64,000 bases of DNA from Roseivivax marinus (GTDB lineage Bacteria > Pseudomonadota > Alphaproteobacteria > Rhodobacterales > Rhodobacteraceae): contig NZ_FOAI01000003.1 of the NCBI RefSeq assembly GCF_900109705.1, positions 310,001 to 374,000 of the forward strand. Reading direction: 5' to 3'. The notes beneath the pieces are model-generated. The model made no database searches. It was not told where the DNA came from and saw nothing but the letters and a program-made list of their open reading frames with translations. A program made the position numbers and the translations under genes. Shown in pieces: positions 1 to 64,000 of the stretch (position 1 is its first letter; each line of letters begins with the position of its first letter).

Positions 1-1160
1 CGGTAGTAGCCGACCAGGTGCTCGAACGGGATCGCCCGGCTGATCAGAACCACGGGTGTCTTCGAGAACGTGCCGAACCGGCCGTTGATGCGGCCGGCGA
101 TCTGTTCGATCTCGGACTGGATCTCGGCATAGACCGTCATGTTGCGGTTGGCCGAGACAGACACGTGCAGCAACCGTACCGTGCCGCGCAGGTCGGGGCG
201 ACGTTCCAGCAGACGCTCGAACGCCAGAAGCTGGTCGGCGCCGCCCTTGGTGTAATCCGTCCGGCCCACCGAAAGCACCAGCCGGTCGCCGTCGAGCTCT
301 TCCTTGATCTCGGCGGCGCGCTTGGCGGTTTCCTCGCGGTCGGCCACTCGCGCGATGTAGTCGGTGTCCACGCCCACCGGCGTCGTGCCGAGCTTCACGA
401 CCCGGTCCTCGGTGTGAATCTCGACGGGCACGGTGCGGTCCGACAGGGCGGAGCCTTCCGAAATGAAATCCGGATCGACCTTTTCGCGCGGAACCTGGCC
501 CACGTCGCGGAGCGAACGGACCACGGACACGAAATTCGCGGCATATCGCGGAATGTGGAAGCCCACGACGTCGCAGGCCAGCAGCGAATCCACGATCTCG
601 CCGCGCCATGGCAGCACGTTGAACATGTCGGCGGCCGGGAACGGCGTGTGGTGGAAGAACGAGATCCGCACGTCCGACCGCATCTGCCGCAGGTAGCCCG
701 GGACCAGCCAAAGGTTGTAGTCGTGCACCCAGACCGAGGCGCCCTTCGCGGCTTCGGCGGCGGCGGCCTCGGCGAAGGCCCAGTTCACCTCCTTGAAGGT
801 CGGCCAGTCGACGGGATCGTAGTTATACTTTTCCTTGAACCCGTGGAGGATCGGCCAGAACGCCTCTTTCGATGTGACGTGGTAGAAGCTCGACACCTGT
901 TCCTTGGTCAGCGGCAGACGCGAGACGGTATATTGCCCGAAGCTGTCCTCGATCTGGATGATGCGCTCGAAGCCGGGGTTCGACGTGTCCTCGGCCTCCT
1001 TCCAGGCGACCCAGGCGCCCTTGTCGACCTTGCCGAAGAACGACTTGAGCGTCGGCACGATGCCGTTCGGGCTCTTGTTCTCCTTGAAGACAATCTTGCC
1101 GTTTTCCTCGACCTCTTCGTAAGGCTGGCGGTGATAGACGATGACGAGATCGCTGCTCAT
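1..1160 (-). CDS. ggpS: Glucosylglycerol-phosphate synthase (partial, 3' end outside window)
   Basis: GT20-family retaining glycosyltransferase that joins a nucleotide-activated glucose to glycerol 3-phosphate, giving glucosylglycerol phosphate, precursor of a compatible solute. The 386 visible residues start MSSDLVIVYHRQPYEEV and carry the blocks I recall from cyanobacterial GgpS (KSPNGIVPTLKSFF, FYHVTSKEAFWPILHGF, WVHDYNLWLVPGYLRQ, FFHHTPFPAADMFNVLPWR). These fit GgpS better than trehalose-phosphate synthase OtsA, which is the main alternative. The start ATG overlaps the stop of the upstream HAD gene (ATGA), so the two are translationally coupled. The nucleotide-sugar donor (ADP- or UDP-glucose) cannot be read from the sequence. 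Confidence 0.85.
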   Translation of the reverse strand, partial: MSSDLVIVYHRQPYEEVEENGKIVFKENKSPNGIVPTLKSFFGKVDKGAWVAWKEAEDTSNPGFERIIQIEDSFGQYTVSRLPLTKEQVSSFYHVTSKEAFWPILHGFKEKYNYDPVDWPTFKEVNWAFAEAAAAEAAKGASVWVHDYNLWLVPGYLRQMRSDVRISFFHHTPFPAADMFNVLPWRGEIVDSLLACDVVGFHIPRYAANFVSVVRSLRDVGQVPREKVDPDFISEGSALSDRTVPVEIHTEDRVVKLGTTPVGVDTDYIARVADREETAKRAAEIKEELDGDRLVLSVGRTDYTKGGADQLLAFERLLERRPDLRGTVRLLHVSVSANRNMTVYAEIQSEIEQIAGRINGRFGTFSKTPVVLISRAIPFEHLVGYY

Positions 1161-1945
1161 GACGCGGCTTCTCCTTCCGGGAGAGGATGCATGGATTTCT
1201 CGGCCACGGCCTCGAGGATGCCCGCCGCACCGACGCCCTTGGCCACGTGGACATGAGGTAGACCGGCCACCCGAGCGAGCAACGCCTCCTCGGACCCGCC
1301 GACGGCCACCGCGGGCAGGCCGCATTCCAGCATCGACGCGTCGTTGAGCGTGTCGCCCGCCGCCAGCACCCGGCCCTCGTCGATGCCCTGGTGGGTGACG
1401 AACCGGCGCAGCGAGGGGCCCTTGGAGACGCCTTTGGGCAGCACATCGAAGTAGCGGTTGTCCGAAATCAGAGCGTCGAGGCCCATCTCGTCGACGATAC
1501 GGTAGGCCCGGTCGTCGAAGCGCGCGGGGTCCATGTCGAAGCTCACGCGGTAGCGGAAGTCGGTCTCCTGAAGGGTCAGGCCGTCGACATCCTTCAGCGC
1601 TGCGCGGACGTCGTCCCCCGCGTTGCCCCAGGCGTCCGCGATTTCTTGCTCGAGCTCCGCGATGGGAGCGACGCGACCGTCCTCGATCCGGGCGATGGTC
1701 GTGCCGACATCGCCGATGGCGAACTCCGGCCACGGCACGCCGCCGTCGCAGAGCTCGGCGATGAAGGCCGGGTCGCGGCCGGTCACGAAGACCAGCCCCA
1801 CGGTCGAGCGATTGGCCTCGATCCAGTCGTAGAGGCGGGCCCGGTCGGCGTCGGTGCCGCCGAGGAAGGTGCCGTCGAGGTCGGTGGCCAGCACGAAGTG
1901 CTTGTCCTTGAGCGCGGTCTCGCGCGGTCGGTCGGTCTGTGTCAC
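1157..1945 (-). CDS. HAD-superfamily sugar phosphatase (S6PP-like), probable glucosylglycerol-phosphate phosphatase
   Basis: A 262-residue HAD hydrolase of the sucrose-6-phosphatase-like (type IIB cap) group. Visible motifs: DLDGT near the N-terminus (motif I), VFVTGRD (II), KGPSLRRF (III) and GDTLNDASM (IV). In many heterotrophic bacteria a phosphatase of this type is fused to GgpS in one protein (GgpPS); here it is a separate gene immediately upstream of ggpS with a 4-base overlap. I infer that it dephosphorylates glucosylglycerol phosphate. The GTG at 1945 is the first start codon after the gpsA stop; a longer upstream frame runs through gpsA and is not credible. Sucrose- or mannosylglycerate-phosphate phosphatase remain possible by family alone. 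Confidence 0.8.
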   Translation of the reverse strand: MTQTDRPRETALKDKHFVLATDLDGTFLGGTDADRARLYDWIEANRSTVGLVFVTGRDPAFIAELCDGGVPWPEFAIGDVGTTIARIEDGRVAPIAELEQEIADAWGNAGDDVRAALKDVDGLTLQETDFRYRVSFDMDPARFDDRAYRIVDEMGLDALISDNRYFDVLPKGVSKGPSLRRFVTHQGIDEGRVLAAGDTLNDASMLECGLPAVAVGGSEEALLARVAGLPHVHVAKGVGAAGILEAVAEKSMHPLPEGEAAS

Positions 1946-1953
1946 GGGGTCCG

Positions 1954-3096
1954 TCAGCTTTCGGTCATGGCAGAGGGATGGGCGAGCTCGATCTCGAGCG
2001 CGCGCGGCTCGGATTCGATCGGACGCGCCCAGAGATCGGTGAAGGTCTGGTTGAGGTCCGCGCCATCGTAAAGAATGGCGTGCACGGCTTCGCAGATGGG
2101 CATGGAGACCCCGATCCGGCGGGCGAGCTCGATCACCGAAGCGGCGGAAATCTCGCCCTCGACCACGACGTCGCGGCCGTCGAAGCACTCGGCGCGGCTC
2201 TTGCCCTCGCCCAGCTGGACGCCCAGCGACATGTTGCGCGAGGTGGTGGACGAACAGGTCAGCGTCAGGTCGCCTGCGCCCGAGAGGCCGGTCACGGTTT
2301 CACGTTTTCCGCCAAGGGCTTCGGCCAACACCTTCATCTCGTCGATGCCGCGCGTGATCAGTGCGGCGCGGGTGTTCTCTGCATATCCGGCGCCGGTCAT
2401 CATCCCGCAGGCGATGGCGATGACGTTCTTGACCGCGCCGCCCACCTCGACGCCCACGAGGTCGTCGGACATGTAAGGCCGGAAGGACGGGCACGACATG
2501 GACACCGACAGGCGCGCCGCGGGGCTGTCGTCTGGCGCGAGGCGGTCGGTGTAGCGGAATTCGAACGCGATCGTGGCGGCGGTGGGATGGCCCAGCGCCG
2601 TCTCGCGGGCAAAGGTCGGACCCGACAGCGCGCCGACCGGGTGGCCGGGCAGTTCTTCCTGGACGGCATGGCTCAGCAGGTAGCCGGTGCGCCGCTCGAT
2701 CCCCTTGCAGCAGAGCGCCAGCGGAACGCCCTGCGGCAGAAGCGGCCGCATCACGCCACACATCTCGCGCAGGCTCGAGGAGGGCGTGACGATCAGAACC
2801 GCCTCCGCGCCATCAAGCGCGTGCGCCAGGTCCGAGGTCGGCTCGATTCCGTCGGGCAGGGGCGTATCGGGCAGATAGTCGTCGTTCCGGCCGGTCTCGC
2901 GCATGCGCTGCGCGAGGTCCTCGCGACGGCCCCACAGCCGGACCTCGCGGCCCGAGGCGGCGGCGACGGACGCGAGCGCGGTGCCCCATGAGCCCATGCC
3001 CAGAACGGCGATGCGGGTATAGGGCCGGGCGTAGACGATACCGGGCCGGCCGGGTTCGCGGGGTTGATCGGGAAGTCTCAGGGTTTGTCCGTCCAT
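1954..3096 (-). CDS. gpsA: NAD(P)-dependent glycerol-3-phosphate dehydrogenase
   Basis: Reduces dihydroxyacetone phosphate to glycerol 3-phosphate. Near the N-terminus is a Rossmann motif, VLGMGSWGTALASVAAASG; the C-terminal half carries the substrate-domain pattern KNVIAIACGMM and GLSGAGDLTLTC. At 380 residues it is longer than usual GpsA (about 330) because about 25 residues precede the Rossmann fold; a GTG at 3036 may be the real start. It is first in a tight operon with the HAD phosphatase (8-base gap) and ggpS. Its product is the acceptor used by GgpS, so it is probably a copy dedicated to osmolyte synthesis, with the phospholipid-pathway copy elsewhere; that last point is inference. Confidence 0.85.
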   Translation of the reverse strand: MDGQTLRLPDQPREPGRPGIVYARPYTRIAVLGMGSWGTALASVAAASGREVRLWGRREDLAQRMRETGRNDDYLPDTPLPDGIEPTSDLAHALDGAEAVLIVTPSSSLREMCGVMRPLLPQGVPLALCCKGIERRTGYLLSHAVQEELPGHPVGALSGPTFARETALGHPTAATIAFEFRYTDRLAPDDSPAARLSVSMSCPSFRPYMSDDLVGVEVGGAVKNVIAIACGMMTGAGYAENTRAALITRGIDEMKVLAEALGGKRETVTGLSGAGDLTLTCSSTTSRNMSLGVQLGEGKSRAECFDGRDVVVEGEISAASVIELARRIGVSMPICEAVHAILYDGADLNQTFTDLWARPIESEPRALEIELAHPSAMTES

Positions 3097-3421
3097 GTTG
3101 CTGGCTTTCGCAGGATACGCGGGCGCGGGGCCGCCTCACAAGGCTAGGCGCGGGCCGGTCCAAGTCCACATCCGGCGGGCCGTTTGAGGCTCCGGCCCGA
3201 AGATGCACGGTTTTTGAGCGATTGCAGAGGTCGGCTGCCCGATACTGCAGCGCCGCATGAGCGATTTCGCGACAAATCGCGTGAAATCGGCGGGTTCGGG
3301 GGTGAAAACAACGTGTTGGACCATTCCGGCAATAATCCGCGCAACTCATTGATAAGACGGTGGAACCCTTACACGTTATACGCGTTTGTGCGCCGTGTGC
3401 AGGTGCGGTGGGCCTGCAATT

Positions 3422-3449
3422 TTGACTTATCTGTCGGGGCCCATAGGCT
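3422..3449 (+). promoter_or_regulatory. Possible galU promoter in the 411-base gpsA/galU divergent region
   Basis: TTGACT at 3422-3427 is followed after 16 bases by TAGGCT at 3444-3449, about 60 bases before the galU ATG. The -35 match is good and the -10 match is weak. The rest of 3097-3507 contains no gene I can support; it must hold divergent promoters for the gpsA operon and galU. Confidence 0.3.
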
Positions 3450-3507
3450 CTTTGCCATACGCCGCGCTGCGGCATGACCTCGACCGAACGCAGGAGCAAG
3501 ACTTCCG

Positions 3508-4422
3508 ATGACGAACGTGATCGACGCTTTCCCCCAAAAGACCAAGGTGCGGACGGCGATCTTCCCGGTGGCCGGGCTCGGCACCCGGTTTCTGCCGGCC
3601 ACGAAATCGACCCCGAAAGAACTTCTCCCGGTGCTGGACAAGCCGCTGATCCAGTTCGCCATCGACGAGGCCCGCGAAGCCGGCATCGAGCGTATGGTGT
3701 TCGTGAGCCATCCGTCGAAGGACGCGATCGAGCGCTACGTGCGCGAGGACGCCGATCTCGAGCGGACGCTTCGCGACAAGGGCAAGGACGCGGTCGCGGA
3801 CATGCTGCATGACAACGCGCTGTGCGACGGCGAAATCGAGGTTCGGTTCGTGATGCAGGACGAACCGCTCGGTCTCGGCCATGCCATCAACTGTGCCAAG
3901 GACGACGTGCTGCCCGGACCCGTGGCGGTGATCCTGCCCGACGACCTGATCCTCGGCGAGCCCGGCTGCATCGCCGAGATGATCGGCAGCTACGACGCCC
4001 GCAAGGCCGGGCACATGGTCGCGACCATGGAAGTCGACGAGGACGCGGTGTCGAGCTACGGCATCCTGTCCAAGACCGGCCGTGACGGCGACCTGATCCT
4101 TGCCGACGGCATGGTCGAAAAGCCCGCGCCCGAGGATGCCCCCTCGCGCCAGGCGGTCGTCGGCCGCTACGTGCTGGACGGGTCGATCTTCGAGGACCTG
4201 TCGAACCTGACCCGCGGCGCGGGCGGTGAGTACCAGCTCACGGACGCGATCTCGGCCGGCGCGGCCAAGGTCGGCATGTGCGGTTTCTGCTTCTCGGGCA
4301 CGCGCTACGATTGTGGCTCCAAGCCCGGAATGCTGTCGGCCACCATCGCCTATGCCGGAAGCCGTCCCGAGTTTCGCGCCGTTCTGGCCGACCTGACCGC
4401 GCGGCCGCTCGCTGCCGAATGA
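3508..4422 (+). CDS. galU: UTP--glucose-1-phosphate uridylyltransferase
   Basis: Makes UDP-glucose from UTP and glucose 1-phosphate for exopolysaccharide, LPS and glucoside synthesis. The 304-residue protein has the nucleotide-binding signature FPVAGLGTRFLPATKSTPKE at about residues 19-38, then the LPVLDKPLIQFAIDEA and KDDVLPGPVAVILPDDLIL blocks typical of bacterial GalU. An AGGAG ribosome-binding site lies 13 bases before the ATG. It is divergent from the glucosylglycerol operon, so nucleotide-sugar supply and glucoside synthesis share one intergenic region. A strong terminator follows. Confidence 0.95.
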   Translation: MTNVIDAFPQKTKVRTAIFPVAGLGTRFLPATKSTPKELLPVLDKPLIQFAIDEAREAGIERMVFVSHPSKDAIERYVREDADLERTLRDKGKDAVADMLHDNALCDGEIEVRFVMQDEPLGLGHAINCAKDDVLPGPVAVILPDDLILGEPGCIAEMIGSYDARKAGHMVATMEVDEDAVSSYGILSKTGRDGDLILADGMVEKPAPEDAPSRQAVVGRYVLDGSIFEDLSNLTRGAGGEYQLTDAISAGAAKVGMCGFCFSGTRYDCGSKPGMLSATIAYAGSRPEFRAVLADLTARPLAAE

Positions 4423-4450
4423 CGGACAGGTCTACTCGGTGACAGAATGG

Positions 4451-4475
4451 GCGCCCCGATCGGGGCGCTCTTTTT
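4451..4475 (+). terminator. Rho-independent terminator after galU
   Basis: Perfect GCGCCCCGAT/ATCGGGGCGC-type hairpin (gcgccccgatcggggcgc) followed by CTCTTTTT, 28 bases after the galU stop. It may also serve the convergent PAS-domain gene. Confidence 0.85.
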
Positions 4476-4529
4476 CGTTCGGCTGCGCAAGGTTCGCGAC
4501 GCGCGTGGCTTGAAACACCCGGTGTCCCG

Positions 4530-5237
4530 TCAGTCGTTCGACACCACGAGCCGCAGGTAAGGGGCCGGGGATTGACGCGGCGCCTCTGGGTCGGGGCCGA
4601 ACGGGCTTTGCGCCTCGGCGAATCCGGTCAGCGCGGGCGATTTCGGGAACAGGGGCGGCGTGACCGGTGCGACCGGAGCCGCGGGCAGTTCCAGATCCGA
4701 ATGCCGGGCCGCGAAACTGTCGAAGCGACGGGGCACGCGGCCGATCTGGCCATGCGTGACGATGCCGCCCAGCGCCCGGTCCAGCCGTCCGCCTTCGGAG
4801 CGTAGCGGTAGCAGCAAGAAATGCGCCGAGAGGGCCCCGCGTCCGAGACCACGGCACGCCTCCATCTCGGCATGAAGGGCCACGCCGTCGCGGAACACCC
4901 GCTCGACCGCGTCGCGTGCGTCCTCGCGGACGTCGGGCATGAGAAACGAGGAGAGCGGCAGGCCGGTGACCTCCATGCCCATCAGGTCGGCGAGATGCGA
5001 TCCGGCGACCCGAAGCCGCACGATGCCCGGCGCGATGCGCTCGGCAAGGAAGGCAATCTCGAGAGCGTCCTGGATGCTGCGCGGATCGACCGCATCGCGG
5101 TAGGGTACGCCGCAGGCCTCTCCGGCAAGCGTCCGCCAATACGTCTCGAGCTGGCGCAGAGGCTTCAGACGCTGGGCGCGCTCGCGCTCCGTCATCGAGA
5201 CCACCTGCGATCCGTCGTTCTTGTTTCTGCCGAACAT
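4530..5237 (-). CDS. PAS-domain protein (PAS_5-like), function unknown
   Basis: A 235-residue protein with one PAS fold of the PAS_5 type common in alphaproteobacteria, at about residues 25-160 (LETYWRTLAG, followed by LEIAFLAERIAPGIVRLRVAG and FLMPDVREDARD). No kinase, cyclase or other output domain follows; the last 70 residues are proline-rich and probably disordered. The ATG at 5237 was chosen over an upstream in-frame start because GGAG lies just before it. Proteins of this family often act as sensory or localisation partners, but nothing here identifies its signal or target. Confidence 0.75.
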   Translation of the reverse strand: MFGRNKNDGSQVVSMTERERAQRLKPLRQLETYWRTLAGEACGVPYRDAVDPRSIQDALEIAFLAERIAPGIVRLRVAGSHLADLMGMEVTGLPLSSFLMPDVREDARDAVERVFRDGVALHAEMEACRGLGRGALSAHFLLLPLRSEGGRLDRALGGIVTHGQIGRVPRRFDSFAARHSDLELPAAPVAPVTPPLFPKSPALTGFAEAQSPFGPDPEAPRQSPAPYLRLVVSND

Positions 5238-5463
5238 GGCGCATCTCCACTCGCCGGGGGCGGAGGAGCGGCGCGTTCCCGTCGCGCCACCGTCTGCCCG
5301 AAGCCTTAACATTGCCTTAATATATCAAATTCGACCGCAATTACGCCTCAATTAGATCCGGCTGGTTAACACTTCCTACCAAATCCTTGCCGCCCGCCGC
5401 GCTTGCCTGCGGGATCGGGCTGGCGTAAGCGGCCCAAGGGTTTGAAACGGAACGAGGCACGTC

Positions 5464-6354
5464 ATGCGTCAGTCGATGACCGGGTTCGCGGCACGCCAGG
5501 GGGCGGGCGCCGGGGCGAGCTGGACGTGGGAGGTGCGCTCGGTCAACGGCAAGGGGCTCGAGCTCCGCACGCGTCTTCCAGACGGCATCGAAGGTCTCGA
5601 ACCCGCGGTGCGCGCTGCCTTCCAGGCGAAACTCTCGCGCGGCTCGGTGTCGGTCACGCTGCGGCTCGCCTCTGATGGCCAGGCCCTCGAGATGACGTTG
5701 AACGAAGCGGTTCTGTCGGGTGCGCTGCGCGCTCTCGCGCGGATCGAGGCCGAGGCCCATACGGCAGGCCTGTCGGTCGGGCCGACCAGTGCCGCGGAGA
5801 TCGCCGCGCTGCGTGGCATGACGGAATGGACGCAGGCCACCCCCGATCCGGAGGCGCTCAAATCCGAGTTGCTCGCCGATCTCGAAGTGCTGGTGGACGA
5901 CCTTGTCGCCATGCGCACCGCCGAGGGCGCGCGGATCTCGGAAGTTCTGACCGGCCAGCTGGCCACCGTCGCCACGCTCGCGGAGCAGGCACGCGAGGCC
6001 GCCGCCACCCGCGGCGCCGAGCAGGCCGAACGGCTGGCGACGCAGATCGCGCGCATCACCGGCGCCACCGATGCCGTCGATCCCGATCGCCTCGCGCAGG
6101 AGCTTGCGCTGATCGCGGTCAAGTCCGACGTCACCGAGGAGATCGACCGCCTCGACGCCCATGTCTCGGCGGCCCGTGCGCTTCTCGAGGACCCCGAGCC
6201 GGTGGGCCGCCGGCTCGACTTCCTGATGCAGGAGTTCAACCGCGAGGCCAACACGCTCTGCGCCAAGGCGGGATCCACCGCGCTGACGCAGACCGGCCTC
6301 GCGCTCAAGACCGCCATCGACCAGATGCGCGAACAGGTTCAGAACGTGGAGTGA
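5464..6354 (+). CDS. yicC: YicC-family endoribonuclease
   Basis: A 296-residue member of the YicC family. The N-terminal part begins [13 protein letters not shown] and contains [18 protein letters not shown]; the C-terminal DUF1732 part contains [14 protein letters not shown] and [22 protein letters not shown], both highly conserved. E. coli YicC has been shown to be an endoribonuclease that affects small-RNA turnover. It sits 4 bases upstream of gmk, the usual alphaproteobacterial arrangement. Confidence 0.93.
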
Positions 6355-6358
6355 GCCG

Positions 6359-7003
6359 ATGACCGACCGCCGCGGGCTATTGATCATCCTCTCGTCGCCG
6401 TCGGGCGCGGGCAAGTCGACGCTGGCGCGGCGGCTGCGGGACTGGGATCCGTCGATCGAGTTCTCGGTTTCGGCCACCACGCGCGCGCCGCGCGACGGCG
6501 AGGTCGACGGGCGCGACTACTTCTTCGTCGAGGAAGCGGCGTTCAAGCGCCAGGTCGGCCACGGTGAGATGCTGGAGCACGCCCACGTTTTCGGCAACTT
6601 CTACGGCTCGCCGCGCGGCCCGGTGGAGGTGGCGATCAACGCCGGCAAGGACGTGCTCTTCGACATCGACTGGCAAGGCGCGCAGCAGTTGCAGAACTCG
6701 CCGCTGAACCTGCACACGCTGTCAATCTTCCTGCTGCCTCCGTCGATCCGCGAGCTCAAGCGACGCCTGGAAAGCCGGGCCAAGGATACGTCCGAGACGA
6801 TCCAGCGCCGGATGGAGAAGAGCTGGGACGAGATCAGCCACTGGGGCGGCTACGACTACGTTCTGGTGAACGAGGACCTGTCGGAAACCGAAGAGCGGCT
6901 GAAAGCCATCATCACCGCCGCGCGCCTGCGCAGGTCGCAGCAGCCGGGGTTGAACGCCCATGTGCGCGCGCTTCAGACCGAATTCGAGGAGGGATTGTCG
7001 TGA
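6359..7003 (+). CDS. gmk: Guanylate kinase
   Basis: Phosphorylates GMP to GDP. The 214-residue protein has a P-loop, [10 protein letters not shown], at about residues 10-19 and the GMP-binding stretch [21 protein letters not shown]. Length is normal for the family. It lies between yicC (4-base gap) and the gamma carbonic anhydrase gene, whose GTG start overlaps the gmk stop (GTGA). Confidence 0.96.
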
Positions 7004-7521
7004 CGCTCTACGCACTGGAAGGGCACGCGCCCGAGATCGCCGAAGATGCCTGGGTGGCGCCCGATGCGAACGTCATCGGGAAGATCGTTCTGGCCGGGAA
7101 AAGCTCGGTCTGGTTCGGCGCGACGCTGCGCGGCGACAACGAGACGATTACCGTCGGCGCGGGCACGAACCTGCAGGAGAACGTGGTCTGCCACACCGAC
7201 ATGGGCTTTCCTTTGACCATCGGCACGAACTGCACCATCGGCCACAAGGCGATGCTTCACGGCTGCACCATCGGGGACAACTCGCTGGTGGGCATGGGCG
7301 CGACGATCCTCAACGGCGCGAAGATCGGGAAGAACTGCCTGATCGGGGCGGGCGCGCTCGTCCCCGAGGGCAAGGAGATCCCCGACGGGAGCCTCGTGAT
7401 GGGGATGCCCGGCAAGGTCGTGCGAGAGCTCGACGCCGCCGCGATCCAGAAGCTCGAGGCTTCGGCGCTGAACTACCAGCGCAACGCCGCGCGCTTCCGC
7501 GACGGGCTAGCACCGCTCTGA
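7000..7521 (+). CDS. Gamma-carbonic anhydrase family (left-handed beta-helix) protein
   Basis: A 173-residue hexapeptide-repeat protein related to YrdA/CaiE and gamma carbonic anhydrases. The repeat pattern ([37 protein letters not shown]) spans most of the protein. Three candidate zinc-ligand histidines are visible in VCHTDMG and IGHKAMLHG, so metal binding is likely. Physiological activity is uncertain for this subfamily. The GTG start is fixed by its overlap with gmk. Confidence 0.85.
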
Positions 7522-7570
7522 CGGCGTCGCCCGGGACGCAAGAGCAGACAGACAGAACGACAGGCCCCGC

Positions 7571-8779
7571 ATGACCGACAGATCCGACGACCCGCAGGTG
7601 GAACCCACGCTGATCCGGCCCGCCGTGCCGCCGCGCACGGCCTCGCGCCCGGTGGTGACGCCGATCATGCCCTCGGTGGTCTACGCGAGCGACACGCCGG
7701 ACGCGCTTGACGCGCAGTACGAGGGCCGCGCCGCGGGCTACACCTATGCCCGCGAGGGACACCCGAACGCCGACGCGCTGGCGGCTCGGCTCGATGCGCT
7801 CGAAGGCGTGCCCGGCGGCATCGTCACCGGATCGGGCATGGCGGCGGTCACGGCCGCGCTGATGGGCCTCTGCCGTGCGGGCGATCACGTGGTGGGCGGC
7901 GACCAGCTTTATGGCCGGTCGCTTCGGCTCATGCGCGAGGATCTGCCCCGGCTCGGCATCGCGACCACGCTGGCCGACCCGACCGACGTGGCCGCCATCG
8001 AGGCCGCGCTGCGCCCCGAGACACGGCTGGTGCTGATCGAGGTGGTGTCGAATCCGACGCTGCGGATCGCGGACCTCGACGGGATCGCCGGGCTGTGCCG
8101 CGACCGGGGCGTGATCCTTGCGGTGGACAACACGTTCACGACGCCTGCGGCGATCCGGCCGGCGGAGCACGGCGCCGACGTGGTGATCCAGTCGGTGACC
8201 AAGCTCCTGGCGGGACATTCGGACGTGACGCTCGGCTGGGTCGGGGCGCGCGCGCCCGAGCATGCCGAGGCGATCCGGACTTTCGCCGTGACGACCGGCC
8301 TCACGCCGAGCCCGTTCGACTGCTGGCTGGCCGAGCGCGGCCTTCTGACCTTCGACCTGCGCTTCGAGCGGGCGCAGGCCACGGCGCGACGGCTGGCCGA
8401 TCATCTCGCGGGGCGGGCGGGCATCGAGTCGGTCCTCTATCCCACGCGAGACGACCATCCGGACCGCGGGCGCGCGCAGGCGGTGCTGCAGGGGCAGGGC
8501 GGTCACATGGTGACCTTCACGCTCGAGGGCGGACGCGCCGCCGCCAATGCCTTCACTGCTGCCGCCGAAGGGCTGGCCTTCGCGCCGACGCTGGGGGACG
8601 CGGGCACCACGCTGTCGCATCCCGCCTCGTCCTCGCACCGGGCGCTGAGCGCCGAGGAACGCGCCGCCATCGGCATCTCCGAAGGGACGTTCCGCGTTTC
8701 CGTGGGGCTGGAGGATCCGGAGGCGCTGTTCGCGGCCATCGACGGCGGGCTTGCCGCAGCGGTGGAGGCCGCTGTCTGA
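7571..8779 (+). CDS. PLP-dependent Cys/Met metabolism lyase (cystathionine beta-lyase-like)
   Basis: A 402-residue trans-sulfuration family enzyme. The pyridoxal-phosphate lysine is K211 in SVTKLLAGHSDVT; substrate- and cofactor-binding blocks TGSGMAAVTAALM and LAVDNTFTTPAAIRPAEHGAD are present. The family includes cystathionine beta- and gamma-lyases, methionine gamma-lyase and cystathionine gamma-synthase; the sequence alone does not decide among them, though a beta-lyase role (MetC) is my preference. Its stop overlaps the phoR start (TGATG). Confidence 0.85.
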   Translation: MTDRSDDPQVEPTLIRPAVPPRTASRPVVTPIMPSVVYASDTPDALDAQYEGRAAGYTYAREGHPNADALAARLDALEGVPGGIVTGSGMAAVTAALMGLCRAGDHVVGGDQLYGRSLRLMREDLPRLGIATTLADPTDVAAIEAALRPETRLVLIEVVSNPTLRIADLDGIAGLCRDRGVILAVDNTFTTPAAIRPAEHGADVVIQSVTKLLAGHSDVTLGWVGARAPEHAEAIRTFAVTTGLTPSPFDCWLAERGLLTFDLRFERAQATARRLADHLAGRAGIESVLYPTRDDHPDRGRAQAVLQGQGGHMVTFTLEGGRAAANAFTAAAEGLAFAPTLGDAGTTLSHPASSSHRALSAEERAAIGISEGTFRVSVGLEDPEALFAAIDGGLAAAVEAAV

Positions 8780-9816
8780 TGGTCGCGGATGCGGGCTCGG
8801 TCGTGGCGGCGGTTCCGCTGCCGGCGCTGCTCGTGTCCCGTGACGAACGCATCGTTTCGGCGAACGAGGAGGCGCTGGCCTTGCTCGGGCGCGCGATCGA
8901 GGGGCGCCATTTTATCACCGCGCTGCGCCAGCCGCAGATCATCGAGGCAGTGGAAGCCGCGTTCCGCGACGGAAAGCCCGCGCGCGCGCGCTACCTGTCG
9001 AATGACGGGCGGCAGGACACCTCGTTCCTCGTTTTCGCGCGGCCTCTGACCGAGGGCACGACTCCCGGCGTGCTGGTGTGCCTCGAGGACGAAACCCACC
9101 GCGCCCATGCCGAACAGATGCGCCGCGATTTCGTCGCGAACGTGAGCCACGAGCTGAAGACGCCGCTGACCGCGCTCATCGGTTTCATCGACACGCTGCG
9201 CGGACCCGCCCGGACGGATCCGGCGGCGCAGGAGCGGTTTCTGTCGATCATGGAAAGCGAGGCCGGACGGATGAACCGGCTGGTGTCGGACCTCTTGTCG
9301 CTCAGCCGGGTCGAGGCGGAAGAGCGCGTGCGCCCCACCGCGCGGGTCGAGATGCGCGGGCTGGTCGCGGGCGTCGTGCGCGCGTTCGAGACGCTGGCGG
9401 GGGATGCCGGGGTCACAATCGAAATCGAGCTGCCGCCGGAGGACATCGAGATCATCGGTGACACCGACCAGCTGCGGCAGGTGCTTTGGAACCTGATCGA
9501 GAACGCGGTGAAATATGCCGGTCGGGACGCCACCGTGCGGGTCATGCTCACCGGGCCGGGATACGAGGCCAAGGTGCGCGGCCACGGCGTCCGGCTGCGC
9601 ATTGCCGATACCGGACCCGGCATCGACCCGATCCACATCCCGCGCCTGACCGAACGGTTCTACCGCATAGACACCCACCGCTCGCGCGAAAAGGGCGGCA
9701 CCGGGCTTGGCCTCGCCATCGTCAAGCACATCGTGAACCGCCACCGCGGAAGGCTTTTCGTCGAGAGCACGCCGGGGCAGGGCACCGAGTTCACCGTGGT
9801 GCTGCCGGTGGGCTGA
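8779..9816 (+). CDS. phoR: Phosphate-regulon sensor histidine kinase PhoR, apparently without membrane segments
   Basis: A 345-residue kinase: PAS-like N-terminal region (about 10-105), HisKA with phospho-acceptor H124 in FVANVSHELKTPLTALIGF, and a HATPase domain with NLIENAVKYAG (N box), ADTGPGI (G1) and GGTGLGLAIVKHI (G2). Unlike E. coli PhoR I see no transmembrane helix before the PAS domain, so it is probably cytosolic or tethered through PhoU/PstB. The ATG shares one base with the preceding stop. An in-frame extension to 8095 runs through the lyase gene and is rejected. It precedes pstSCAB-phoU-phoB. Confidence 0.9.
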   Translation: MVADAGSVVAAVPLPALLVSRDERIVSANEEALALLGRAIEGRHFITALRQPQIIEAVEAAFRDGKPARARYLSNDGRQDTSFLVFARPLTEGTTPGVLVCLEDETHRAHAEQMRRDFVANVSHELKTPLTALIGFIDTLRGPARTDPAAQERFLSIMESEAGRMNRLVSDLLSLSRVEAEERVRPTARVEMRGLVAGVVRAFETLAGDAGVTIEIELPPEDIEIIGDTDQLRQVLWNLIENAVKYAGRDATVRVMLTGPGYEAKVRGHGVRLRIADTGPGIDPIHIPRLTERFYRIDTHRSREKGGTGLGLAIVKHIVNRHRGRLFVESTPGQGTEFTVVLPVG

Positions 9817-10047
9817 CGCCCCTTGGCGGCGATTCTCCGGTTGGCGCAAAGCCCGAGGCGCGCCGGCGGTTCGCCGCGCACCAAGCTTCCGATCGGGCCA
9901 ACTTCGCGACGCACGGCCAGGCCGAAAAGTTTGTTCACGAAATCAGGAGGCTGGGGCGGTTCACCGGCCAGGGCACGGCGATAACCGATGGCCTGACCTC
10001 GCCCTGCGGTGGAAAAATCCTAGTAGTTTCCGAGGCGTCATCCGGCG

Positions 10048-10076
10048 TTGTCATAAAACCGTTACGCGGCTGTCAC
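10048..10076 (+). promoter_or_regulatory. PHO box with three half-sites upstream of pstS
   Basis: Three 7-base half-sites, TTGTCAT (10048), CCGTTAC (10059) and CTGTCAC (10070), are separated by 4-base spacers AAAA and GCGG, giving an exact 11-base period. The outer two match the PhoB consensus CTGTCAT/C closely and the middle is degenerate. They lie about 90 bases before the pstS ATG. The remainder of 9817-10164 shows no gene. Confidence 0.85.
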
Positions 10077-10164
10077 AAAAGCATAGCGCCACGCTCTTAG
10101 CGAGTGCGCCAAGGCCATCGGGGAATGGTCTCTGACGCCAAAGATGAAACTCAGGAGTTCGTCC

Positions 10165-11214
10165 ATGAAATCCGTCACGCTCACCGCGTCCGCCCTCGCG
10201 ATCGCCGTCGCTGCTCCGGCCTTCGCCCAGTCGCGCGAGAACGTCCAGATCGCCGGTTCGTCGACCGTGCTGCCCTACGCCACCATCGTGGCCGAGGCAT
10301 TCGGCGAAAACACCGACTTCCCGACCCCGGTGGTCGAGTCGGGCGGGTCGTCCACCGGCCTGTCGCGCTTTTGCGAAGGTGTCGGCGAAGGCACCATCGA
10401 CGTCGCCAACGCCTCGCGCGCGATCCGCGACGGCGAGGTCGAGACCTGCGCCTCGAACGGCGTGGAAGAGATCATCGAAGTCCGCATCGGCTATGACGGC
10501 ATCGTCTTCGCCAGCCAGCAGTCGGGCCCCGAGTTCACCGCGTTCGAGCCCAGCGACTGGTACCAGGCGCTCGCCGCCAACCTGCCGCAGGACGGCGAGA
10601 TGGCGTCGAACCCGAACTCCAACTGGTCCGACGTGAACGGCGACCTGCCGGACGTCGAGATCTCGGCCTTCATCCCGGGCACCCGTCACGGCACTCGTGA
10701 AGTGTTCGAAGAGAACGTCCTTCTCGCAGGCTGCGAAGAGACCGGCGCCTACGACGCCATGGTCAACGACATGGGCATGTCCGAAGACGATGCAGAGGCC
10801 GCGTGCATGGAAGTCCGCACCGACGGCGCGTCGGTCGACATCGACGGCGACTACACCGAGACCCTCGCCCGCCTCGAATCGAACCCCGACGGCGTGGGTG
10901 TGTTCGGCCTCGCGTTCTACGAGAACAACACCGACACCCTGAAGGTCGCCACCATGAGCGGCGTCCAGCCCTCGACCGAGACCATCGCCTCGGGCGAATA
11001 CCCCGTGTCGCGCCCGCTGTTCTTCTACATCAAGAAGGCCCATATCGGCGTGATCCCGGGCCTCAAGGAATACGCGCAGTTCTTCATGGCCGACGAGATC
11101 GCAGGCCCCGACGGCCCGCTGTCGAACTACGGCCTGGTGTCCCTGCCCGAGGGCGAGCTCGACGAGGTGCAGCAGCGCATCGAGAACGAGACCACCATGG
11201 ACTCGCAGTCGTAA
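10165..11214 (+). CDS. pstS: Phosphate ABC transporter periplasmic binding protein
   Basis: Captures phosphate in the periplasm for PstCAB. The 349-residue protein starts with a signal peptide (MKSVTLTASALAIAVAAPAFAQ, shown in part by its A-rich core and AFA-Q cleavage site) and then the phosphate-binding blocks IAGSSTVLPYA, VVESGGSSTGLSRFCEG and ANASRAIRDGE. The ATG at 10165 is preferred over one at 10144 because AGGAG lies 8 bases upstream. A PHO box lies before it and a hairpin follows it, as is usual when pstS is made in excess of the membrane subunits. Confidence 0.95.
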   Translation: MKSVTLTASALAIAVAAPAFAQSRENVQIAGSSTVLPYATIVAEAFGENTDFPTPVVESGGSSTGLSRFCEGVGEGTIDVANASRAIRDGEVETCASNGVEEIIEVRIGYDGIVFASQQSGPEFTAFEPSDWYQALAANLPQDGEMASNPNSNWSDVNGDLPDVEISAFIPGTRHGTREVFEENVLLAGCEETGAYDAMVNDMGMSEDDAEAACMEVRTDGASVDIDGDYTETLARLESNPDGVGVFGLAFYENNTDTLKVATMSGVQPSTETIASGEYPVSRPLFFYIKKAHIGVIPGLKEYAQFFMADEIAGPDGPLSNYGLVSLPEGELDEVQQRIENETTMDSQS

Positions 11215-11232
11215 CCGGCTGATCCGCGATCG

Positions 11233-11258
11233 GGGAGGCCGCGTGCGCGTGGCCTCCC
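11233..11258 (+). terminator. Hairpin between pstS and pstC (attenuator-like)
   Basis: GGGAGGCC (11233-11240) pairs perfectly with GGCCTCCC (11251-11258), followed by TCGACTTTTCC. The T-run is short, so it is more likely a partial terminator or 3'-stabilising hairpin that separates high pstS expression from pstCAB. Confidence 0.6.
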
Positions 11259-11331
11259 TCGACTTTTCCGGGCACCCGGTCCGCGGTATGGGGCGCCCGA
11301 CACTCGGCACAAGAGAGCAGGTGGGACGCGC

Positions 11332-12795
11332 ATGTCGAACACGTTGCTGGCACTCATCGTCCTGGCGCTCGGCGCGATCGGTTACGTGATCGGTCGGCAG
11401 AGGGCGCTCAAGGCGACAGACGGCGACCAGCGCAAGCTGCACTCGCTGCCATCGTATTACGGCACCAACGTCCTTCTGAAGACAATGGTCCCGGCCTTCC
11501 TCCTCATGCTGGTGTGGCTGCTGGCGCAGCCCATCGTGGTCGACCGCTCGGTGCGGGCGGGCCTTCAGGATGAAAGCGTTCGGCAGGACCGCTCGGTGAG
11601 CCTGGTGATGACCGACGTTCGCCGCGTGGCCAACGGTCTCGGAATCGCGGTGGAGCAGGGGGTCATGTCGCGTGACGAGGCGCGGTCGCTCGACACGCAG
11701 TCGACGGACGTGCGCGCGCGTCTGGGCGAAGCGGGCGTGGCGCTCGGCTCGGACGTGACGCCGGCCGTGCTCGAGGCGGCGCAGCAATATCGGGGGCTTA
11801 GCGGCACCGGCGATATCGCGCGCTTCGCCCTCGTGGTCGCGCTGGCGCTGGCCGGACTCGGCTGGGGCGTCCGGGAAAGCACGCCGTCCTTCCGTGCCCG
11901 CAACTCGGTCGAGCGCGGCATCAAGAGCCTGCTGATCCTCGCCTCCTGCATCGCGATCCTGACCACGATCGGCATCGTGCTGAGCCTGGTGTTCAACACC
12001 ATCGAATTTTTCCGCATCTACCCGGCGCGCGATTTCTTCCTCTCGACCACCTGGTCGCCATCTTTCGGCGGTGGGTCGGAGCTGGGCATCCTGCCGCTGC
12101 TGTGGGGCACGCTCTACATTTCGCTGATTGCGCTGCTGGTGGCGGTGCCGATCGGCCTGTTCGCGGCGGTCTACCTGTCGGAATATGCCTCCAAGCGGGT
12201 GCGCTCGGTTGCCAAGCCCGCCATCGAGATCCTCGCCGGCATCCCGACCATCGTCTACGGTCTCTTCGCGCTTCTGACGATCGGGCCTCTGCTGCTGCGG
12301 GTTTTCGGTGACGACACCGTGGGCTGGATGGACGGCGGCACGGCGGTGATGACCGCGGGCCTCGCGATGGGCATCATGCTCATCCCGTTCGTCTCCTCGC
12401 TGTCGGACGACGTCATCAACGCGGTCCCGCAGGCCATGCGGGATGGCTCCTACGGGCTGGGCGCCACGCAGTCCGAGACCATCAAGCAGGTGATCCTGCC
12501 CGCGGCGCTGCCCGGCATCGTGGGCGCCATCCTACTGGCCGCTTCGCGCGCCATCGGCGAGACCATGATCGTCGTGCTGGGCGCCGGCGCGGCTGCGCGG
12601 CTCAGTCTCAACCCGTTCGAGGCGATGACCACCGTCACCGCCAAGATCGTCAGCCAGCTGACCGGCGACGCGGACTTCAGCTCTGCCGAGGCGCTGGTCG
12701 CCTTCGCGCTCGGCATGACCCTCTTCGTCGTCACGCTGGGGCTCAACGTCCTCGCCCTCTACATCGTGCGGAAATACCGGGAGCAGTACGAATGA
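11332..12795 (+). CDS. pstC: Phosphate ABC transporter permease PstC
   Basis: Membrane subunit of the high-affinity phosphate importer. At 487 residues it is longer than E. coli PstC because it has an extra N-terminal region with two hydrophobic segments (about 2-20 and 45-62) and an intervening periplasmic part; this extended form is common in alphaproteobacteria. The C-terminal half holds the permease core with EILAGIPTIVYGLFAL and the cytoplasmic coupling loop DGSYGLGATQSETIKQVILP. Its last four bases overlap the pstA start (ATGA). Confidence 0.94.
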   Translation: MSNTLLALIVLALGAIGYVIGRQRALKATDGDQRKLHSLPSYYGTNVLLKTMVPAFLLMLVWLLAQPIVVDRSVRAGLQDESVRQDRSVSLVMTDVRRVANGLGIAVEQGVMSRDEARSLDTQSTDVRARLGEAGVALGSDVTPAVLEAAQQYRGLSGTGDIARFALVVALALAGLGWGVRESTPSFRARNSVERGIKSLLILASCIAILTTIGIVLSLVFNTIEFFRIYPARDFFLSTTWSPSFGGGSELGILPLLWGTLYISLIALLVAVPIGLFAAVYLSEYASKRVRSVAKPAIEILAGIPTIVYGLFALLTIGPLLLRVFGDDTVGWMDGGTAVMTAGLAMGIMLIPFVSSLSDDVINAVPQAMRDGSYGLGATQSETIKQVILPAALPGIVGAILLAASRAIGETMIVVLGAGAAARLSLNPFEAMTTVTAKIVSQLTGDADFSSAEALVAFALGMTLFVVTLGLNVLALYIVRKYREQYE

Positions 12796-14135
12796 CCGAC
12801 GCAACCGCAGGCGCGACGCCGGCCGTCGATCCCGGCCGCAAGTCGAAGTCGATCATCACCACCGACGACAACACCCGTCGCCGCAACCGGGCCGAAAAGC
12901 GGTTCCAGTACTACGGCATCGCGGCCATCGGCGTCGGCGTGTTCTTCCTTCTGGCGCTGACGTTCTCGATCCTGCGCTCGGGGCTTCCCGCGTTCACCGA
13001 AACGGCGGTGTCGCTCGAGATCAACCTCAGCCAGGAGCAGTTCGACGAGGCCGAGAGCAAGCTTCTGAAGACGGGCGCTTACGAGCAGCTCTTCGTCCAG
13101 GCTCTGCAACAGCAGCTGAACGCGGAAGGCGAGGGGGACGTCGAGGTCGAAGAGGACGCAGTCGGCCGGATCATGGGCAACGTCGGCAGCGAAATCCGCG
13201 AGTTCTATCTCGCGAACCAGGACCAGCTGGGCGAGCCGGTCACCTTCAACGTGCCCGCGTCGAGCCGCGTCGACCGGTACCTCAATGGCGGCCTGAGCCG
13301 CGAGTCTCTGGCCGAGAGCAAGTTCCTCACGCCCGAGGACCTCGATATCGTGGACCGGCTGGTCGAGGCCGGCACGCTCACCAATGTCATCGACTGGGAC
13401 TTCATCACGGGCACCGACTCGGGCGTGGACAACCCCGGCGGCGCCGGCCTGGGCGCTTCGGTCATCGGGTCGTTCTTCATGATGCTGGTGGTGCTTGTGC
13501 TGTCGCTGCCCATCGGCGTCGCGGCCTCGATCTACCTCGAGGAGTTCGCGCCGCAGAACAAGCTGACCGACTTCATCGAGGTGAACATCTCGAACCTCGC
13601 GGCCGTGCCGTCGATCGTCTACGGCATCCTCGGCCTCGCGGTCTTCATCCAGTTCGCGGGCCTGCCGCAATCGGCGCCGCTGGTGGGCGGCCTCGTGCTG
13701 ACGCTGATGACGCTGCCGACGATCATCATCTCGACCCGAGCCTCGCTCAAGTCGGTGCCGCCGTCCATCCGCTCCGCCGCGCTGGGGGTGGGCGCCTCGA
13801 AGATGCAGTCGGTCTTCCACCACGTCCTGCCGCTGGCCATGCCCGGCATCCTGACCGGCACCATCATCGGGCTCGCGCAGGCGCTTGGCGAGACCGCGCC
13901 GCTCCTGCTGATCGGCATGGTCGGTTACGTCGCGCGCGGCTATCCTGACGGCATCGTCTCGGGCCTCATGGACCCGAACTCGGCCATGCCGGCGCAAATC
14001 TACACCTGGGCAGCCCGCTCGGATCCGGCCTTCTACGAGAAAGCCTGGGGCGGGATCATCATTCTTCTGGTGTTCCTGCTCGCCATGAACGCACTGGCCA
14101 TCATCCTGCGCCGCAAGTTCGAGCGCCGCTGGTAA
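12792..14135 (+). CDS. pstA: Phosphate ABC transporter permease PstA
   Basis: Second permease subunit, 447 residues, with an N-terminal cytoplasmic tail (about 1-40), a membrane helix (about 42-62), a long acidic extracytoplasmic insert and the permease core from about residue 215. Core motifs are [16 protein letters not shown] and the EAA-like loop [18 protein letters not shown], followed by [20 protein letters not shown]. The acidic insert is characteristic of the alphaproteobacterial long form. Translationally coupled to pstC; followed 11 bases later by pstB. Confidence 0.94.
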
Positions 14136-14146
14136 GGAGATTTTCC

Positions 14147-14950
14147 ATGTACGATGCAGACCATAACCGGACGGAGAACCGCGTGGGCCAGACCGACATC
14201 AAGATTTCCGCCAAGGACGTGCAGGTCTATTACGGCACCAACCACGCGATCAAGGATGTCTCGGTCGACATCCAGGACAAGACCGTCACCGCCTTCATCG
14301 GCCCTTCGGGCTGCGGCAAGTCCACGTTCCTGCGGTGCATCAACCGCATGAACGACACCATCGACATCGCCCGCATGGAGGGCCTGATCGAGATCGACGG
14401 CGAAAACATCTACGACAAGCGCGTCGACCCGGTGCAGCTGCGCGCCAAGGTCGGCATGGTGTTTCAGAAGCCCAACCCGTTCCCCAAGTCGATCTACGAC
14501 AACGTGGCCTACGGGCCCAAGATCCACGGGCTTGCCAAGAACAAGGCCGAGCTCGACGAGATCGTCGAGACCGCGCTTCGCCGCGGCGCGATTTGGGACG
14601 AGGTGAAGGACCGGCTGGACGCGCCGGGCACCGGGCTGTCGGGCGGCCAGCAGCAGCGCCTGTGCATCGCGCGGGCCGTGGCGACCGAGCCCGAGGTCCT
14701 GCTGATGGACGAGCCGTGCTCGGCGCTCGATCCCATCGCCACCAGCCAGGTCGAGGAGCTGATCGACGAGCTCAAGCAGAACTATTCGGTTGTGATCGTG
14801 ACGCACTCGATGCAGCAGGCCGCGCGTGTCAGCCAGAAGACCGCGTTCTTCCACCTCGGCAATCTCGTGGAATACGACGACACCGAGAAGATCTTCACGA
14901 ACCCGCAGGACAGCCGCACCGAAAGCTACATCACCGGCCGGATCGGCTGA
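14147..14950 (+). CDS. pstB: Phosphate ABC transporter ATP-binding protein
   Basis: ATPase that drives PstCA and also relays phosphate status to PhoU/PhoR. The 267-residue protein has Walker [10 protein letters not shown] (about residues 50-58), signature [14 protein letters not shown] and Walker [14 protein letters not shown], plus the PstB-typical [21 protein letters not shown] precedes the ATG. Lies between pstA and phoU in one transcription unit. Confidence 0.96.
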
Positions 14951-14960
14951 GGGAGACATC

Positions 14961-15713
14961 ATGGGCGATCAACTTTCCAAGCACATCGTCTCGGCCTTCG
15001 ACCACGACCTAGAGGGCATCCAGGCCGACATCATGAAGATGGGCGGACTGGTCGAGACCGCGATCCGCGATGCCGCCAAGAGCCTCGAGACCCGCGACGA
15101 GGAACTGGCCGACGAGGTCCGCCGCCGCGACAAGCCGGTGGACGCTCTCGAGGAGAAGGTGAACGAGAGCGCGGCGCGCCTGATCGCGCTGCGCGCGCCG
15201 CAGGCCTCGGACCTGCGCGTGGTCCTGTCCGTGCTGCGCATGGCCAGCAATCTCGAACGTATCGGTGACCTCGCCAAGAACATGGCGAAGCGGACCGGCG
15301 TCCTCGTCCAGCTTCACCCGATCGAGGGCTCGGCCACCTCCCTGCGCCGCATGGCCCGTGAGGTGGAGCTGATGCTGAAGGACGCGCTGGACAGCTACAT
15401 CCAGCGGGACTCAGAGCTGGCCCAGGACGTGATCGAGCGCGACCGCGACGTCGACCAGATGTACAACGCCGCCTTCCGCGAGTTCCTGACCTTCATGCTG
15501 GAAGACCCGCGCAACATCACCGCCTGCATGCACCTGCACTTCATCGCCAAGAACATCGAGCGGATGGGCGACCACGTGACCGGGATCGCCGAACAGGTGG
15601 TGTTCCTCGTCGATGGCTCGCTTCCCGATGAAAAGCGGCCCAAGGCGGATCACACCTCGACCGACACCCGGTTCTCTCCCGAGGCCGAGGGCGGACCGGG
15701 GCAGGAGGACTGA
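14961..15713 (+). CDS. phoU: Phosphate-signalling complex protein PhoU
   Basis: A 250-residue protein of two PhoU repeats (three-helix bundles) starting at about residues 15 and 120. Conserved metal-site-like stretches are visible in each repeat: DKPVDALEEKVNE and DRDVDQMYNAAFREFL. It bridges PstB and PhoR and keeps the pho regulon off when phosphate is plentiful. The ATG at 14961 is preceded by GGGAG; a longer in-frame start overlaps pstB and is rejected. Five bases separate it from phoB. Confidence 0.94.
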   Translation: MGDQLSKHIVSAFDHDLEGIQADIMKMGGLVETAIRDAAKSLETRDEELADEVRRRDKPVDALEEKVNESAARLIALRAPQASDLRVVLSVLRMASNLERIGDLAKNMAKRTGVLVQLHPIEGSATSLRRMAREVELMLKDALDSYIQRDSELAQDVIERDRDVDQMYNAAFREFLTFMLEDPRNITACMHLHFIAKNIERMGDHVTGIAEQVVFLVDGSLPDEKRPKADHTSTDTRFSPEAEGGPGQED

Positions 15714-15717
15714 CACC

Positions 15718-16407
15718 ATGGCCGCCGATCAGCCCGTCGTTCTCGTGGTCGAGGACGAGGACGCCCAGCGAGAGGTGCTGAGCTACAACCTGGAGGCCGA
15801 GGGCTTCCGCGTCGCCAAGGCGATCAACGGGGACGAGGCGCTTCTCGTGGTCGACGAGGAGCATCCCGACATCATCGTGCTGGACTGGATGCTGCCAAAG
15901 ACCAGCGGGATCGAGGTTTGCCGCCAGCTCAAGACCCGGCCCGAGACCCGCAACGTTCCGGTCATCATGCTCTCGGCCCGGTCCGAGGAAGTCGACCGCG
16001 TGCGCGGCCTCGAGACCGGCGCCGACGATTACGTGGTGAAGCCCTATTCGGTGGTCGAGCTGATGGCCCGGGTGCGCGCACAGCTGCGCCGCACGCGTCC
16101 TGCCGCAGCTGGAATGCGGCTGGAGTACGAGGATATCATCCTCGATTCCGAGACCCACCGGGTCACCCGCGACGGCGCGTCGCTCAAGCTCGGGCCGACC
16201 GAGTTCCGGCTGCTGTCGACCTTCATGGAGAAGCCCGGACGCGTCTGGTCGCGCGAGCAGCTTCTGGACCGGGTCTGGGGCCGAGACATCTACGTCGATA
16301 CACGCACGGTGGACGTTCATATCGGGCGGCTGCGCAAGGCGCTGTGTCAGCACGGCGGCGGCGATCCGCTCCGCACCGTGCGCGGCGCGGGTTACGCGCT
16401 CGGCTGA
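15718..16407 (+). CDS. phoB: Phosphate-regulon response regulator
   Basis: A 229-residue OmpR/PhoB-type regulator. The receiver domain has acidic pocket VEDEDAQRE, phospho-acceptor D56 in DIIVLDWMLP and the KPYS switch lysine. The C-terminal winged helix (about 130-229) contains GPTEFRLLSTFMEKPG and DVHIGRLRKAL, the recognition region typical of PhoB. It is the partner of PhoR and presumably binds the PHO box before pstS, so the cluster is autoregulated. GGAGG lies before the ATG. Confidence 0.94.
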   Translation: MAADQPVVLVVEDEDAQREVLSYNLEAEGFRVAKAINGDEALLVVDEEHPDIIVLDWMLPKTSGIEVCRQLKTRPETRNVPVIMLSARSEEVDRVRGLETGADDYVVKPYSVVELMARVRAQLRRTRPAAAGMRLEYEDIILDSETHRVTRDGASLKLGPTEFRLLSTFMEKPGRVWSREQLLDRVWGRDIYVDTRTVDVHIGRLRKALCQHGGGDPLRTVRGAGYALG

Positions 16408-16530
16408 CTTCGTTCGGCGCGGCGACGATGCGAAGGGGCGCACAGCCCCTTTGCCGCAGCGCAGAAACTTTCGGCTTGTTCGATCCTCTCCCGTCCATAC
16501 CTTTGCTGTGAGACAGACGAAGGGACCGGC

Positions 16531-17562
16531 ATGAAACGGATCAACCTGGCGCTTCAGGGCGGCGGCGCGCACGGCGCCTTCACCTGGGGGGTGCTCGACC
16601 GCATTCTCGAGGAAGAGGACATCGAGATCGCCGCGATCTCGGGCACGTCCGCCGGCGCGCTGAACGGCGCGGCACTCAAAGCGGGCTGGGTGCGGGGCGG
16701 CCGCGACGGCGCCAAGGAGATGCTCGACTGGGTGTGGCACGAGATCGGCCAGCTCAATGCGCTGAACCTGCCCGAATGGATGAATGCCTGGCTTCCCGAA
16801 CCCGGCCTCCTGAGCCTCGCGGTCGAATACTCACCGGGCTACGCGGTGGGCGACGGCCTGACCCGTGTGATGTCGCCCTACAGCTGGGGGCCTCTCTACC
16901 GGAACCCGGTGGAGCCCATCGTCGAAAAGCTCGACTACGACGAGGTTTGCGCCGTCGACGGGCCGAAGCTTTGCGTTTGCGCGACCCACGTCAACGACGG
17001 CAAGATCCGCGTTTTCACCGGCGACAAGATCAGCAACGAGGCGATCCTCGCCTCCGCCTGCCTGCCCACGGTGTTCCAGGCCGTCTACGCCGACGATCCT
17101 CTGACCGGAGAGCGCGCGGCGTTCTGGGACGGCGGCTATACCGGCAACCCGGCGCTGTTTCCCCTTTTCGCGCCCGATCTGCCCGACGACGTGCTTATCG
17201 TGAACATCAACCCGCTCGAACGGCAACGGATGCCGGTCACGCCGCAGGAGATCCAGAACCGCATCAACGAGATCAGCTTCAACTCCTCGCTTCTGCGCGA
17301 GCTGCGCGCGATCGAGTTCGTCCAGCGCCTGATCGCCTCGGGATCGGTGGCGGAGGGCGCCATGAAGCGGGTGCTGGTGCACATGGTGTCGGACGACGAG
17401 CTGATGAACCGGCTGTCGGTGGCGACGAAGATCGTGCCCATCGCGACGGTGATCCTGCAATTGAAAAAGGCCGGACGCGACGCCGCGTCGGAGTTCCTGC
17501 GGCGTCACAAGGATGACCTGAACGTCCGTCAGAGCGCCGATTTGGTGCGCATGTTCAACTAG
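16531..17562 (+). CDS. Patatin-like phospholipase family protein
   Basis: A 343-residue patatin-fold lipid hydrolase. The oxyanion-hole motif is QGGGAHGAF (about 9-17), the nucleophile S40 lies in GTSAG, and the catalytic aspartate D200 is in FWDGGYTGNP, so the Ser-Asp dyad is complete. No signal peptide or membrane helix is evident, which suggests a cytoplasmic or peripheral membrane enzyme. This long single-domain form is common in alphaproteobacteria; substrate unknown. Monocistronic, 123 bases after phoB. Confidence 0.88.
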   Translation: MKRINLALQGGGAHGAFTWGVLDRILEEEDIEIAAISGTSAGALNGAALKAGWVRGGRDGAKEMLDWVWHEIGQLNALNLPEWMNAWLPEPGLLSLAVEYSPGYAVGDGLTRVMSPYSWGPLYRNPVEPIVEKLDYDEVCAVDGPKLCVCATHVNDGKIRVFTGDKISNEAILASACLPTVFQAVYADDPLTGERAAFWDGGYTGNPALFPLFAPDLPDDVLIVNINPLERQRMPVTPQEIQNRINEISFNSSLLRELRAIEFVQRLIASGSVAEGAMKRVLVHMVSDDELMNRLSVATKIVPIATVILQLKKAGRDAASEFLRRHKDDLNVRQSADLVRMFN

Positions 17563-17678
17563 CTGATAACGATCTGGGTCACAGAACCGTGATTCGGCTT
17601 TACCGGAGGGTGAGGTCGGCTAGCTCGCGTTGGGTTGCGTCGAGGGACGGCGTGACGGAATCAGGAGTTACGGACCCA

Positions 17679-17843
17679 ATGAAGATCAAGCTTTCCCTCC
17701 TCGCCGCCGGCCTTCTTCTCGCAGCCTGCGAGTCGACCATGGCACCCGCGCCCGCGCCTGCCGCCCCGGTGACCGAGAACGAGTGCGCCCTCGACGTGCC
17801 GAACCGGCCCGCCGGCGTTCAGTGCGCCGACACCGGCGCCTGA
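17679..17843 (+). CDS. Small lipoprotein
   Basis: A 54-residue protein with a lipoprotein signal peptide (MKIKLSLLAAGLLLAAC; LAAC lipobox with the modified cysteine at 17), followed by a Pro/Ala-rich linker and a short tail containing two further cysteines (NECALD and VQCAD). AGGAG lies 11 bases before the ATG. Function unknown; the two tail cysteines could form a disulfide. Confidence 0.7.
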   Translation: MKIKLSLLAAGLLLAACESTMAPAPAPAAPVTENECALDVPNRPAGVQCADTGA

Positions 17844-17847
17844 TCGA

Positions 17848-18534
17848 TCAGGATGCCAGTCGCGCCGGGGTTTCCTCCGGCGCGACGTCATGGGGATAGA
17901 CGAGGCCCGCCGAGATCACGAGTTTGGCCGCGTCCTCGAGGCTCATGTCGAGCTCGATCACGTCCTCGGCCGGGAAGAACAGCAGGAAGCCCGATGTGGG
18001 GTTCGGCGTCGTCGGCACGAAGACCGAGATCATGCCCCCCGAAGTGATCGCACGCCGCGCGACCTCGCCCCTTGTTTCCGTCGAGATGAAGCCGATGGCC
18101 CAGATGCCCTTGCGCGGATACTCGACCAGGCACGCCTTTTCGAAGCTGCGGTCGGACTGCACGAAGACCGTCTCGGCGATCTGTTTCACGCCGTTGTAGA
18201 CCGAACGCACGATGGGCAGCTGCCCCACGAGGCTCTCGGCCCAGCGGATCAGCGACCGGCCGATCAGGCCCTTGGCGATCCAGCCCACCAGCACCGTGAA
18301 GAACAGGAAGAAGATCACCCCGATGCCGCGGAGATTGATGCCCACGTACTGCTCGGGGTTGAAGCGGTCGGGCACCAGCGGCAGCACCACGCCGTCGATC
18401 CAGCCGATCACCGTCCAGATCAGCCACACCGTCAGCCCCACAGGCGCGATCACCACGATCCCGGTCAGGAAACTGGCGCGGAGGCGGGCGACGAAGCCGG
18501 GTCTGCGCGGCTTGGGCTCGAAGGGCGTGGTCAT
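17848..18534 (-). CDS. DUF502 family inner-membrane protein
   Basis: A 228-residue DUF502 protein. Two membrane helices are clear, about residues 21-47 (FLTGIVVIAPVGLTVWLIW) and 68-88 (GIGVIFFLFFTVLVGWIAKG), followed by the family's conserved soluble part with PIVRSVYNGVKQIAETVF and VFVPTTPNPTSGFLLFFP. The molecular role is unknown. It converges on the small lipoprotein gene with only four bases between stops. Confidence 0.88.
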   Translation of the reverse strand: MTTPFEPKPRRPGFVARLRASFLTGIVVIAPVGLTVWLIWTVIGWIDGVVLPLVPDRFNPEQYVGINLRGIGVIFFLFFTVLVGWIAKGLIGRSLIRWAESLVGQLPIVRSVYNGVKQIAETVFVQSDRSFEKACLVEYPRKGIWAIGFISTETRGEVARRAITSGGMISVFVPTTPNPTSGFLLFFPAEDVIELDMSLEDAAKLVISAGLVYPHDVAPEETPARLAS

Positions 18535-18605
18535 GGGGTTTGTCCGCGGCGATTTGCCGAAAAATTAGGAAGCGACGCGGCAACTTACAATGCCGCGTCC
18601 CGTGC

Positions 18606-19531
<926 letters not shown>

Positions 19532-19535
<4 letters not shown>

Positions 19536-20425
19536 GAGGGGGTGTCTCCGGAGACGAAGAGGGCCGCGGCGTCCTGTGCGCGGGCGAACGCGGTCTCGCG
19601 ATCGGCGCCCGCGCGCTCGGCGGCGATATGCGCGGCCATGAAGGTGTCGCCCGCGCCCGTCACGCGCGTGACGAGGACCTCGGGCGGACACCGGGTGAGG
19701 GTGAGATCGGCGGTCGCGTCGCAGCTCTCTGCGCCGCCGTGGGTGACCAGTGCGCGCGCCGCGCCGCGGTCCACAAGCGCTTGGGCCGCGGTCGTGGCGT
19801 CGTCGAAGCGGGTCTTGCAGAGAATGCCCGCCTCCTCGCAATTGACGTAGAGTGTGCCCCGGCCCGCGCGCAGGAACGGCAGCAGCCGGTCGGCCTTGCC
19901 CGGCGAGGCCGGCGCGATACGCAGGTCCGCGGCACGGAAATCGTCCGAGCGGGCAATTTCCTCCAGCAACTGCGCGGTCAGGTTCCCGTCGAGCGCCACT
20001 GCGCCCTGGTAGGGCTGATGCGCGCTGCCGAGCGTGCCGTCGGTCAGAGGCCGCAGGATCTTGGCGCCCGCGGCCTCGAGGGAATGCGCGTCGGCGATCG
20101 CGGCGATCAGTCCGTTGGCGCCCTCGACGGCCATGTATCGGTCGGTCGGCAGGTCGTCCGAGCGGTAGACGAAGGAGGTCTCGAGGCCGAGGCCGATGCA
20201 TTCCGCCATCAATTCGTCGCCCTCGGGGTCGCGGCCCACCGCTGACAACAGCGCGGGCCGCAGTCCGAACCGCGCCAGTGTCATCGCGATATTGAGTGCG
20301 ACGCCCCCCGGCAGCTTCACGATGCGCCCGGGCACATCCGCCCCCTTCGCCATCTGGGCGGGCGAGCGGCCGATGACGTCCCAGAGAACGGAGCCGATGC
20401 ACAGGATTTCGGGACGGGCAATCAT
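19532..20425 (-). CDS. psuK: PfkB-family kinase, probable pseudouridine kinase
   Basis: A 297-residue ribokinase-like sugar kinase. The N-terminal PfkB pattern is GGVALNIAMTLARFG and the catalytic/ATP motif TRVTGAGDTFMAA is near the C-terminus. Coupling to psuG makes phosphorylation of pseudouridine the likely reaction, so this is called from context as much as from sequence. The ATG at 20425 begins MIARPEILCIGSVLWDVIG, a normal start for the family; an upstream ATG adds an unlikely Arg/Cys-rich tail. Confidence 0.85.
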
Positions 20426-20565
20426 GGCGGCGGTTGTGACCGACGCGCAGCGGCCGCGCAAGACGGCAATGAGGCAGCGCCGCATTGCCCACGCTTACCC
20501 TTGACCTAAGCTGTGTTCCGAACGGCCGCTCGGCCCGCGACCATATCAATGTTCAGGAGGGCCAA

Positions 20566-21873
20566 ATGCGCCGTTTCCTCTCGTTTCTCACCGCGTTCGT
20601 CATGCTCGCGGCATCCGCTGTCCACGCGCACGAGGTGCGCCCCGCAATCGCGGACCTGACGGCAGAGGACGGCGCGCTGAGCATGACCGTGACGATGAAC
20701 GGCGAGGCGGCGGTTGCCGGGCTTGACCTTGAGGGTGTCGAGGACACCAACGCCACCGAGCTCTCGGCCGAGGTGGACGACCTCCGCCAGCTTCCTCCCG
20801 AGGAGCTTGCCGCGCGGATCGAAGACATGGGCGACGACATCGCGAACCGCATTTCGGTCACCGCCGACGGCGCCGAAGTGCCACTTGCGCTGGAAGCTGT
20901 CGAGGTCGGTCCGATGGGCAACACCGAGCTCCCCCGCGATACTGTCCTGACCTTCTCGGGCGACCTGCCGCAGGCCGCGACGGAGCTTCGCGTGACGTGG
21001 CCCGCAGAATACGGCCAGGCGGTGCTGCGCCAGCAGGGCGTGGATGAGCCCTACACGGGTTATCTCGATCCCGGCCAGCAATCCGACGCGATCGCGCTGT
21101 CGGGCGGTGGCGCGGACAGCGCGTTCGGCGCCTTTGCACGCTACATCCCGGTCGGGTTCGAGCACATCGTGCCCATGGGCCTGGACCACATCCTCTTCGT
21201 GCTGGGTCTCTTCTTCCTCGCGCCGCGGGTGCGGGCGCTCTTGTGGCAGGTGTCGGCCTTCACCGCCGCGCATACGGTGACGCTCGCGGCGGGAGCCCTG
21301 GGGGTGGTGAGTGTTCCGGCCTCGGTGGTTGAGCCGATCATCGCGGCGTCCATTGTCTACGTCGCGGTCGAGAACATCCTGTCGCGCGGACTGTCGCCGT
21401 GGCGCCCGGCGGTGGTGTTCGTCTTCGGTCTGCTGCACGGGCTGGGCTTCGCGTCGGTCCTGCAGGAATTCGGCCTGCCGCAAAGCCAGTTCGTCCCGGC
21501 GCTTCTAGGCTTCAACGTGGGCGTCGAGGTCGGCCAGCTCTTCGTCATCGCCGTTGCGTTCCTGATCGTGGCTTACGCGTTGAAGGTCGACCGGCTCGAC
21601 GCCGATCCGCGCCGTGCGCAGATTGTCTACGGCATCCTCACGCTTGCCTTCGTGGCGCTGGCCTTCGGGCTCAACGGAACCGCGTTCGTGGAGACGATGG
21701 GCGCATCAGCACCGGTCTTCCTGGTGCCGCTGGCCGCGCTGGCCGCGCTGTGCGGGCTGGCGGCGTTCAATGTCGACAAGCTGAACGCCTACCGCGTCTA
21801 CGTGGCGACGCCGGCCTCGGCGGCCATTGCGCTCGTCGGCGGATACTGGTTCGTCGAGCGGGTCTTCCTCTGA
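20566..21873 (+). CDS. HupE/UreJ-like membrane protein
   Basis: A 435-residue protein: signal peptide (cleavage near VHAHE), a periplasmic domain of about 190 residues, then about seven hydrophobic helices beginning at FEHIVPMGLDHILFVLGLFF, the HupE/UreJ_2 signature. His-containing helices (GLDHILF, AAHTVTL, LLHGLGFAS) resemble those proposed to bind or pass nickel in HupE/UreJ, but no urease or hydrogenase gene is near, so substrate is unknown. AGGAGG precedes the ATG at 20566. Confidence 0.82.
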   Translation: MRRFLSFLTAFVMLAASAVHAHEVRPAIADLTAEDGALSMTVTMNGEAAVAGLDLEGVEDTNATELSAEVDDLRQLPPEELAARIEDMGDDIANRISVTADGAEVPLALEAVEVGPMGNTELPRDTVLTFSGDLPQAATELRVTWPAEYGQAVLRQQGVDEPYTGYLDPGQQSDAIALSGGGADSAFGAFARYIPVGFEHIVPMGLDHILFVLGLFFLAPRVRALLWQVSAFTAAHTVTLAAGALGVVSVPASVVEPIIAASIVYVAVENILSRGLSPWRPAVVFVFGLLHGLGFASVLQEFGLPQSQFVPALLGFNVGVEVGQLFVIAVAFLIVAYALKVDRLDADPRRAQIVYGILTLAFVALAFGLNGTAFVETMGASAPVFLVPLAALAALCGLAAFNVDKLNAYRVYVATPASAAIALVGGYWFVERVFL

Positions 21874-22086
21874 CGATCCACGGACCTTCGCGCGGTCGCG
21901 GTCGGACAGGCAGGGGCAAACGTCGGTCGGGGGTTGCTCCGGCCGCCGGATTGCGCTAGACGCGCGCCACTTCAACTCCGCAGGCGGGGCAGGGCGGCTC
22001 GGGACAGACATCCCCGGACGTCCACCGGTTGGACCCACAGGTCCATGTGCTCCGCCGAGGCTCGAAACCGGAAAGGATATCAGGGC

Positions 22087-22878
22087 ATGGCTCTTCCCGA
22101 GTTCTCCATGCGCCAGCTGCTTGAGGCAGGCGTGCACTTCGGCCACCAGACGCAGCGCTGGAACCCCCGCATGGGCGAGTTCATCTACGGCGCGCGCAAC
22201 GGCATTCACATCGTCGACCTGACGCAGACCGTCCCGATGCTGGACGCCGCGCTCAATGTCATCCGCGAAACCGTTGCGAAGAACGGCCGCGTGCTGTTCG
22301 TCGGCACCAAGCGCCAGGCGCAGCAGCCGATCGCCGACGCCGCCGAGCGTTGCGCGCAGTACTACATGAACCACCGCTGGCTGGGCGGCACGCTCACCAA
22401 CTGGCAGACCGTCTCGCAGTCGATCAACCGTCTGAAGTCGATCGACGAGCAGATGGACCAGGGTGCCGAGGGCCTCACCAAGAAAGAGCGCCTCGGCATG
22501 GAGCGCGAGCAGGCCAAACTGCAGGCGTCGCTCGGCGGCATCCGCGAGATGGGTGGCGTTCCGGACCTGCTGTTCGTCATCGACGTCAAGAAAGAGCAGC
22601 TGGCCATCGCCGAAGCCAAGAAGCTCGGCATCCCGGTCGTGGCCGTGGTCGATACCAACTGCTCGCCCGACGGCGTTGACTACATCATCCCCGGCAACGA
22701 CGACGCGGCCCGCGCCATCGCGCTTTACTGCGATCTCGCCAGCCGTGCCGCGCTTGACGGCATGACCGCCCAGCTTGAAGGCGCAGGCGTCGACATCGGC
22801 GCGCTCGAGGACCAGGGCGAAGAGGTCGAGCCGGCCGCAGAGCCGGCCGCTGCCGAAGGCGCGGACCAGACCGCCTGA
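22087..22878 (+). CDS. rpsB: 30S ribosomal protein S2
   Basis: A 263-residue S2 starting [20 protein letters not shown], with [19 protein letters not shown] and [14 protein letters not shown], all strongly conserved. The last 25 residues are an acidic Ala/Glu tail usual in alphaproteobacterial S2. It is followed by tsf, the near-universal pairing. The 213-base region before it presumably carries the promoter and any S2 feedback site; I could not define one. Confidence 0.97.
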
Positions 22879-22972
22879 GCGAGCTGTCGCATAAGCGACA
22901 CGCGACTTTGACATGAGGGGCGGCGGGCCGCGGGCCTGCCCCCCGATCCGAACGAAGATGAGGAGAGCCGTG

Positions 22973-23848
22973 ATGGCGATCACCGCTGCACAGGTGAAAG
23001 AACTGCGCGAGATGACCGGCGCAGGCATGATGGATGCCAAGAAGGCGCTGACCGAGAACGACGGCGACATGGACGCCGCCGTCGACTGGCTGCGCACCAA
23101 GGGCCTCGCCAAGGCGGCCAAGAAGTCGGGCCGCACCGCGGCCGAGGGCCTCGTCGCCGTCAACGTCGAGGGCAACACCGGCGTCGCGGTCGAGGTCAAC
23201 GCCGAGACCGACTTCGTCGCAAAGAACGCCGACTTCCAGTCGATGGTCCGTGACATCGCCGACAAGGCCGTGACCGTGGACAGCGTTGACGCTCTGGCGA
23301 CCGCGGACATGGGTGGCAAGACCGTTCAGGACGCAATCACCGACAAGATCGCCACCATCGGCGAGAACATGTCGCTGCGCCGCATGGCGAAGATCGAGGG
23401 CGAAACCATCGCCACCTACGTGCACAATGCCGCGGCCGACAACATGGGCCAGATCGGTGTGCTCGTGGCGATGACCGGCTCGAACGAGGCATTCGGCCGC
23501 CAGGTTGCGATGCACATCGCGGCATCGAACCCCGCAGCGCTTTCCGAGGCCGAGCTCGACGCATCGGTCGTCGAGAAGGAAAAGCAGGTCCAGATGGACA
23601 TCGCCCGCGAGTCCGGAAAGCCGGAGCAGGTCATCGAGAAGATGATCGAGGGCCGCATGAAGAAGTTCCTCGCCGAAGTGACCCTGCTTGGTCAGGCCTT
23701 CGTCGTCGACCCCGACAAGACCGTTGCCCAGGCCGCGGCCGATGCCGGCGTCGAGATCACCGGCTACGTCCGCCTCGCCGTGGGCGAGGGGATCGAGAAG
23801 GAGAAGGAAGACTTCGCCGCCGAGGTCGCCAAGGCCGCGCAGGGCTGA
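22973..23848 (+). CDS. tsf: Elongation factor Ts
   Basis: Nucleotide-exchange factor for EF-Tu, 291 residues. The N-terminal UBA-like part ([20 protein letters not shown]) and the core EF-Tu contact region ([10 protein letters not shown]) are present. GAGGAG lies just before the ATG at 22973. Cotranscribed with rpsB; a strong terminator follows. Confidence 0.97.
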
Positions 23849-23878
23849 GCCCTTTTTCCGACGCACTGGACACGAATG

Positions 23879-23907
23879 GAAGCCGCCCCGAAGGGCGGCT
23901 TCTTTCT
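23879..23907 (+). terminator. Rho-independent terminator after tsf
   Basis: GAAGCCGCC (23879-23887) pairs with GGCGGCTTC (23894-23902), followed by TTTCT. About 30 bases after the tsf stop. Confidence 0.85.
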
Positions 23908-24260
23908 GTTTGAAACAAGCGTCTTGCTATGTGTACTTCAATCGCTTCACGACGTCTGGACGCCCCCCGAAGACATTGGGGAGAAGGTGGAAGGTCATCC
24001 TGTCGGTGCGGACGGTCCGGCGGCAATCGCACCGGTCGGAGCCGCGGCGCGACCCCGGGGGGTCGCCGCGACCGGAGGTCCCGAAAATACGGGGTCCGGC
24101 CGCGTGTTCCCCGGTCTTGCGACCGTCACTCACGGAACATGATCAGGATGGCGAATAGTCGCCGATCGAGGTAGTCCGGTTTTCCTGACCTAGCGTCATA
24201 AACCGTCCGCTACGCGCCTCGGGCCGCAGCATTCGGTCGTCACGCACGGTCAACGCGTAC
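23908..24260. other. 353-base gene-free stretch between convergent tsf and luxR-type gene
   Basis: I see no conserved ORF, RNA gene or repeat here. It lies between two convergent 3' ends, so it need not hold promoters. Confidence 0.4.
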
Positions 24261-25022
24261 TCACATGTCCAGCACGAACATCTGGTTCTGGAAGGCCGCC
24301 TTCATTACGGCCTGCGCCGTGGTCTCGACGTTCAGTGCTTCGCGCGCGAGCCGCAGGTGCTTTTCCACGGTCGCCTGTGTCAGCCCCATGATCTGCGCGA
24401 TATCGGCCATGGTCTTGCCGCCACCGACCCATTCGAGCGCCTCGCGCTGCCGCTTTGTCAGCGACTGGTTCGGCGGAACGTAGGGCAGGGTGAGGATCTT
24501 GAGATGCACGATGTTGTTCATCAGCACGATATCGTCGCCATGCCTGGCCCATTTCGCGTCGACCTCGTCCTGGGACGTGCCCGGGCGCGCGGTCAGTGCA
24601 ATCGCGCCCTTGGCCCTGTTCGACACCGATCGAAAGCTGATCGAGTAGCCGGCGGTCACGTCGCATGACCGGTTGAAGTCGATCACACGACGCTCTTCCG
24701 GTGTCAGCGTGCCGGTCTCGACCATGTCGGCCAACACCTTCCATGAGCACGCGCCGTCATTGTCGAGCGCCCAGCGGACCATCGGCGCCGAGTGGTAGAG
24801 CCGCTGGCCGACGAAGGTGTCGGTGTAGCTCTGGTCGTGGTTCGTCAGCATAACGAAGTCGTTGGGATCGCCCAGCGAGTTCGGGGTGCGGAAGCGCGTG
24901 AACCCGTAGAACAGGCGGTCGAACCCGTACTCTGCCATCCGCTCGCAATGGGTGGACCACAGCGCCTCGATGGAATCCGAGTTGGTGAGTTTGACGAGGT
25001 AGTCGCGGTCGCGCGGGGTCAT
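24261..25022 (-). CDS. LuxR-type transcriptional regulator with autoinducer-binding-like domain (solo)
   Basis: A 253-residue protein with an autoinducer-binding-like domain (about 20-170) and a C-terminal LuxR HTH (about 187-245; LTKRQREALEWVGGGKTMADIA and GLTQATVEKHL). No luxI-type synthase is in the window. The usual AHL-pocket Asp-Pro is replaced by SAPMV (78-82), although a tryptophan equivalent to W85 remains (SWKVL). It may therefore bind another ligand or none. Orphan LuxR proteins of this shape are common in Roseobacters. Confidence 0.85.
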   Translation of the reverse strand: MTPRDRDYLVKLTNSDSIEALWSTHCERMAEYGFDRLFYGFTRFRTPNSLGDPNDFVMLTNHDQSYTDTFVGQRLYHSAPMVRWALDNDGACSWKVLADMVETGTLTPEERRVIDFNRSCDVTAGYSISFRSVSNRAKGAIALTARPGTSQDEVDAKWARHGDDIVLMNNIVHLKILTLPYVPPNQSLTKRQREALEWVGGGKTMADIAQIMGLTQATVEKHLRLAREALNVETTAQAVMKAAFQNQMFVLDM

Positions 25023-25151
25023 CTGGGTCGCTCTCGTGGCACGTTGAACGTCGGCAATTTACGTTCGGTCACGCGGCACTGTCCAGATCTCGCGGCGTCG
25101 CAGCGATGCGCCATCGCAAAGCTGCATCGCTGCCACGCGCGGGTTCCGGGC

Positions 25152-25472
25152 TCAGTCGCGTGCGCCGATTTCCTGGATCGCGGTGAAGCCTTCGAATTGC
25201 GGAGTCCCGTCGTAGAGCTTGCGGGTTTCGCCAGCGCCTTTATGCGCGGCGCGAAAGGCATCGCTGCGCGTCCAGGCCTGAAAATGCTCTTCGGTCTGCC
25301 AGACGGTGTGCGACGCGTAGAGGATGCGACCGTCGGTCTCGGAGCCCTTGAGCATGTGGAAACCGACGAAGCCGTCCATCTCCTTGAGGTGGCTGTCGCG
25401 GTTGAGCCAGAGCGCCTCGAACGCCTCGGCATTCTCCACGGGCACGGTAAAGCGGTTCATGGCAAGGTACAT
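25152..25472 (-). CDS. Antibiotic biosynthesis monooxygenase (ABM)-family protein, HmoA/B-like
   Basis: A 106-residue dimeric ferredoxin-like-fold protein beginning MYLAMNRFTVPVENAEAFEALW, with FVGFHMLKGS and HTVWQTEEHFQAWTRSDAF, the pattern of ABM-domain heme-degrading monooxygenases (HmoA/HmoB, IsdG-like). Heme degradation is not certain; many of these are quinol or stress-related monooxygenases. The start could be the ATG four codons downstream. It lies alone between the LuxR gene and pobA, with an AT-rich patch (about 25,560-25,595) upstream. Confidence 0.75.
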   Translation of the reverse strand: MYLAMNRFTVPVENAEAFEALWLNRDSHLKEMDGFVGFHMLKGSETDGRILYASHTVWQTEEHFQAWTRSDAFRAAHKGAGETRKLYDGTPQFEGFTAIQEIGARD

Positions 25473-25640
25473 GGGCGCGGTCCCTCAACTTGTGTTCGCC
25501 GGGACCGTTTCGCAGAACGATGCAACGGTCAATGCGGCGCGGTAATACGCGATGCAGATGAGCTTTTTATTTACATAATACTAATTACCGGACTCATGTG
25601 CGCGACGCCGTGGCGGACCTCTCCGATCCGCCCCGCGCGT

Positions 25641-26840
<1,200 letters not shown>

Positions 26841-26901
26841 TTAGAAACCGGGCCCGCCGCAAGACATGGACAGACGTTCCATTGTGCTGCACATCTCGAA
26901 C

Positions 26902-27759
26902 ATGACTGCCCACGAGCCGATCCCCGATTACGCGCTTTACGGCGAGACCGGCGCGTTTCCGGACCTACTCCACGCCGAGACCGTGCAGGACCGCGCGTCG
27001 CTGCACGATTGGCGGATTGCGCCTCACCGGCACGAAGGGTTGTCGCAGGTGTTCGTGCTGGTGCGCGGCGGCGGTCGGATCACGGTGGACGGGCACGAGC
27101 ACGCGCTCGCCCTGCCCGGCCTGATCTTCATGCCGCGCCGGGTGGTGCACGGCTTCACCTTCGCGCAGGGCACGGTGGGCCACGTCATCACCCTGCCCGA
27201 CCGTGCGTTTCCCGAGGTCTTCGGACCGGCCAGCGCACTGGCGCCACGGCTCAAGCTCTGGTGCGCCGCCTCCGCGCCGCGCTCCTCGCGGATGCTGGCC
27301 GATGCCATCGCGCGCGAACATCGGGGCCGTGCGCCGTTCCGCGACCCAATGCTGCGCGGGCTCGTCATGTCGCTTCTGTCCGAGGTGGCGCGCGCGGCGC
27401 GGCCCGCCGATGCCCCGGCGAAACGCAGCCGCGCCGCCGCCCACATGGACCGCTTCGACCGGCTGATCCGGGCCCACCTGCGCGATCGCTGGAGGGTATC
27501 GGACTATGCCGACGCGGTGGGCCTTACCCCGCAGCAACTCAACCGTATCTGCCGCGGTGAAACCGGACGCGCGGCTGCCGCGCACGTGGAGGCGCAGCTC
27601 TTTCAGGAGGCGCGCCGCCATCTGGCTTACACGCGGATGACTGTGGCCGAGGTCGGCTACCGGCTGGGCTTCGACGACCCGGCCTATTTCAGCCGGGCCT
27701 TCCGACGGCACACCGGCCAGACCCCCAGCGAATACAGAGAGGGCGTCGACCCGTCCTAG
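26902..27759 (+). CDS. AraC-family regulator, probable activator of pobA
   Basis: A 285-residue regulator from this ATG (an upstream ATG at 26866 would add 12 residues; MTAHEPIPDYALYGE fits related PobR proteins better). N-terminal cupin-like domain (HRHEGLSQVFVLVRGGG) is followed by an AraC HTH pair, with GLTPQQLNRICRGETG and the signature VAEVGYRLGFDDPAYFSRAFRR near the C-terminus. Divergent position to pobA and the PobR-type N-terminus suggest it responds to 4-hydroxybenzoate; that is inference. Confidence 0.85.
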   Translation: MTAHEPIPDYALYGETGAFPDLLHAETVQDRASLHDWRIAPHRHEGLSQVFVLVRGGGRITVDGHEHALALPGLIFMPRRVVHGFTFAQGTVGHVITLPDRAFPEVFGPASALAPRLKLWCAASAPRSSRMLADAIAREHRGRAPFRDPMLRGLVMSLLSEVARAARPADAPAKRSRAAAHMDRFDRLIRAHLRDRWRVSDYADAVGLTPQQLNRICRGETGRAAAAHVEAQLFQEARRHLAYTRMTVAEVGYRLGFDDPAYFSRAFRRHTGQTPSEYREGVDPS

Positions 27760-27806
27760 GTCGACGCCCTCATCCTGTCATTCTCGGTGTTCAGGCGCTC
27801 AGGCGA

Positions 27807-29039
27807 TCAGAAGAACGCCTGGAGGCCGGTCTGGGCGCGGCCCAGGATCAGCGCGTGAACGTCATGGGTGCCCTCGTACGTGTTCACCGTCTCGAGGTTC
27901 ACCATGTGGCGGATCACCTGGAACTCGCCCGAGATGCCGTTGCCGCCGTGCATGTCCCGCGACATCCGCGCGATATCGAGCGCCTTGCCGCAGTTGTTGC
28001 GCTTGAGGATCGAGATCATCTCCGGCGCGGCCTTGGCTTCGTCCATCAGGCGCCCGACGCGCAGGATACCCTGAAGACCAAGCGCGATCTCGGTCTGCAT
28101 GTCGGCGAGCTTCTTCTGGAACAGCTGGGTCTGTGCCAGCGGACGGCCGAACTGCTTGCGGTCGAGCCCGTAGGAGCGTGCCGCGTGCCAGCAGAATTCG
28201 GCGGCGCCCATGACGCCCCAGGCGATGCCGTAGCGGGCGCGGTTGAGGCAACCGAACGGCCCCTTCAGGCCCTGCACGTTCGGCAGAAGCGCATCCTCCC
28301 CGACCTCGACACCTTCCATGACGATCTCGCCGGTGACCGAGGCGCGCAGGCTCAGCTTGTTGCCGATCTTGGGTGCCGACAGGCCCTTCATGCCCTTCTC
28401 CAGCACGAAGCCGCGGATCTTGCCGTCATGGGCGTCGGACTTTGCCCAGACCACGAATACGTCCGCGATGGGCGAGTTCGAAATCCACATCTTGGAGCCC
28501 GAGATGCGGTAGCCGCCGTCGATCTTCTCGGCGCGGGTCTTCATGCCTGCGGGGTCGGACCCGGCATCGGGCTCGGTCAGGCCGAAGCAGCCGATCCACT
28601 CGCCGCTGGAAAGCTTCGGCAGGTACTTCTTGCGCTGCTCCTCGGAGCCGTAGGCGTAGATGGGATACATCACGAGGCTCGACTGCACCGACATCATCGA
28701 GCGGTAGCCCGAATCCACGCGCTCGATCTCGCGCGCGACGAGGCCGTAGGACACGTAGGACGAGCCGAGCCCGCCGTATTCCTCGGGCAGCGTGACGCCC
28801 AGAAGGCCCATCTCGCCCATCTCGGCGAAGATCTCGGGCTCGACGGTTTCGCCCTCGAAAGCCGGACCGACGCGGGTCTGCAGCTTTTCCTGCGCGTAGG
28901 CGCGGGCGCTGTCGGCGATCATGCGCTCGTCTTCCTCGAGCTGGTCGGCCAGGCGGAACGGGTCCTCCCAGTCGAACTTGCCGAGATCGGGGGCGTCTTT
29001 CGGCTTCAGGGTCGGGGCGTTCTGGCTCATGTCGTTCAT
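27807..29039 (-). CDS. gcdH: Glutaryl-CoA dehydrogenase / acyl-CoA dehydrogenase
   Basis: FAD enzyme converting glutaryl-CoA to crotonyl-CoA and CO2 in lysine, tryptophan and aromatic breakdown. The 410-residue protein has the acyl-CoA dehydrogenase blocks [19 protein letters not shown] and [19 protein letters not shown], and the catalytic glutamate in [16 protein letters not shown]. The starting residues and the [21 protein letters not shown] stretch fit GcdH. Start at 29039 is preceded by GGAGG. Divergent from the LysR gene. Confidence 0.92.
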
Positions 29040-29116
29040 GGCGGGGTCCTCCATTCGCTTGCGCGTACCATACCTTGCACGGTACGCATGGAAAAACGCC
29101 AATATCGCAAGAACGC

Positions 29117-30046
29117 ATGAGCAATCCGCAACAGAATGCGCGGGCGCGCCGTCTGATCCCGCCGCTAGGGGCCCTGCGCGCGCTCGAGTCGCTGGACCGG
29201 CTGGGCTCGGCCACGGCCGTCGCGCGCGAGCTGGACCTGAGTCAAAGCGCCGTCAGCCGCCAGATCCGGACGCTGGAGGACGGGCTGGAGGTGTCGCTGG
29301 TGCAGCGCGAGGGGCGCAACCTCGTGCTGACCGACGCGGCCCGCGACTACGCCCGCACGGTGCGCGGCGCGCTCGACCGGATTGCGCAGGCGTCGCTGGC
29401 GCTTCGCTTGCCGGCGCGCGCGGGCAGCCTCGACCTGGCCATGCTGCCGTCCTTCGGAATGCGCTGGCTCGTGCCACGGCTCGCCGATTTCGCCCGGCGA
29501 CACCCGGACATCACCATCAACCTCGCCACGCGGATCCGGCCGTGCGATTTCGCCACCGACCCGTTCGATGCCGCGCTGGAATTCGGCGGACCGCCGCGGC
29601 CGGGCACGCAGCGCCTCAAGCTGCGCCCCGAGCGCACCCTGCCCGTCTGCGCGCCCGACCTCGTGCCCGACGGTCCGTTGCCGCCCGAGGATCTGCATCA
29701 CCTGCCGCTTCTGCAGATGGAAACCCGGCCGGATGCCTGGCGCGACTGGTTCGCGGCGCACGGCGTCACCGTGGCGAGCAGCGGCACCGGCACCACGTTC
29801 GACCAGTTCACCGCCATGCGCGAGGGGGCGCAGGCGGGTCTCGGCGTGGCGCTCCTGCCGGATCACCTGACCGAGACCGAGTTGGCCACCGGAACGCTCG
29901 TGCGCGCCACTACGGCCGAGCCGGTCTCTCTCGGGGCCTACTGGCTGGTCTGGCCGACCGATCGCGCGGACGGTCCGGCGATCAACCGGTTCCGCGACTG
30001 GATTTCCACGCAGGCCGAGGCCGAGGACGATCCGCTGCCGCGCTGA
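29117..30046 (+). CDS. LysR-family regulator next to gcdH (GcvA-like)
   Basis: A 309-residue LysR regulator. The N-terminal winged helix includes [34 protein letters not shown] (residues about 17-50, quoted in part) and [15 protein letters not shown]; the effector domain (about 95-295) resembles GcvA-type proteins. With 77 bases between divergent ATGs, control of gcdH is likely. ATG at 29117 was chosen because the upstream ATG adds an atypical 14-residue tail. Confidence 0.86.
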
Positions 30047-30048
30047 CC

Positions 30049-32154
30049 TCAGTCCGGGATCGAGAAGACCTGGCCGGGATAGATCAGGTCGGGATCGCGG
30101 ATTTGGTCGTCGTTGGCCTCGAACACCCGGACGTAGAGCAGCCCGTCGCCGTATTGCTCGCGCGCGATGGCCCAGAGCGTATTGCCCGGCTGCACCGTAA
30201 CCGCCTCGACCTTCGCACCGCGGCTTTGCGGGGTCGCGGCCTCCAGGGACTCACGGCTTTCGCGACGGAACGGGCTTTCGGCGCGCGCGATCACGGCGCC
30301 GTCCTGATCGAGCCGGTCCACTCGGAGAGTATAAGTCCCCGCGGCGACGTCGCCGAGCCGTGTGCGCCACTGGCCCGAGGGGCCGACCGGCGCGGTGCGG
30401 ACCTCCGCATTGTCCAGATAGACCCGGACCGAGCCGCGGGTCGCATCTGACCGGCCCGAGAGGTCGACCTCGCCCGTCGCGTCATAACTGATTGAATCGA
30501 TGGACACGTAGTCCTGAGCGTCGGGTCGCGTGGGCGGCGCGGGCGCGGCCGGTTGCAAGACCTCAACCCCGTCGGGACGAGAAAGGAGAACGGCGGTCCG
30601 GGTGCCGGTCGCCGACGCTTCGACGGCGGGAGGCTCCGGTGCCTCGCCGGAGGGCGGCGCATCGGCGACCCCTGGGGCCTCGGCGCCCGCATCCGGCTCG
30701 CTGCCGGCGAATTGAGGATCGGCGACCGCCCCCAACGGCCCCGTGCCATCGCCGCTGGCCGCACGGGCAACGACGTCATCGGTAGGCCCCCCGGTGGCGG
30801 GCGCGAGGATCACCCGGTCGGACGCGTCCCGCACGGTTCCGTTCCGCTCTTCGCGGAGGGTCAGCACGCGGGCACTTGAGGCGGGCGGCAGCGCGGCGAA
30901 GGCCACGAAGCGACCGCCGTCATCGGCCACGGTCCGTCCGACCTCCTCACCGTCGAGATACAGCGAGACATCCGCCCCGGGCGACGCGCGCCCTGCGATC
31001 AGGGCCGCGCCGTCGCGTTCCACCCTCACCACGTCGAACGCCGGTGGGACTTGGTTGCGGATAGCGGGACCCTGGCCGTCGGTCTCGCCACCCTGATCGG
31101 GAGCAGCATCTCTGACGTTTGACGCGTCACCATCGGTTCCGCGCCCATCTCTCTCCGATTGCGATGCGGCCGGTTGCCGATCTTTTGCGCTGATCGCGGC
31201 GACGGGGAATGCGCTGCCGTCGGTCGCGGAGGTCGGGTCGGACCCGGTGCCGGCGGCGCCTGTTTCACCTGCGCCCCCCTCGGTCAGCGACGCGTCCACA
31301 CCCGCCAGACGGGTCGCGTCTTCAATGTTGCCGGCCTCGGCGCCGCGCTCCGGGTTGCCTGAGCTGCCGGCGTCGCCGGGCTCCGTGGCGCCAGTGCTCG
31401 CCGGTATGGCGTCATCGTCGTTCGAAGAAATGTCGCCGGCGGTCGCGACGGCTACTGTGTCATCGGGCTGCGTCTTGGTCGCGTCTACCGCCGGGCCGGT
31501 TGAGGCCGGGACGGGCGGCTCCGCAGTCGGGGTGCCGTCTGAGGTTTCCAACGTCGGCTCGCGTGCGTCGGCAGGTGTCTCCTGCACTGCGTTCGTAACG
31601 TCGATGGACCCCGCGCCGCCTTCCAAACGCATTTCGGACGCCGGGACCGCGGGCCGAGCGCTTTCAGCGTCCGGGGGTGTCTCGGCGGCATCGGGCGCCG
31701 CGAGAGGCGGCGAGGTCTCGGGAACGTCCTCGACCTCGGCAAGTGAAGGCAAAGCCGGTGCCTCCCGGCCAGATGGAGCGTCCTGTGTCCCGGGAGGTGA
31801 GGCGTCCGCAGTTACCGGGGGCGCGGGCTCGGGTGACGGGAAAGGCAGTGTCTGACCTTGGGCCGCCGTCCCATCCGCTGAGGCAGACGGCGAGCCGGCA
31901 GCGCCGCCGCCTGCCCGCGATGTCCCCGGATTGTCGGGGTCTGTAACGCCCCCTCCGGCTCCGGCCACCGCGCCGACCTGATCGGCGTGCGTCCGGTCCT
32001 CGTCCCCCTGCCCCGCGCGGTCGAGCTGCCACGCGGCAAGCACGCCGAAGGCCAGAAGCGCCGCCGCGGTCACGCCGCCGAGTGCCGCGCCGGCCGTTCC
32101 GCCCGCCCTTGCCAGCCGTGTCATTCCAAGTCCCATCCCCTGCCACGCGGCCAT
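30049..32154 (-). CDS. LysM-domain cell-envelope protein with long low-complexity region
   Basis: A 701-residue protein. One membrane helix at about 24-42 (ALGGVTAAALLAFGVLAAW) is followed by about 300 residues rich in Pro, Ala, Thr, Ser, Asp and Glu, then repeated Ig/bacterial-Ig-like segments (AGRASPGADVSLYLDGEEV and SGRSDATRGSVRVYLDNAEV) and a C-terminal LysM domain (about 650-701: NTLWAIAREQYGDGLLYV and IYPGQVFSIPD). It probably binds peptidoglycan from an inner-membrane anchor. The exact start is uncertain; ATGs at codons 7 and 11 are alternatives. Confidence 0.8.
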   Translation of the reverse strand: MAAWQGMGLGMTRLARAGGTAGAALGGVTAAALLAFGVLAAWQLDRAGQGDEDRTHADQVGAVAGAGGGVTDPDNPGTSRAGGGAAGSPSASADGTAAQGQTLPFPSPEPAPPVTADASPPGTQDAPSGREAPALPSLAEVEDVPETSPPLAAPDAAETPPDAESARPAVPASEMRLEGGAGSIDVTNAVQETPADAREPTLETSDGTPTAEPPVPASTGPAVDATKTQPDDTVAVATAGDISSNDDDAIPASTGATEPGDAGSSGNPERGAEAGNIEDATRLAGVDASLTEGGAGETGAAGTGSDPTSATDGSAFPVAAISAKDRQPAASQSERDGRGTDGDASNVRDAAPDQGGETDGQGPAIRNQVPPAFDVVRVERDGAALIAGRASPGADVSLYLDGEEVGRTVADDGGRFVAFAALPPASSARVLTLREERNGTVRDASDRVILAPATGGPTDDVVARAASGDGTGPLGAVADPQFAGSEPDAGAEAPGVADAPPSGEAPEPPAVEASATGTRTAVLLSRPDGVEVLQPAAPAPPTRPDAQDYVSIDSISYDATGEVDLSGRSDATRGSVRVYLDNAEVRTAPVGPSGQWRTRLGDVAAGTYTLRVDRLDQDGAVIARAESPFRRESRESLEAATPQSRGAKVEAVTVQPGNTLWAIAREQYGDGLLYVRVFEANDDQIRDPDLIYPGQVFSIPD

Positions 32155-32231
32155 CCCCCGGACCGCGGTTGAGCGTGTATAGCAATGGCGCTATCAGCGG
32201 TCAAAATTCCGAGAGCACGCAGGTCCCCAGA

Positions 32232-32783
32232 ATGTCTACGTTTTCGCTTTGCGTCTATTGCGGTGCGCGCCCGGGCGTCGATCCCGCCCATGCCGAGGCC
32301 GCCCGCGACCTCGGTCAGACGATCGGCGACATGGGGCTTCGGCTCGTCTACGGCGCCGGCGACGTGGGCCTGATGGGCGAGGTTGCGCGCGCGGCGCAGA
32401 CGGCCGGGGCGGACACGTTCGGTGTGATCCCCACCCACCTTCTGGACATGGAGGTGGGCAAGACCGACCTGTCGCGCTTCGTGGTCACCGAGACCATGCA
32501 CGAGCGCAAGAAGGTCATGGTCATGAACGCCGACGCGATCGCCGTGCTCCCGGGCGGTGCGGGCACGCTGGACGAGTTCTTCGAGGTCCTCACGTGGCGC
32601 CAGCTCGGCCTGCACGCAAAGCCGATCTTCCTGTTGAACATCAACGGGTTCTGGGAGCCTCTACGCGCGCTGCTCGATCACGTCGTCGACAGCGGCTATG
32701 CCGGTTCCGGCACCCGCGACGCGGTTCAGGTGTGCGGCACCGTGGCTGAGCTCGAGACCGCCCTGCGCCGCCTGCGGTCCTGA
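32232..32783 (+). CDS. LOG-family nucleotide phosphoribohydrolase (TIGR00730)
   Basis: A 183-residue Rossmann-like protein of the LOG (Lonely Guy) family, known for releasing cytokinin bases from their 5'-monophosphates; bacterial members also act on AMP. Motifs: YCGARPGVDPAHAEAA, YGAGDVGLMGEVA, and the active-site pair MHERK and PGGAGTLDEFFE. Its 3' end overlaps the convergent rarD gene by 58 bases. Confidence 0.9.
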   Translation: MSTFSLCVYCGARPGVDPAHAEAARDLGQTIGDMGLRLVYGAGDVGLMGEVARAAQTAGADTFGVIPTHLLDMEVGKTDLSRFVVTETMHERKKVMVMNADAIAVLPGGAGTLDEFFEVLTWRQLGLHAKPIFLLNINGFWEPLRALLDHVVDSGYAGSGTRDAVQVCGTVAELETALRRLRS

Positions 32784-33646
32784 GCGAAGCGCGCGCCGCC
32801 GAAGATCGCGAGCGCTGTCCAGATCAGCGCGAAGGTCACCGCCTGCACCGGTCCGAAAGGTTCGCGGAAGACCAGCGTGGCGCAGAGGAACTGCAGCGTC
32901 GGGTTCAGGTACTGGATCAGGCCGATGGTTCCGAGCGGCACGCGTTGCGAGGCATGGCTGAACAGGATCAGGGGCAACGCCGTCAGCGGGCCCGACGCCG
33001 CGAGCAGCAGGCTGAGACGCAGGTCATTGCCGAAGACGCCCCCCTCCACCGGGCCGAAATGAATCGCCGCCAGCCAGCCCAGGGCGAGCGGCGACAGGAT
33101 CAGCACCTCCGTCGTGACCGAGGTCATGCCGTCCTCGCGCACCCGCTTCTTGACGAGACCGTAGAGCGCGAAGGTGCTGGCGATGATAAGTGACACCCAC
33201 GGAAGACGCCCCTCGCGGATCGCCAGAAGCGCCACCGCAAGCGTCGCCAGCGTCACGGCGACTGCGGCGGCCCGGTCGAGCCGTTCCCCGTACGCCACCA
33301 CGCCCAGAAGCACCGCCATAAGCGGAAAGATGTAGTAGCCGAGGCTCGCCTCGGTGGCGTGCTCGATCTGGATCGACAGGATGAACAGGAACCAGTTCGC
33401 CGAGATCATGACGGCCGAAATCACCAGCAGACCGGCCGAACGCGGGGTCCGCAGCGCGCGGGCCACCCCGCCGAGGCGCCCCCTCACGGCCAGAACGCCG
33501 GCGAAGAAGACAAGCGACCACCACGTGCGATGGGCAAGGACCTCCACAGGGTCCACCTCGGCCACAAGCTTGTAGTAGAGCGGCGACAGACCCCAGATCA
33601 TGCAGGCGCCGATCATCGCCGCGATGCCGGCCTTTGTCTCGCTCAT
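32726..33646 (-). CDS. rarD: RarD/EamA-type permease
   Basis: A 306-residue membrane protein with about ten hydrophobic helices in two EamA halves. The start (MIWGLSPLYYKLV and VEVLAHRTWWSLVFF) is the RarD signature. Substrate is unknown; the family is linked to chloramphenicol sensitivity in name only. Overlaps the LOG gene tail by tail. Confidence 0.9.
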   Translation of the reverse strand: MSETKAGIAAMIGACMIWGLSPLYYKLVAEVDPVEVLAHRTWWSLVFFAGVLAVRGRLGGVARALRTPRSAGLLVISAVMISANWFLFILSIQIEHATEASLGYYIFPLMAVLLGVVAYGERLDRAAAVAVTLATLAVALLAIREGRLPWVSLIIASTFALYGLVKKRVREDGMTSVTTEVLILSPLALGWLAAIHFGPVEGGVFGNDLRLSLLLAASGPLTALPLILFSHASQRVPLGTIGLIQYLNPTLQFLCATLVFREPFGPVQAVTFALIWTALAIFGGARFAQDRRRRRAVSSSATVPHT

Positions 33647-33712
33647 CCGCCTGCCCGTATTTCCGTCGTTCCAACGTGGCGTAGACCACCGGGCGGGCGA
33701 TGGCCAGACGGC

Positions 33713-34147
33713 TCAGGAGAAGCGGAGTCGTTCTCCGGTCAGGCATCGGTCGAGCGTCCTTGGCGGCAGGCGCCCCATCGACTCGAAAAAGTTTATGAAG
33801 TCAGTAAAGAAGTGCGCCTCGACAATCCGGCCGTCCTCGATGCGCACCGAAGACTGGAACCGTTCGTCCGACGTCCGGGTCGAGCCGCGCTCGGTGACGA
33901 CGAGCTGGCCCATGAGCGAAACCCACGTCCCGTCGCAGATTGCCTGCATGATCTCGAACCGGACGAAGGCAAACTGGCTCTGGATCATCGACAGGAAGCG
34001 GAGAAACTCGAACCTGCTGGAATGGGCAACACCTTCAAGACCGACGATCTGGGCGTCGGTGGCAAAGTAATGCTCGGCAGCGGCGCGGTTCTCATGGATC
34101 AGGACTGTGTCGATAAAGTCCCTGACTAACTTTTCTTGTTCGGTCAC
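33713..34147 (-). CDS. NTF2-like/SnoaL-fold protein
   Basis: A 144-residue alpha-beta-cone protein of the NTF2-like type (VRDFIDTVLIHENRAAAEHYFATDA, then a beta-sheet region ending GRIVEAHFFTDFINFFESMG). This fold serves ketosteroid isomerases, small-molecule carriers and regulators; no specific role can be assigned. The GTG at 34147 has GGAG 8 bases upstream; longer frames lack conserved sequence. Confidence 0.6.
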   Translation of the reverse strand: MTEQEKLVRDFIDTVLIHENRAAAEHYFATDAQIVGLEGVAHSSRFEFLRFLSMIQSQFAFVRFEIMQAICDGTWVSLMGQLVVTERGSTRTSDERFQSSVRIEDGRIVEAHFFTDFINFFESMGRLPPRTLDRCLTGERLRFS

Positions 34148-34212
34148 GCGCTCTCCACGGGCGTTACTGATCTGGTCACGACGGATTGCACACCCGCCGT
34201 TACAAACAGTAA

Positions 34213-34241
34213 CCCACGGTCGCCAGAAAGGCGACCGTGGG
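34213..34241 (-). terminator. Strong hairpin downstream of host-attachment-type gene
   Basis: CCCACGGTCGCC (34213-34224) pairs perfectly with GGCGACCGTGGG (34230-34241) round an AGAAA loop. On the minus strand it follows the 34268-34726 gene and is followed by TTACTGTTTGTAAC, a weak T-run that is itself a small palindrome. Confidence 0.65.
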
Positions 34242-34267
34242 GGACACATTTTGGCTCTGCCGGAGGG

Positions 34268-34726
34268 TCAGCTGTTTTCCATCGTCTCCGACAGGACCTT
34301 CTCGATATCTTGGACCGGATGGTTCGTGAGGTTCTTGTCGACCTCGGCCACCACACGGCTCGAGACCTCCTTGTGCATCTTGTTGCGCAGTTCGCCCAGA
34401 ACCTGGGGCGCGGCGCAGATCACGATACGCTCGAACTTGTGCTTGTGCGCCTGCTTGTAGAGGATCTCGGCGAGATCGTCGGCGAAGCGCTCCTTAGCAA
34501 GCTCGTGCCAATCGGTATCCTCGACCGCGGAGCGCTGGCCCACGCCGGTGTCCTGCATCCGTCCGGGACGGTTGGCAGACTGCTCGCGGTCCGAGGGGTT
34601 CTCCTGCTCTTCCTCGCGGACGACGTCGAGGTTGGGGTTCTCCTCGTCGGTCTCGTTGCGCAGGAACAGCGCCTTCTCGCCGTCGGCGACGAGCACCCAA
34701 GTTCCGTGGGTCAACACGCCCATCAC
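34268..34726 (-). CDS. Host-attachment family protein (baeRF-type fold)
   Basis: A 152-residue member of the 'host attachment' family, related in fold to bacterial release-factor-like (baeRF) proteins. Visible features: TWVLVADGEKALFLRNETDEENPNL near the N-terminus and FERIVICAAPQVLGELRN and HPVQDIEKVLS at the C-terminus. The original name comes from Agrobacterium plant attachment; the biochemical role is unresolved. Its start overlaps the stop of the upstream 76-residue gene. Confidence 0.8.
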   Translation of the reverse strand: MMGVLTHGTWVLVADGEKALFLRNETDEENPNLDVVREEEQENPSDREQSANRPGRMQDTGVGQRSAVEDTDWHELAKERFADDLAEILYKQAHKHKFERIVICAAPQVLGELRNKMHKEVSSRVVAEVDKNLTNHPVQDIEKVLSETMENS

Positions 34727-34953
34727 ACGTCCTCCTTGTCGCCCGAGCCGTCCTGGTCCTGCGCGAGCGGCCGGGTCGTGCCGTTCGAGCCGTCGTCGTA
34801 GCTCTTTTCCTCGTCGCGCTTGCCGACCTTGCGGTTCATCTCGCCGCCGGCGCTGCCGGCATGGTCGGGGCTTTCGGGAAGCTCTTCGGGCTTCTGGCCG
34901 AGAACGTCCTCGGTTTCGCGGTGCCCGTCCTGCGATCTCTTGCGCTCTGCCAT
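34723..34953 (-). CDS. Small charged hypothetical protein
   Basis: A 76-residue, highly hydrophilic protein rich in Glu, Asp, Lys, Arg and Gly with no hydrophobic core, so probably disordered. It is translationally coupled (ATGA) to the host-attachment-type gene and has GGAGG upstream. I do not recognise the family. Confidence 0.6.
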   Translation of the reverse strand: MAERKRSQDGHRETEDVLGQKPEELPESPDHAGSAGGEMNRKVGKRDEEKSYDDGSNGTTRPLAQDQDGSGDKEDV

Positions 34954-35038
34954 GCTGGCCTCCTTCGCTCGTGCGTGTTCAATTCAGAAACGCAAGATGT
35001 CGGGGGCGCGTTCCGGGCCGACGCCGGGGCAACGCATG

Positions 35039-35069
35039 AAAACGCCCCGTGCCGGAAAGACACGGGGCG
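35039..35069 (-). terminator. Rho-independent terminator of sodB
   Basis: On the minus strand CGCCCCGTG (from 35069) pairs with CACGGGGCG (to 35043), followed by TTTTC. It begins about 50 bases after the sodB stop. Confidence 0.85.
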
Positions 35070-35117
35070 CACTGGCGTTCGCGGCACGGTGGGCGCGCCG
35101 CGTATCGCTGTCGTCTA

Positions 35118-35726
35118 TCAGGCCTTCGAGAGGCGTTCGGCGACGTTTTCCCAGTTCACCAGGTTGTCGACGAAGTTCTGCAGGTAGGCCGGACGCTTGT
35201 TGCGGAAGTCGATGTAGTAGGAGTGCTCCCAAACGTCGACGCCGAGCAGCGCGGTCTGGTTGAAGCAGAGCGGGTTCACGCCGTTCTCGGTCTTGATGAC
35301 CTTGAGGCCGCCGTCGGTGTCCTTGACGAGCCATGCCCAGCCCGAGCCGAACTGGCCGGCACCGGCGGAAGTGAACTCTTCCTTGAACTTGTCGACCGAA
35401 CCGAAGCTCTCGGTCAGGGCGCTTTCGAGCTCACCGGGCATCGCCGACTGGTTCGGCGTCATCATTTCCCAGAACTGGTTGTGGTTCCAGTATTGCGACG
35501 CGTTGTTGAAGATGCCGGACTGCGCGACCGCGTTCGGGTCGTATGTGCCCTTAATGATCTCTTCGGCCGACTTGCCTTCCCACTCGGTGCCCGAGATCGC
35601 CTTGTTGCCGTTGTCGACATAGGCCTTGTGGTGAATGTCGTGGTGGAACTCCAGGGTCTCCGCCGACATGCCCTTGGAAGCAAGCGCGTCGTGGGAATAC
35701 GGAAGGTCGGGAAGTTCGAAAGCCAT
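35118..35726 (-). CDS. sodB: Fe/Mn superoxide dismutase (Fe type)
   Basis: A 202-residue SOD. The N-terminal helix hairpin LEFHHDIHHKAYVDNGNKA supplies one metal histidine, NNASQYWNHNQFWEMM another, and DVWEHSYYIDFRN the aspartate and last histidine. GAGQFGSGWAWLV carries the Fe-type pattern (AGQFGSGWAWL). The ATG at 35726 is the standard SodB start (MAFELPDLPY). Monocistronic with its own terminator. Confidence 0.95.
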   Translation of the reverse strand: MAFELPDLPYSHDALASKGMSAETLEFHHDIHHKAYVDNGNKAISGTEWEGKSAEEIIKGTYDPNAVAQSGIFNNASQYWNHNQFWEMMTPNQSAMPGELESALTESFGSVDKFKEEFTSAGAGQFGSGWAWLVKDTDGGLKVIKTENGVNPLCFNQTALLGVDVWEHSYYIDFRNKRPAYLQNFVDNLVNWENVAERLSKA

Positions 35727-35831
35727 GTCAGACCTCATATCTGGGAAAAAGTATTCGGCGGTGCGACAGGTGTCCCGGCAGCCCGGTCCCGTCAAGGGCA
35801 GGTTGCGCGGAACTGCCGCACCCTCGATGCG

Positions 35832-36266
35832 TCAACGTTGCTCGTAGCGACATGTTCCGCTTCCGGTGAAGCGATTGGAATAGCCTGCGGGCGTGGCCGA
35901 AATCTGCATCCGGCCCGATCCCTTGAGATAGGTCGCCCGGTAGATGAAACGCGAAACGTAGCTCCGTGCGCTGGCCTCGACCGTCAACTCCCAGACGAAG
36001 GTGACGCGGCTGGCGTTGTCGGCCGCCACACGCGCGGCCACCGGTCCCTTGTTGAAATAAAGCACTACGGGGTCGGACACGACCGCCTGCGGCGCCGACG
36101 GGTCGTCGCGCCCGATGAACAGGACCTCGGGAATCCAGTTTCCACCGCCGTGCTGGCTCAGCTGGCAGACATAGGTGTCGGCCGCAGCGGCGGGGCCGGC
36201 GAGCCCCAGGCTCATGGCAGCGGCGATCAGGGTCCGGCGCAAGGCGGACGGTCGGGTGCGGCGCAA
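35832..36266 (-). CDS. Secreted hypothetical protein
   Basis: A 144-residue protein with a clear signal peptide (Arg-rich start, hydrophobic core, cleavage near AAAAD at about residue 30). The mature part has two cysteines (TYVCQL and SGTCRYE) near its two ends that could form a disulfide, and alternating beta-type residues. Probably periplasmic. No family recognised. Confidence 0.65.
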   Translation of the reverse strand: MRRTRPSALRRTLIAAAMSLGLAGPAAAADTYVCQLSQHGGGNWIPEVLFIGRDDPSAPQAVVSDPVVLYFNKGPVAARVAADNASRVTFVWELTVEASARSYVSRFIYRATYLKGSGRMQISATPAGYSNRFTGSGTCRYEQR

Positions 36267-36347
36267 GGTGGGAAGCCTCCGGTGTCGATGGGCCGCCCGA
36301 CTATCGGACGGCCCGCCCTGCCCCGCAACCCCCGCCGCGGTTCGGCG

Positions 36348-36944
36348 TCACATCCTGACGTCCCGGAAGTGATCGACCTCCGAGCCCGGCCGGGCCGCGC
36401 CGGTCAGAAGCGCCCAGACGTAGTCCGCGACCGAGCGGAAGCAGATCACCCGCAGGTCGCCAGCGTCGTCGAGCCAGAACGCGCCCGCGACCTGCGCCAG
36501 CCGCGACCGCCGGATCATGCCCGGCGGCAACGCCTCGGGACGCACGTCCGCGGGCGTGAGCTTGGCCAGAACCTCGCGCAGACGGTGTTCGGGGCCGGAC
36601 AGGCGGAACGCGGCGCGCGCGTCCGAGACATTCACGACCAGCGCGTGCTCGCCCTCTAGCGACCCGGCAAGACTGGCGGCCAATTCTTCGGCCTCGGCAT
36701 AGTCGCAGAACAGCATCATCTCGTCGGGCGACATCCATGCCAGGGCACGGACGCCGTCTCCGGTGATGCCGAGCGTGTCGGGCACGTCGAGCCCGGTGAC
36801 GTCTGCCACCGGCATCCCGATCGCATCCACGTCGCCACGCAGCGTGATCATGCCGGTGAGGCCCGCGGCCTCCACCCGGACGAGACCGTCGAACGTCGCG
36901 CCCTCGAGCGCGGGACGTGCGGGGTGCGATGTCGCGTCAAACAT
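36348..36944 (-). CDS. soxG: Sarcosine oxidase gamma subunit
   Basis: A 198-residue SoxG protein (VRVEAAGLTGMITLRGD, LAWMSPDEMMLFCDY, LRVICFRSVADYVWALL), folded like the GcvT barrel and used in assembly and stability of heterotetrameric sarcosine oxidase. It overlaps the 3' end of soxA by 8 bases and is the last gene of the cluster. Confidence 0.9.
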   Translation of the reverse strand: MFDATSHPARPALEGATFDGLVRVEAAGLTGMITLRGDVDAIGMPVADVTGLDVPDTLGITGDGVRALAWMSPDEMMLFCDYAEAEELAASLAGSLEGEHALVVNVSDARAAFRLSGPEHRLREVLAKLTPADVRPEALPPGMIRRSRLAQVAGAFWLDDAGDLRVICFRSVADYVWALLTGAARPGSEVDHFRDVRM

Positions 36945-39900
36945 TCTGCCGCTCTCCTTCCGGATCGTAGAAAACCGGGGACACGATGCGCGCGCGCCGC
37001 GTCGCTCCGCCCTCGGCGGTGAAGTCGATTTCCTCGCCCATGCGATCGGTCCCGTGCAGCACCAGCCCCATGGCGATACCCCGGCCGAGCGTCGGCGAGT
37101 GATAGGTGGAGGTCACGCGCCCCTGGGTATTGCGCTGCCCGTTGGCATTGGTGCCGTCGGCGATGGCATAGGCGCCATCGTCGAGAACCGAGCCATCCGT
37201 CGTCTCGAGACCCACCAGCTGCCAGCGGTCGGGGTCGGCCATGTGCGACCGGGCCTGCGCGCGCTTGCCGATGTAGTCCTCTTTCTTCTTCGAGATCGCC
37301 CAGTGCAGTCCGAGATCCTGCGGGATCACCGTTCCGTCGGTTTCGTCGCCGATCATGATGAAGCCCTTTTCGGCCCGCATCACGTGCAGCGCCTCGGTGC
37401 CGTACGGCGTGATGCCGAATTCCTCGCCGGCCTCCAGCAGCGCGTCCCAGAGCGCCCGGCCCCGGTTCGCCGGCACGCCGACCTCGAAGGACAGCTCGCC
37501 CGAGAACGAAATCCGGAAGATCCGCGCGGGAAGCCCCGCCAGCGTGCCCTCGGTCCAGCGCATGAACGGCAGCGCCTCCTTCGACACGTCGATGCCGCCG
37601 AGCTTTTCCAGCACCTTGCGGGCATGCGGACCGACCACCGCGACCTGCGCCCACTGTTCGGTAACGTTGGCGGTCCAGACCTGCCAGTCCCACCATTCGG
37701 TCTGCAGCCATTCCTCCATGTGGGCGTGGATGCGCTCGGCGCCGCCGGTGGTGGTGTGGCACAGGAAGGTATCGTCCGAGAGACGCGCGACCACGCCGTC
37801 GTCCATCAGGAACCCGTTCTCCGAGCACATCAGCCCGTAGCGGCAGGCGCCGACCTTCAGGGACGACATCATGTTGGTGTAGAGCATGTCCACGAAGCGT
37901 CCCGCATCAGGGCCCTTCACGATGATCTTGCCCAGCGTCGAGGCGTCGAGCATGCCGAGGCCGTGGCGGGTACGGTCGATCTCGCGACGGACGGCCTCCT
38001 CGGTTCTCTCGCCGTCGCGGCGGAAGCAGTACGGACGCCGCCAGTGGCCCACCGGTTCGAACACCGCGCCGTTGTCCTCATGCCACTGGTGCATCGGCGT
38101 GCGGCGCACGGGCTGGAACAGGTCGCCCCGCGCCTCGCCGGCGATCGCCGCCAGCGAGATCGGCGTGTAGGGCGGCCGGAAGGTGGTCGTCCCCACCGCG
38201 GGAATCTCCTGGTCGAGCGCCTGTGCAAGGATCGCTAGACCGTTGATGTTGCTGAGCTTTCCCTGGTCCGTCGCCATGCCGAGCGTGGTGTAGCGCTTGG
38301 TGTGCTCCACCGAGGTGAAGCCCTCCTGCGCGGCGAGCGCCACGTCGGAGACCTTCACGTCGTTCTGGAAGTCGAGCCAGGCCTTCCGGCGCAGGCCGAT
38401 CTTGGCGTTGGCGGGCATGAGCCAGACCGGCATCATCGCTGCCTCGTCACGAGCCGCGGCAGCAGGCGCCGCGCCGCTCGCCGTGCCACCGCCGGCACGC
38501 GCCCCGGCGTCCCACGCATCGGCCAGACCTTCGGCAGTGCCGAAGTGGCCATTGGCTGCGCCAACGGCATGGACCATCGCCTCGCCGTCCTCGTTGCGCG
38601 GGGCGCGGTCGGGATCGGGGCGGAACTGGGCCTCTGTCTCGTCCCAGGTCAGCTTGCCACCGGCATGGGACCACAGGTGCACCACCGGCGACCAGCCGCC
38701 CGACATGGCGACGCAGTCGCATGCGATGGTCTCGGTCACGTCTCCGGTACCGGTGAACTCGCAGATGCCGACGGCGGTGACGCCGGTCTTGGTGCCCTTG
38801 GCCTTGGCGATGGCCTTGCCCTGAAGGACGCGGATCCCCCGGTCCTTCACGGTCCGGGCCAGCGTCCCGCCGCCCTGCGGCCGGGCGTCGACGACGGCCG
38901 CGACCTTCAGGCCGGCGTCGTCCAGCACCAGCGCCGTGCGGTAGGCGTCGTCGTTGTTGCAGACGACCACAGTACGGTCTCCGGGCGCGACGGCGTGGTT
39001 CACCACGTAGTCGCGCACGGCCGAGGCCAGCATGATCCCCGGCAGGTCGTTTCCGGCGAAGGCGATGGGCCGCTCGATTGCACCGGTGGCCGTGACGATC
39101 CGGCGCGCACGGATCCGCCAGAGACGATGGCGCGGACGGCCCCCCTCGGGCGCATGATCGGCAATCCGCTCGTAGGCCAGAGCGTAGCCGTGATCGTAGA
39201 TGCCCGAACCCATGACGCGGGTGCGCAGGCGCACGTTCTCCATCGCCTCGAGCTCGGCGACGGTCTTTTCGATCCAGGCATCGGCGGGCATGCCGTCGAT
39301 CTCGGCCCCGTCGACCGGCGCGCGGCCGCCCCAGTGCGACGTCTGCTCGACCAGCAGCACCTCCGCGCCCGTCGCCGACGCGGATTTCGCAGCCGCGAGG
39401 CCGGCCACGCCCCCGCCGACGATCAGAACGTCGGTGTGGATGTGGAAATGCTCGTAGTCATCGGGATCGCGCGCGTCCTTGTCCGGAGCCTTGCCGAGGC
39501 CGGCGGAGCGTCGGATGAACGGCTCATAGACATGCTTCCAGAAGGAACGCGGCCAGAGGAACGTCTTGTAATAGAAGCCCGCGGGCAGGAAGCGCGACAG
39601 CGACGCGTTCACCGCGCCCACGTCCGTCTCCAGCGAGGGCCAGTGGTTCTGCGTCTCGGTGGTTGCGCCATCGAACAGCTCGGCCGTGGTGGCGCGCTGG
39701 TTCGGCTCGAACCGGTCGCCCTTTCCGAGGCCGAACAGGGCGTTTGGCTCCTCGGCACCGCTTGTCACCACGCCGCGCGGGCGGTGATACTTGAAGCTGC
39801 GCCCCATGAGCGTGCGGCCGTTCGCCATGAGCGCCGAGGCGAGCGTGTCGCCCTGGTGGCCCCGCAGATGCGTGCCGTTGAACGTGAAGCGGAGCGAGGT

Positions 39901-39945
39901 GTCGCGGTCGATCAGGCGACCGCCGGTGGACAGGCGTTTGCTCAT
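36937..39945 (-). CDS. soxA: Sarcosine oxidase alpha subunit
   Basis: A 1,002-residue subunit: N-terminal Fer2-like segment (about 15-70, FNGTHLRGHQGDTLASAL), a Rossmann NAD(FAD)-binding domain (VLIVGGGVAGLAAAKSASA, about 173-190) and a second dinucleotide motif, then a C-terminal GcvT/aminomethyltransferase half (from about 620) that passes the methylene group to tetrahydrofolate. With SoxB, SoxD and SoxG it oxidises sarcosine to glycine, H2O2 and 5,10-methylene-THF. Length is normal. Confidence 0.95.
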   Translation of the reverse strand: MSKRLSTGGRLIDRDTSLRFTFNGTHLRGHQGDTLASALMANGRTLMGRSFKYHRPRGVVTSGAEEPNALFGLGKGDRFEPNQRATTAELFDGATTETQNHWPSLETDVGAVNASLSRFLPAGFYYKTFLWPRSFWKHVYEPFIRRSAGLGKAPDKDARDPDDYEHFHIHTDVLIVGGGVAGLAAAKSASATGAEVLLVEQTSHWGGRAPVDGAEIDGMPADAWIEKTVAELEAMENVRLRTRVMGSGIYDHGYALAYERIADHAPEGGRPRHRLWRIRARRIVTATGAIERPIAFAGNDLPGIMLASAVRDYVVNHAVAPGDRTVVVCNNDDAYRTALVLDDAGLKVAAVVDARPQGGGTLARTVKDRGIRVLQGKAIAKAKGTKTGVTAVGICEFTGTGDVTETIACDCVAMSGGWSPVVHLWSHAGGKLTWDETEAQFRPDPDRAPRNEDGEAMVHAVGAANGHFGTAEGLADAWDAGARAGGGTASGAAPAAAARDEAAMMPVWLMPANAKIGLRRKAWLDFQNDVKVSDVALAAQEGFTSVEHTKRYTTLGMATDQGKLSNINGLAILAQALDQEIPAVGTTTFRPPYTPISLAAIAGEARGDLFQPVRRTPMHQWHEDNGAVFEPVGHWRRPYCFRRDGERTEEAVRREIDRTRHGLGMLDASTLGKIIVKGPDAGRFVDMLYTNMMSSLKVGACRYGLMCSENGFLMDDGVVARLSDDTFLCHTTTGGAERIHAHMEEWLQTEWWDWQVWTANVTEQWAQVAVVGPHARKVLEKLGGIDVSKEALPFMRWTEGTLAGLPARIFRISFSGELSFEVGVPANRGRALWDALLEAGEEFGITPYGTEALHVMRAEKGFIMIGDETDGTVIPQDLGLHWAISKKKEDYIGKRAQARSHMADPDRWQLVGLETTDGSVLDDGAYAIADGTNANGQRNTQGRVTSTYHSPTLGRGIAMGLVLHGTDRMGEEIDFTAEGGATRRARIVSPVFYDPEGERQNV

Positions 39946-40005
39946 GGGCTCAGACCTCGGAGGCGCGGGGCAGCGTGGGGACGAAGGCGGTCGGGGCGGC
40001 GCGGC

Positions 40006-40314
40006 TCATCTCGCGCGGGCCTCCTCGATGGCGTCGAGGATGTCCTGCGGCGGCTCGGTGACCTGCGCCGGATAGGTGCCGTGAACCTGCATCGTCAGCG
40101 TGTCGCGGGCGGCGTGGAACCACTTGCCGCAGCCATGCGAATGGCGCCAGCGTTCGAAATGGACGCCGCGCGGGTTGGCGCGCTGGAAGAGATAGGCCTC
40201 GAACGTGTCCTCGTCGGCCTCGGGTCCGGCACGCACCACGTGCGCCTCGCCACCCGGGTGCAGCTCGGTCTCGTCGGCGGCGGTGCCGCAATAGGGACAG
40301 GTGAGGATCAGCAT
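40006..40314 (-). CDS. soxD: Sarcosine oxidase delta subunit
   Basis: A 102-residue zinc-binding subunit. Ligands are visible in LTCPYCGTAADE near the N-terminus and HSHGCGKWFHAARDT in the middle. It lies 60 bases before soxA and stabilises the complex. Confidence 0.93.
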   Translation of the reverse strand: MLILTCPYCGTAADETELHPGGEAHVVRAGPEADEDTFEAYLFQRANPRGVHFERWRHSHGCGKWFHAARDTLTMQVHGTYPAQVTEPPQDILDAIEEARAR

Positions 40315-40395
40315 GCGCGCGCTCCTTCGGCAAGACGGATGCCGGGGCGCGTCGAGGGGACGTGCCCGGCCGGATGGCCGGGCACGAAGCCGGCC

Positions 40396-40749
40396 TTATT
40401 GGCTGTCGTCGGTCGCGGTCTCGGCCGCGGATTCGGCAGACTCGGCTGCGCTTTCGGCGGCGTCGCCTGCTGCGTCGGCAGCGCTTTCCGCTGCGCCCGC
40501 GGCACTTTCGGCTGCGCCTTCAGCGGCATCGCCCGTCTCTTCGACCGAGACATTGACGTCTCCGCCGCCATTGGCCGCGGTATCGCCCTCGGGACCTCCG
40601 CCCCAGAAGACGAAGAAGAGGATGCCCACTGCGACGACGAGGCCGCCGACGATGAAGGCCATCGCGCCGGACCCGCCGCTGCGTTTCTCGACGTGGGTCT
40701 CGCGGGTGTGGGTGTTTGTGTTGCGGGGGTCGTGGTTCGGATCGGACAT
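40396..40749 (-). CDS. Single-helix membrane protein with Ala/Ser/Glu-rich tail, inside the sox cluster
   Basis: A 117-residue protein: hydrophilic N-terminus (about 1-28), one membrane helix (about 29-48, MAFIVGGLVVAVGILFFVFW), then an extracytoplasmic tail made of imperfect AESAAE/AADAAGD-type heptad-like repeats. The tail is acidic and probably helical or disordered. Its position between soxB and soxD is unusual, but nothing in it suggests an enzymatic role in sarcosine oxidation. Family not recognised. Confidence 0.65.
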   Translation of the reverse strand: MSDPNHDPRNTNTHTRETHVEKRSGGSGAMAFIVGGLVVAVGILFFVFWGGGPEGDTAANGGGDVNVSVEETGDAAEGAAESAAGAAESAADAAGDAAESAAESAESAAETATDDSQ

Positions 40750-40852
40750 ACTGGGGCCTCCGGTGCGTTCATAGGTCGCACCTCAACCGCGATGCCCCCC
40801 GCCCCGGTTCCCCCGATCCGCGTCCCGCGGCGGAAAGACGCCAACGCGGCCA

Positions 40853-42100
40853 TCAGTGCGCCACACCCGCCGCGACGGATTCATCGATGAACCGGCCCTC
40901 GCGGAAGCGCTCCAGCCCGAAGGCTTCGGCGAGCGGTCCGGGGGTGCCGTTCGCGACCATCTCGGCGGTGGCCCAGCCGGAACCGGGGATCGCCTTGAAG
41001 CCGCCTGTGCCCCAGCCGCAGTTTATGAAGCAGTTTTCGAGCGGGGTCTTGGAGATGATCGGCGAGCGGTCGCCGGTCATGTCGACGATGCCGCCCCACT
41101 GCCGCAGCATCTTCAGCCGCGAGATCATCGGGAAGGTCTCGATCAGGGCGCGCACCGTCTCCTCGATGTGATGGAAGGATCCGCGCTGGGTGTAGTTGTT
41201 GTACCCGTCCGCGCCGCCGCCGATGACCATCTCGCCCTTGTCCGACTGGCTCATGTAGCCGTGCACGGTGTTGGCCATGACGACGACGTCCATGCAGGGC
41301 TTGATCGGCTCGGACACGAGCGCCTGCAGCGCGACCGACTCCACCGGCAGACGGAAGCCCGCCATTTCTGCGAGGCGGCCGGAATGACCCGCCACCACCA
41401 TGCAGAGCTTGCCGCAGTCGATCTCGCCCTTGCTGGTCGATACGCCGGTGACGCGCCCGCCCTCGGAGCGGATGCCGGTAACCTCGCATTGCTGGATGAT
41501 GTCCATGCCCATGTTCGAGCACGCGCGCGCATAGCCCCAGGCCACGGCGTCGTGGCGGGCGGTGCCCGCGCGCGGCTGCCACAGCGCGCCGAGGACCGGG
41601 TAGCGAGGGCCCTTCAGCTCGATGATCGGGCAGCGCTCCTTCACCCGCTTGGGCGAGATGAACTCGGTCTGCACGCCCTGCAGGCCGTTGGCGTGGGCAG
41701 TCCGCTTGTAGCCGCGGACCTCGTGCTCGGTCTGGGCCAGCATCATCACGCCGCGGGGGCTGAACATGACGTTGTAGTTCAGGTCCTGGCTCATCGTCTC
41801 GTAGAGCGCGCGAGACTTCTCGTAGATCGCGGCCGAGGGATCCTGCAGGTAGTTCGAGCGGATGATCGTGGTGTTGCGGCCGGTGTTGCCGCCGCCGAGC
41901 CACCCCTTCTCGATCACCGCGACATTGGTGATGCCGTGGTTCTTGCCAAGGTGATACGCCGTGGCGAGTCCGTGGCCGCCGGCACCGACGATGACCACGT
42001 CATAGCGCGACTTGGGCTGGGCGTCGCGCCAGGCGCGCTGCCAGCCGGTATGGTTGCGCAGGGCCTCGCGGGCGATGGCGAATGCTGAGTAATGCTTCAT
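40853..42100 (-). CDS. soxB: Sarcosine oxidase beta subunit
   Basis: A 415-residue flavoprotein of the DAO family. FAD-binding VVIVGAGGHGLATAYHLGK lies at about 35-53, and GGNTGRNTTIIRSNYL follows. It carries the sarcosine-oxidising FAD and the covalent FMN of the heterotetramer. ATG at 42100 begins MKHYSAFAIAREALRNH, typical of SoxB; a longer frame into the upstream region is rejected. Confidence 0.95.
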   Translation of the reverse strand: MKHYSAFAIAREALRNHTGWQRAWRDAQPKSRYDVVIVGAGGHGLATAYHLGKNHGITNVAVIEKGWLGGGNTGRNTTIIRSNYLQDPSAAIYEKSRALYETMSQDLNYNVMFSPRGVMMLAQTEHEVRGYKRTAHANGLQGVQTEFISPKRVKERCPIIELKGPRYPVLGALWQPRAGTARHDAVAWGYARACSNMGMDIIQQCEVTGIRSEGGRVTGVSTSKGEIDCGKLCMVVAGHSGRLAEMAGFRLPVESVALQALVSEPIKPCMDVVVMANTVHGYMSQSDKGEMVIGGGADGYNNYTQRGSFHHIEETVRALIETFPMISRLKMLRQWGGIVDMTGDRSPIISKTPLENCFINCGWGTGGFKAIPGSGWATAEMVANGTPGPLAEAFGLERFREGRFIDESVAAGVAH

Positions 42101-42419
42101 GGCCGCGCTCGATTCTCCCACCGGGTTGGTCTGTGGGTTTCTTTGCACCCGGCGCGGGGCGGCGCCACGGCTGGTTCCGTCACAATGCAACGACTTTGCG
42201 ACATGCGGGGTGTCGTACCCGGCCACCGCGACATCCTGCCGCGCGGCGCCCGCAGGCCGCGCGCCGTTCCACGGGCACTGCCCGGCCGTAAGCCTATCGC
42301 ACCGACCTTACCGGGTTGTGACCGGACGAGACCATCTGCCCCGCCCCGCGTCCGGGTTTTGCCCTTTCGGGACCGGCCCCGGTTGGCTACGTAGACGGTC
42401 GAGGCTGGGCGAGGAGGCC
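42101..42419. other. 319-base divergent region between soxB and ccmI
   Basis: No conserved ORF found. It must carry promoters for both divergent units, but I could not define a convincing -35/-10 pair or operator. Confidence 0.4.
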
Positions 42420-43664
42420 ATGACACTTTTCCTGATCATCACTGCCGCGCTTGCGGCGCTCGTCGCCGCGCTGCTGGGCGTGGCGCTGGTGCGCGGCCGG
42501 CGCGACACCCGCGCCGGAGAGGCGTTCGACCTGCAGATCTACCGCGACCAGCTGCGCGAGGTCGAACGCGACCGCAAACGCGGCGTGATCGCCGAGGCCG
42601 AGGCCGAGCGTCTGAGCACCGAGATCTCTCGCCGTCTACTGGCCGCCGACGCGCGTGCCGGCGCGGCCGGAGACGCGGGCGGGCAGCCGAAGCGGCTGGC
42701 ACTGTCGACGGCGATCCTGATCGGTGCCTTCGTGCTGGGCGGCGCCTTCGCGCTCTACGCGACCCTCGGCGCGCCCGGCTATGGGGATCTCGGGCTCAAG
42801 ACCCGCATCGCCGAGGCAGAGACAGCCCGCGAGACCCGCCCCCGCCAGGCCGAGGCCGAGGAGCAGGTGCCCGAGGGCGAAGAGGCCTCACCGGAGACCA
42901 CCGCGGAATACCGTGAGCTGGTGCAACGCCTGCGCGGTGCCGTCGCCGAACGGCCCGACGACCTTCAGGGCTTCGTTCTGCTGGCCCGGTCCGAGGCCGC
43001 GCTGGGCAATTACCGCGCCGCCTACCAGGCGCAGCGGCGCATCGTCGAGCTGAAGGGAGACGAGGCGACGGCGGAAGATTACGCCGACCTCGGTGACATG
43101 ATGGTTCTGGCGGCGGGCGGCTACGTCTCGCCCGAGGCGGAAGACGTGTTCGACGCGGCGCTTGCCCGCGATCCCGAGCAAGGCGTCGCGCGCTACTATG
43201 CCGGGCTCTCCTATGCGCAGACGGGCCGCCCCGACCGTGCCTTCCGCATCTGGGACGCGCTTCTGCGCGAGAGCGCCGCGGGCGATCCGTGGGTCGACCC
43301 GGTGCTGCAGCAGATCGACACCATGGCCCGGCGCGCGGGCGTGAACGATTATACCCCGCCGACGCCCGAGGCCGGACGCGCCCTGCCCGGCCCCTCCGCC
43401 GGCGATGTCGAGGCGGCAGGCGAGATGACGCCCGAGGCGCGCGACCAGATGATCCGCGGCATGGTCTCGGGTCTGGCCGAGCGGCTGGCCAGCGAAGGCG
43501 GCTCGGCTGACGAGTGGGGACGCCTCATCTTCGCCTATGCGCGGCTCGGCGAGGCCGAGCGCGCCATGTCGATCTTTGCCGAGGCACAGGAAGTCTTCGC
43601 CGGGGACGACGCGGCGCTCCGGACCATCCGCGAGGCCGCACAGGGCGCGGGGATTGGTCAGTGA
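42420..43664 (+). CDS. ccmI: Cytochrome c biogenesis protein CcmI
   Basis: A 414-residue apocytochrome c chaperone. Two membrane helices at about 1-22 and 96-117 flank a cytoplasmic coiled segment (YRDQLREVERDRKRGVI); the periplasmic part holds TPR-type repeats (ERPDDLQGFVLLARSEAALGNY and DPEQGVARYYAGLSYAQTGR). It hands apocytochrome c to the CcmFH ligase. GAGGAGG precedes the ATG. The stop overlaps the ruvX start (GTGA). Confidence 0.9.
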   Translation: MTLFLIITAALAALVAALLGVALVRGRRDTRAGEAFDLQIYRDQLREVERDRKRGVIAEAEAERLSTEISRRLLAADARAGAAGDAGGQPKRLALSTAILIGAFVLGGAFALYATLGAPGYGDLGLKTRIAEAETARETRPRQAEAEEQVPEGEEASPETTAEYRELVQRLRGAVAERPDDLQGFVLLARSEAALGNYRAAYQAQRRIVELKGDEATAEDYADLGDMMVLAAGGYVSPEAEDVFDAALARDPEQGVARYYAGLSYAQTGRPDRAFRIWDALLRESAAGDPWVDPVLQQIDTMARRAGVNDYTPPTPEAGRALPGPSAGDVEAAGEMTPEARDQMIRGMVSGLAERLASEGGSADEWGRLIFAYARLGEAERAMSIFAEAQEVFAGDDAALRTIREAAQGAGIGQ

Positions 43665-44140
43665 TCCACGAAAGCATCGAGGACTTCGCCGCGGCGCTGC
43701 CGCCCATGGCCGCGCTGGCCGGGTTCGACCTTGGCGACAAGACCGTCGGCGTCGCGGTGTCCGACCGCCTTCGCTCGGTGGCAACGCCGCTGGAAACCGT
43801 GCGGCGCAAGAAGTTCACCGCCGATGCCGAGAAGCTCGTCGCGATCCTGTCGGCGCGCGAGGTCGGCGGTGTCGTGCTGGGCCTGCCGCGCAACATGGAC
43901 GGCACCGAGGGCCCGCGCTGCCAGGCCACGCGCGCGTTCGCGCGGAACTTCTCGCGCCTGTGGAACGGCCCGATCGGCTTCTGGGACGAGCGTCTGTCCA
44001 CCGTCGCCGCCGAGCGCGCGCTGCTCGAAGCCGACACGTCGCGCCGCCGCCGTGCCGAGGTCATCGACCACGTGGCGGCCTCGGTGATCCTGCAGGGCGC
44101 GCTGGACCGCCTGCGCAACCTGAGTTCGGAGGGCGCATGA
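43661..44140 (+). CDS. ruvX: Putative Holliday-junction resolvase RuvX (YqgF)
   Basis: A 159-residue RNase H-fold nuclease. The catalytic block GFDLGDKTVGVAVSD is near residue 20, GLPRNMDGTEG in the middle, and DERLSTVAAERALLEAD and the C-terminal VIDHVAASVILQGALD supply the other acidic residues. Involved in Holliday-junction or pre-16S rRNA processing. GTG start fixed by overlap with ccmI; its stop overlaps the next ATG. Confidence 0.92.
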   Translation: MIHESIEDFAAALPPMAALAGFDLGDKTVGVAVSDRLRSVATPLETVRRKKFTADAEKLVAILSAREVGGVVLGLPRNMDGTEGPRCQATRAFARNFSRLWNGPIGFWDERLSTVAAERALLEADTSRRRRAEVIDHVAASVILQGALDRLRNLSSEGA

Positions 44141-44346
44141 CAGCCAAACCCGACAGCCCCTGCATCGATGTCTGCGTGATCGATCCGTCCTCGCGCCTCT
44201 GCCGGGGATGCCTGCGCACCATCGACGAGATCACCGCATGGGGCCGCATGACGCCCGAAGCCCGGCGCGAGGTCATGGCCACCCTGCCCGACCGCGCGCC
44301 GCAGCTGTCGCCCGCCGCGCCGCTGCCGTCACTGGGGCGAAAGTAA
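44137..44346 (+). CDS. DUF1289 family small protein
   Basis: A 69-residue protein with the family's cysteine pattern SPCIDVCVIDPSSRLCRGCLRT (four Cys, probable metal site; quoted to show the C-x3-C...C-x2-C spacing) and IDEITAWGRM. Coupled to ruvX. Function unknown. Confidence 0.88.
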   Translation: MTAKPDSPCIDVCVIDPSSRLCRGCLRTIDEITAWGRMTPEARREVMATLPDRAPQLSPAAPLPSLGRK

Positions 44347-44359
44347 CCCGCTCTGGCCG

Positions 44360-44400
44360 AAAGCACGCGGCGCGCGGCGGCTCACGCGCTTCGTGCTTTT
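44360..44400. terminator. Possible bidirectional terminator between DUF1289 and dusA
   Basis: AAAGCACG (44360-44367) pairs with CGTGCTTT (44392-44399) round a GC-rich loop that can extend the stem; T- and A-runs flank it. Placed just after the DUF1289 stop. The remainder to 44592 holds no ORF I support. Confidence 0.5.
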
Positions 44401-44592
44401 ACGTAGTCATGTCCGCTTCCCCTCTGCCCTGAGGGTGGTGTTCACGGCACGACGGTCCAGCGGTGAGCCACCGCATCGATTTGGCGTCGGCGCTTGGCGA
44501 AAGATCGGAGTGGCGCGCCGCTTGCGCGAAACCGTTGCGCGCGCCGGCCACCCGGTCAAGCGACCTACCGGACCAACTTTGCACGCCCGCGA

Positions 44593-45594
44593 TCAAGCCG
44601 CCGCACGCTCTCCGAGCGCCGCGTCCAGCGCGGTGTCGTAGACAGACAGCCCTGCTTCGCCCCGCGCCGTGCTTCCGTCCGACAGGACCCGCCGCCACGC
44701 CCTCGCGCCGGGGCGTCCAGCGAACAGGCCCAGCATGTGACGGGTGACCTGCCCGAGCTTGCCGTCGGCCTCGAGGTGCTGCGCGAGATAGGGCCGCATC
44801 GCGCGGGCCGCATCCTCGGGCGCGGCACAGGGCGAGGCCTCCGCTCCAAAGATGCGCTCGTCCGCTTGTCCGAGTATGTCCCACGGCCGCTGGTACGCCG
44901 CCCGGCCGATCATCACGCCGTCGAGACCGTCCGCGAGGAAGAGCTCCGCCGCATCGAGGTCCGCGACGCCGCCGTTCACCGACAGATGCAGGCCAGGAAA
45001 CGCGTCCTTCATCCGGACCACCAGCGGGTAACCCAGAGGCGGCACGTCGCGGTTCTCCTTGGGGGACAGGCCCTGCAGCCACGCCTTGCGCGCGTGGATG
45101 CTGATGCGACGAACGCCCGCATCGCTGACCCGGGCGATGAAGTCGGGCAGTACTGTTTCGGGATCCTGCTCATCCACGCCGATGCGACATTTCACCGTCA
45201 CCTCGACGTCCACCGCCGCACGCATGGCGGCAACGCATGCTGCAACCCGCGCCGGTTCGGTCATCAGTACCGCGCCGAACGTCCCCGACTGTACCCGGTC
45301 CGACGGGCATCCGCAGTTGAGGTTGATCTCGTCGTAACCCCGCTCTGCCCCGATCCGCGCCGCCTCGGCCAGTTCCTCCGGGTCCGAGCCGCCCAGTTGC
45401 AGCGCCACCGGATGCTCCGCTTCGCCGAATTCCAGCAGGTGATGCGCGCCGCCACGCACGAGCGCGGGCGCGGTGACCATCTCGGTATAGAGCAGCGTCT
45501 GCCGCGACAGCACCCGGTGGAACGCCCGGCAGTGACGATCCGTCCAGTCCATCATAGGGGCCGTAGACAATCTAGCGTGTTGATTTATTTGCAT
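44593..45594 (-). CDS. dusA: tRNA-dihydrouridine(20/20a) synthase, 5' end altered by element insertion
   Basis: Flavin enzyme reducing U20/U20a in tRNA. The 333-residue product has LSTAPMMDWTDRHCRAFHR at its start and the catalytic cysteine C96 in INLNCGCPSDRV. Domain and length fit DusA rather than DusB/C. The first ten codons (coding MQINQHARLS) use ATA, AAT, AGA, TTG and TCT, unlike the GC-rich remainder, and lie at the boundary with the integrase gene, so the present start codon was probably supplied by the integrated element. The frame is intact and the enzyme should be functional. Confidence 0.92.
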   Translation of the reverse strand: MQINQHARLSTAPMMDWTDRHCRAFHRVLSRQTLLYTEMVTAPALVRGGAHHLLEFGEAEHPVALQLGGSDPEELAEAARIGAERGYDEINLNCGCPSDRVQSGTFGAVLMTEPARVAACVAAMRAAVDVEVTVKCRIGVDEQDPETVLPDFIARVSDAGVRRISIHARKAWLQGLSPKENRDVPPLGYPLVVRMKDAFPGLHLSVNGGVADLDAAELFLADGLDGVMIGRAAYQRPWDILGQADERIFGAEASPCAAPEDAARAMRPYLAQHLEADGKLGQVTRHMLGLFAGRPGARAWRRVLSDGSTARGEAGLSVYDTALDAALGERAAA

Positions 45595-45600
45595 TTTTTG
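45545..45600. other. Probable left attachment site (att) spanning the dusA start
   Basis: The stretch from the codons for APMMD outward is abruptly AT-rich (GTGTTGATTTATTTGCATTT) compared with dusA. The crossover core most likely lies in or beside the shared coding bases, so that dusA stays in frame. A matching copy should exist at the other end of the element. Confidence 0.6.
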
Positions 45601-45707
45601 TGTATCTTCAAACTGTTGGCGGCGGATGCTGCTACGCTGGAATACGCCCCAATATCCCCGAATTTGCCCCTCTACGACGACTCATTGCACACACAGCGCA
45701 CACGAAA

Positions 45708-46796
45708 ATGGCCTCCATCACCAAGCTCCCCTCCGGTGCATACCGGGTCCAGATCAGACGAAAGGGCCGCTACGCGAGCGAGACGTTCCTCCGCCGCGAC
45801 GACGCCCATCGTTGGGCCCGCCAAGCGGAGACCCGGGTCGATCAGGGGCTGGCGCCGAACAAGTCGTCCGTTTCCCGCCTCCAGACCTTTGGCGACCTCA
45901 TCGATCTTCATATAACCGATATGTGCGAGGTAGGGAAACCGCCGCGTCGCAGCAAGGCCGCCACGCTCACGACGCTCAAGCGCGATCTGGGCAAAGAGAA
46001 GATCGGGCACCTCGACCGGCAGAAGCTGATCGACTACGGCAAGATGCGGGCGGAGCAAGGTGCGGGCCCGGTGACGCTCGGGATCGATATCGGGGTGATC
46101 AAGATGATCATCACCCACGCGGCAGCCGTGCACGGGCTCGACATTTCTCCGGAACCCGTTGATCTGGCGCGCGTAGCGCTCAAGCGTCTCGGGCTGATCG
46201 GCAAAGGCACAGAGCGGGATCGTCGCCCTACCATCGATGAGTTGAACCGCCTCTTCCGTTGCTTCGATGACAACGAACGCCTGACCCTGCCGATGACGCG
46301 GATCGTCAAGTTCGCGGTGGCCACGGCCATGCGGCTCGACGAGATCTGCCGCGTCGCATGGACCGATCTCGACGTCGACCGCCGGATGCTCATGATCCGC
46401 GATAGGAAGGACCCGCGCAACAAGACCGGGAACGACCAGCGGATCCCACTCTTCGCCGCCACGGGGTTCGATGCCTGGGCATTGGTCACCGAACAGGCCA
46501 AGGAACTCGGGCACGCAAGGGGCCGGATCTTTCCCTACAACTCGAAATCGGTCGGAACGGCCTTCCGGCGCGCCTGCGTCGAGGTCAGCGTGAAGGACCT
46601 GCATTTCCACGATCTACGCCATGAGGGCACAAGCCGCCTGTTCGAGGCCGGCTTCGCCATTGAACAGGTCTCGCTGGTCACTGGCCACAAGGATTGGAAA
46701 ATGCTGCGCCGATACACGCATATCCGCCCGGAAACGCTGCACCGGCTTGCCGCGTCGCGCGCCACTTCCACGCTCGAGACCCGCGCAGCCGAGTGA
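45708..46796 (+). CDS. int: Tyrosine-type site-specific integrase
   Basis: A 362-residue tyrosine recombinase. The N-terminal SAM-like DNA-binding part covers about 1-165; the catalytic part has the first Arg in VATAMRLDEICRVAW, H-x-x-R in FHDLRHEGTSRLF, and the last His and nucleophilic Tyr in VTGHKDWKMLRRYTHI. Position beside dusA and orientation fit the dusA-specific integrase family. ATG at 45708 gives the usual start (MASITKLPSGAYRVQIR); the longer upstream frame crosses the att region. Confidence 0.92.
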   Translation: MASITKLPSGAYRVQIRRKGRYASETFLRRDDAHRWARQAETRVDQGLAPNKSSVSRLQTFGDLIDLHITDMCEVGKPPRRSKAATLTTLKRDLGKEKIGHLDRQKLIDYGKMRAEQGAGPVTLGIDIGVIKMIITHAAAVHGLDISPEPVDLARVALKRLGLIGKGTERDRRPTIDELNRLFRCFDDNERLTLPMTRIVKFAVATAMRLDEICRVAWTDLDVDRRMLMIRDRKDPRNKTGNDQRIPLFAATGFDAWALVTEQAKELGHARGRIFPYNSKSVGTAFRRACVEVSVKDLHFHDLRHEGTSRLFEAGFAIEQVSLVTGHKDWKMLRRYTHIRPETLHRLAASRATSTLETRAAE

Positions 46797-46800
46797 CCGG

Positions 46801-46885
46801 AGAGTCAGAGGGGTGCCGTCCCGGCCCGTGACGGGTTTGGAGGTCGAGAGAGAGGCTTTCGGCCGCCCGTCGCGGGAGAAAACCC
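46801..46885 (+). promoter_or_regulatory. 85-base leader, copy 1 (before DUF932 gene)
   Basis: Nearly identical in sequence and exactly equal in length to 49305-49389. Shared blocks include AGAGGGGTGCCG, CGTGACGGGTTTGGAGGTCG, GAGAGAGGCT and CCCGTCGCGG, each in the same order and position relative to the ATG. Probable common operator or structured 5' UTR. Confidence 0.65.
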
Positions 46886-48076
46886 ATGAGTACCGAAATC
46901 ATCGATGCCGGGCGTGACATGAGCGGCGGCTACAAGGTGGATGTGTCGCGCGGTTCGAACGTGGACCGCGTGTCGTCCGAGTGGTTCTCGCGGCCGGATG
47001 ACGAGCGGTATCTGTCGCTCGACGATCTGTTCGCCTCGGTCAAGGGCCGGGCGGAGCGGAGCCGGACGCAGACGGTCGAGCGCGCCGCGATCCGGGTCGA
47101 GGCGCATCGGGACGACCCGGAAAAGCTGGGGCTGGTCCTGCCCGGTGCGGATGAACCCATCGCACCGACGCATTGGTCCTTTGGCCAGCTCTCGAGCCTC
47201 GTCGGTGCGCCCGCCGCCTATCTGCGCCAACTGCCCGCACCGCTGGCGGGGATCAACCTGCAATACGGGCTGACCAATCACCGGGCCGAGCAGATCAAGA
47301 CCATGGAGGTCGCGAATGGCCGTACCGAACTGCGCGCCGTGACGGGCCCCGACTACGGCCGCATCTACGACCATGAACTGGTCTCCGCCGTGCAGCGCAT
47401 CGCAGGGAACGGCACGGGCGACACGCGCTGGAAGGTGCCGGGCGTGCTCGACTGGTCGACCGGCATCTACAACCCGCGCGTGGACATCACGAAGGAGACG
47501 ACGACGCTCTACGCCTCCGACCGCGACGTGTTCCTGTTCCTCGTCGATGACCTCAACCCGATCGAGGCGGGGCTGCTGCCCGATGGCTCACCCGACCTCT
47601 ACTTCCGGGGGTTTTATTGCTGGAATTCGGAGGTTGGCGCCAAGACGCTTGGCATCGCCAGTTTCTACCTCCGCGCCGTGTGCCAGAACCGCAATCTCTG
47701 GGGCGTCGAGGACTTCCAGGAGATCACGATCCGGCACTCAAAATACGCCGCCTCCCGCTTCGCCCACGAGGCCGCGCCTGCGCTCAGCCGCTTCGCCGAG
47801 TCCTCGCCCGCGCCTTTCATCGACGGTATCCGGGCGGCGCGGGAGAAGATCGTCGCGCGGTCGGACGAGGACCGGCAGGACTTCCTGCGCAAGCGCGGGT
47901 TCTCGAAGGCGGAGACGGGGCGGATCGTCGAGACCGTTCTGGCCGAGGAAGGCCGCCCGCCCGAGAGCGTCTTCGACTTCGTGCAGGGCATCACCGCAGT
48001 CGCCCGGTCGAAGCCGCAGCAGGATGCGCGGTTGGTGATGGAGGGAAAGGCGAAGGCGTTGTTGGAGAAGGCCTGA
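46886..48076 (+). CDS. DUF932 family protein (phage/plasmid-like)
   Basis: A 396-residue DUF932 protein, a family found on plasmids, phages and ICEs, with no established activity. Recognisable blocks are LVGAPAAYLRQLPAPLAGINL, VTGPDYGRIYDHELVSAV, STGIYNPRVDITKETTTLYASD (quoted in part) and GFYCWNSEVGAKTLGIASFYL. It is preceded by the 85-base leader also found before the ParB-like gene, which suggests common control of the two genes. Confidence 0.85.
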   Translation: MSTEIIDAGRDMSGGYKVDVSRGSNVDRVSSEWFSRPDDERYLSLDDLFASVKGRAERSRTQTVERAAIRVEAHRDDPEKLGLVLPGADEPIAPTHWSFGQLSSLVGAPAAYLRQLPAPLAGINLQYGLTNHRAEQIKTMEVANGRTELRAVTGPDYGRIYDHELVSAVQRIAGNGTGDTRWKVPGVLDWSTGIYNPRVDITKETTTLYASDRDVFLFLVDDLNPIEAGLLPDGSPDLYFRGFYCWNSEVGAKTLGIASFYLRAVCQNRNLWGVEDFQEITIRHSKYAASRFAHEAAPALSRFAESSPAPFIDGIRAAREKIVARSDEDRQDFLRKRGFSKAETGRIVETVLAEEGRPPESVFDFVQGITAVARSKPQQDARLVMEGKAKALLEKA

Positions 48077-48143
48077 CAGATGGGATTTTTTTCAGCACCT
48101 TAGCACCAAGATCTGAAGTGTCGCATGAGGATATCGGGGGGCG

Positions 48144-48833
48144 TTACAGCCCCTCGATCGTAAATTCCGGCGCGCCTTGCCAGACAAGCTTCCAGCTCGC
48201 GCCCGGACGGACATTCTGGATGATACCGGGATCGAAGGCGACGAAGCACCGCCCGCCCGGGTCGCGCACGGATGGGTAGATCAGTCCACGATGCCCCTCT
48301 GATCTCAGATCCCCTGCAAGGCGCTGCCCGGCCGCGTAGCCCCGCTCGGGGACCGGATCGAGCGCCGGATGCTCCTCCCCGTGCAGATCCGGGAAATCCC
48401 CGATGAAATCCGCCAGCAGTTCCACGTAGCGGGCCTCGTCCTCGTAGCGGCCGATGAAGCCCAATTCACGGGTCCGGTGAAACCCAACCTCCTGCGCGCT
48501 CGTCAGCATGTCCCAGGCGCAATACCACGCGCCGCGCTCACCGGTGTTGAACCGGTTGCCCGAGGGTCGCGTGTAGGTGAAGGCCGCATTGATATGGCTC
48601 TGACCGTAAAGAGTCAGGTCATGAGACCGCCGCGCGAAGGCCAGTTCGCGACGGTCGAGTGCGGGGCTGCCCTGCGCTTCCGCGATCAGGCGGGCACTGG
48701 TCTCGCCTTCGATCTCGGCGAGAACCGCGGCCTCCTCGTCGCTGTCGACCAGCCCCCGCAGCACTGGGGGCTTGTGATGGGTCTCGGAGATCAGCCTGAC
48801 AAGAGCACGGTCATTGACCGACGTGATCCTCAA
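48144..48833 (-). CDS. RES-domain toxin of type II toxin-antitoxin pair
   Basis: A 229-residue RES-family protein. Characterised RES toxins degrade or phosphorolyse NAD+. Expected conserved Arg, Glu and Ser occur in SGNRFNTGE, TSAQEVGFHRT and LIYPSVRDPGG. Its start overlaps the antitoxin stop by four bases, antitoxin first, the standard order. Confidence 0.88.
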   Translation of the reverse strand: MRITSVNDRALVRLISETHHKPPVLRGLVDSDEEAAVLAEIEGETSARLIAEAQGSPALDRRELAFARRSHDLTLYGQSHINAAFTYTRPSGNRFNTGERGAWYCAWDMLTSAQEVGFHRTRELGFIGRYEDEARYVELLADFIGDFPDLHGEEHPALDPVPERGYAAGQRLAGDLRSEGHRGLIYPSVRDPGGRCFVAFDPGIIQNVRPGASWKLVWQGAPEFTIEGL

Positions 48834-49219
48834 ACCCCGCCCCGCAGCGCATCGACATAGCCCCGCACGCGCAGGATCTTGGGCAACCCGCCCGCGATCA
48901 TCGCGTCCACGGGCCGCGCGCCGTCGAACTCCGGACCCCGGTTCGGCAGCTTCGCCCAGTTCCGCGAGATCGGCTCGTTGAAATAGAGTTCGAGCGACTT
49001 GTAGAGGCCGATCAGCGCGCTCAATCGCAGCATCTGGTCCCGCGTCAAATCCCCCGCAAAATCGGGCTTCTTCGCCCGCTTCCAGGTCGACTCCGACATG
49101 TCCGCCAGTGCCGCAGCTTCCCGCAGGGTGAGCGACCAGGCGTCCGCGATCCGAGCGAAGGCCTTGAGAGCAACACCCTGCCGGTCCGGTGCAGGTCGCT
49201 CCAGAACTACGTTTTCCAT
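48830..49219 (-). CDS. Xre/MbcA/ParS-type antitoxin
   Basis: A 129-residue antitoxin: N-terminal HTH (LTLREAAALADMSESTWKRA, about 30-50) and a C-terminal DUF2384-like toxin-binding region (LIGLYKSLELYFNE, then GGLPKILRVRGYVDAL). It neutralises RES toxins and normally represses its own promoter. AGGAAGGAG lies before its ATG, and palindrome/direct-repeat DNA lies just upstream. Confidence 0.87.
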   Translation of the reverse strand: MENVVLERPAPDRQGVALKAFARIADAWSLTLREAAALADMSESTWKRAKKPDFAGDLTRDQMLRLSALIGLYKSLELYFNEPISRNWAKLPNRGPEFDGARPVDAMIAGGLPKILRVRGYVDALRGGV

Positions 49220-49256
49220 TTGTTCGCGCTCCTTCCTAGCTTGACTGACAATATAC

Positions 49257-49287
49257 GTCCATATGGATTGCGTTGCAAGTCCACATG
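49257..49287. promoter_or_regulatory. Candidate operator of the RES/Xre operon
   Basis: A perfect 10-base palindrome TCCATATGGA (49258-49267), and a direct repeat GTCCATATG (49257) / GTCCACATG (49279) spaced 22 bases, two helical turns. Located 38-70 bases before the antitoxin ATG, in AT-richer DNA. Confidence 0.55.
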
Positions 49288-49304
49288 ACCCGACTGGTGC
49301 TCCA

Positions 49305-49389
49305 AGAGTAAGAGGGGTGCCGGGTTTTCCGTGACGGGTTTGGAGGTCGGGAGAGAGGCTCCCGGCTGGCCCGTCGCGGAGATATCCCG
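49305..49389 (+). promoter_or_regulatory. 85-base leader, copy 2 (before ParB-like gene)
   Basis: See the copy before the DUF932 gene. Both copies end directly at the ATG, so each includes the ribosome-binding site (GGGAGA/GGAGA near the end). Confidence 0.65.
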
Positions 49390-51519
49390 ATGACCAAGCA
49401 ACAGAAAATCACCCTCAGCGCCTCGCGCGACATTCCCTTCAACAAGCTGATGCTCAGCCAGTCGAACGTGCGCCACGTGAAGGCCGGCGTGTCGATCGAG
49501 GAACTGGCCGAGGACATCGCGCGGCGGACGCTGCTCAGCTCCATCACCGTGCGGCCCGTGCTGGATGATAGCGGCGCCGAGACCGGCATGTACACGATCC
49601 CCGCCGGCGGGAGGCGGTTTCGGGCGCTCGAGCTGCTCGTCAAACAGAAGCGCATGAACAAGACCGCGCTGGTGCCCTGCATCATCCGCACCGATGGGCT
49701 CGCCGAGGAGGACAGTCTCGCCGAAAACGTCCAACGCGCGCCGCTGCATCCGCTCGACCAGTTCCGCGCCTTCCAGGCGATGCGCGAGAAAGGCCGCACA
49801 GAGGAGGAGATCGCCGCGGCGTTCTTCGTCCCGGCCAGCGTGGTCAAGCAGCGGCTGAAGCTTGCCGCCGTGGCACCATCGCTGCACGACGCCTATGCCG
49901 AGGAGGAGATTACGCTCGACCAGCTCATGGCCTTCACGGTCAATCCCGATCATGCGCGGCAGGAGCAGGTCTGGGAGGCGCTGCAGCGACACTATTCGCG
50001 GCAGCCCTACGAGATCCGCCGCATGCTGACCGACGGTGCGGTGCGGGCGTCGGACAAGCGGGCGCAATTCGTCGGGCTTGACGACTACGTCGAGGCCGGG
50101 GGCGAGATCCTGCGCGACCTGTTCCAGCAGGACGACGGCGGCTGGCTGCAGGATGCCGCGCTGCTCGACGTCATGGTGCGCGAGAAGCTTGCCGAGGAGG
50201 CCGAGGCGGTGCGCGCCGAGGGCTGGAAATGGGTCGAGGTCGACACCGAGTTCCCCTATGGCCACACCTTCGAGATGCGCCGGGTTCATGGCGAAGCGGT
50301 GCCGATGACCGACGAGGAGGAGGCCCGCTACCAGGCGCTGAAGGCGGAATACGACGCGCTCGAGGCCGAGCATGCAGAGGCCGACGAGTTGCCCGACGAT
50401 GTCGATGCCCGGTTGGGCGAGATCGAGGAGGCGATGGAGGCCCTCGAGGCGCGTCCGATCCGGTACGAGGCGGAAGACCTCGCGCTGGCAGGAGCCTTCG
50501 TCAGCATCGACAGTTCCGGCCGGCTGCGGGTCGAGCGCGGCTACGTGCGGCCCGAAGATGAGCCGGTCGAGGAGGTGGAGGACGCCGGTGAGGTCGCACC
50601 GCAAGCGGCGCCGAACGATGACATTGATGACACCGCCGTGTCTACGGCGGACGAGGAGGAAGAGGATGACGGCCTCAAACCGCTTTCCGACCGCCTCGTC
50701 ATGGAACTGACGGCCCATCGCACGCTGGCGCTGCGCAATGCGCTGGCCCAGGACCCGCAGGTCGCCTTCCTCGCGGCCCTGCACGCGATGGCCTTGCGGC
50801 TCTTCTATCGCTACGCCATCGACAGCTGCGTCGAGATCGAACCGCGCAATGCGGGGTTCGGATCGCAGGTGCCGGGCCTCGGCGACACGGCCTACGCGCA
50901 GGCCATCGACCAGCGTCACGAGACCTGGGCGCGCAACCTGCCGAAGGCATCCGAGGACCTCTGGGAGGCGCTGACCGAGTTCGACAGCTGCAGCCGCGAG
51001 ACGCTCTTCGCCCATTGCGTGGCGATGAGCGTGAATGCCGTCCACGATCCCTACCAGCGCCGTCCGCGCGCCATCGCGCATGCGGATGTGCTGGCCGGGA
51101 CCGTCGGGCTCGACATGGCCAAGGCGGGCTGGACGGTGACAGGCGACAGCTACCTCGGCCGCGTGACCAAGGCGTGCATCCTCGAAGCCGTGCGCGAGTC
51201 GAAGGGTGAGGACGCCGCTGACCGGATCGCCGGGCTGAAGAAGGCGGAAATGGTGACCGCCGCAGAGGACCTGCTTGTGGGCACCGGCTGGCTGCCCGAC
51301 CCGCTGCGCACGCCGCCGCTGCCGGAAGAGGACGCACCGGCGATCGAGTTGGTCGACGACACCGACACCGCCGATGGAGGACCTTCGGACGACGATCCCG
51401 AGACTGGCGAAGCGCAATCGGCGGAAGACGGCGGCGAACCGGCTATCGGAGATTCCGAACACTCGGGGGAAGATGATCCCGTCGCCGGTGACGCCTTCGC
51501 CCGGACAGCCGCCGAGTGA
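49390..51519 (+). CDS. Large ParB/RepB-domain protein of the element
   Basis: A 709-residue protein. The first 200 residues are ParB-like: FNKLMLSQSNVRHV, then IPAGGRRFRALELL (CTP-binding-type box) and DSLAENVQRAPLHPLDQF, and an HTH-like KRTEEEIAAAF region. An acidic coiled region (about 300-350) and a second large domain of unknown function follow. It ends in an acidic tail. Plasmid/ICE ParB-like proteins of this length are often conserved beside DUF932 genes; whether it partitions DNA is unclear, as no parA neighbours it here. Confidence 0.85.
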   Translation: MTKQQKITLSASRDIPFNKLMLSQSNVRHVKAGVSIEELAEDIARRTLLSSITVRPVLDDSGAETGMYTIPAGGRRFRALELLVKQKRMNKTALVPCIIRTDGLAEEDSLAENVQRAPLHPLDQFRAFQAMREKGRTEEEIAAAFFVPASVVKQRLKLAAVAPSLHDAYAEEEITLDQLMAFTVNPDHARQEQVWEALQRHYSRQPYEIRRMLTDGAVRASDKRAQFVGLDDYVEAGGEILRDLFQQDDGGWLQDAALLDVMVREKLAEEAEAVRAEGWKWVEVDTEFPYGHTFEMRRVHGEAVPMTDEEEARYQALKAEYDALEAEHAEADELPDDVDARLGEIEEAMEALEARPIRYEAEDLALAGAFVSIDSSGRLRVERGYVRPEDEPVEEVEDAGEVAPQAAPNDDIDDTAVSTADEEEEDDGLKPLSDRLVMELTAHRTLALRNALAQDPQVAFLAALHAMALRLFYRYAIDSCVEIEPRNAGFGSQVPGLGDTAYAQAIDQRHETWARNLPKASEDLWEALTEFDSCSRETLFAHCVAMSVNAVHDPYQRRPRAIAHADVLAGTVGLDMAKAGWTVTGDSYLGRVTKACILEAVRESKGEDAADRIAGLKKAEMVTAAEDLLVGTGWLPDPLRTPPLPEEDAPAIELVDDTDTADGGPSDDDPETGEAQSAEDGGEPAIGDSEHSGEDDPVAGDAFARTAAE

Positions 51520-51563
51520 CCTTCGAGCAGGTCGGAGCTCTTTCCCCCAGAGTTCCGGCAGCC

Positions 51564-51595
51564 GGGGTCCGCCAGAAATGGCGGGCCCCTTTTTC
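51564..51595 (+). terminator. Rho-independent terminator after ParB-like gene
   Basis: GGGGTCCGCCA (51564-51574) pairs with TGGCGGGCCCC (51579-51589, one G-T type mismatch) round GAAA, followed by TTTTTC. Confidence 0.85.
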
Positions 51596-51619
51596 TATCC
51601 ACGACAGGAGGCACTAACC

Positions 51620-52663
51620 ATGCACAGCCCCGCCGCCGACATCGCCCGCCGCCTTGCCCAGGATGCCGAGGCCGTCTGCCGACAGTACCTTCCAAACGGA
51701 CGCAAGCAAGGCCGCTATTGGATCGTAGGCGACGTGCAGAACACGCCAGGCCGCAGTCTCTATATTCGGCTATCGGGACCGACCTCTGGACCCGGCGCGG
51801 CTGGCAAGTGGACCGATTCTGCCACCGGGCAGCACGGGGACCTTCTGGATCTGATCGCCCTGAACATGGGTATCACCACCCTGAGGGACGCGCTGGACGA
51901 AGCGCGCAGGTTTCTCAGTTTGCCGCAGATGGACAGGCATCGCGCCACCAATTCGCCAGCCTCTCGCGGCTCACCCGAGGCCGCGCGGCGGCTCTGGGCC
52001 ATGGGCCAGCCGATTTCTGGCACCTTGGCAGAACGCTATCTCGCAAGGCGCGGCCTCACCGGGCTGGGCCAACTCGATAGTCTTCGGTTTCACCCGAACT
52101 GCTTCTACTGGCGCGAGGATCACGCACTGACAGACCCGCCCGAGATCTGGCCCGCCCTGCTCGCCAAGGTGACAGACCTCGAAGGGCGGTTCACGGGCCT
52201 GCACCGCACATGGCTTGACCCCGCCACTGCGGACAAGGCCCCGGTCATTCCACCGCGCAAGGCCATGGGCAATCTCCTCGGCCATGGTGTTCGCATCGGC
52301 AAACCGGTCAGCGTGCTGGCCGCAGGCGAAGGGCTGGAGACCATGCTCTCCCTGCATCTGGCCCTGCCGGAGTTGCCTGCGGTGGCGGCTCTGTCCGCCA
52401 ATCATCTCGCAGCCCTGCAGCTGCCCGCCGATCTTCGCAGCCTCTACATCGCCGTCGATGCCGACCCGGCAGGCCTGTCCGCCGCGGACCATCTGTCGCA
52501 TCGGGCCAGACAGGCCGGGATCGACGCGATCCACCTCTCCCCCTGTCTCGGCGATTTCAATGACGATCTGCGGGCCAATGGCCGCGACGCGTTGCGCGCG
52601 CATCTGCGTCCGCAACTGGCGCCCGAGGATGCCGTGACCTTCCTCGACCACGCCATCGACTGA
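51620..52663 (+). CDS. Toprim-domain protein (DUF7146/primase-like)
   Basis: A 347-residue protein with an N-terminal primase-like zinc-free region and a C-terminal toprim domain: LAAGEGLETMLSLHLALPEL holds the toprim glutamate and YIAVDADPAGLSAADHLS the DxD motif. Proteins of this type accompany DUF2493 and DUF736 on mobile elements and may prime element DNA. AGGAGG lies before the ATG. Upstream in-frame extension belongs to the ParB frame shadow. Confidence 0.87.
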   Translation: MHSPAADIARRLAQDAEAVCRQYLPNGRKQGRYWIVGDVQNTPGRSLYIRLSGPTSGPGAAGKWTDSATGQHGDLLDLIALNMGITTLRDALDEARRFLSLPQMDRHRATNSPASRGSPEAARRLWAMGQPISGTLAERYLARRGLTGLGQLDSLRFHPNCFYWREDHALTDPPEIWPALLAKVTDLEGRFTGLHRTWLDPATADKAPVIPPRKAMGNLLGHGVRIGKPVSVLAAGEGLETMLSLHLALPELPAVAALSANHLAALQLPADLRSLYIAVDADPAGLSAADHLSHRARQAGIDAIHLSPCLGDFNDDLRANGRDALRAHLRPQLAPEDAVTFLDHAID

Positions 52664-52890
52664 TCGGGATCGGTGCAGTCGGCCAGCGCCTCCGCGATCA
52701 GAGCCACGCCTTCCGTCCTTCCGAGAGCGGTCGAGACGGAGCAGAGCCCGGCCGGTCCCGCAACGGCAAGCCGTCCTCCGCTTCGCTTCGGCCGCCGCAG
52801 GCGCGGCGGTGCAGACCCGCCCGGCCCCCGCTTTTTCGTCGCCCGGGAAGGCCGCGAGAGGCGCGGTCTTCGAAAAACGGAGACTACACT
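52664..52890 (+). promoter_or_regulatory. 227-base leader before DUF2493 gene
   Basis: GC-rich non-coding stretch. It shares blocks GCCGTCCTCCGCT and GGCCGCGAGAGGCGCGG with the region before the DUF736 gene (54798-55044), in the same order. No ORF supported. Confidence 0.45.
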
Positions 52891-53817
52891 ATGACCGAGA
52901 CACATCTTCAAACCCGATCCTCCACCGCCGTCGTACTCGAGGAACTGCAGCTCTACGGCTGGCGCCCCTTCACCGACGAACCCGATCCCCGCCCCTTGCC
53001 GGAGCCCGACGCCATTCGCACCGCCATCGCCGACATTTTCGACGCGCTCGTCTCGACGCTGTCCGACACGCGGTTGGAGCCCGACCTCGAAGACCTGCTC
53101 TGGTCCACCACGAACATGTTTCACCGCATGGCGACGCGGACTAGCCGGGATCTCGACAGCAACGAACAGGCACAAAAACGCGCACAGCGCGAACAGGACG
53201 GATCCGAGGTCCGCTCGGTCGAACTGGAAACCCTGATCGCGGAGGGCATCACGCTCATCGAGCGGCGCAATGCGTTTGAGGCTATGCGCGATCTCGCCGC
53301 CGAGGGCTTCGAGGCGCATCTAGGCCAGACCTGGCACCCGCGCACGGGCAGCCACGTGAACCGGCGTACCTTAACTGCGTCCCTGATTGACAGCCGCGAT
53401 CATCTCACTGCGAAGCGCCGGGCCGATCTGGAACCGCTGCTGCCGCAAGGCACGAAGATCGCCTTCAGCGGCGGGCTCGACTGCAACGATCACACGGCCA
53501 TCTGGGCGGCCCTCGACCGCGTCCACACGAAACATGCCGACATGGTCCTGTTGCACGGCGGCGCGCCACGCGGGGCCGAACGGATTGCCGCCGCCTGGGC
53601 CGACAAACGCGGCGTGACACAGATCGTCTTCAAGCCCGACTGGACGCGGCACGGCAAATCGGCCCCCTTCAAGCGCAACGACCATTTACTCGACACCCTC
53701 CCCATCGGCCTCATCGTCTTCCCGGGCTCGGGCATCACCGAAAATCTCGCCGACAAAGCCCGCGCGATGCGCATTCCCCTCTTCGACTTCCGGCCGAAAG
53801 CCGCCACACCGGCATGA
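52891..53817 (+). CDS. DUF2493 (SLOG-fold) protein
   Basis: A 308-residue protein. About 170 residues of unassigned helical N-terminus precede a DUF2493/SLOG Rossmannoid domain (KIAFSGGLDCNDHTAIW, VLLHGGAPRGAERIAAAWA, LIVFPGSGITENLADKA). SLOG proteins bind nucleotides or nucleotide-derived signals. This gene is a frequent companion of the toprim and DUF736 genes on alphaproteobacterial ICEs and plasmids. Function unknown. Confidence 0.85.
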   Translation: MTETHLQTRSSTAVVLEELQLYGWRPFTDEPDPRPLPEPDAIRTAIADIFDALVSTLSDTRLEPDLEDLLWSTTNMFHRMATRTSRDLDSNEQAQKRAQREQDGSEVRSVELETLIAEGITLIERRNAFEAMRDLAAEGFEAHLGQTWHPRTGSHVNRRTLTASLIDSRDHLTAKRRADLEPLLPQGTKIAFSGGLDCNDHTAIWAALDRVHTKHADMVLLHGGAPRGAERIAAAWADKRGVTQIVFKPDWTRHGKSAPFKRNDHLLDTLPIGLIVFPGSGITENLADKARAMRIPLFDFRPKAATPA

Positions 53818-53935
53818 CCGGATTTTCGCCGACGCCCGCCCCGGACCCTCCCGGGGTGGGCCGTTTTCTGCTATGATCTGCCCGTGCCAATGGAGGAGGT
53901 GGCGGCGCGATCCTTGTTCTCGAAAGGAGTGCCTC

Positions 53936-54388
53936 ATGTTTTTCTCCACCCTCTTCACTCTGTTCGGCCTTGGTGCCCTCTGCTGGATCCTGTTCAACCT
54001 GGCCGTCTACGCCCTGCCCTTCGCCATCGGGCTGACGTCCGGTATGTATCTGTATGAAACGGGCCAAGGCGTTTTTCTGTCGATCATTGCGGGCCTCTTC
54101 ATCGGCGGCTTCGTCGCGGCTCTGGGTGAATTCGCCTTTGACCGCATCCGTTGGGCTCCGCTCAAACTCGCCATCGGTCTGATCTACGCGGTCCCCGCCG
54201 GGATAGCCGGGTTTCACGCGGCAAAGGGTCTTGCCGAGTTTGGCAGCGCAAGCGACACCGCCATCACCTTCTTGTCTTGGCTGGGCGCGCTCATTATCGG
54301 CGGTACAGCTTGGGCGCGGGTGTCGGGCTGGTCCGAGGTCAACGCCATGTCAGACTCGCATCCGCACACGTCTTTCGGTGAACACTGA
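53936..54388 (+). CDS. Polytopic membrane protein, function unknown
   Basis: A 150-residue protein with about four hydrophobic helices (about 5-33, 44-65, 78-97, 108-127). AAGGAG lies 9 bases before the ATG at 53936. A likely in-frame upstream start adds Cys/Arg-rich sequence and is rejected. Conserved-looking glycines in the helices, but I do not recognise a family. Confidence 0.65.
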   Translation: MFFSTLFTLFGLGALCWILFNLAVYALPFAIGLTSGMYLYETGQGVFLSIIAGLFIGGFVAALGEFAFDRIRWAPLKLAIGLIYAVPAGIAGFHAAKGLAEFGSASDTAITFLSWLGALIIGGTAWARVSGWSEVNAMSDSHPHTSFGEH

Positions 54389-55044
54389 ACGCCCTGTGAA
54401 GCTTGCGCCGGTGCGTGCCGTCCGCCACATCGCCAGAGTGCGCCGCAACCGATTGCTGCAACAGGTCTCGATCCTCGCCGTCACCGCAGCGTTGCGGTTG
54501 GTCAGGACAGGCTGAGCAAACCAGATCGCCGAGACCCACTTTGTGGCGCATGACCTTGGTCGCACATGCACTTGGATCGCTGGCAGACCGAATATCACGG
54601 CAGACAAACACAGACACGGCGAGAGGGAGCAATCCCTGGGTAGCGAGGCACGTCCGGGACATGCACCGTTTCCGCCTGCACGCCAAAACCTGTCTTTGCA
54701 CGACGTCTGCTGCCGGGGTCTTGCGCGGTCCAGAGGTAGCCTGTCATCCCCTTTTCCATGCCATGACGCCACGCGTCCCTTGCGGGCCTCTCAACGGCTG
54801 ATCTGACCGGGATCGGCTGACGCCTCGACCTCCTTAAACGCAACAGCGCGTCCGGACTTTCTTCCCCTGGCAACCCGAACAATATCGGGTCCGCCATTCC
54901 TCGCGGAACAAGAAAGACCGGCCTTGCCGTCCTCCGCTGGCGCTGCGGGCCACAGGGGCTGCGTCGGCGGATCGCCCCGGTCCTGACGATCGCCATCGAG
55001 GCCGCGAAGGGCGCGGGCTCGGACAAGCCAAAAGGAGATATGAC
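54389..55044. other. 656-base stretch without a supported gene
   Basis: Short overlapping ORFs on both strands show no recognisable domain or codon bias. Its last 250 bases resemble the leader before the DUF2493 gene. The first 400 bases may be the remains of a lost gene. Confidence 0.45.
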
Positions 55045-55383
55045 ATGGCCACCATCGGAAACTTCAAGAAGACCGGCAGCGAATACGTCGGCGAAATCGT
55101 CACCCTCAGCGTTCAGGCGAAAGCCGTCCGCATCGTCCCCGAGGACAGCACCCCGAACGACAACGCCCCCTCCCACCGCGTCTTCGTTGGTCGTGCCGAG
55201 ATCGGCGCCGCCTGGTCCAAGCGCTCGGCCGAGGGCCGCGACTACCTGAGCCTCAAGCTCGACGATCCGAGCTTCACCCAACCGATCTACGCCAACCTCT
55301 TCGACGACACGGTGATCGAAGGTGGCGAAGAAACCTTCAGCCTCATCTGGTCGCGCCCCAACACCCGCCGCAACGGCGACTGA
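55045..55383 (+). CDS. DUF736 family protein
   Basis: A 112-residue DUF736 protein (MATIGNFKKTGSEYVGEIVTL, then RVFVGRAEIGAAW and YLSLKLDDPSFTQPIYANL), a small beta-rich family almost restricted to alphaproteobacterial plasmids and ICEs. Role unknown. AAGGAG lies 8 bases before the ATG. Confidence 0.92.
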   Translation: MATIGNFKKTGSEYVGEIVTLSVQAKAVRIVPEDSTPNDNAPSHRVFVGRAEIGAAWSKRSAEGRDYLSLKLDDPSFTQPIYANLFDDTVIEGGEETFSLIWSRPNTRRNGD

Positions 55384-55441
55384 CAGCAGACGATCCCGCC
55401 TGGGATCACCGGGCGGGGTGACCTCTACTCATCTTGTGCTG

Positions 55442-55460
55442 ACCGCGAGCGACTCGCGGT
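55442..55460. repeat. Short perfect inverted repeat
   Basis: ACCGCGAG/CTCGCGGT, 8-base arms with a 3-base loop, between DUF736 and the defence operon. It sits at the junction where base composition drops. No T-run follows, so not a standard terminator. Confidence 0.4.
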
Positions 55461-55538
55461 TATACTTGACCGCAACGGGTCCGGTCCAAAGCGGACATTC
55501 ACACTAGCATCTGTCGCTGCGACGCAGCTCGACCAATA

Positions 55539-55829
55539 CTAAACGCAGCTCTTAAAGGAAAAACGAACCTCAGTCCCGTCAATCCTTCGAACCCAGAAGC
55601 ATCGGGTTCCAAAGTCCCCTCTTCCTACGAAGAATTGTTCGATGCCAACGCCGGTCTTTTCCAGATAATCGGGATGCCGCTCGATAGCGGCTTTGAGAAA
55701 CTCTTCGTCCGCTCCGGAAATCCGCTCTTCGAACTCGAAGCGGTACAAAATGCCACGCAAGTGCGCAAGAGCAGCTGATTTCTTGGGAAAATCAATGCCG
55801 CCGATATTAACTGGTTGCGCTCTGGCCAT
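55539..55829 (-). CDS. DUF3223 (DeCL-like) protein coupled to hamB
   Basis: A 96-residue protein matching the DUF3223/DeCL pattern: IGGIDFPKKSAALAHLRGIL at the N-terminus, HPDYLEKTGVGIEQFFV in the middle and TRCFWVRRIDGTEVRFSFKSC at the C-terminus. Related domains occur in plant DCL proteins (plastid rRNA processing) and at the C-terminus of plant RNA polymerases IV/V. Its ATG shares one base with the hamB stop (TGATG); a GTG start 3 bases upstream is the alternative. It is the last gene of the Hachiman-type operon and is AT-rich like hamAB. Function here is unknown. Confidence 0.8.
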   Translation of the reverse strand: MARAQPVNIGGIDFPKKSAALAHLRGILYRFEFEERISGADEEFLKAAIERHPDYLEKTGVGIEQFFVGRGDFGTRCFWVRRIDGTEVRFSFKSCV

Positions 55830-58453
55830 CACGCTTCCTCGATGCCTGCTGCACCTGAAGCCTCAAGGCGCTTTTGCTCAATCACTCGGCTGATCTCTCG
55901 CTTTACCAAAACTGGAAGGTCTAGCGCTTCCCACTCTCTAGACGCTAAGCTTTGCAGAACCTCTGCTTCGCTCAAATGTGTTCTTCCAAGAAAGTTGCTG
56001 AGTTCGATAGAGCTCGTTCTCGATAGTCCCAAACCGATCAAGCTTATGAGTGTACGTGTACTCACACCGAATTCGAGGAAAAGATCGTAAGTCAGCTCTT
56101 CGGGGAACTCTTCGGACAAGCCGCGTTCATGATAAAACTGTCTCAACACAGACAGGTAGGCGCCGAGGTATTTGGGCGCTAGAAATCTAGCAATGTTCTC
56201 TACATCAGCCATCGTGTCCCGAATGAACTTCGCGTAGGGAAGTTCTGCGTCGCCTCGATACTCTGGCTTTTCCCTTTCGCGCTGCAGTCTGGCCGCAATA
56301 ATTCTGCCCAGTGTTTTGCCGCGCATCCAATCCCAAGTCGTAAGTGCACAAGGCAACACGCGTTGTTCCGGCGCAAAAACTGGAGCAAGTGTTCGATTGA
56401 TGATATCGAATATGCGAACAAATCGATCTACAGAGTCGTCGTCTTCCGGCGGTATCGGAAGAAGTTGTTCAGGCAAACCTGAGTAAGCGCGAAAGAAATC
56501 GAGTAGCGATTGTAGGGCTACGATTGATATTCCAGGATTGGCTTCCACAATTTCTTGGGACACATCAATCGCGTCCAAAGACGGTCGAATTAGGTCTTCG
56601 AGCTTGTTTGCAACATCACCGCTAAGCTTCTTGACGGGAGGCGCATTTCTTATGGTACCTTCTCTGTACTGCCAACTCATTAGGTATGCAGCGACGTGTT
56701 CTAGTTTCCCATCGAAAGCGCTTTGATCCATTTGGGTTCGCTCTTCGAGATACCCGGATAGATCATCAAACTCCTCAATCACTTTGTCCGTTTCGCGTTG
56801 GATCGGGTAGGCTGTCTTTTTGGGTAAGCCGTTGGGCCATACGTTGTCTTTCTGAACATCGACGCAAACGATATTGCCGTAGAAATCAGCCCCCCAACGA
56901 CCAGCTCTTCCTGCAAGATTCCAAAAATCTTGAGGCGACATTGGGTTCCCTTGTCCTTTGCGAGGCCCTCTTACGACGATTGTACGACAAGCAAGATTGA
57001 CACCCTCTATTAGAGTGGACGTTGATACCAGGAAGCGAATCCTACCGGATGTGAAAAGGCGTTCGATCTCTTCGCGCAGCAAAGAAGGCATGTTCCCGTA
57101 GTGGAAAGCCACACCTCTTTTCACAAGATGAACAAGTTGAAACTTGGGATGGATTACCTTTTCGCAGAACTCTGAGAGGTCAGCGAGTTCGTCGTCGTCA
57201 AAAATTTCCCGATCCTCAAGCCCGTCGTAGATGAGCTGCGCAACGATCTCTGCTTCGCTCGCAGTGTTTGCATAGACCAGTGTTCCAGTTGTCTCTTTGC
57301 CTAAAGCCAGTGCTACGAACGCTATGCGTTTGCGTTGGTTCAGTGGGCGATCATAAAGGTCGAACTTGCCCAACGGTTTTGGATCACCATCAGTGACAAG
57401 AGAAAGTGTCCACTCCTTTGGCTTTCCGCGTATCTGTTCAGCCATAACGAGGTTTTGCATGACAGTGGCGGTATTGCTTGGAACTACAGATGTACGGATG
57501 TCGTCTGGAGAGTTCTCGAGCAGAACATCAGGGTTGTCACTGTGCGGGCTTAAGAAAACGAAGCGACAGCGATCATTAGCGCGAACAATTCTTTCTACTG
57601 CGTCTTGAAGAATGACTCCCCGCCGTTCATCCGAGAGTTTTTGAGCTTCATCGACAACCGCAATATCGAAACGGTGCGGGTATTCACCGCCATTCAAGAA
57701 GATATGCAGTCTTTCTTGGGTAAACACTGCAATGAAGCGATTTGACCGAAGCTCTTCTTCATTTATAGGCAGTGATGTGACCTTAAGATCGTTCAGGCCG
57801 TGAACGAGCTTCAAGTCATTCAATTGTCGCTCGACTTCGGAGACGAGCGCTCGGGTTGGGGCTACGAAGACAGAACTGTTCGACTTTCCTGTCGCATGTT
57901 GCCGAAGAAGCCAATTCAGCACAGCAAAAGTTTTGCCGGCTGCAGTGGGCGCAGTCGCAGAAACCCATTGAGCCTCAGAGAGTGATGACCATAGGTCTGA
58001 TTGAAACCTGTTTGCCAAGATGGACTTTGCATCGTTGAGAATAATCTCAGACCGTAGCCTTCGACGTGTCTGTAACAGGGCTTCCATCGTGCCAAGACGG
58101 TCGTCTAGTTCTGGCTTCAAGAACCCCTTTTCCTCAGCGAGTGTGACTGCTCTGTGGTTTGAGAGTCTGGTGAGGATAAGGCTGCCGGAATCCTTCAATA
58201 GGTTGTTATTTGAAAAGCAAACTGCCGCTTCAGCCACCATCAGTGCGTATTCTTGGGCTTCGCGTTCGTCGCTCTCTGCAAGTATGCTCGCAGCAAGCAG
58301 AAGCTTTCGCCAATCAGTTGGCGCATCGACACCTTCGATCTCTAGTACGCCTTCACCAAAACTCAGGGCCGCTGACCATTGCCTGAGACGATCCAGGTCA
58401 TTATTAATTCCATCCGAACTAATGAGCCAATTCTGTACGTTTTCTAGACTCAT
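55829..58453 (-). CDS. hamB: Hachiman anti-phage system helicase HamB
   Basis: An 874-residue superfamily 2 helicase. Walker A is APTAAGKT (168-175), Walker B VVDEAQK (about 267-273, a DEAQ rather than DEAD box), with SxSTLIEGVN (about 478-486) and motif VI NLAGRAGRW (512-520), a Ski2-like set. In characterised Hachiman systems HamB holds HamA inactive and senses DNA damage or phage DNA. Start overlaps the hamA stop (ATGA). Confidence 0.93.
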   Translation of the reverse strand: MSLENVQNWLISSDGINNDLDRLRQWSAALSFGEGVLEIEGVDAPTDWRKLLLAASILAESDEREAQEYALMVAEAAVCFSNNNLLKDSGSLILTRLSNHRAVTLAEEKGFLKPELDDRLGTMEALLQTRRRLRSEIILNDAKSILANRFQSDLWSSLSEAQWVSATAPTAAGKTFAVLNWLLRQHATGKSNSSVFVAPTRALVSEVERQLNDLKLVHGLNDLKVTSLPINEEELRSNRFIAVFTQERLHIFLNGGEYPHRFDIAVVDEAQKLSDERRGVILQDAVERIVRANDRCRFVFLSPHSDNPDVLLENSPDDIRTSVVPSNTATVMQNLVMAEQIRGKPKEWTLSLVTDGDPKPLGKFDLYDRPLNQRKRIAFVALALGKETTGTLVYANTASEAEIVAQLIYDGLEDREIFDDDELADLSEFCEKVIHPKFQLVHLVKRGVAFHYGNMPSLLREEIERLFTSGRIRFLVSTSTLIEGVNLACRTIVVRGPRKGQGNPMSPQDFWNLAGRAGRWGADFYGNIVCVDVQKDNVWPNGLPKKTAYPIQRETDKVIEEFDDLSGYLEERTQMDQSAFDGKLEHVAAYLMSWQYREGTIRNAPPVKKLSGDVANKLEDLIRPSLDAIDVSQEIVEANPGISIVALQSLLDFFRAYSGLPEQLLPIPPEDDDSVDRFVRIFDIINRTLAPVFAPEQRVLPCALTTWDWMRGKTLGRIIAARLQREREKPEYRGDAELPYAKFIRDTMADVENIARFLAPKYLGAYLSVLRQFYHERGLSEEFPEELTYDLFLEFGVSTRTLISLIGLGLSRTSSIELSNFLGRTHLSEAEVLQSLASREWEALDLPVLVKREISRVIEQKRLEASGAAGIEEA

Positions 58454-59424
58454 GCTTTTTGGCCCAAGAGGCTGAGAAAGTATGAGCGGAACTCCTCAAT
58501 GGTCCTCATGGGGACACAAATGAAGCTTATCTCGAAGCTCGTGATTGCTTCTTTTCCAACTCGATTTTTGATTTGCTTAGTCCAACCCGGAACTTCTTGT
58601 TGCAAAGCTGCTTCAAGGGCTTTCTCGTCTAGGTTCTGACCATCCTCCAAGTAGCTCGCGGAGTCAAAGCCGACGAGCGCTATTCCACAATGATGAAGTG
58701 ACAATGACTCCTTTTTGTCCTGGTCAAAGTAGTTTTTCAGGCCCTCCGTGAGCTTCGGGTCGTCGAAGTTGGCAAACTCGTTGATTAGAAAGACATCTTG
58801 AGCACGCGAAGAATCAGCGCCATCTGTGTCTGCTAGAAACGGTGCAAGCGAATTTAGACAATCTCGGACAGCATCTGATGCAACGCCATACAGTTTTGAT
58901 TCACCCCAATAGACTTTCAATCCGCCATCGTCTGTACCTTTGGCGTAAACGCCGTCTGCTCCATGGTAATGCATTTCGGTCGATGTCTTTAGGCTCATTT
59001 TGCTAATGACCTGCGACATGCCAAAGACTGACTCGGCAAACGCAAAAACGAGAAGTTCGCCTCCTTCGCCGCTCTTAGCAAGTGAAGTGAACAGCGCTTC
59101 CGCTTCCTTTTCAAGTTTCAGAATGAGTGCTGAGGAACCTGTATCATTGAAAGAATTTTTCGCTTCTTCGATGCGTTTTCGGGGGATCGCGTAGTCTACA
59201 ATTCTTGCGCGTAGAAACTCCGCAAGCGGCTTGAACCTTACTCTCCCGTGCGCATCAATCGGAAGTCGGTAGCAATGCACCTCGGTCGCTGTGTCTTCGA
59301 TAACTTGAGCGGGCGTAAGCTCCACTAGGTGTGTATCTGTGACCTTGCCCCCAGTCCTTAGCGTCTGCGTGAGAAGCGTTGCTAGGTCGAGAGGCGCATC
59401 TTCAATTTTGGTTTCTTCGTTCAT
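58450..59424 (-). CDS. hamA: Hachiman anti-phage system nuclease HamA (DUF1837)
   Basis: A 324-residue DUF1837 protein. The nuclease core of the PD-(D/E)xK type is visible: D157 in HYHGADGVYAK, then E175-S-K177 in VYWGESKLYG, preceded by an acidic GGELLVFAFAESVFG strand. Known HamA is a nuclease effector released by HamB. Start at 59424 (MNEETKI) is chosen as the first credible ATG; an upstream one adds 13 residues with Cys/His-rich sequence. It is the first gene of the operon. Base composition is distinctly AT-richer than the surrounding DNA. Confidence 0.93.
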   Translation of the reverse strand: MNEETKIEDAPLDLATLLTQTLRTGGKVTDTHLVELTPAQVIEDTATEVHCYRLPIDAHGRVRFKPLAEFLRARIVDYAIPRKRIEEAKNSFNDTGSSALILKLEKEAEALFTSLAKSGEGGELLVFAFAESVFGMSQVISKMSLKTSTEMHYHGADGVYAKGTDDGGLKVYWGESKLYGVASDAVRDCLNSLAPFLADTDGADSSRAQDVFLINEFANFDDPKLTEGLKNYFDQDKKESLSLHHCGIALVGFDSASYLEDGQNLDEKALEAALQQEVPGWTKQIKNRVGKEAITSFEISFICVPMRTIEEFRSYFLSLLGQKA

Positions 59425-59707
59425 ATGGTGGCGCTCACTACTCGTACCACAAGGTGTAGACAACTAAGCAGTGAATGCCCTCTACCAGAAGCGGAATCTG
59501 CTTAGTCTGTCACTAGTGTTTTGCCTTTGCTGCTGGTCCTTTTGTAAACCCGTAGGTGCAGACTTTGCGGTGGATGGGAACGGGGAAAACAGCCGTCTGT
59601 CGCAACTAAGTGTCCGAGCGCAGCGAACTTCCGCTTCCCGCCCCTCGAAGAGTTTGTTGGTGTTCAAGCCTTTGCCTATATTGCTAAGTCATATCTCGGA
59701 GCTCAGC

Positions 59708-59977
59708 ATGACCGTCAAGACAACCATCAGCTTCACCGACCGCCACCATCGGTTCCTGACCGACAAGGTGGGCCAAGGCGCCTTCGCCTCGCAAAGCGCG
59801 GCTGTGGCAGCGGCTCTGGAGCAGATGATGCGCGATGAAGAGGAACGCGAGCTGGCCCTTGGCGCGATGGCCGAAGAAATTCGGGCGCGGCTCGACCGGC
59901 CGCGCGCCGACTATATCTCGGCGGAAAAAGCCTTTGCCGCCGCCCGGGCCAGCCTTCAGACCGAGCGCGAGGCGTGA
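59708..59977 (+). CDS. parD: ParD-family antitoxin
   Basis: An 89-residue ribbon-helix-helix protein (MTVKTTISFTDRHHRFLTDK, then a C-terminal EEIRARLDRPRADYISAEKAFA tail that would bind ParE; quoted in part). The frame is intact. An upstream in-frame extension is not coding-like. The next gene, overlapping its stop, is a broken parE. Confidence 0.85.
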   Translation: MTVKTTISFTDRHHRFLTDKVGQGAFASQSAAVAAALEQMMRDEEERELALGAMAEEIRARLDRPRADYISAEKAFAAARASLQTEREA

Positions 59978-60287
59978 GCCATCGCATCCGGTTCCATCCG
60001 GCGGTTTCGGAGGATCTAGACGCGATCATTCGCTGGCTGAACGATTATGCCGGCCCACAATAGGCAGCGCGCAGGTTGGACGAGATCGAAGCAGCTATCG
60101 CTAGCCTTACCGAACTGCCCAAAAGGGCAGCCTTCGGGATGGGATTACGCTCGGGCTGCGCGGCATTCCTGCAGGCCGGAAGGCCGTGATCGCCTTCACT
60201 ATCGACGATGATGCACGCGAGGTCCATATCCACGCCGTGACCTATGCCGGGCCCGACTGGATAAGGCGCAGAAAAGCACGCGGGTGA
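59974..60287 (+). pseudogene. Decayed parE-type toxin gene
   Basis: GTG at 59974 overlaps the parD stop. Reading on gives SHRIRFHPAVSEDLDAIIRW, a normal ParE start, then a TAG stop at 60061-60063. After the stop, ARRLDEIEAAIASLTELPKR continues in frame and then shifts frame near 60140, where the rest of a ParE C-terminus follows (GLRGIPAGRKAVIAFTIDDD and VTYAGPDWIRRR). Two separate lesions make the toxin non-functional. Confidence 0.85.
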
Positions 60288-60393
60288 AAATGCACACCTC
60301 GGGCAGCCAACGAAACCCGAGCCTCCAAGCGGTCCAGCGCCTCCATCCAATCCGGCCTCCGAAACCAGATAGGGATTTCGTGATCCGGATACC

Positions 60394-60615
60394 CTAGTCG
60401 AGTTCCGAGTGTTCTTCGATTAGCTTGGCGGGCGCCACATCCAGATGCTCCGCGACCCGCTGTAATGTTTGCAAGGTCACGTTCTGCTGGCCGCGCTCCA
60501 TGGCGCTGACATGGGCACGGTCGACTTCCATCGCCGCCGCCAAAGCGGCCTGCGTAAGCCCGCAAACTTGGCGGTAGTGCTTGAGATTCCTTGCAAAAAC
60601 AACGCGGATGTCCAT
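60394..60615 (-). CDS. Small Xre-family HTH regulator
   Basis: A 73-residue protein almost wholly an HTH: FARNLKHYRQVCGLTQAALAA and AHVSAMERGQQNVTLQTLQRVAEHL. It resembles the repressors that control transfer or excision genes on ICEs. Divergent from the DUF2285 gene at 60756, its likely target. Start is an ATG with no strong ribosome-binding site. Confidence 0.8.
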   Translation of the reverse strand: MDIRVVFARNLKHYRQVCGLTQAALAAAMEVDRAHVSAMERGQQNVTLQTLQRVAEHLDVAPAKLIEEHSELD

Positions 60616-60755
60616 CCGCGAGTAAAGAACCTATCGCGTATTTTGGTGCGACGTATTATAATGCTCATCTGCAGTTTGAATGACCGCAATCCGACCTTGC
60701 ACATGCAATCTGATGTGCTGTTATGAGCCTTAACGCCCAACGGCGAGGGGGAATC

Positions 60756-61028
60756 ATGTCTGCCACCGGCACCACGCCGATCGCTGATCTCGCACCACAA
60801 AGCGATGAGCTGACCGATTACGACCACGCGCATATGACGCTGTACTTGCGCCTGTTTGATGCCGCTGAAAGCGGTGCCAGCCTGCATGAAGTCAGTGAGA
60901 TTCTTTTCGGTATAGATGTCGCCGAAGAACCAGAGCGTGCCAAAAAGATGTACGACAGCCACCTCGCCCGCGCTCGTTGGATGACGGAGCACGGCTATCG
61001 CAAGCTGCTTGAGGGCGGTAACGGCTGA
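60756..61028 (+). CDS. DUF2285 family protein (short form)
   Basis: A 90-residue protein with the DUF2285 pattern DYDHAHMTLYLRLFDAAESG, SEILFGIDVAEEPERAKKMYDSHLARARWMTEHGYRKLL (quoted to its conserved end in part). The family is restricted largely to conjugative elements and includes predicted DNA-binding proteins. GAGGGGG before the ATG at 60756 decides the start over one at 60723. Confidence 0.8.
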   Translation: MSATGTTPIADLAPQSDELTDYDHAHMTLYLRLFDAAESGASLHEVSEILFGIDVAEEPERAKKMYDSHLARARWMTEHGYRKLLEGGNG

Positions 61029-61159
61029 ACTTCGCCTTATCCGTAAGACATCGGCGAACACCCGCGCAGGTTGCGCAGGGCAACCGTTCTTGCCGTCGTT
61101 TTGACGCGTCACCAAGCTATACTCATTGTCCATCGAAACAGCTGACGCGGAGCTTCGCC

Positions 61160-61904
61160 ATGACCAAAGATTGGCAAGACGAAGCGGCTTACAAGCATTT
61201 CGACAGACTCGACCTGTCCGGGCTGGCCTGGGAATGCTTGCGCCGCAATTCCGACTATCGCGCCAATTACCCGCGAATGCGGGATGGATTGAAATCACCG
61301 GCTGCATGGGGGTTACGATTTCCCGGTTGATCCGGACATCGACGCACCCAAAGCACCCGTGTTCTGGACGCCTTCAATCGCCCCGGCAGCGGTCGGGTAT
61401 GCTGTGCCGGTCCCCGGCGGCGACACCGCCGCGCCGCACATCGATGCAGATGATCTGACCGTCATCGGAACGCAGGACGGCTTGATATATGTGCGCCTCG
61501 CAACAGGCGCATTGCTCATGCTAGATGCCAAAAGCCTCCAATGCCCGATTGGGATTCTGGTGCCGTTGGACGAACATTGGGCGGCACGAATCAATTCTCT
61601 CGAGTCGCTTCGCGCGCAGCTGTTGTACCGCAAACGATCCCCTCCGCCCCTGACGTCGCAGCAGCGACGGCGCATCCAGCTTGCATTGCGCACGCTCGAC
61701 GCGCGCCGGGATCGTGCCAGCTATCAGACAATCGCGGGGCATTTGTTCGGCGCAGAGGCTGTGTCCCGCGAACATTGGAAAACCAGCTCCCTCAAGGCCC
61801 AGATCACCCGACTGTCCGCCCATGGCACGCATCTGGCCACCAAAGGCTATCGCTTTCTCCTTCTCGGCAAAGGACCCACGGGGCGCTCCAAGCCGCGCAA
61901 GTGA
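61160..61904 (+). pseudogene. DUF6499/DUF2285 regulator with a single frameshift
   Basis: ATG at 61160 opens a frame starting MTKDWQDEAAYKHFDRLDL and running through AWECLRRNSDYRANY to AAWGLRFPG-stop at about 61327. In the next frame the family sequence continues directly (VDPDIDAPKAPVFWTPSIAPA) to a C-terminal DUF2285 region (ASYQTIAGHLFGAEA and RLSAHGTHLATKGYRFLL). One base in the CCCGG run is out of step. A GTG at 61359 could give a shortened protein of 181 residues. It could also be a sequencing error. Confidence 0.8.
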
Positions 61905-62080
61905 TCACCGCGCGATCTCCGAAAATCGAACCCTCATCAGTCCCTGATCCTGTTGGCCTTTGGGGGTGACGTTTTCGCGCCACGATCTTCGTCATCCCTC
62001 CCCACCGCGCTCTTCCGTTTTGATGACCTCCGACAGCCCGCGACGCGCCGTCGCGCGGCCTAGCCACCGGAGATGCTCAA

Positions 62081-62362
62081 ATGCCCGACCCCAACGAAGG
62101 ACTACCGCCCCGCTACCTCAGAACGCCGGAAGCCGCCCGATTTCTCGGCCTATCTGGCCGCACGCTGGAAAAACACAGGACTTACGGGACCGGCCCGCGT
62201 TATTCGAAAATCGGCGGGCGTGTCGTCTACGCGGTCGACGATCTGCAAGCCTGGGTCACGAGGGGCGAGAAAACCTCGACCTCGGACGAGACCGAAGACC
62301 GCGTTCTACCCGCCAAACGCCATGCCGCCGTTTCGCCGGCCTATCTGCGGCGAGGGCGCTGA
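62081..62362 (+). CDS. AlpA/excisionase-like HTH protein
   Basis: A 93-residue protein with a MerR/AlpA-like winged helix (YLRTPEAARFLGLSGRTLEKHRTYGTGPRYSKIGGRVVYAVDDL; motif positions about 12-55, quoted only to show SGRTLEKHR). Such genes act as recombination directionality factors or regulators. It heads the DUF2840-traF-transglycosylase run. Confidence 0.82.
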   Translation: MPDPNEGLPPRYLRTPEAARFLGLSGRTLEKHRTYGTGPRYSKIGGRVVYAVDDLQAWVTRGEKTSTSDETEDRVLPAKRHAAVSPAYLRRGR

Positions 62363-62366
62363 GCCG

Positions 62367-62825
62367 ATGCAGACACTTGTCCACCTCACCTGGATCGAAG
62401 GGCGCATCGAGCGCTGGATCCGTTTCGGTCGGATGGCCGAGGAAACCATCCTGACGCGCACGGAAAAGCGCGTGGCCTTCGCCCCCGGCGCAATCTTCGC
62501 GCTCGTCCGCTGGTCGTCGAACGACCACGGCACTGTTGAAAGCCGGATCGATATTCTGCGCGCCGTCGGTGCAGGCGAGCCCTGCTCGACGGTGCCCTGT
62601 GTGACACCGGGCGGCGAGCTTTTGATGCGCCTCTCCGGTTGGCCCAAGGTCGAGGCGGCGCTTCGGTCCATCGATATCGTGGAAAGTTATGGCATCGCGA
62701 CGGAAGATGTCTGCCCCGATCATTGGCGGCACGTCCACAACCGCCTGACCGCGGCAATGGAGCCCCGTCCCTACACTCCTGCCCGGCATGCGGCTTGGCT
62801 CAAGCGTCGCATGGTGACGATATGA
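62367..62825 (+). CDS. DUF2840 family protein
   Basis: A 152-residue DUF2840 protein (VHLTWIEGRIERWIRFGR, FAPGAIFALVRWSSNDHGT, VTPGGELLMRLSGWPKV), conserved upstream of TraF-like peptidases on alphaproteobacterial ICEs. Its role is not known. It overlaps the traF start by four bases (ATGA). Confidence 0.88.
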   Translation: MQTLVHLTWIEGRIERWIRFGRMAEETILTRTEKRVAFAPGAIFALVRWSSNDHGTVESRIDILRAVGAGEPCSTVPCVTPGGELLMRLSGWPKVEAALRSIDIVESYGIATEDVCPDHWRHVHNRLTAAMEPRPYTPARHAAWLKRRMVTI

Positions 62826-63349
62826 ACGCGGCGGCCCCTCCCCTCCTCGCGGCCGGTTTGTCCCTCGGCTTGCTCGCTGCAGAACAGATCGACCGCGCAC
62901 CGCGTCTGATCTGGAATGCCTCAGCAAGCGTGCCGGTCGGACTTTACATTGTTCGAGCGTCAAACCCGCCATCGCTGGGCGATCTCGTTGCCGTGCGCCT
63001 GCCGGAAGACCTGTCATCCTGGGTGGTTGAGCGCGGCTATGTCGGTGCGGATACCTTGCTGTTGAAACGCATCGCGGCCGTCTCCGGCATGACCGTCTGT
63101 CGCGATGGTCTCGATGTCGCCATCGGTGGCACCGTTGTTGCCCAGGCAGCATCGGCTGACCAACAGAGCCGCCCGCTTCCCCGTTGGACGGGATGTGCCA
63201 CGCTCGCCTCGGACGAGGTTTTCTTGCTCGTCGCCGGTGTCGCAGACAGCCTCGATGGACGCTATTTCGGGCCCTTGTCAGCGGATACGGTCCTCGGGCG
63301 TGCCATCCCTCTTTGGACATTTGGAGGGGCGGAAGATGCGAGTTCTTGA
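62822..63349 (+). CDS. traF: TraF-type S26 conjugative signal peptidase
   Basis: A 175-residue signal peptidase I relative that matures conjugative pilin. One hydrophobic N-terminal helix (about 4-20), catalytic Ser in NASASVPVGLYIV and catalytic Lys in LLLKRIAAVSGMTV form the Ser-Lys dyad. It overlaps the next gene by 14 bases. Confidence 0.88.
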   Translation: MNAAAPPLLAAGLSLGLLAAEQIDRAPRLIWNASASVPVGLYIVRASNPPSLGDLVAVRLPEDLSSWVVERGYVGADTLLLKRIAAVSGMTVCRDGLDVAIGGTVVAQAASADQQSRPLPRWTGCATLASDEVFLLVAGVADSLDGRYFGPLSADTVLGRAIPLWTFGGAEDASS

Positions 63350-64000
63350 ACCCGGGCACAGCCGTCGGCACGCGGGCGTCACGACCGCGCTTGTACTGAT
63401 CCTCTGCATGCCGATCACCGTGGCACCGTTCGCCGTGATCGCTCAGGACCGCAGTGTTCCAGCATCTGAGCAGCAACCCACCGACATCCATATCGCAGAA
63501 GCCGCCCGCAGGTTCGGCATCCCGCAGCCCTGGATCCGTGCCGTCATGGAGGTCGAGAGCGCGGGCAATCCGCGCGCGGTGAGCCACGCGGGGGCGATGG
63601 GGCTTATGCAGATCATGCCCGGCACCTGGGCCGAATTGCGCGCAGCCCACCGGCTTGGCAATGACCCTTTCGATCCACGCGACAACATCCTGGCCGGTAC
63701 CGCCTATCTGCGGCAAATGTACGACCGGTTCGGGTCGCCCGGCTTACTCGCGGCCTACAATGCCGGGCCTGCGCGCTACCAAGAGCACCTTGATACCGGC
63801 CGCGCCTTGCCGCGTGAAACCCGCAATTACCTCGCCATCCTCGCGCCACTCATCGCCGATGGAACCGACGTCGCGCGGGCAGTCAGCCGCCCGCAGACGA
63901 CTCTGGACTGGCGCGACGCCCCGTTGTTCGCGGCAATGGCTGAGGAGGGTCAAACCCCGGGTGATGACACTCAACGGATTGCGTCTGACGCGTCTCGAAA
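63336..64000 (+). CDS. Lytic transglycosylase of the transfer module (partial, 3' end outside window)
   Basis: At least 221 residues. After a membrane/signal segment (about 17-36) comes an SLT-type domain: IRAVMEVESAGNP with the catalytic Glu, SHAGAMGLMQIMPGTW, and YLRQMYDRFGSPGLLAAYNAGPA (quoted in part). It opens the peptidoglycan for the mating channel. ATG at 63336 overlaps traF. Confidence 0.9.
   Translation, partial: MRVLEPGHSRRHAGVTTALVLILCMPITVAPFAVIAQDRSVPASEQQPTDIHIAEAARRFGIPQPWIRAVMEVESAGNPRAVSHAGAMGLMQIMPGTWAELRAAHRLGNDPFDPRDNILAGTAYLRQMYDRFGSPGLLAAYNAGPARYQEHLDTGRALPRETRNYLAILAPLIADGTDVARAVSRPQTTLDWRDAPLFAAMAEEGQTPGDDTQRIASDASR

Follow-up and report, generated by a model that had tools for sequence, protein, structure and literature searches.

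The window analysed here is a stretch of 64,000 nucleotides from a Roseivivax marinus contig. It contains two similar leaders, about 2.5 kb apart, which lie before the genes of a DUF932-like and a ParB-like protein (Table 1). The name "DUF932" is based on a Pfam PF06067 match of 18.2 bits, which is below the cut-off of 23, on a match to the phage family phrog_1362 (1.6e-44), to which no function is attached, and on how a gene that follows this leader on a different plasmid is annotated in its record. The name "ParB-like" is based on ParB-domain matches below the cut-off and on the annotation of homologues. Further downstream the window encodes a Toprim protein, DUF2493/YAcAr, DUF736, a Hachiman pair and DUF2840, and a relaxase with DUF3363 followed by a TraG-type coupling protein lies just past the window end. 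The integrase, these downstream genes, the relaxase and the coupling protein together indicate that the region is an integrated conjugative or mobilisable element. No att repeats of at least 14 bases were found between about 43.5–45.65 kb and the stretch beyond the relaxase, and the ends of the element were not found.

Table 1. Positions of the leaders, their parts and neighbouring genes in the window
Feature	Position	Strand	Remark
Phage-type integrase gene of the element	45600..46796	+	Stop codon 4 bases 5' of leader copy 1
Class I leader copy 1, before DUF932-like gene	46801..46885	+	Covariance-model match 46799-46881, 78.6 bits
Copy 1, P1 5' arm	46826..46835	+	CCGTGACGGG
Copy 1, hairpin P2	46842..46864	+	GGTCGAGAG, loop AGAGG (46851-46855), CTTTCGGCC
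Copy 1, P1 3' arm	46866..46875	+	CCCGTCGCGG, runs into Shine-Dalgarno GGAG (46875-46878)
DUF932-like protein, 396 aa	46886..48076	+	
Class I leader copy 2, before ParB-like gene	49305..49389	+	Covariance-model match 49303-49384, 92.9 bits
Copy 2, P1 5' arm	49329..49338	+	CCGTGACGGG
Copy 2, hairpin P2	49345..49367	+	GGTCGGGAG, loop AGAGG (49354-49358), CTCCCGGCT; differs from copy 1 by a double change
Copy 2, P1 3' arm	49370..49379	+	CCCGTCGCGG, runs into Shine-Dalgarno GGAG (49378-49381)
ParB-like protein, 709 aa	49390..51519	+	
Class II leader before DUF2493/YAcAr gene	52770..52890	+	Hairpin CCGCG-AGAGG-CGCGG; sequence differs from class I
Class II leader before DUF736 gene	54926..55044	+	Hairpin CCGCG-AAGGG-CGCGG

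A sequence-only reading of the window had described two leaders of equal length that align end to end, each stopping at an ATG, before two unrelated proteins. This description holds. Both leaders have 85 bases and the last base lies directly 5' of the ATG (46886 and 49390), while the proteins behind them are DUF932-like and ParB-like. The copies can be aligned over the full length with compensating one-base indels, so the alignment is not ungapped, and the model-matched segments 46799-46881 and 49303-49384 are 83% identical in a global alignment. The 18-mer GTGACGGGTTTGGAGGTC is common to both copies and occurs exactly twice in the 64 kb, where 0.04 matches are expected at up to 3 mismatches. 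It was rejected as a regulator site as such, and consists of most of one P1 arm, the internal loop and the foot of P2. The two separate stems that the same reading saw in CCCGTGACGGG and CCCGTCGCGGG were mis-paired; they are the two arms of one stem.

This stem, P1, is formed by 10 bp of CCGTGACGGG with CCCGTCGCGG. It encloses the hairpin P2, whose arms vary and whose loop is a short purine stretch. In the window copies, P1 and P2 add up to about 19 bp and are separated by an internal loop; the two copies differ by a double change in P2 (CGAGAG/CTTTCG versus CGGGAG/CTCCCG). Among 123 model matches (the first 123 of 137 rows), the P2 loop was AGAGG in 76, AGTGG in 22 and AGAGT in 10. The unpaired 5' part GAGNNNGAG is well kept but not invariant, with both GAGs present in 90 of the 123 matches. 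The predicted folds of the window copies reach -43.1 and -48.6 kcal/mol (z -3.3 and -4.5), and those of the four copies in the window's own genome range from -39.7 to -48.7 kcal/mol (z -3.1 to -5.4).

The covariance model and the search for compensatory changes that had been proposed for the motif were carried out, and covariation was found in P1 and P2. The least biased of the covariation tests took 134 leaders, aligned by MAFFT from sequence only (first 127 and 143 rows used, sequences more than 90% alike dropped), and scored column pairs by mutual information with product correction. Seven of the eight strongest column pairs belonged to P1 or P2. The pairs of the two stems took ranks 1, 2, 3, 4, 5, 7, 8, 12, 17 and 21, the other ranks being pairs outside P1 and P2, and the covarying pairs showed one register per stem. 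In a sequence-only alignment of 62 leaders, 93.8% of the cells could pair, compared with 37-46% when the arms were slid, and the covariation was 0.184 versus 0.162 ± 0.005 after shuffling, with none of 500 shuffles as high. A third alignment, of 135 distinct and more divergent matches, was fitted to the model, unlike the sequence-only ones. It showed two-sided changes at all 17 modelled pairs (182 cells versus 47.8 ± 5.2 shuffled), and 94.9% of its cells could pair versus 42-57% when slid.

With anchored arms, P2 paired in 379 of 420 cells versus 352 ± 3 when the arms were re-dealt, in a test whose first-look anchor regex fixed most of the loop letters. A further count started from 184 rows (2 edge matches were dropped from 186), of which 3 were removed by hand and 15 could not be parsed; because those 15 carry an insertion of one base or lack bases in the 3' arm of P1, the count favours P1. 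RNAalifold on the 62 rows returned 9 pairs of P1, but P2 only as a shifted 3-bp stem, because the arm lengths differ and MAFFT misplaces some arms. An intrinsic terminator or attenuator was also considered and rejected, since the aligned leaders have no T run after P1; they continue with AG and then a spacer of mixed sequence up to the start codon. These comparisons of sequences indicate that the long hairpin, P1 enclosing P2, is under selection to keep its base pairing.

The strand that carries the fold was examined through wobble pairs. A fold on the opposite strand would turn G-T pairs into A-C, so an excess of G-T on the coding strand indicates that the fold is kept in the message sense. 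On the coding strand, G-T pairs outnumbered A-C by 153 to 27 in the sequence-only alignment, and by 344 to 27 and 333 to 40 in the model-fitted alignments (first 127 and 141 rows); these cells are not independent events, and part of the excess may come from the coding strand being rich in G and T. From P1 onward, the coding strand gives a more stable fold than its complement in 275 of 279 cases with RNA parameters and in 269 of 279 with DNA parameters. As judged from sequence comparison, the wobble pattern fits a fold in the mRNA better than one in the opposite DNA strand.

The Shine-Dalgarno GGAG starts with the last G's of P1. In predicted folds of 217 leaders, its GG had an unpaired probability of 0.07, compared with 0.31 when the leader 5' of the Shine-Dalgarno was shuffled, and the value was lower than shuffled in 200 of the 217. 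The start codon was no less accessible than with shuffled leaders in the same set (0.51 versus 0.46). The two terminal pairs of P1, which hold this GG, are the least kept in P1 (unpaired in 15 of 135 and 27 of 133), so the sequestration is partial in some members. Some predicted folds of the own-genome copies lengthen the stem through the Shine-Dalgarno and part of the spacer. Pairing of the spacer between Shine-Dalgarno and ATG with the segment 5' of P1 reached -4.39 kcal/mol for native spacers versus -4.01 ± 0.17 for swapped ones, and 74 of 5000 permutations were as good (96 rows; sequences more than 85% alike dropped, and 7 of 103 with unfit spacers dropped). The support for selection on this pairing is marginal. 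The distance to the start codon is nearly fixed, the codon lying 4-6 nt past the model end in 229 of 258 cases and in 223 of 250 after duplicate places were removed. In the models, therefore, the Shine-Dalgarno would be sequestered partially to fully, rather than lie in a sealed site.

The collected loci gave 279 model matches at 271 distinct places (8 duplicates), including weak matches with E up to 0.05 or 0.01 depending on the search. An open frame is present at 250 of the 271 places. The genes behind the leader, assigned to families by clustering and by author-made sequence motifs, are ParB-like at 100 places, DUF932-like at 82, ArdC at 34 and members of an unnamed family of about 182 aa at 20; the other 14 include RadC. 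The ArdC representative matched PF08401 and PF18818, and the one member of the unnamed family that was scanned gave no Pfam, NCBIfam or PHROG match. In 84 of the 87 multi-copy loci the copies all have the same orientation; the three mixed-strand loci are L177 (a weak antisense match), L213 and L216. In 25 of 102 pairs of neighbours, at most 60 nt separate the stop of one gene from the following leader, which leaves little room for a promoter and fits control of internal cistrons. Most of 108 neighbouring gaps exceed 60 nt, and a promoter before the leader is possible there.

Among 120 genomes of the family, with the window's own among them, a reverse search by protein found ParB-like genes in 19, at 27 places. 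By coordinates, the leader lies directly upstream of 23 of them. Of the other four, two have no gene start on the contig, one has a weak match only and one has no leader. No leader was found with the distant ParB-like homologues on seven outgroup plasmid records (five beta/gamma, two alpha), where the best score was 15.7 bits, inside a gene. A leader that depends on the gene family alone was rejected on these seven records.

The search in related elements that had been suggested for the motif located the leader in alphaproteobacterial chromosomes and plasmids. By blastn against plasmids, copy 1 was found in 39 records and copy 2 in 74, and the organism names among the matches listed (for copy 2 the best 60 of 74) are all alphaproteobacterial by reading. 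An exact pattern matched at least 116 stretches in species genomes, with 80 titles among the matches listed reading as alphaproteobacteria, and gave one match in viral contigs. The pattern fixed GACGGGTT, GAGAGAGGC and CGG, so in the loci found in this way these letters are partly invariant by selection.

The genome surveys were made with the covariance model R1 at E ≤ 0.001 and were free of the exact pattern, although R1 was built mostly from pattern-found loci; the window's own genome is counted in each. The leader was carried by 29 of 385 genomes of the class Alphaproteobacteria and by 44 of 198 genomes of the window's family. In a phylum sample without a split into in-class and out-of-class genomes, 35 of 398 carried it, 34 of them in Alphaproteobacteria, and the single match outside the class is weak (E 3.8e-4), at about chance level. 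Misses are likely in these surveys, because strict filters were applied and no more than 11-23 first-look candidates were scored in each genome. The genome of the window has four leader copies, two in the window and two on contig 28. Rfam 15 gave no match in the window at gathering, what relaxed scans returned at the leader was at chance level, and 18 collected loci gave only tRNA and group II intron. No earlier description of the leader was found in the titles and abstract openings of a mostly open-access literature. Nor was a publication found there that mentions DUF932 together with a leading region, or a cis-regulatory RNA together with integrative and conjugative elements of alphaproteobacteria.

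The similarity of the two copies, which lie 2.5 kb from each other, could be the trace of one recent segmental duplication without function. Against this, the best same-gene leader of another element is on average 92% identical, whereas the two leaders within an element are 78% identical. The paralogue was nearest in none of 42 elements with both leaders, and this was unchanged with duplicate places removed. Copies are found in many families, and the DUF932 leader of the window is identical to the leader at five other loci. The sequence comparison thus refutes a recent segmental duplication, which has practically no chance of being the explanation. The sequence-only reading had named such a duplication, or a lack of covariation and of conservation in related elements, as what would speak against it; neither came true.

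The window also holds a second class of leader (Table 1). Class II was found at 39 places in the collected loci, before DUF2493 and DUF736; two of these places, both before DUF736, are on a gammaproteobacterial and a betaproteobacterial plasmid. When further hairpins with loops from a fixed set were sought before genes, 16 were returned, of which 13 were class II and 3 class I-like. The AGAGG loop as a code common to both classes was dropped, because the class II loops vary, with AGAGG in 7 of 39.

It is rather likely that the 85-base element is a structured mRNA leader of a new cis-regulatory RNA family, acting as a translation gate on an establishment regulon; "new" is judged here against Rfam 15. 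The fold around the Shine-Dalgarno, the near-fixed start distance, the message sense and the occurrence before several unrelated genes all come from comparison, and they suggest that the leader is probably a shared translation gate for the genes that the mobile element uses on settling in a new cell. By default, the hairpin would hold translation low. A shared trans-acting factor, either an RNA-binding protein or a CU-rich small RNA, would read the unpaired parts and open or lock the hairpin. The outcome would be a co-ordinated, perhaps transient, output of the ArdC anti-restriction, ParB-like, DUF932-like and RadC proteins after entry, a timing suggested by the kind of genes only. A more far-reaching and rather doubtful version is zygotic induction via translation. 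Structured leaders of at least two classes would tag the establishment genes of alphaproteobacterial conjugative elements, and a factor of settled cells, absent in the newly entered cell, would act on them, so that an RNA code and not a promoter would briefly switch on the entry programme.

The hairpin might instead be a site for RNase III or other processing, where a cut in the stem separates or stabilises operon messages and translation control is secondary. The length of P1 and P2 with their internal loop in the window copies would suit this, some leaders lie inside gene strings (the 25 of 102 short gaps), and cleavage activates messages with a sequestered ribosome-binding site in other systems. 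However, processing alone needs neither the near-fixed ATG distance, nor the Shine-Dalgarno inside the stem, nor the similar loops, and we regard it as unlikely. The sequence-only reading had left the choice between a shared operator and a cis-regulatory RNA. Of these two, the RNA is favoured by the compensating arm changes. An operator in double-stranded DNA, through which a single regulator controls all these genes, would account for one conserved sequence before several genes, but it is disfavoured because base changes in one stem arm are compensated in the other and the loop is much less variable, which is the reverse of a palindromic operator. The element also abuts the Shine-Dalgarno at a near-fixed distance, with fewer than 40 nt from the previous stop to the leader in some cases, and an operator is extremely unlikely.

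A single-stranded DNA promoter of the Frpo/ssi kind, with the fold on the transferred strand as template, has several features in common with the leader. The genes are of the same kind (anti-restriction, ParB-like), there are several copies per element, the copies keep to one strand in 84 of 87 multi-copy loci, and the window genes point towards the relaxase gene. Yet the wobble lies on the coding strand, and the transferred strand, if it is the template, would carry A-C mismatches there. No -10/-35 pair was seen in the stem by eye, and a transcript starting downstream of the hairpin would lose its ribosome-binding site, since the Shine-Dalgarno lies in the stem and the ATG within about 10 nt. 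Such a promoter is very unlikely here.

As a translation gate, the leader would bear on how conjugative elements other than the F and pLS20 models time their genes for anti-defence and establishment. It is a defined RNA of 85 nt, so far seen in one bacterial class, and offers clear point mutations. As a DNA tag it finds establishment genes, among them the unnamed family of about 182 aa, which would be missed without it.

Leaders of mRNA that sequester the ribosome-binding site are known from riboswitches, autoregulatory ribosomal-protein leaders and the lambda N leader. The present leader resembles them in the Shine-Dalgarno within a stem, the fixed start-codon distance and the unpaired recognition parts. 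Unlike them, it is spread over a regulon of mobile-element genes and has no Rfam match. The DUF3085 RNA motif is a conserved RNA in published motif collections. DUF3085 genes are reported on conjugative plasmids (PMC12826799).

The closest analogue found is EGeRS1 of the Bacillus plasmid pLS20. According to the accessible parts of its description, EGeRS1 consists of structured repeats of 400-600 bp before ardC and other establishment operons, its mechanism is unknown and the expression is presumed to be transient (PMC8708921). Its authors considered an ssDNA promoter highly unlikely and, in these parts, stated no evidence yet for ssDNA or RNA (PMC8708921). Both systems have repeated structured sequences just 5' of the ribosome-binding site of ardC or establishment operons, on conjugative plasmids in the case of EGeRS1. 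As far as that description goes, the leader is set apart from the long Bacillus repeats by its length of about 85 nt, its alphaproteobacterial hosts and its one stem enclosing one hairpin, and by covariation that points to mRNA and the Shine-Dalgarno. Frpo/ssi sequences of F and related plasmids are likewise folded copies before leading-region and anti-defence genes, in the portions of the source at hand (PMC11541004). The likeness lies in folded copies before entry and anti-defence genes. In contrast, Frpo is described there as folding as ssDNA with -35/-10 elements (PMC11541004), whereas the wobble pattern puts the fold of the leader on the coding strand and its stem carries the Shine-Dalgarno.

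The interval between the DUF932-like gene and the leader of the ParB-like gene is possibly a cargo hotspot. In other elements this gap is often 39–90 nt, the window carries a RES/Xre toxin-antitoxin-like pair there, and the locus on contig 28 of the same genome (L135) has two ThiF/E1-like genes between its two leaders. The element also carries a Hachiman defence pair. On the 3' side of the ParB-like gene, positions 51522-51598 gave a sub-threshold match to the BjrC68 sRNA (21.7 bits versus a gathering threshold of 39); this segment resembles a terminator, with T's after its hairpin.

Class I, the structured leader of about 85 bases, occurs on opposite strands in two loci, L213 and L216, against the rule that the copies of a multi-copy locus share one strand. 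Weak class I-like matches (about 18 bits) were seen at L017 4446-4537 and L074 6350-6439, with large homologous genes downstream; the one in L017 matched strawberry-notch helicase domains.

At 20 distinct places, class I leaders precede genes for proteins of about 182 aa that form a family without a name. One member was scanned against Pfam, NCBIfam and PHROG, and no match was obtained. The family is a candidate new establishment gene.

Coordinates of features in the window and in compared loci
Feature	Location	Position	Context
RES/Xre toxin-antitoxin-like pair	window	48144-49219	between DUF932-like gene and ParB leader
Class II leader	window	52770-52890	before DUF2493/YAcAr
Class II leader	window	54926-55044	before DUF736
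HamA/HamB (Hachiman) pair	window	55829-59463	carried by element
Class I leaders	L213	1770 and 4264	mixed strands
Class I leaders	L216	333, 948 and 6297	mixed strands
~182 aa family member	L073	1816-2370	
~182 aa family member	L074	from 4629	

The class II leader, a different sequence common to the DUF2493/YAcAr and DUF736 genes, contains a GC hairpin whose 5-base loop is variable, and was found at 39 places among the loci examined. Among these 39, it precedes DUF736 on a Pseudomonas plasmid and a Hydrogenophaga plasmid (L280 and L282).
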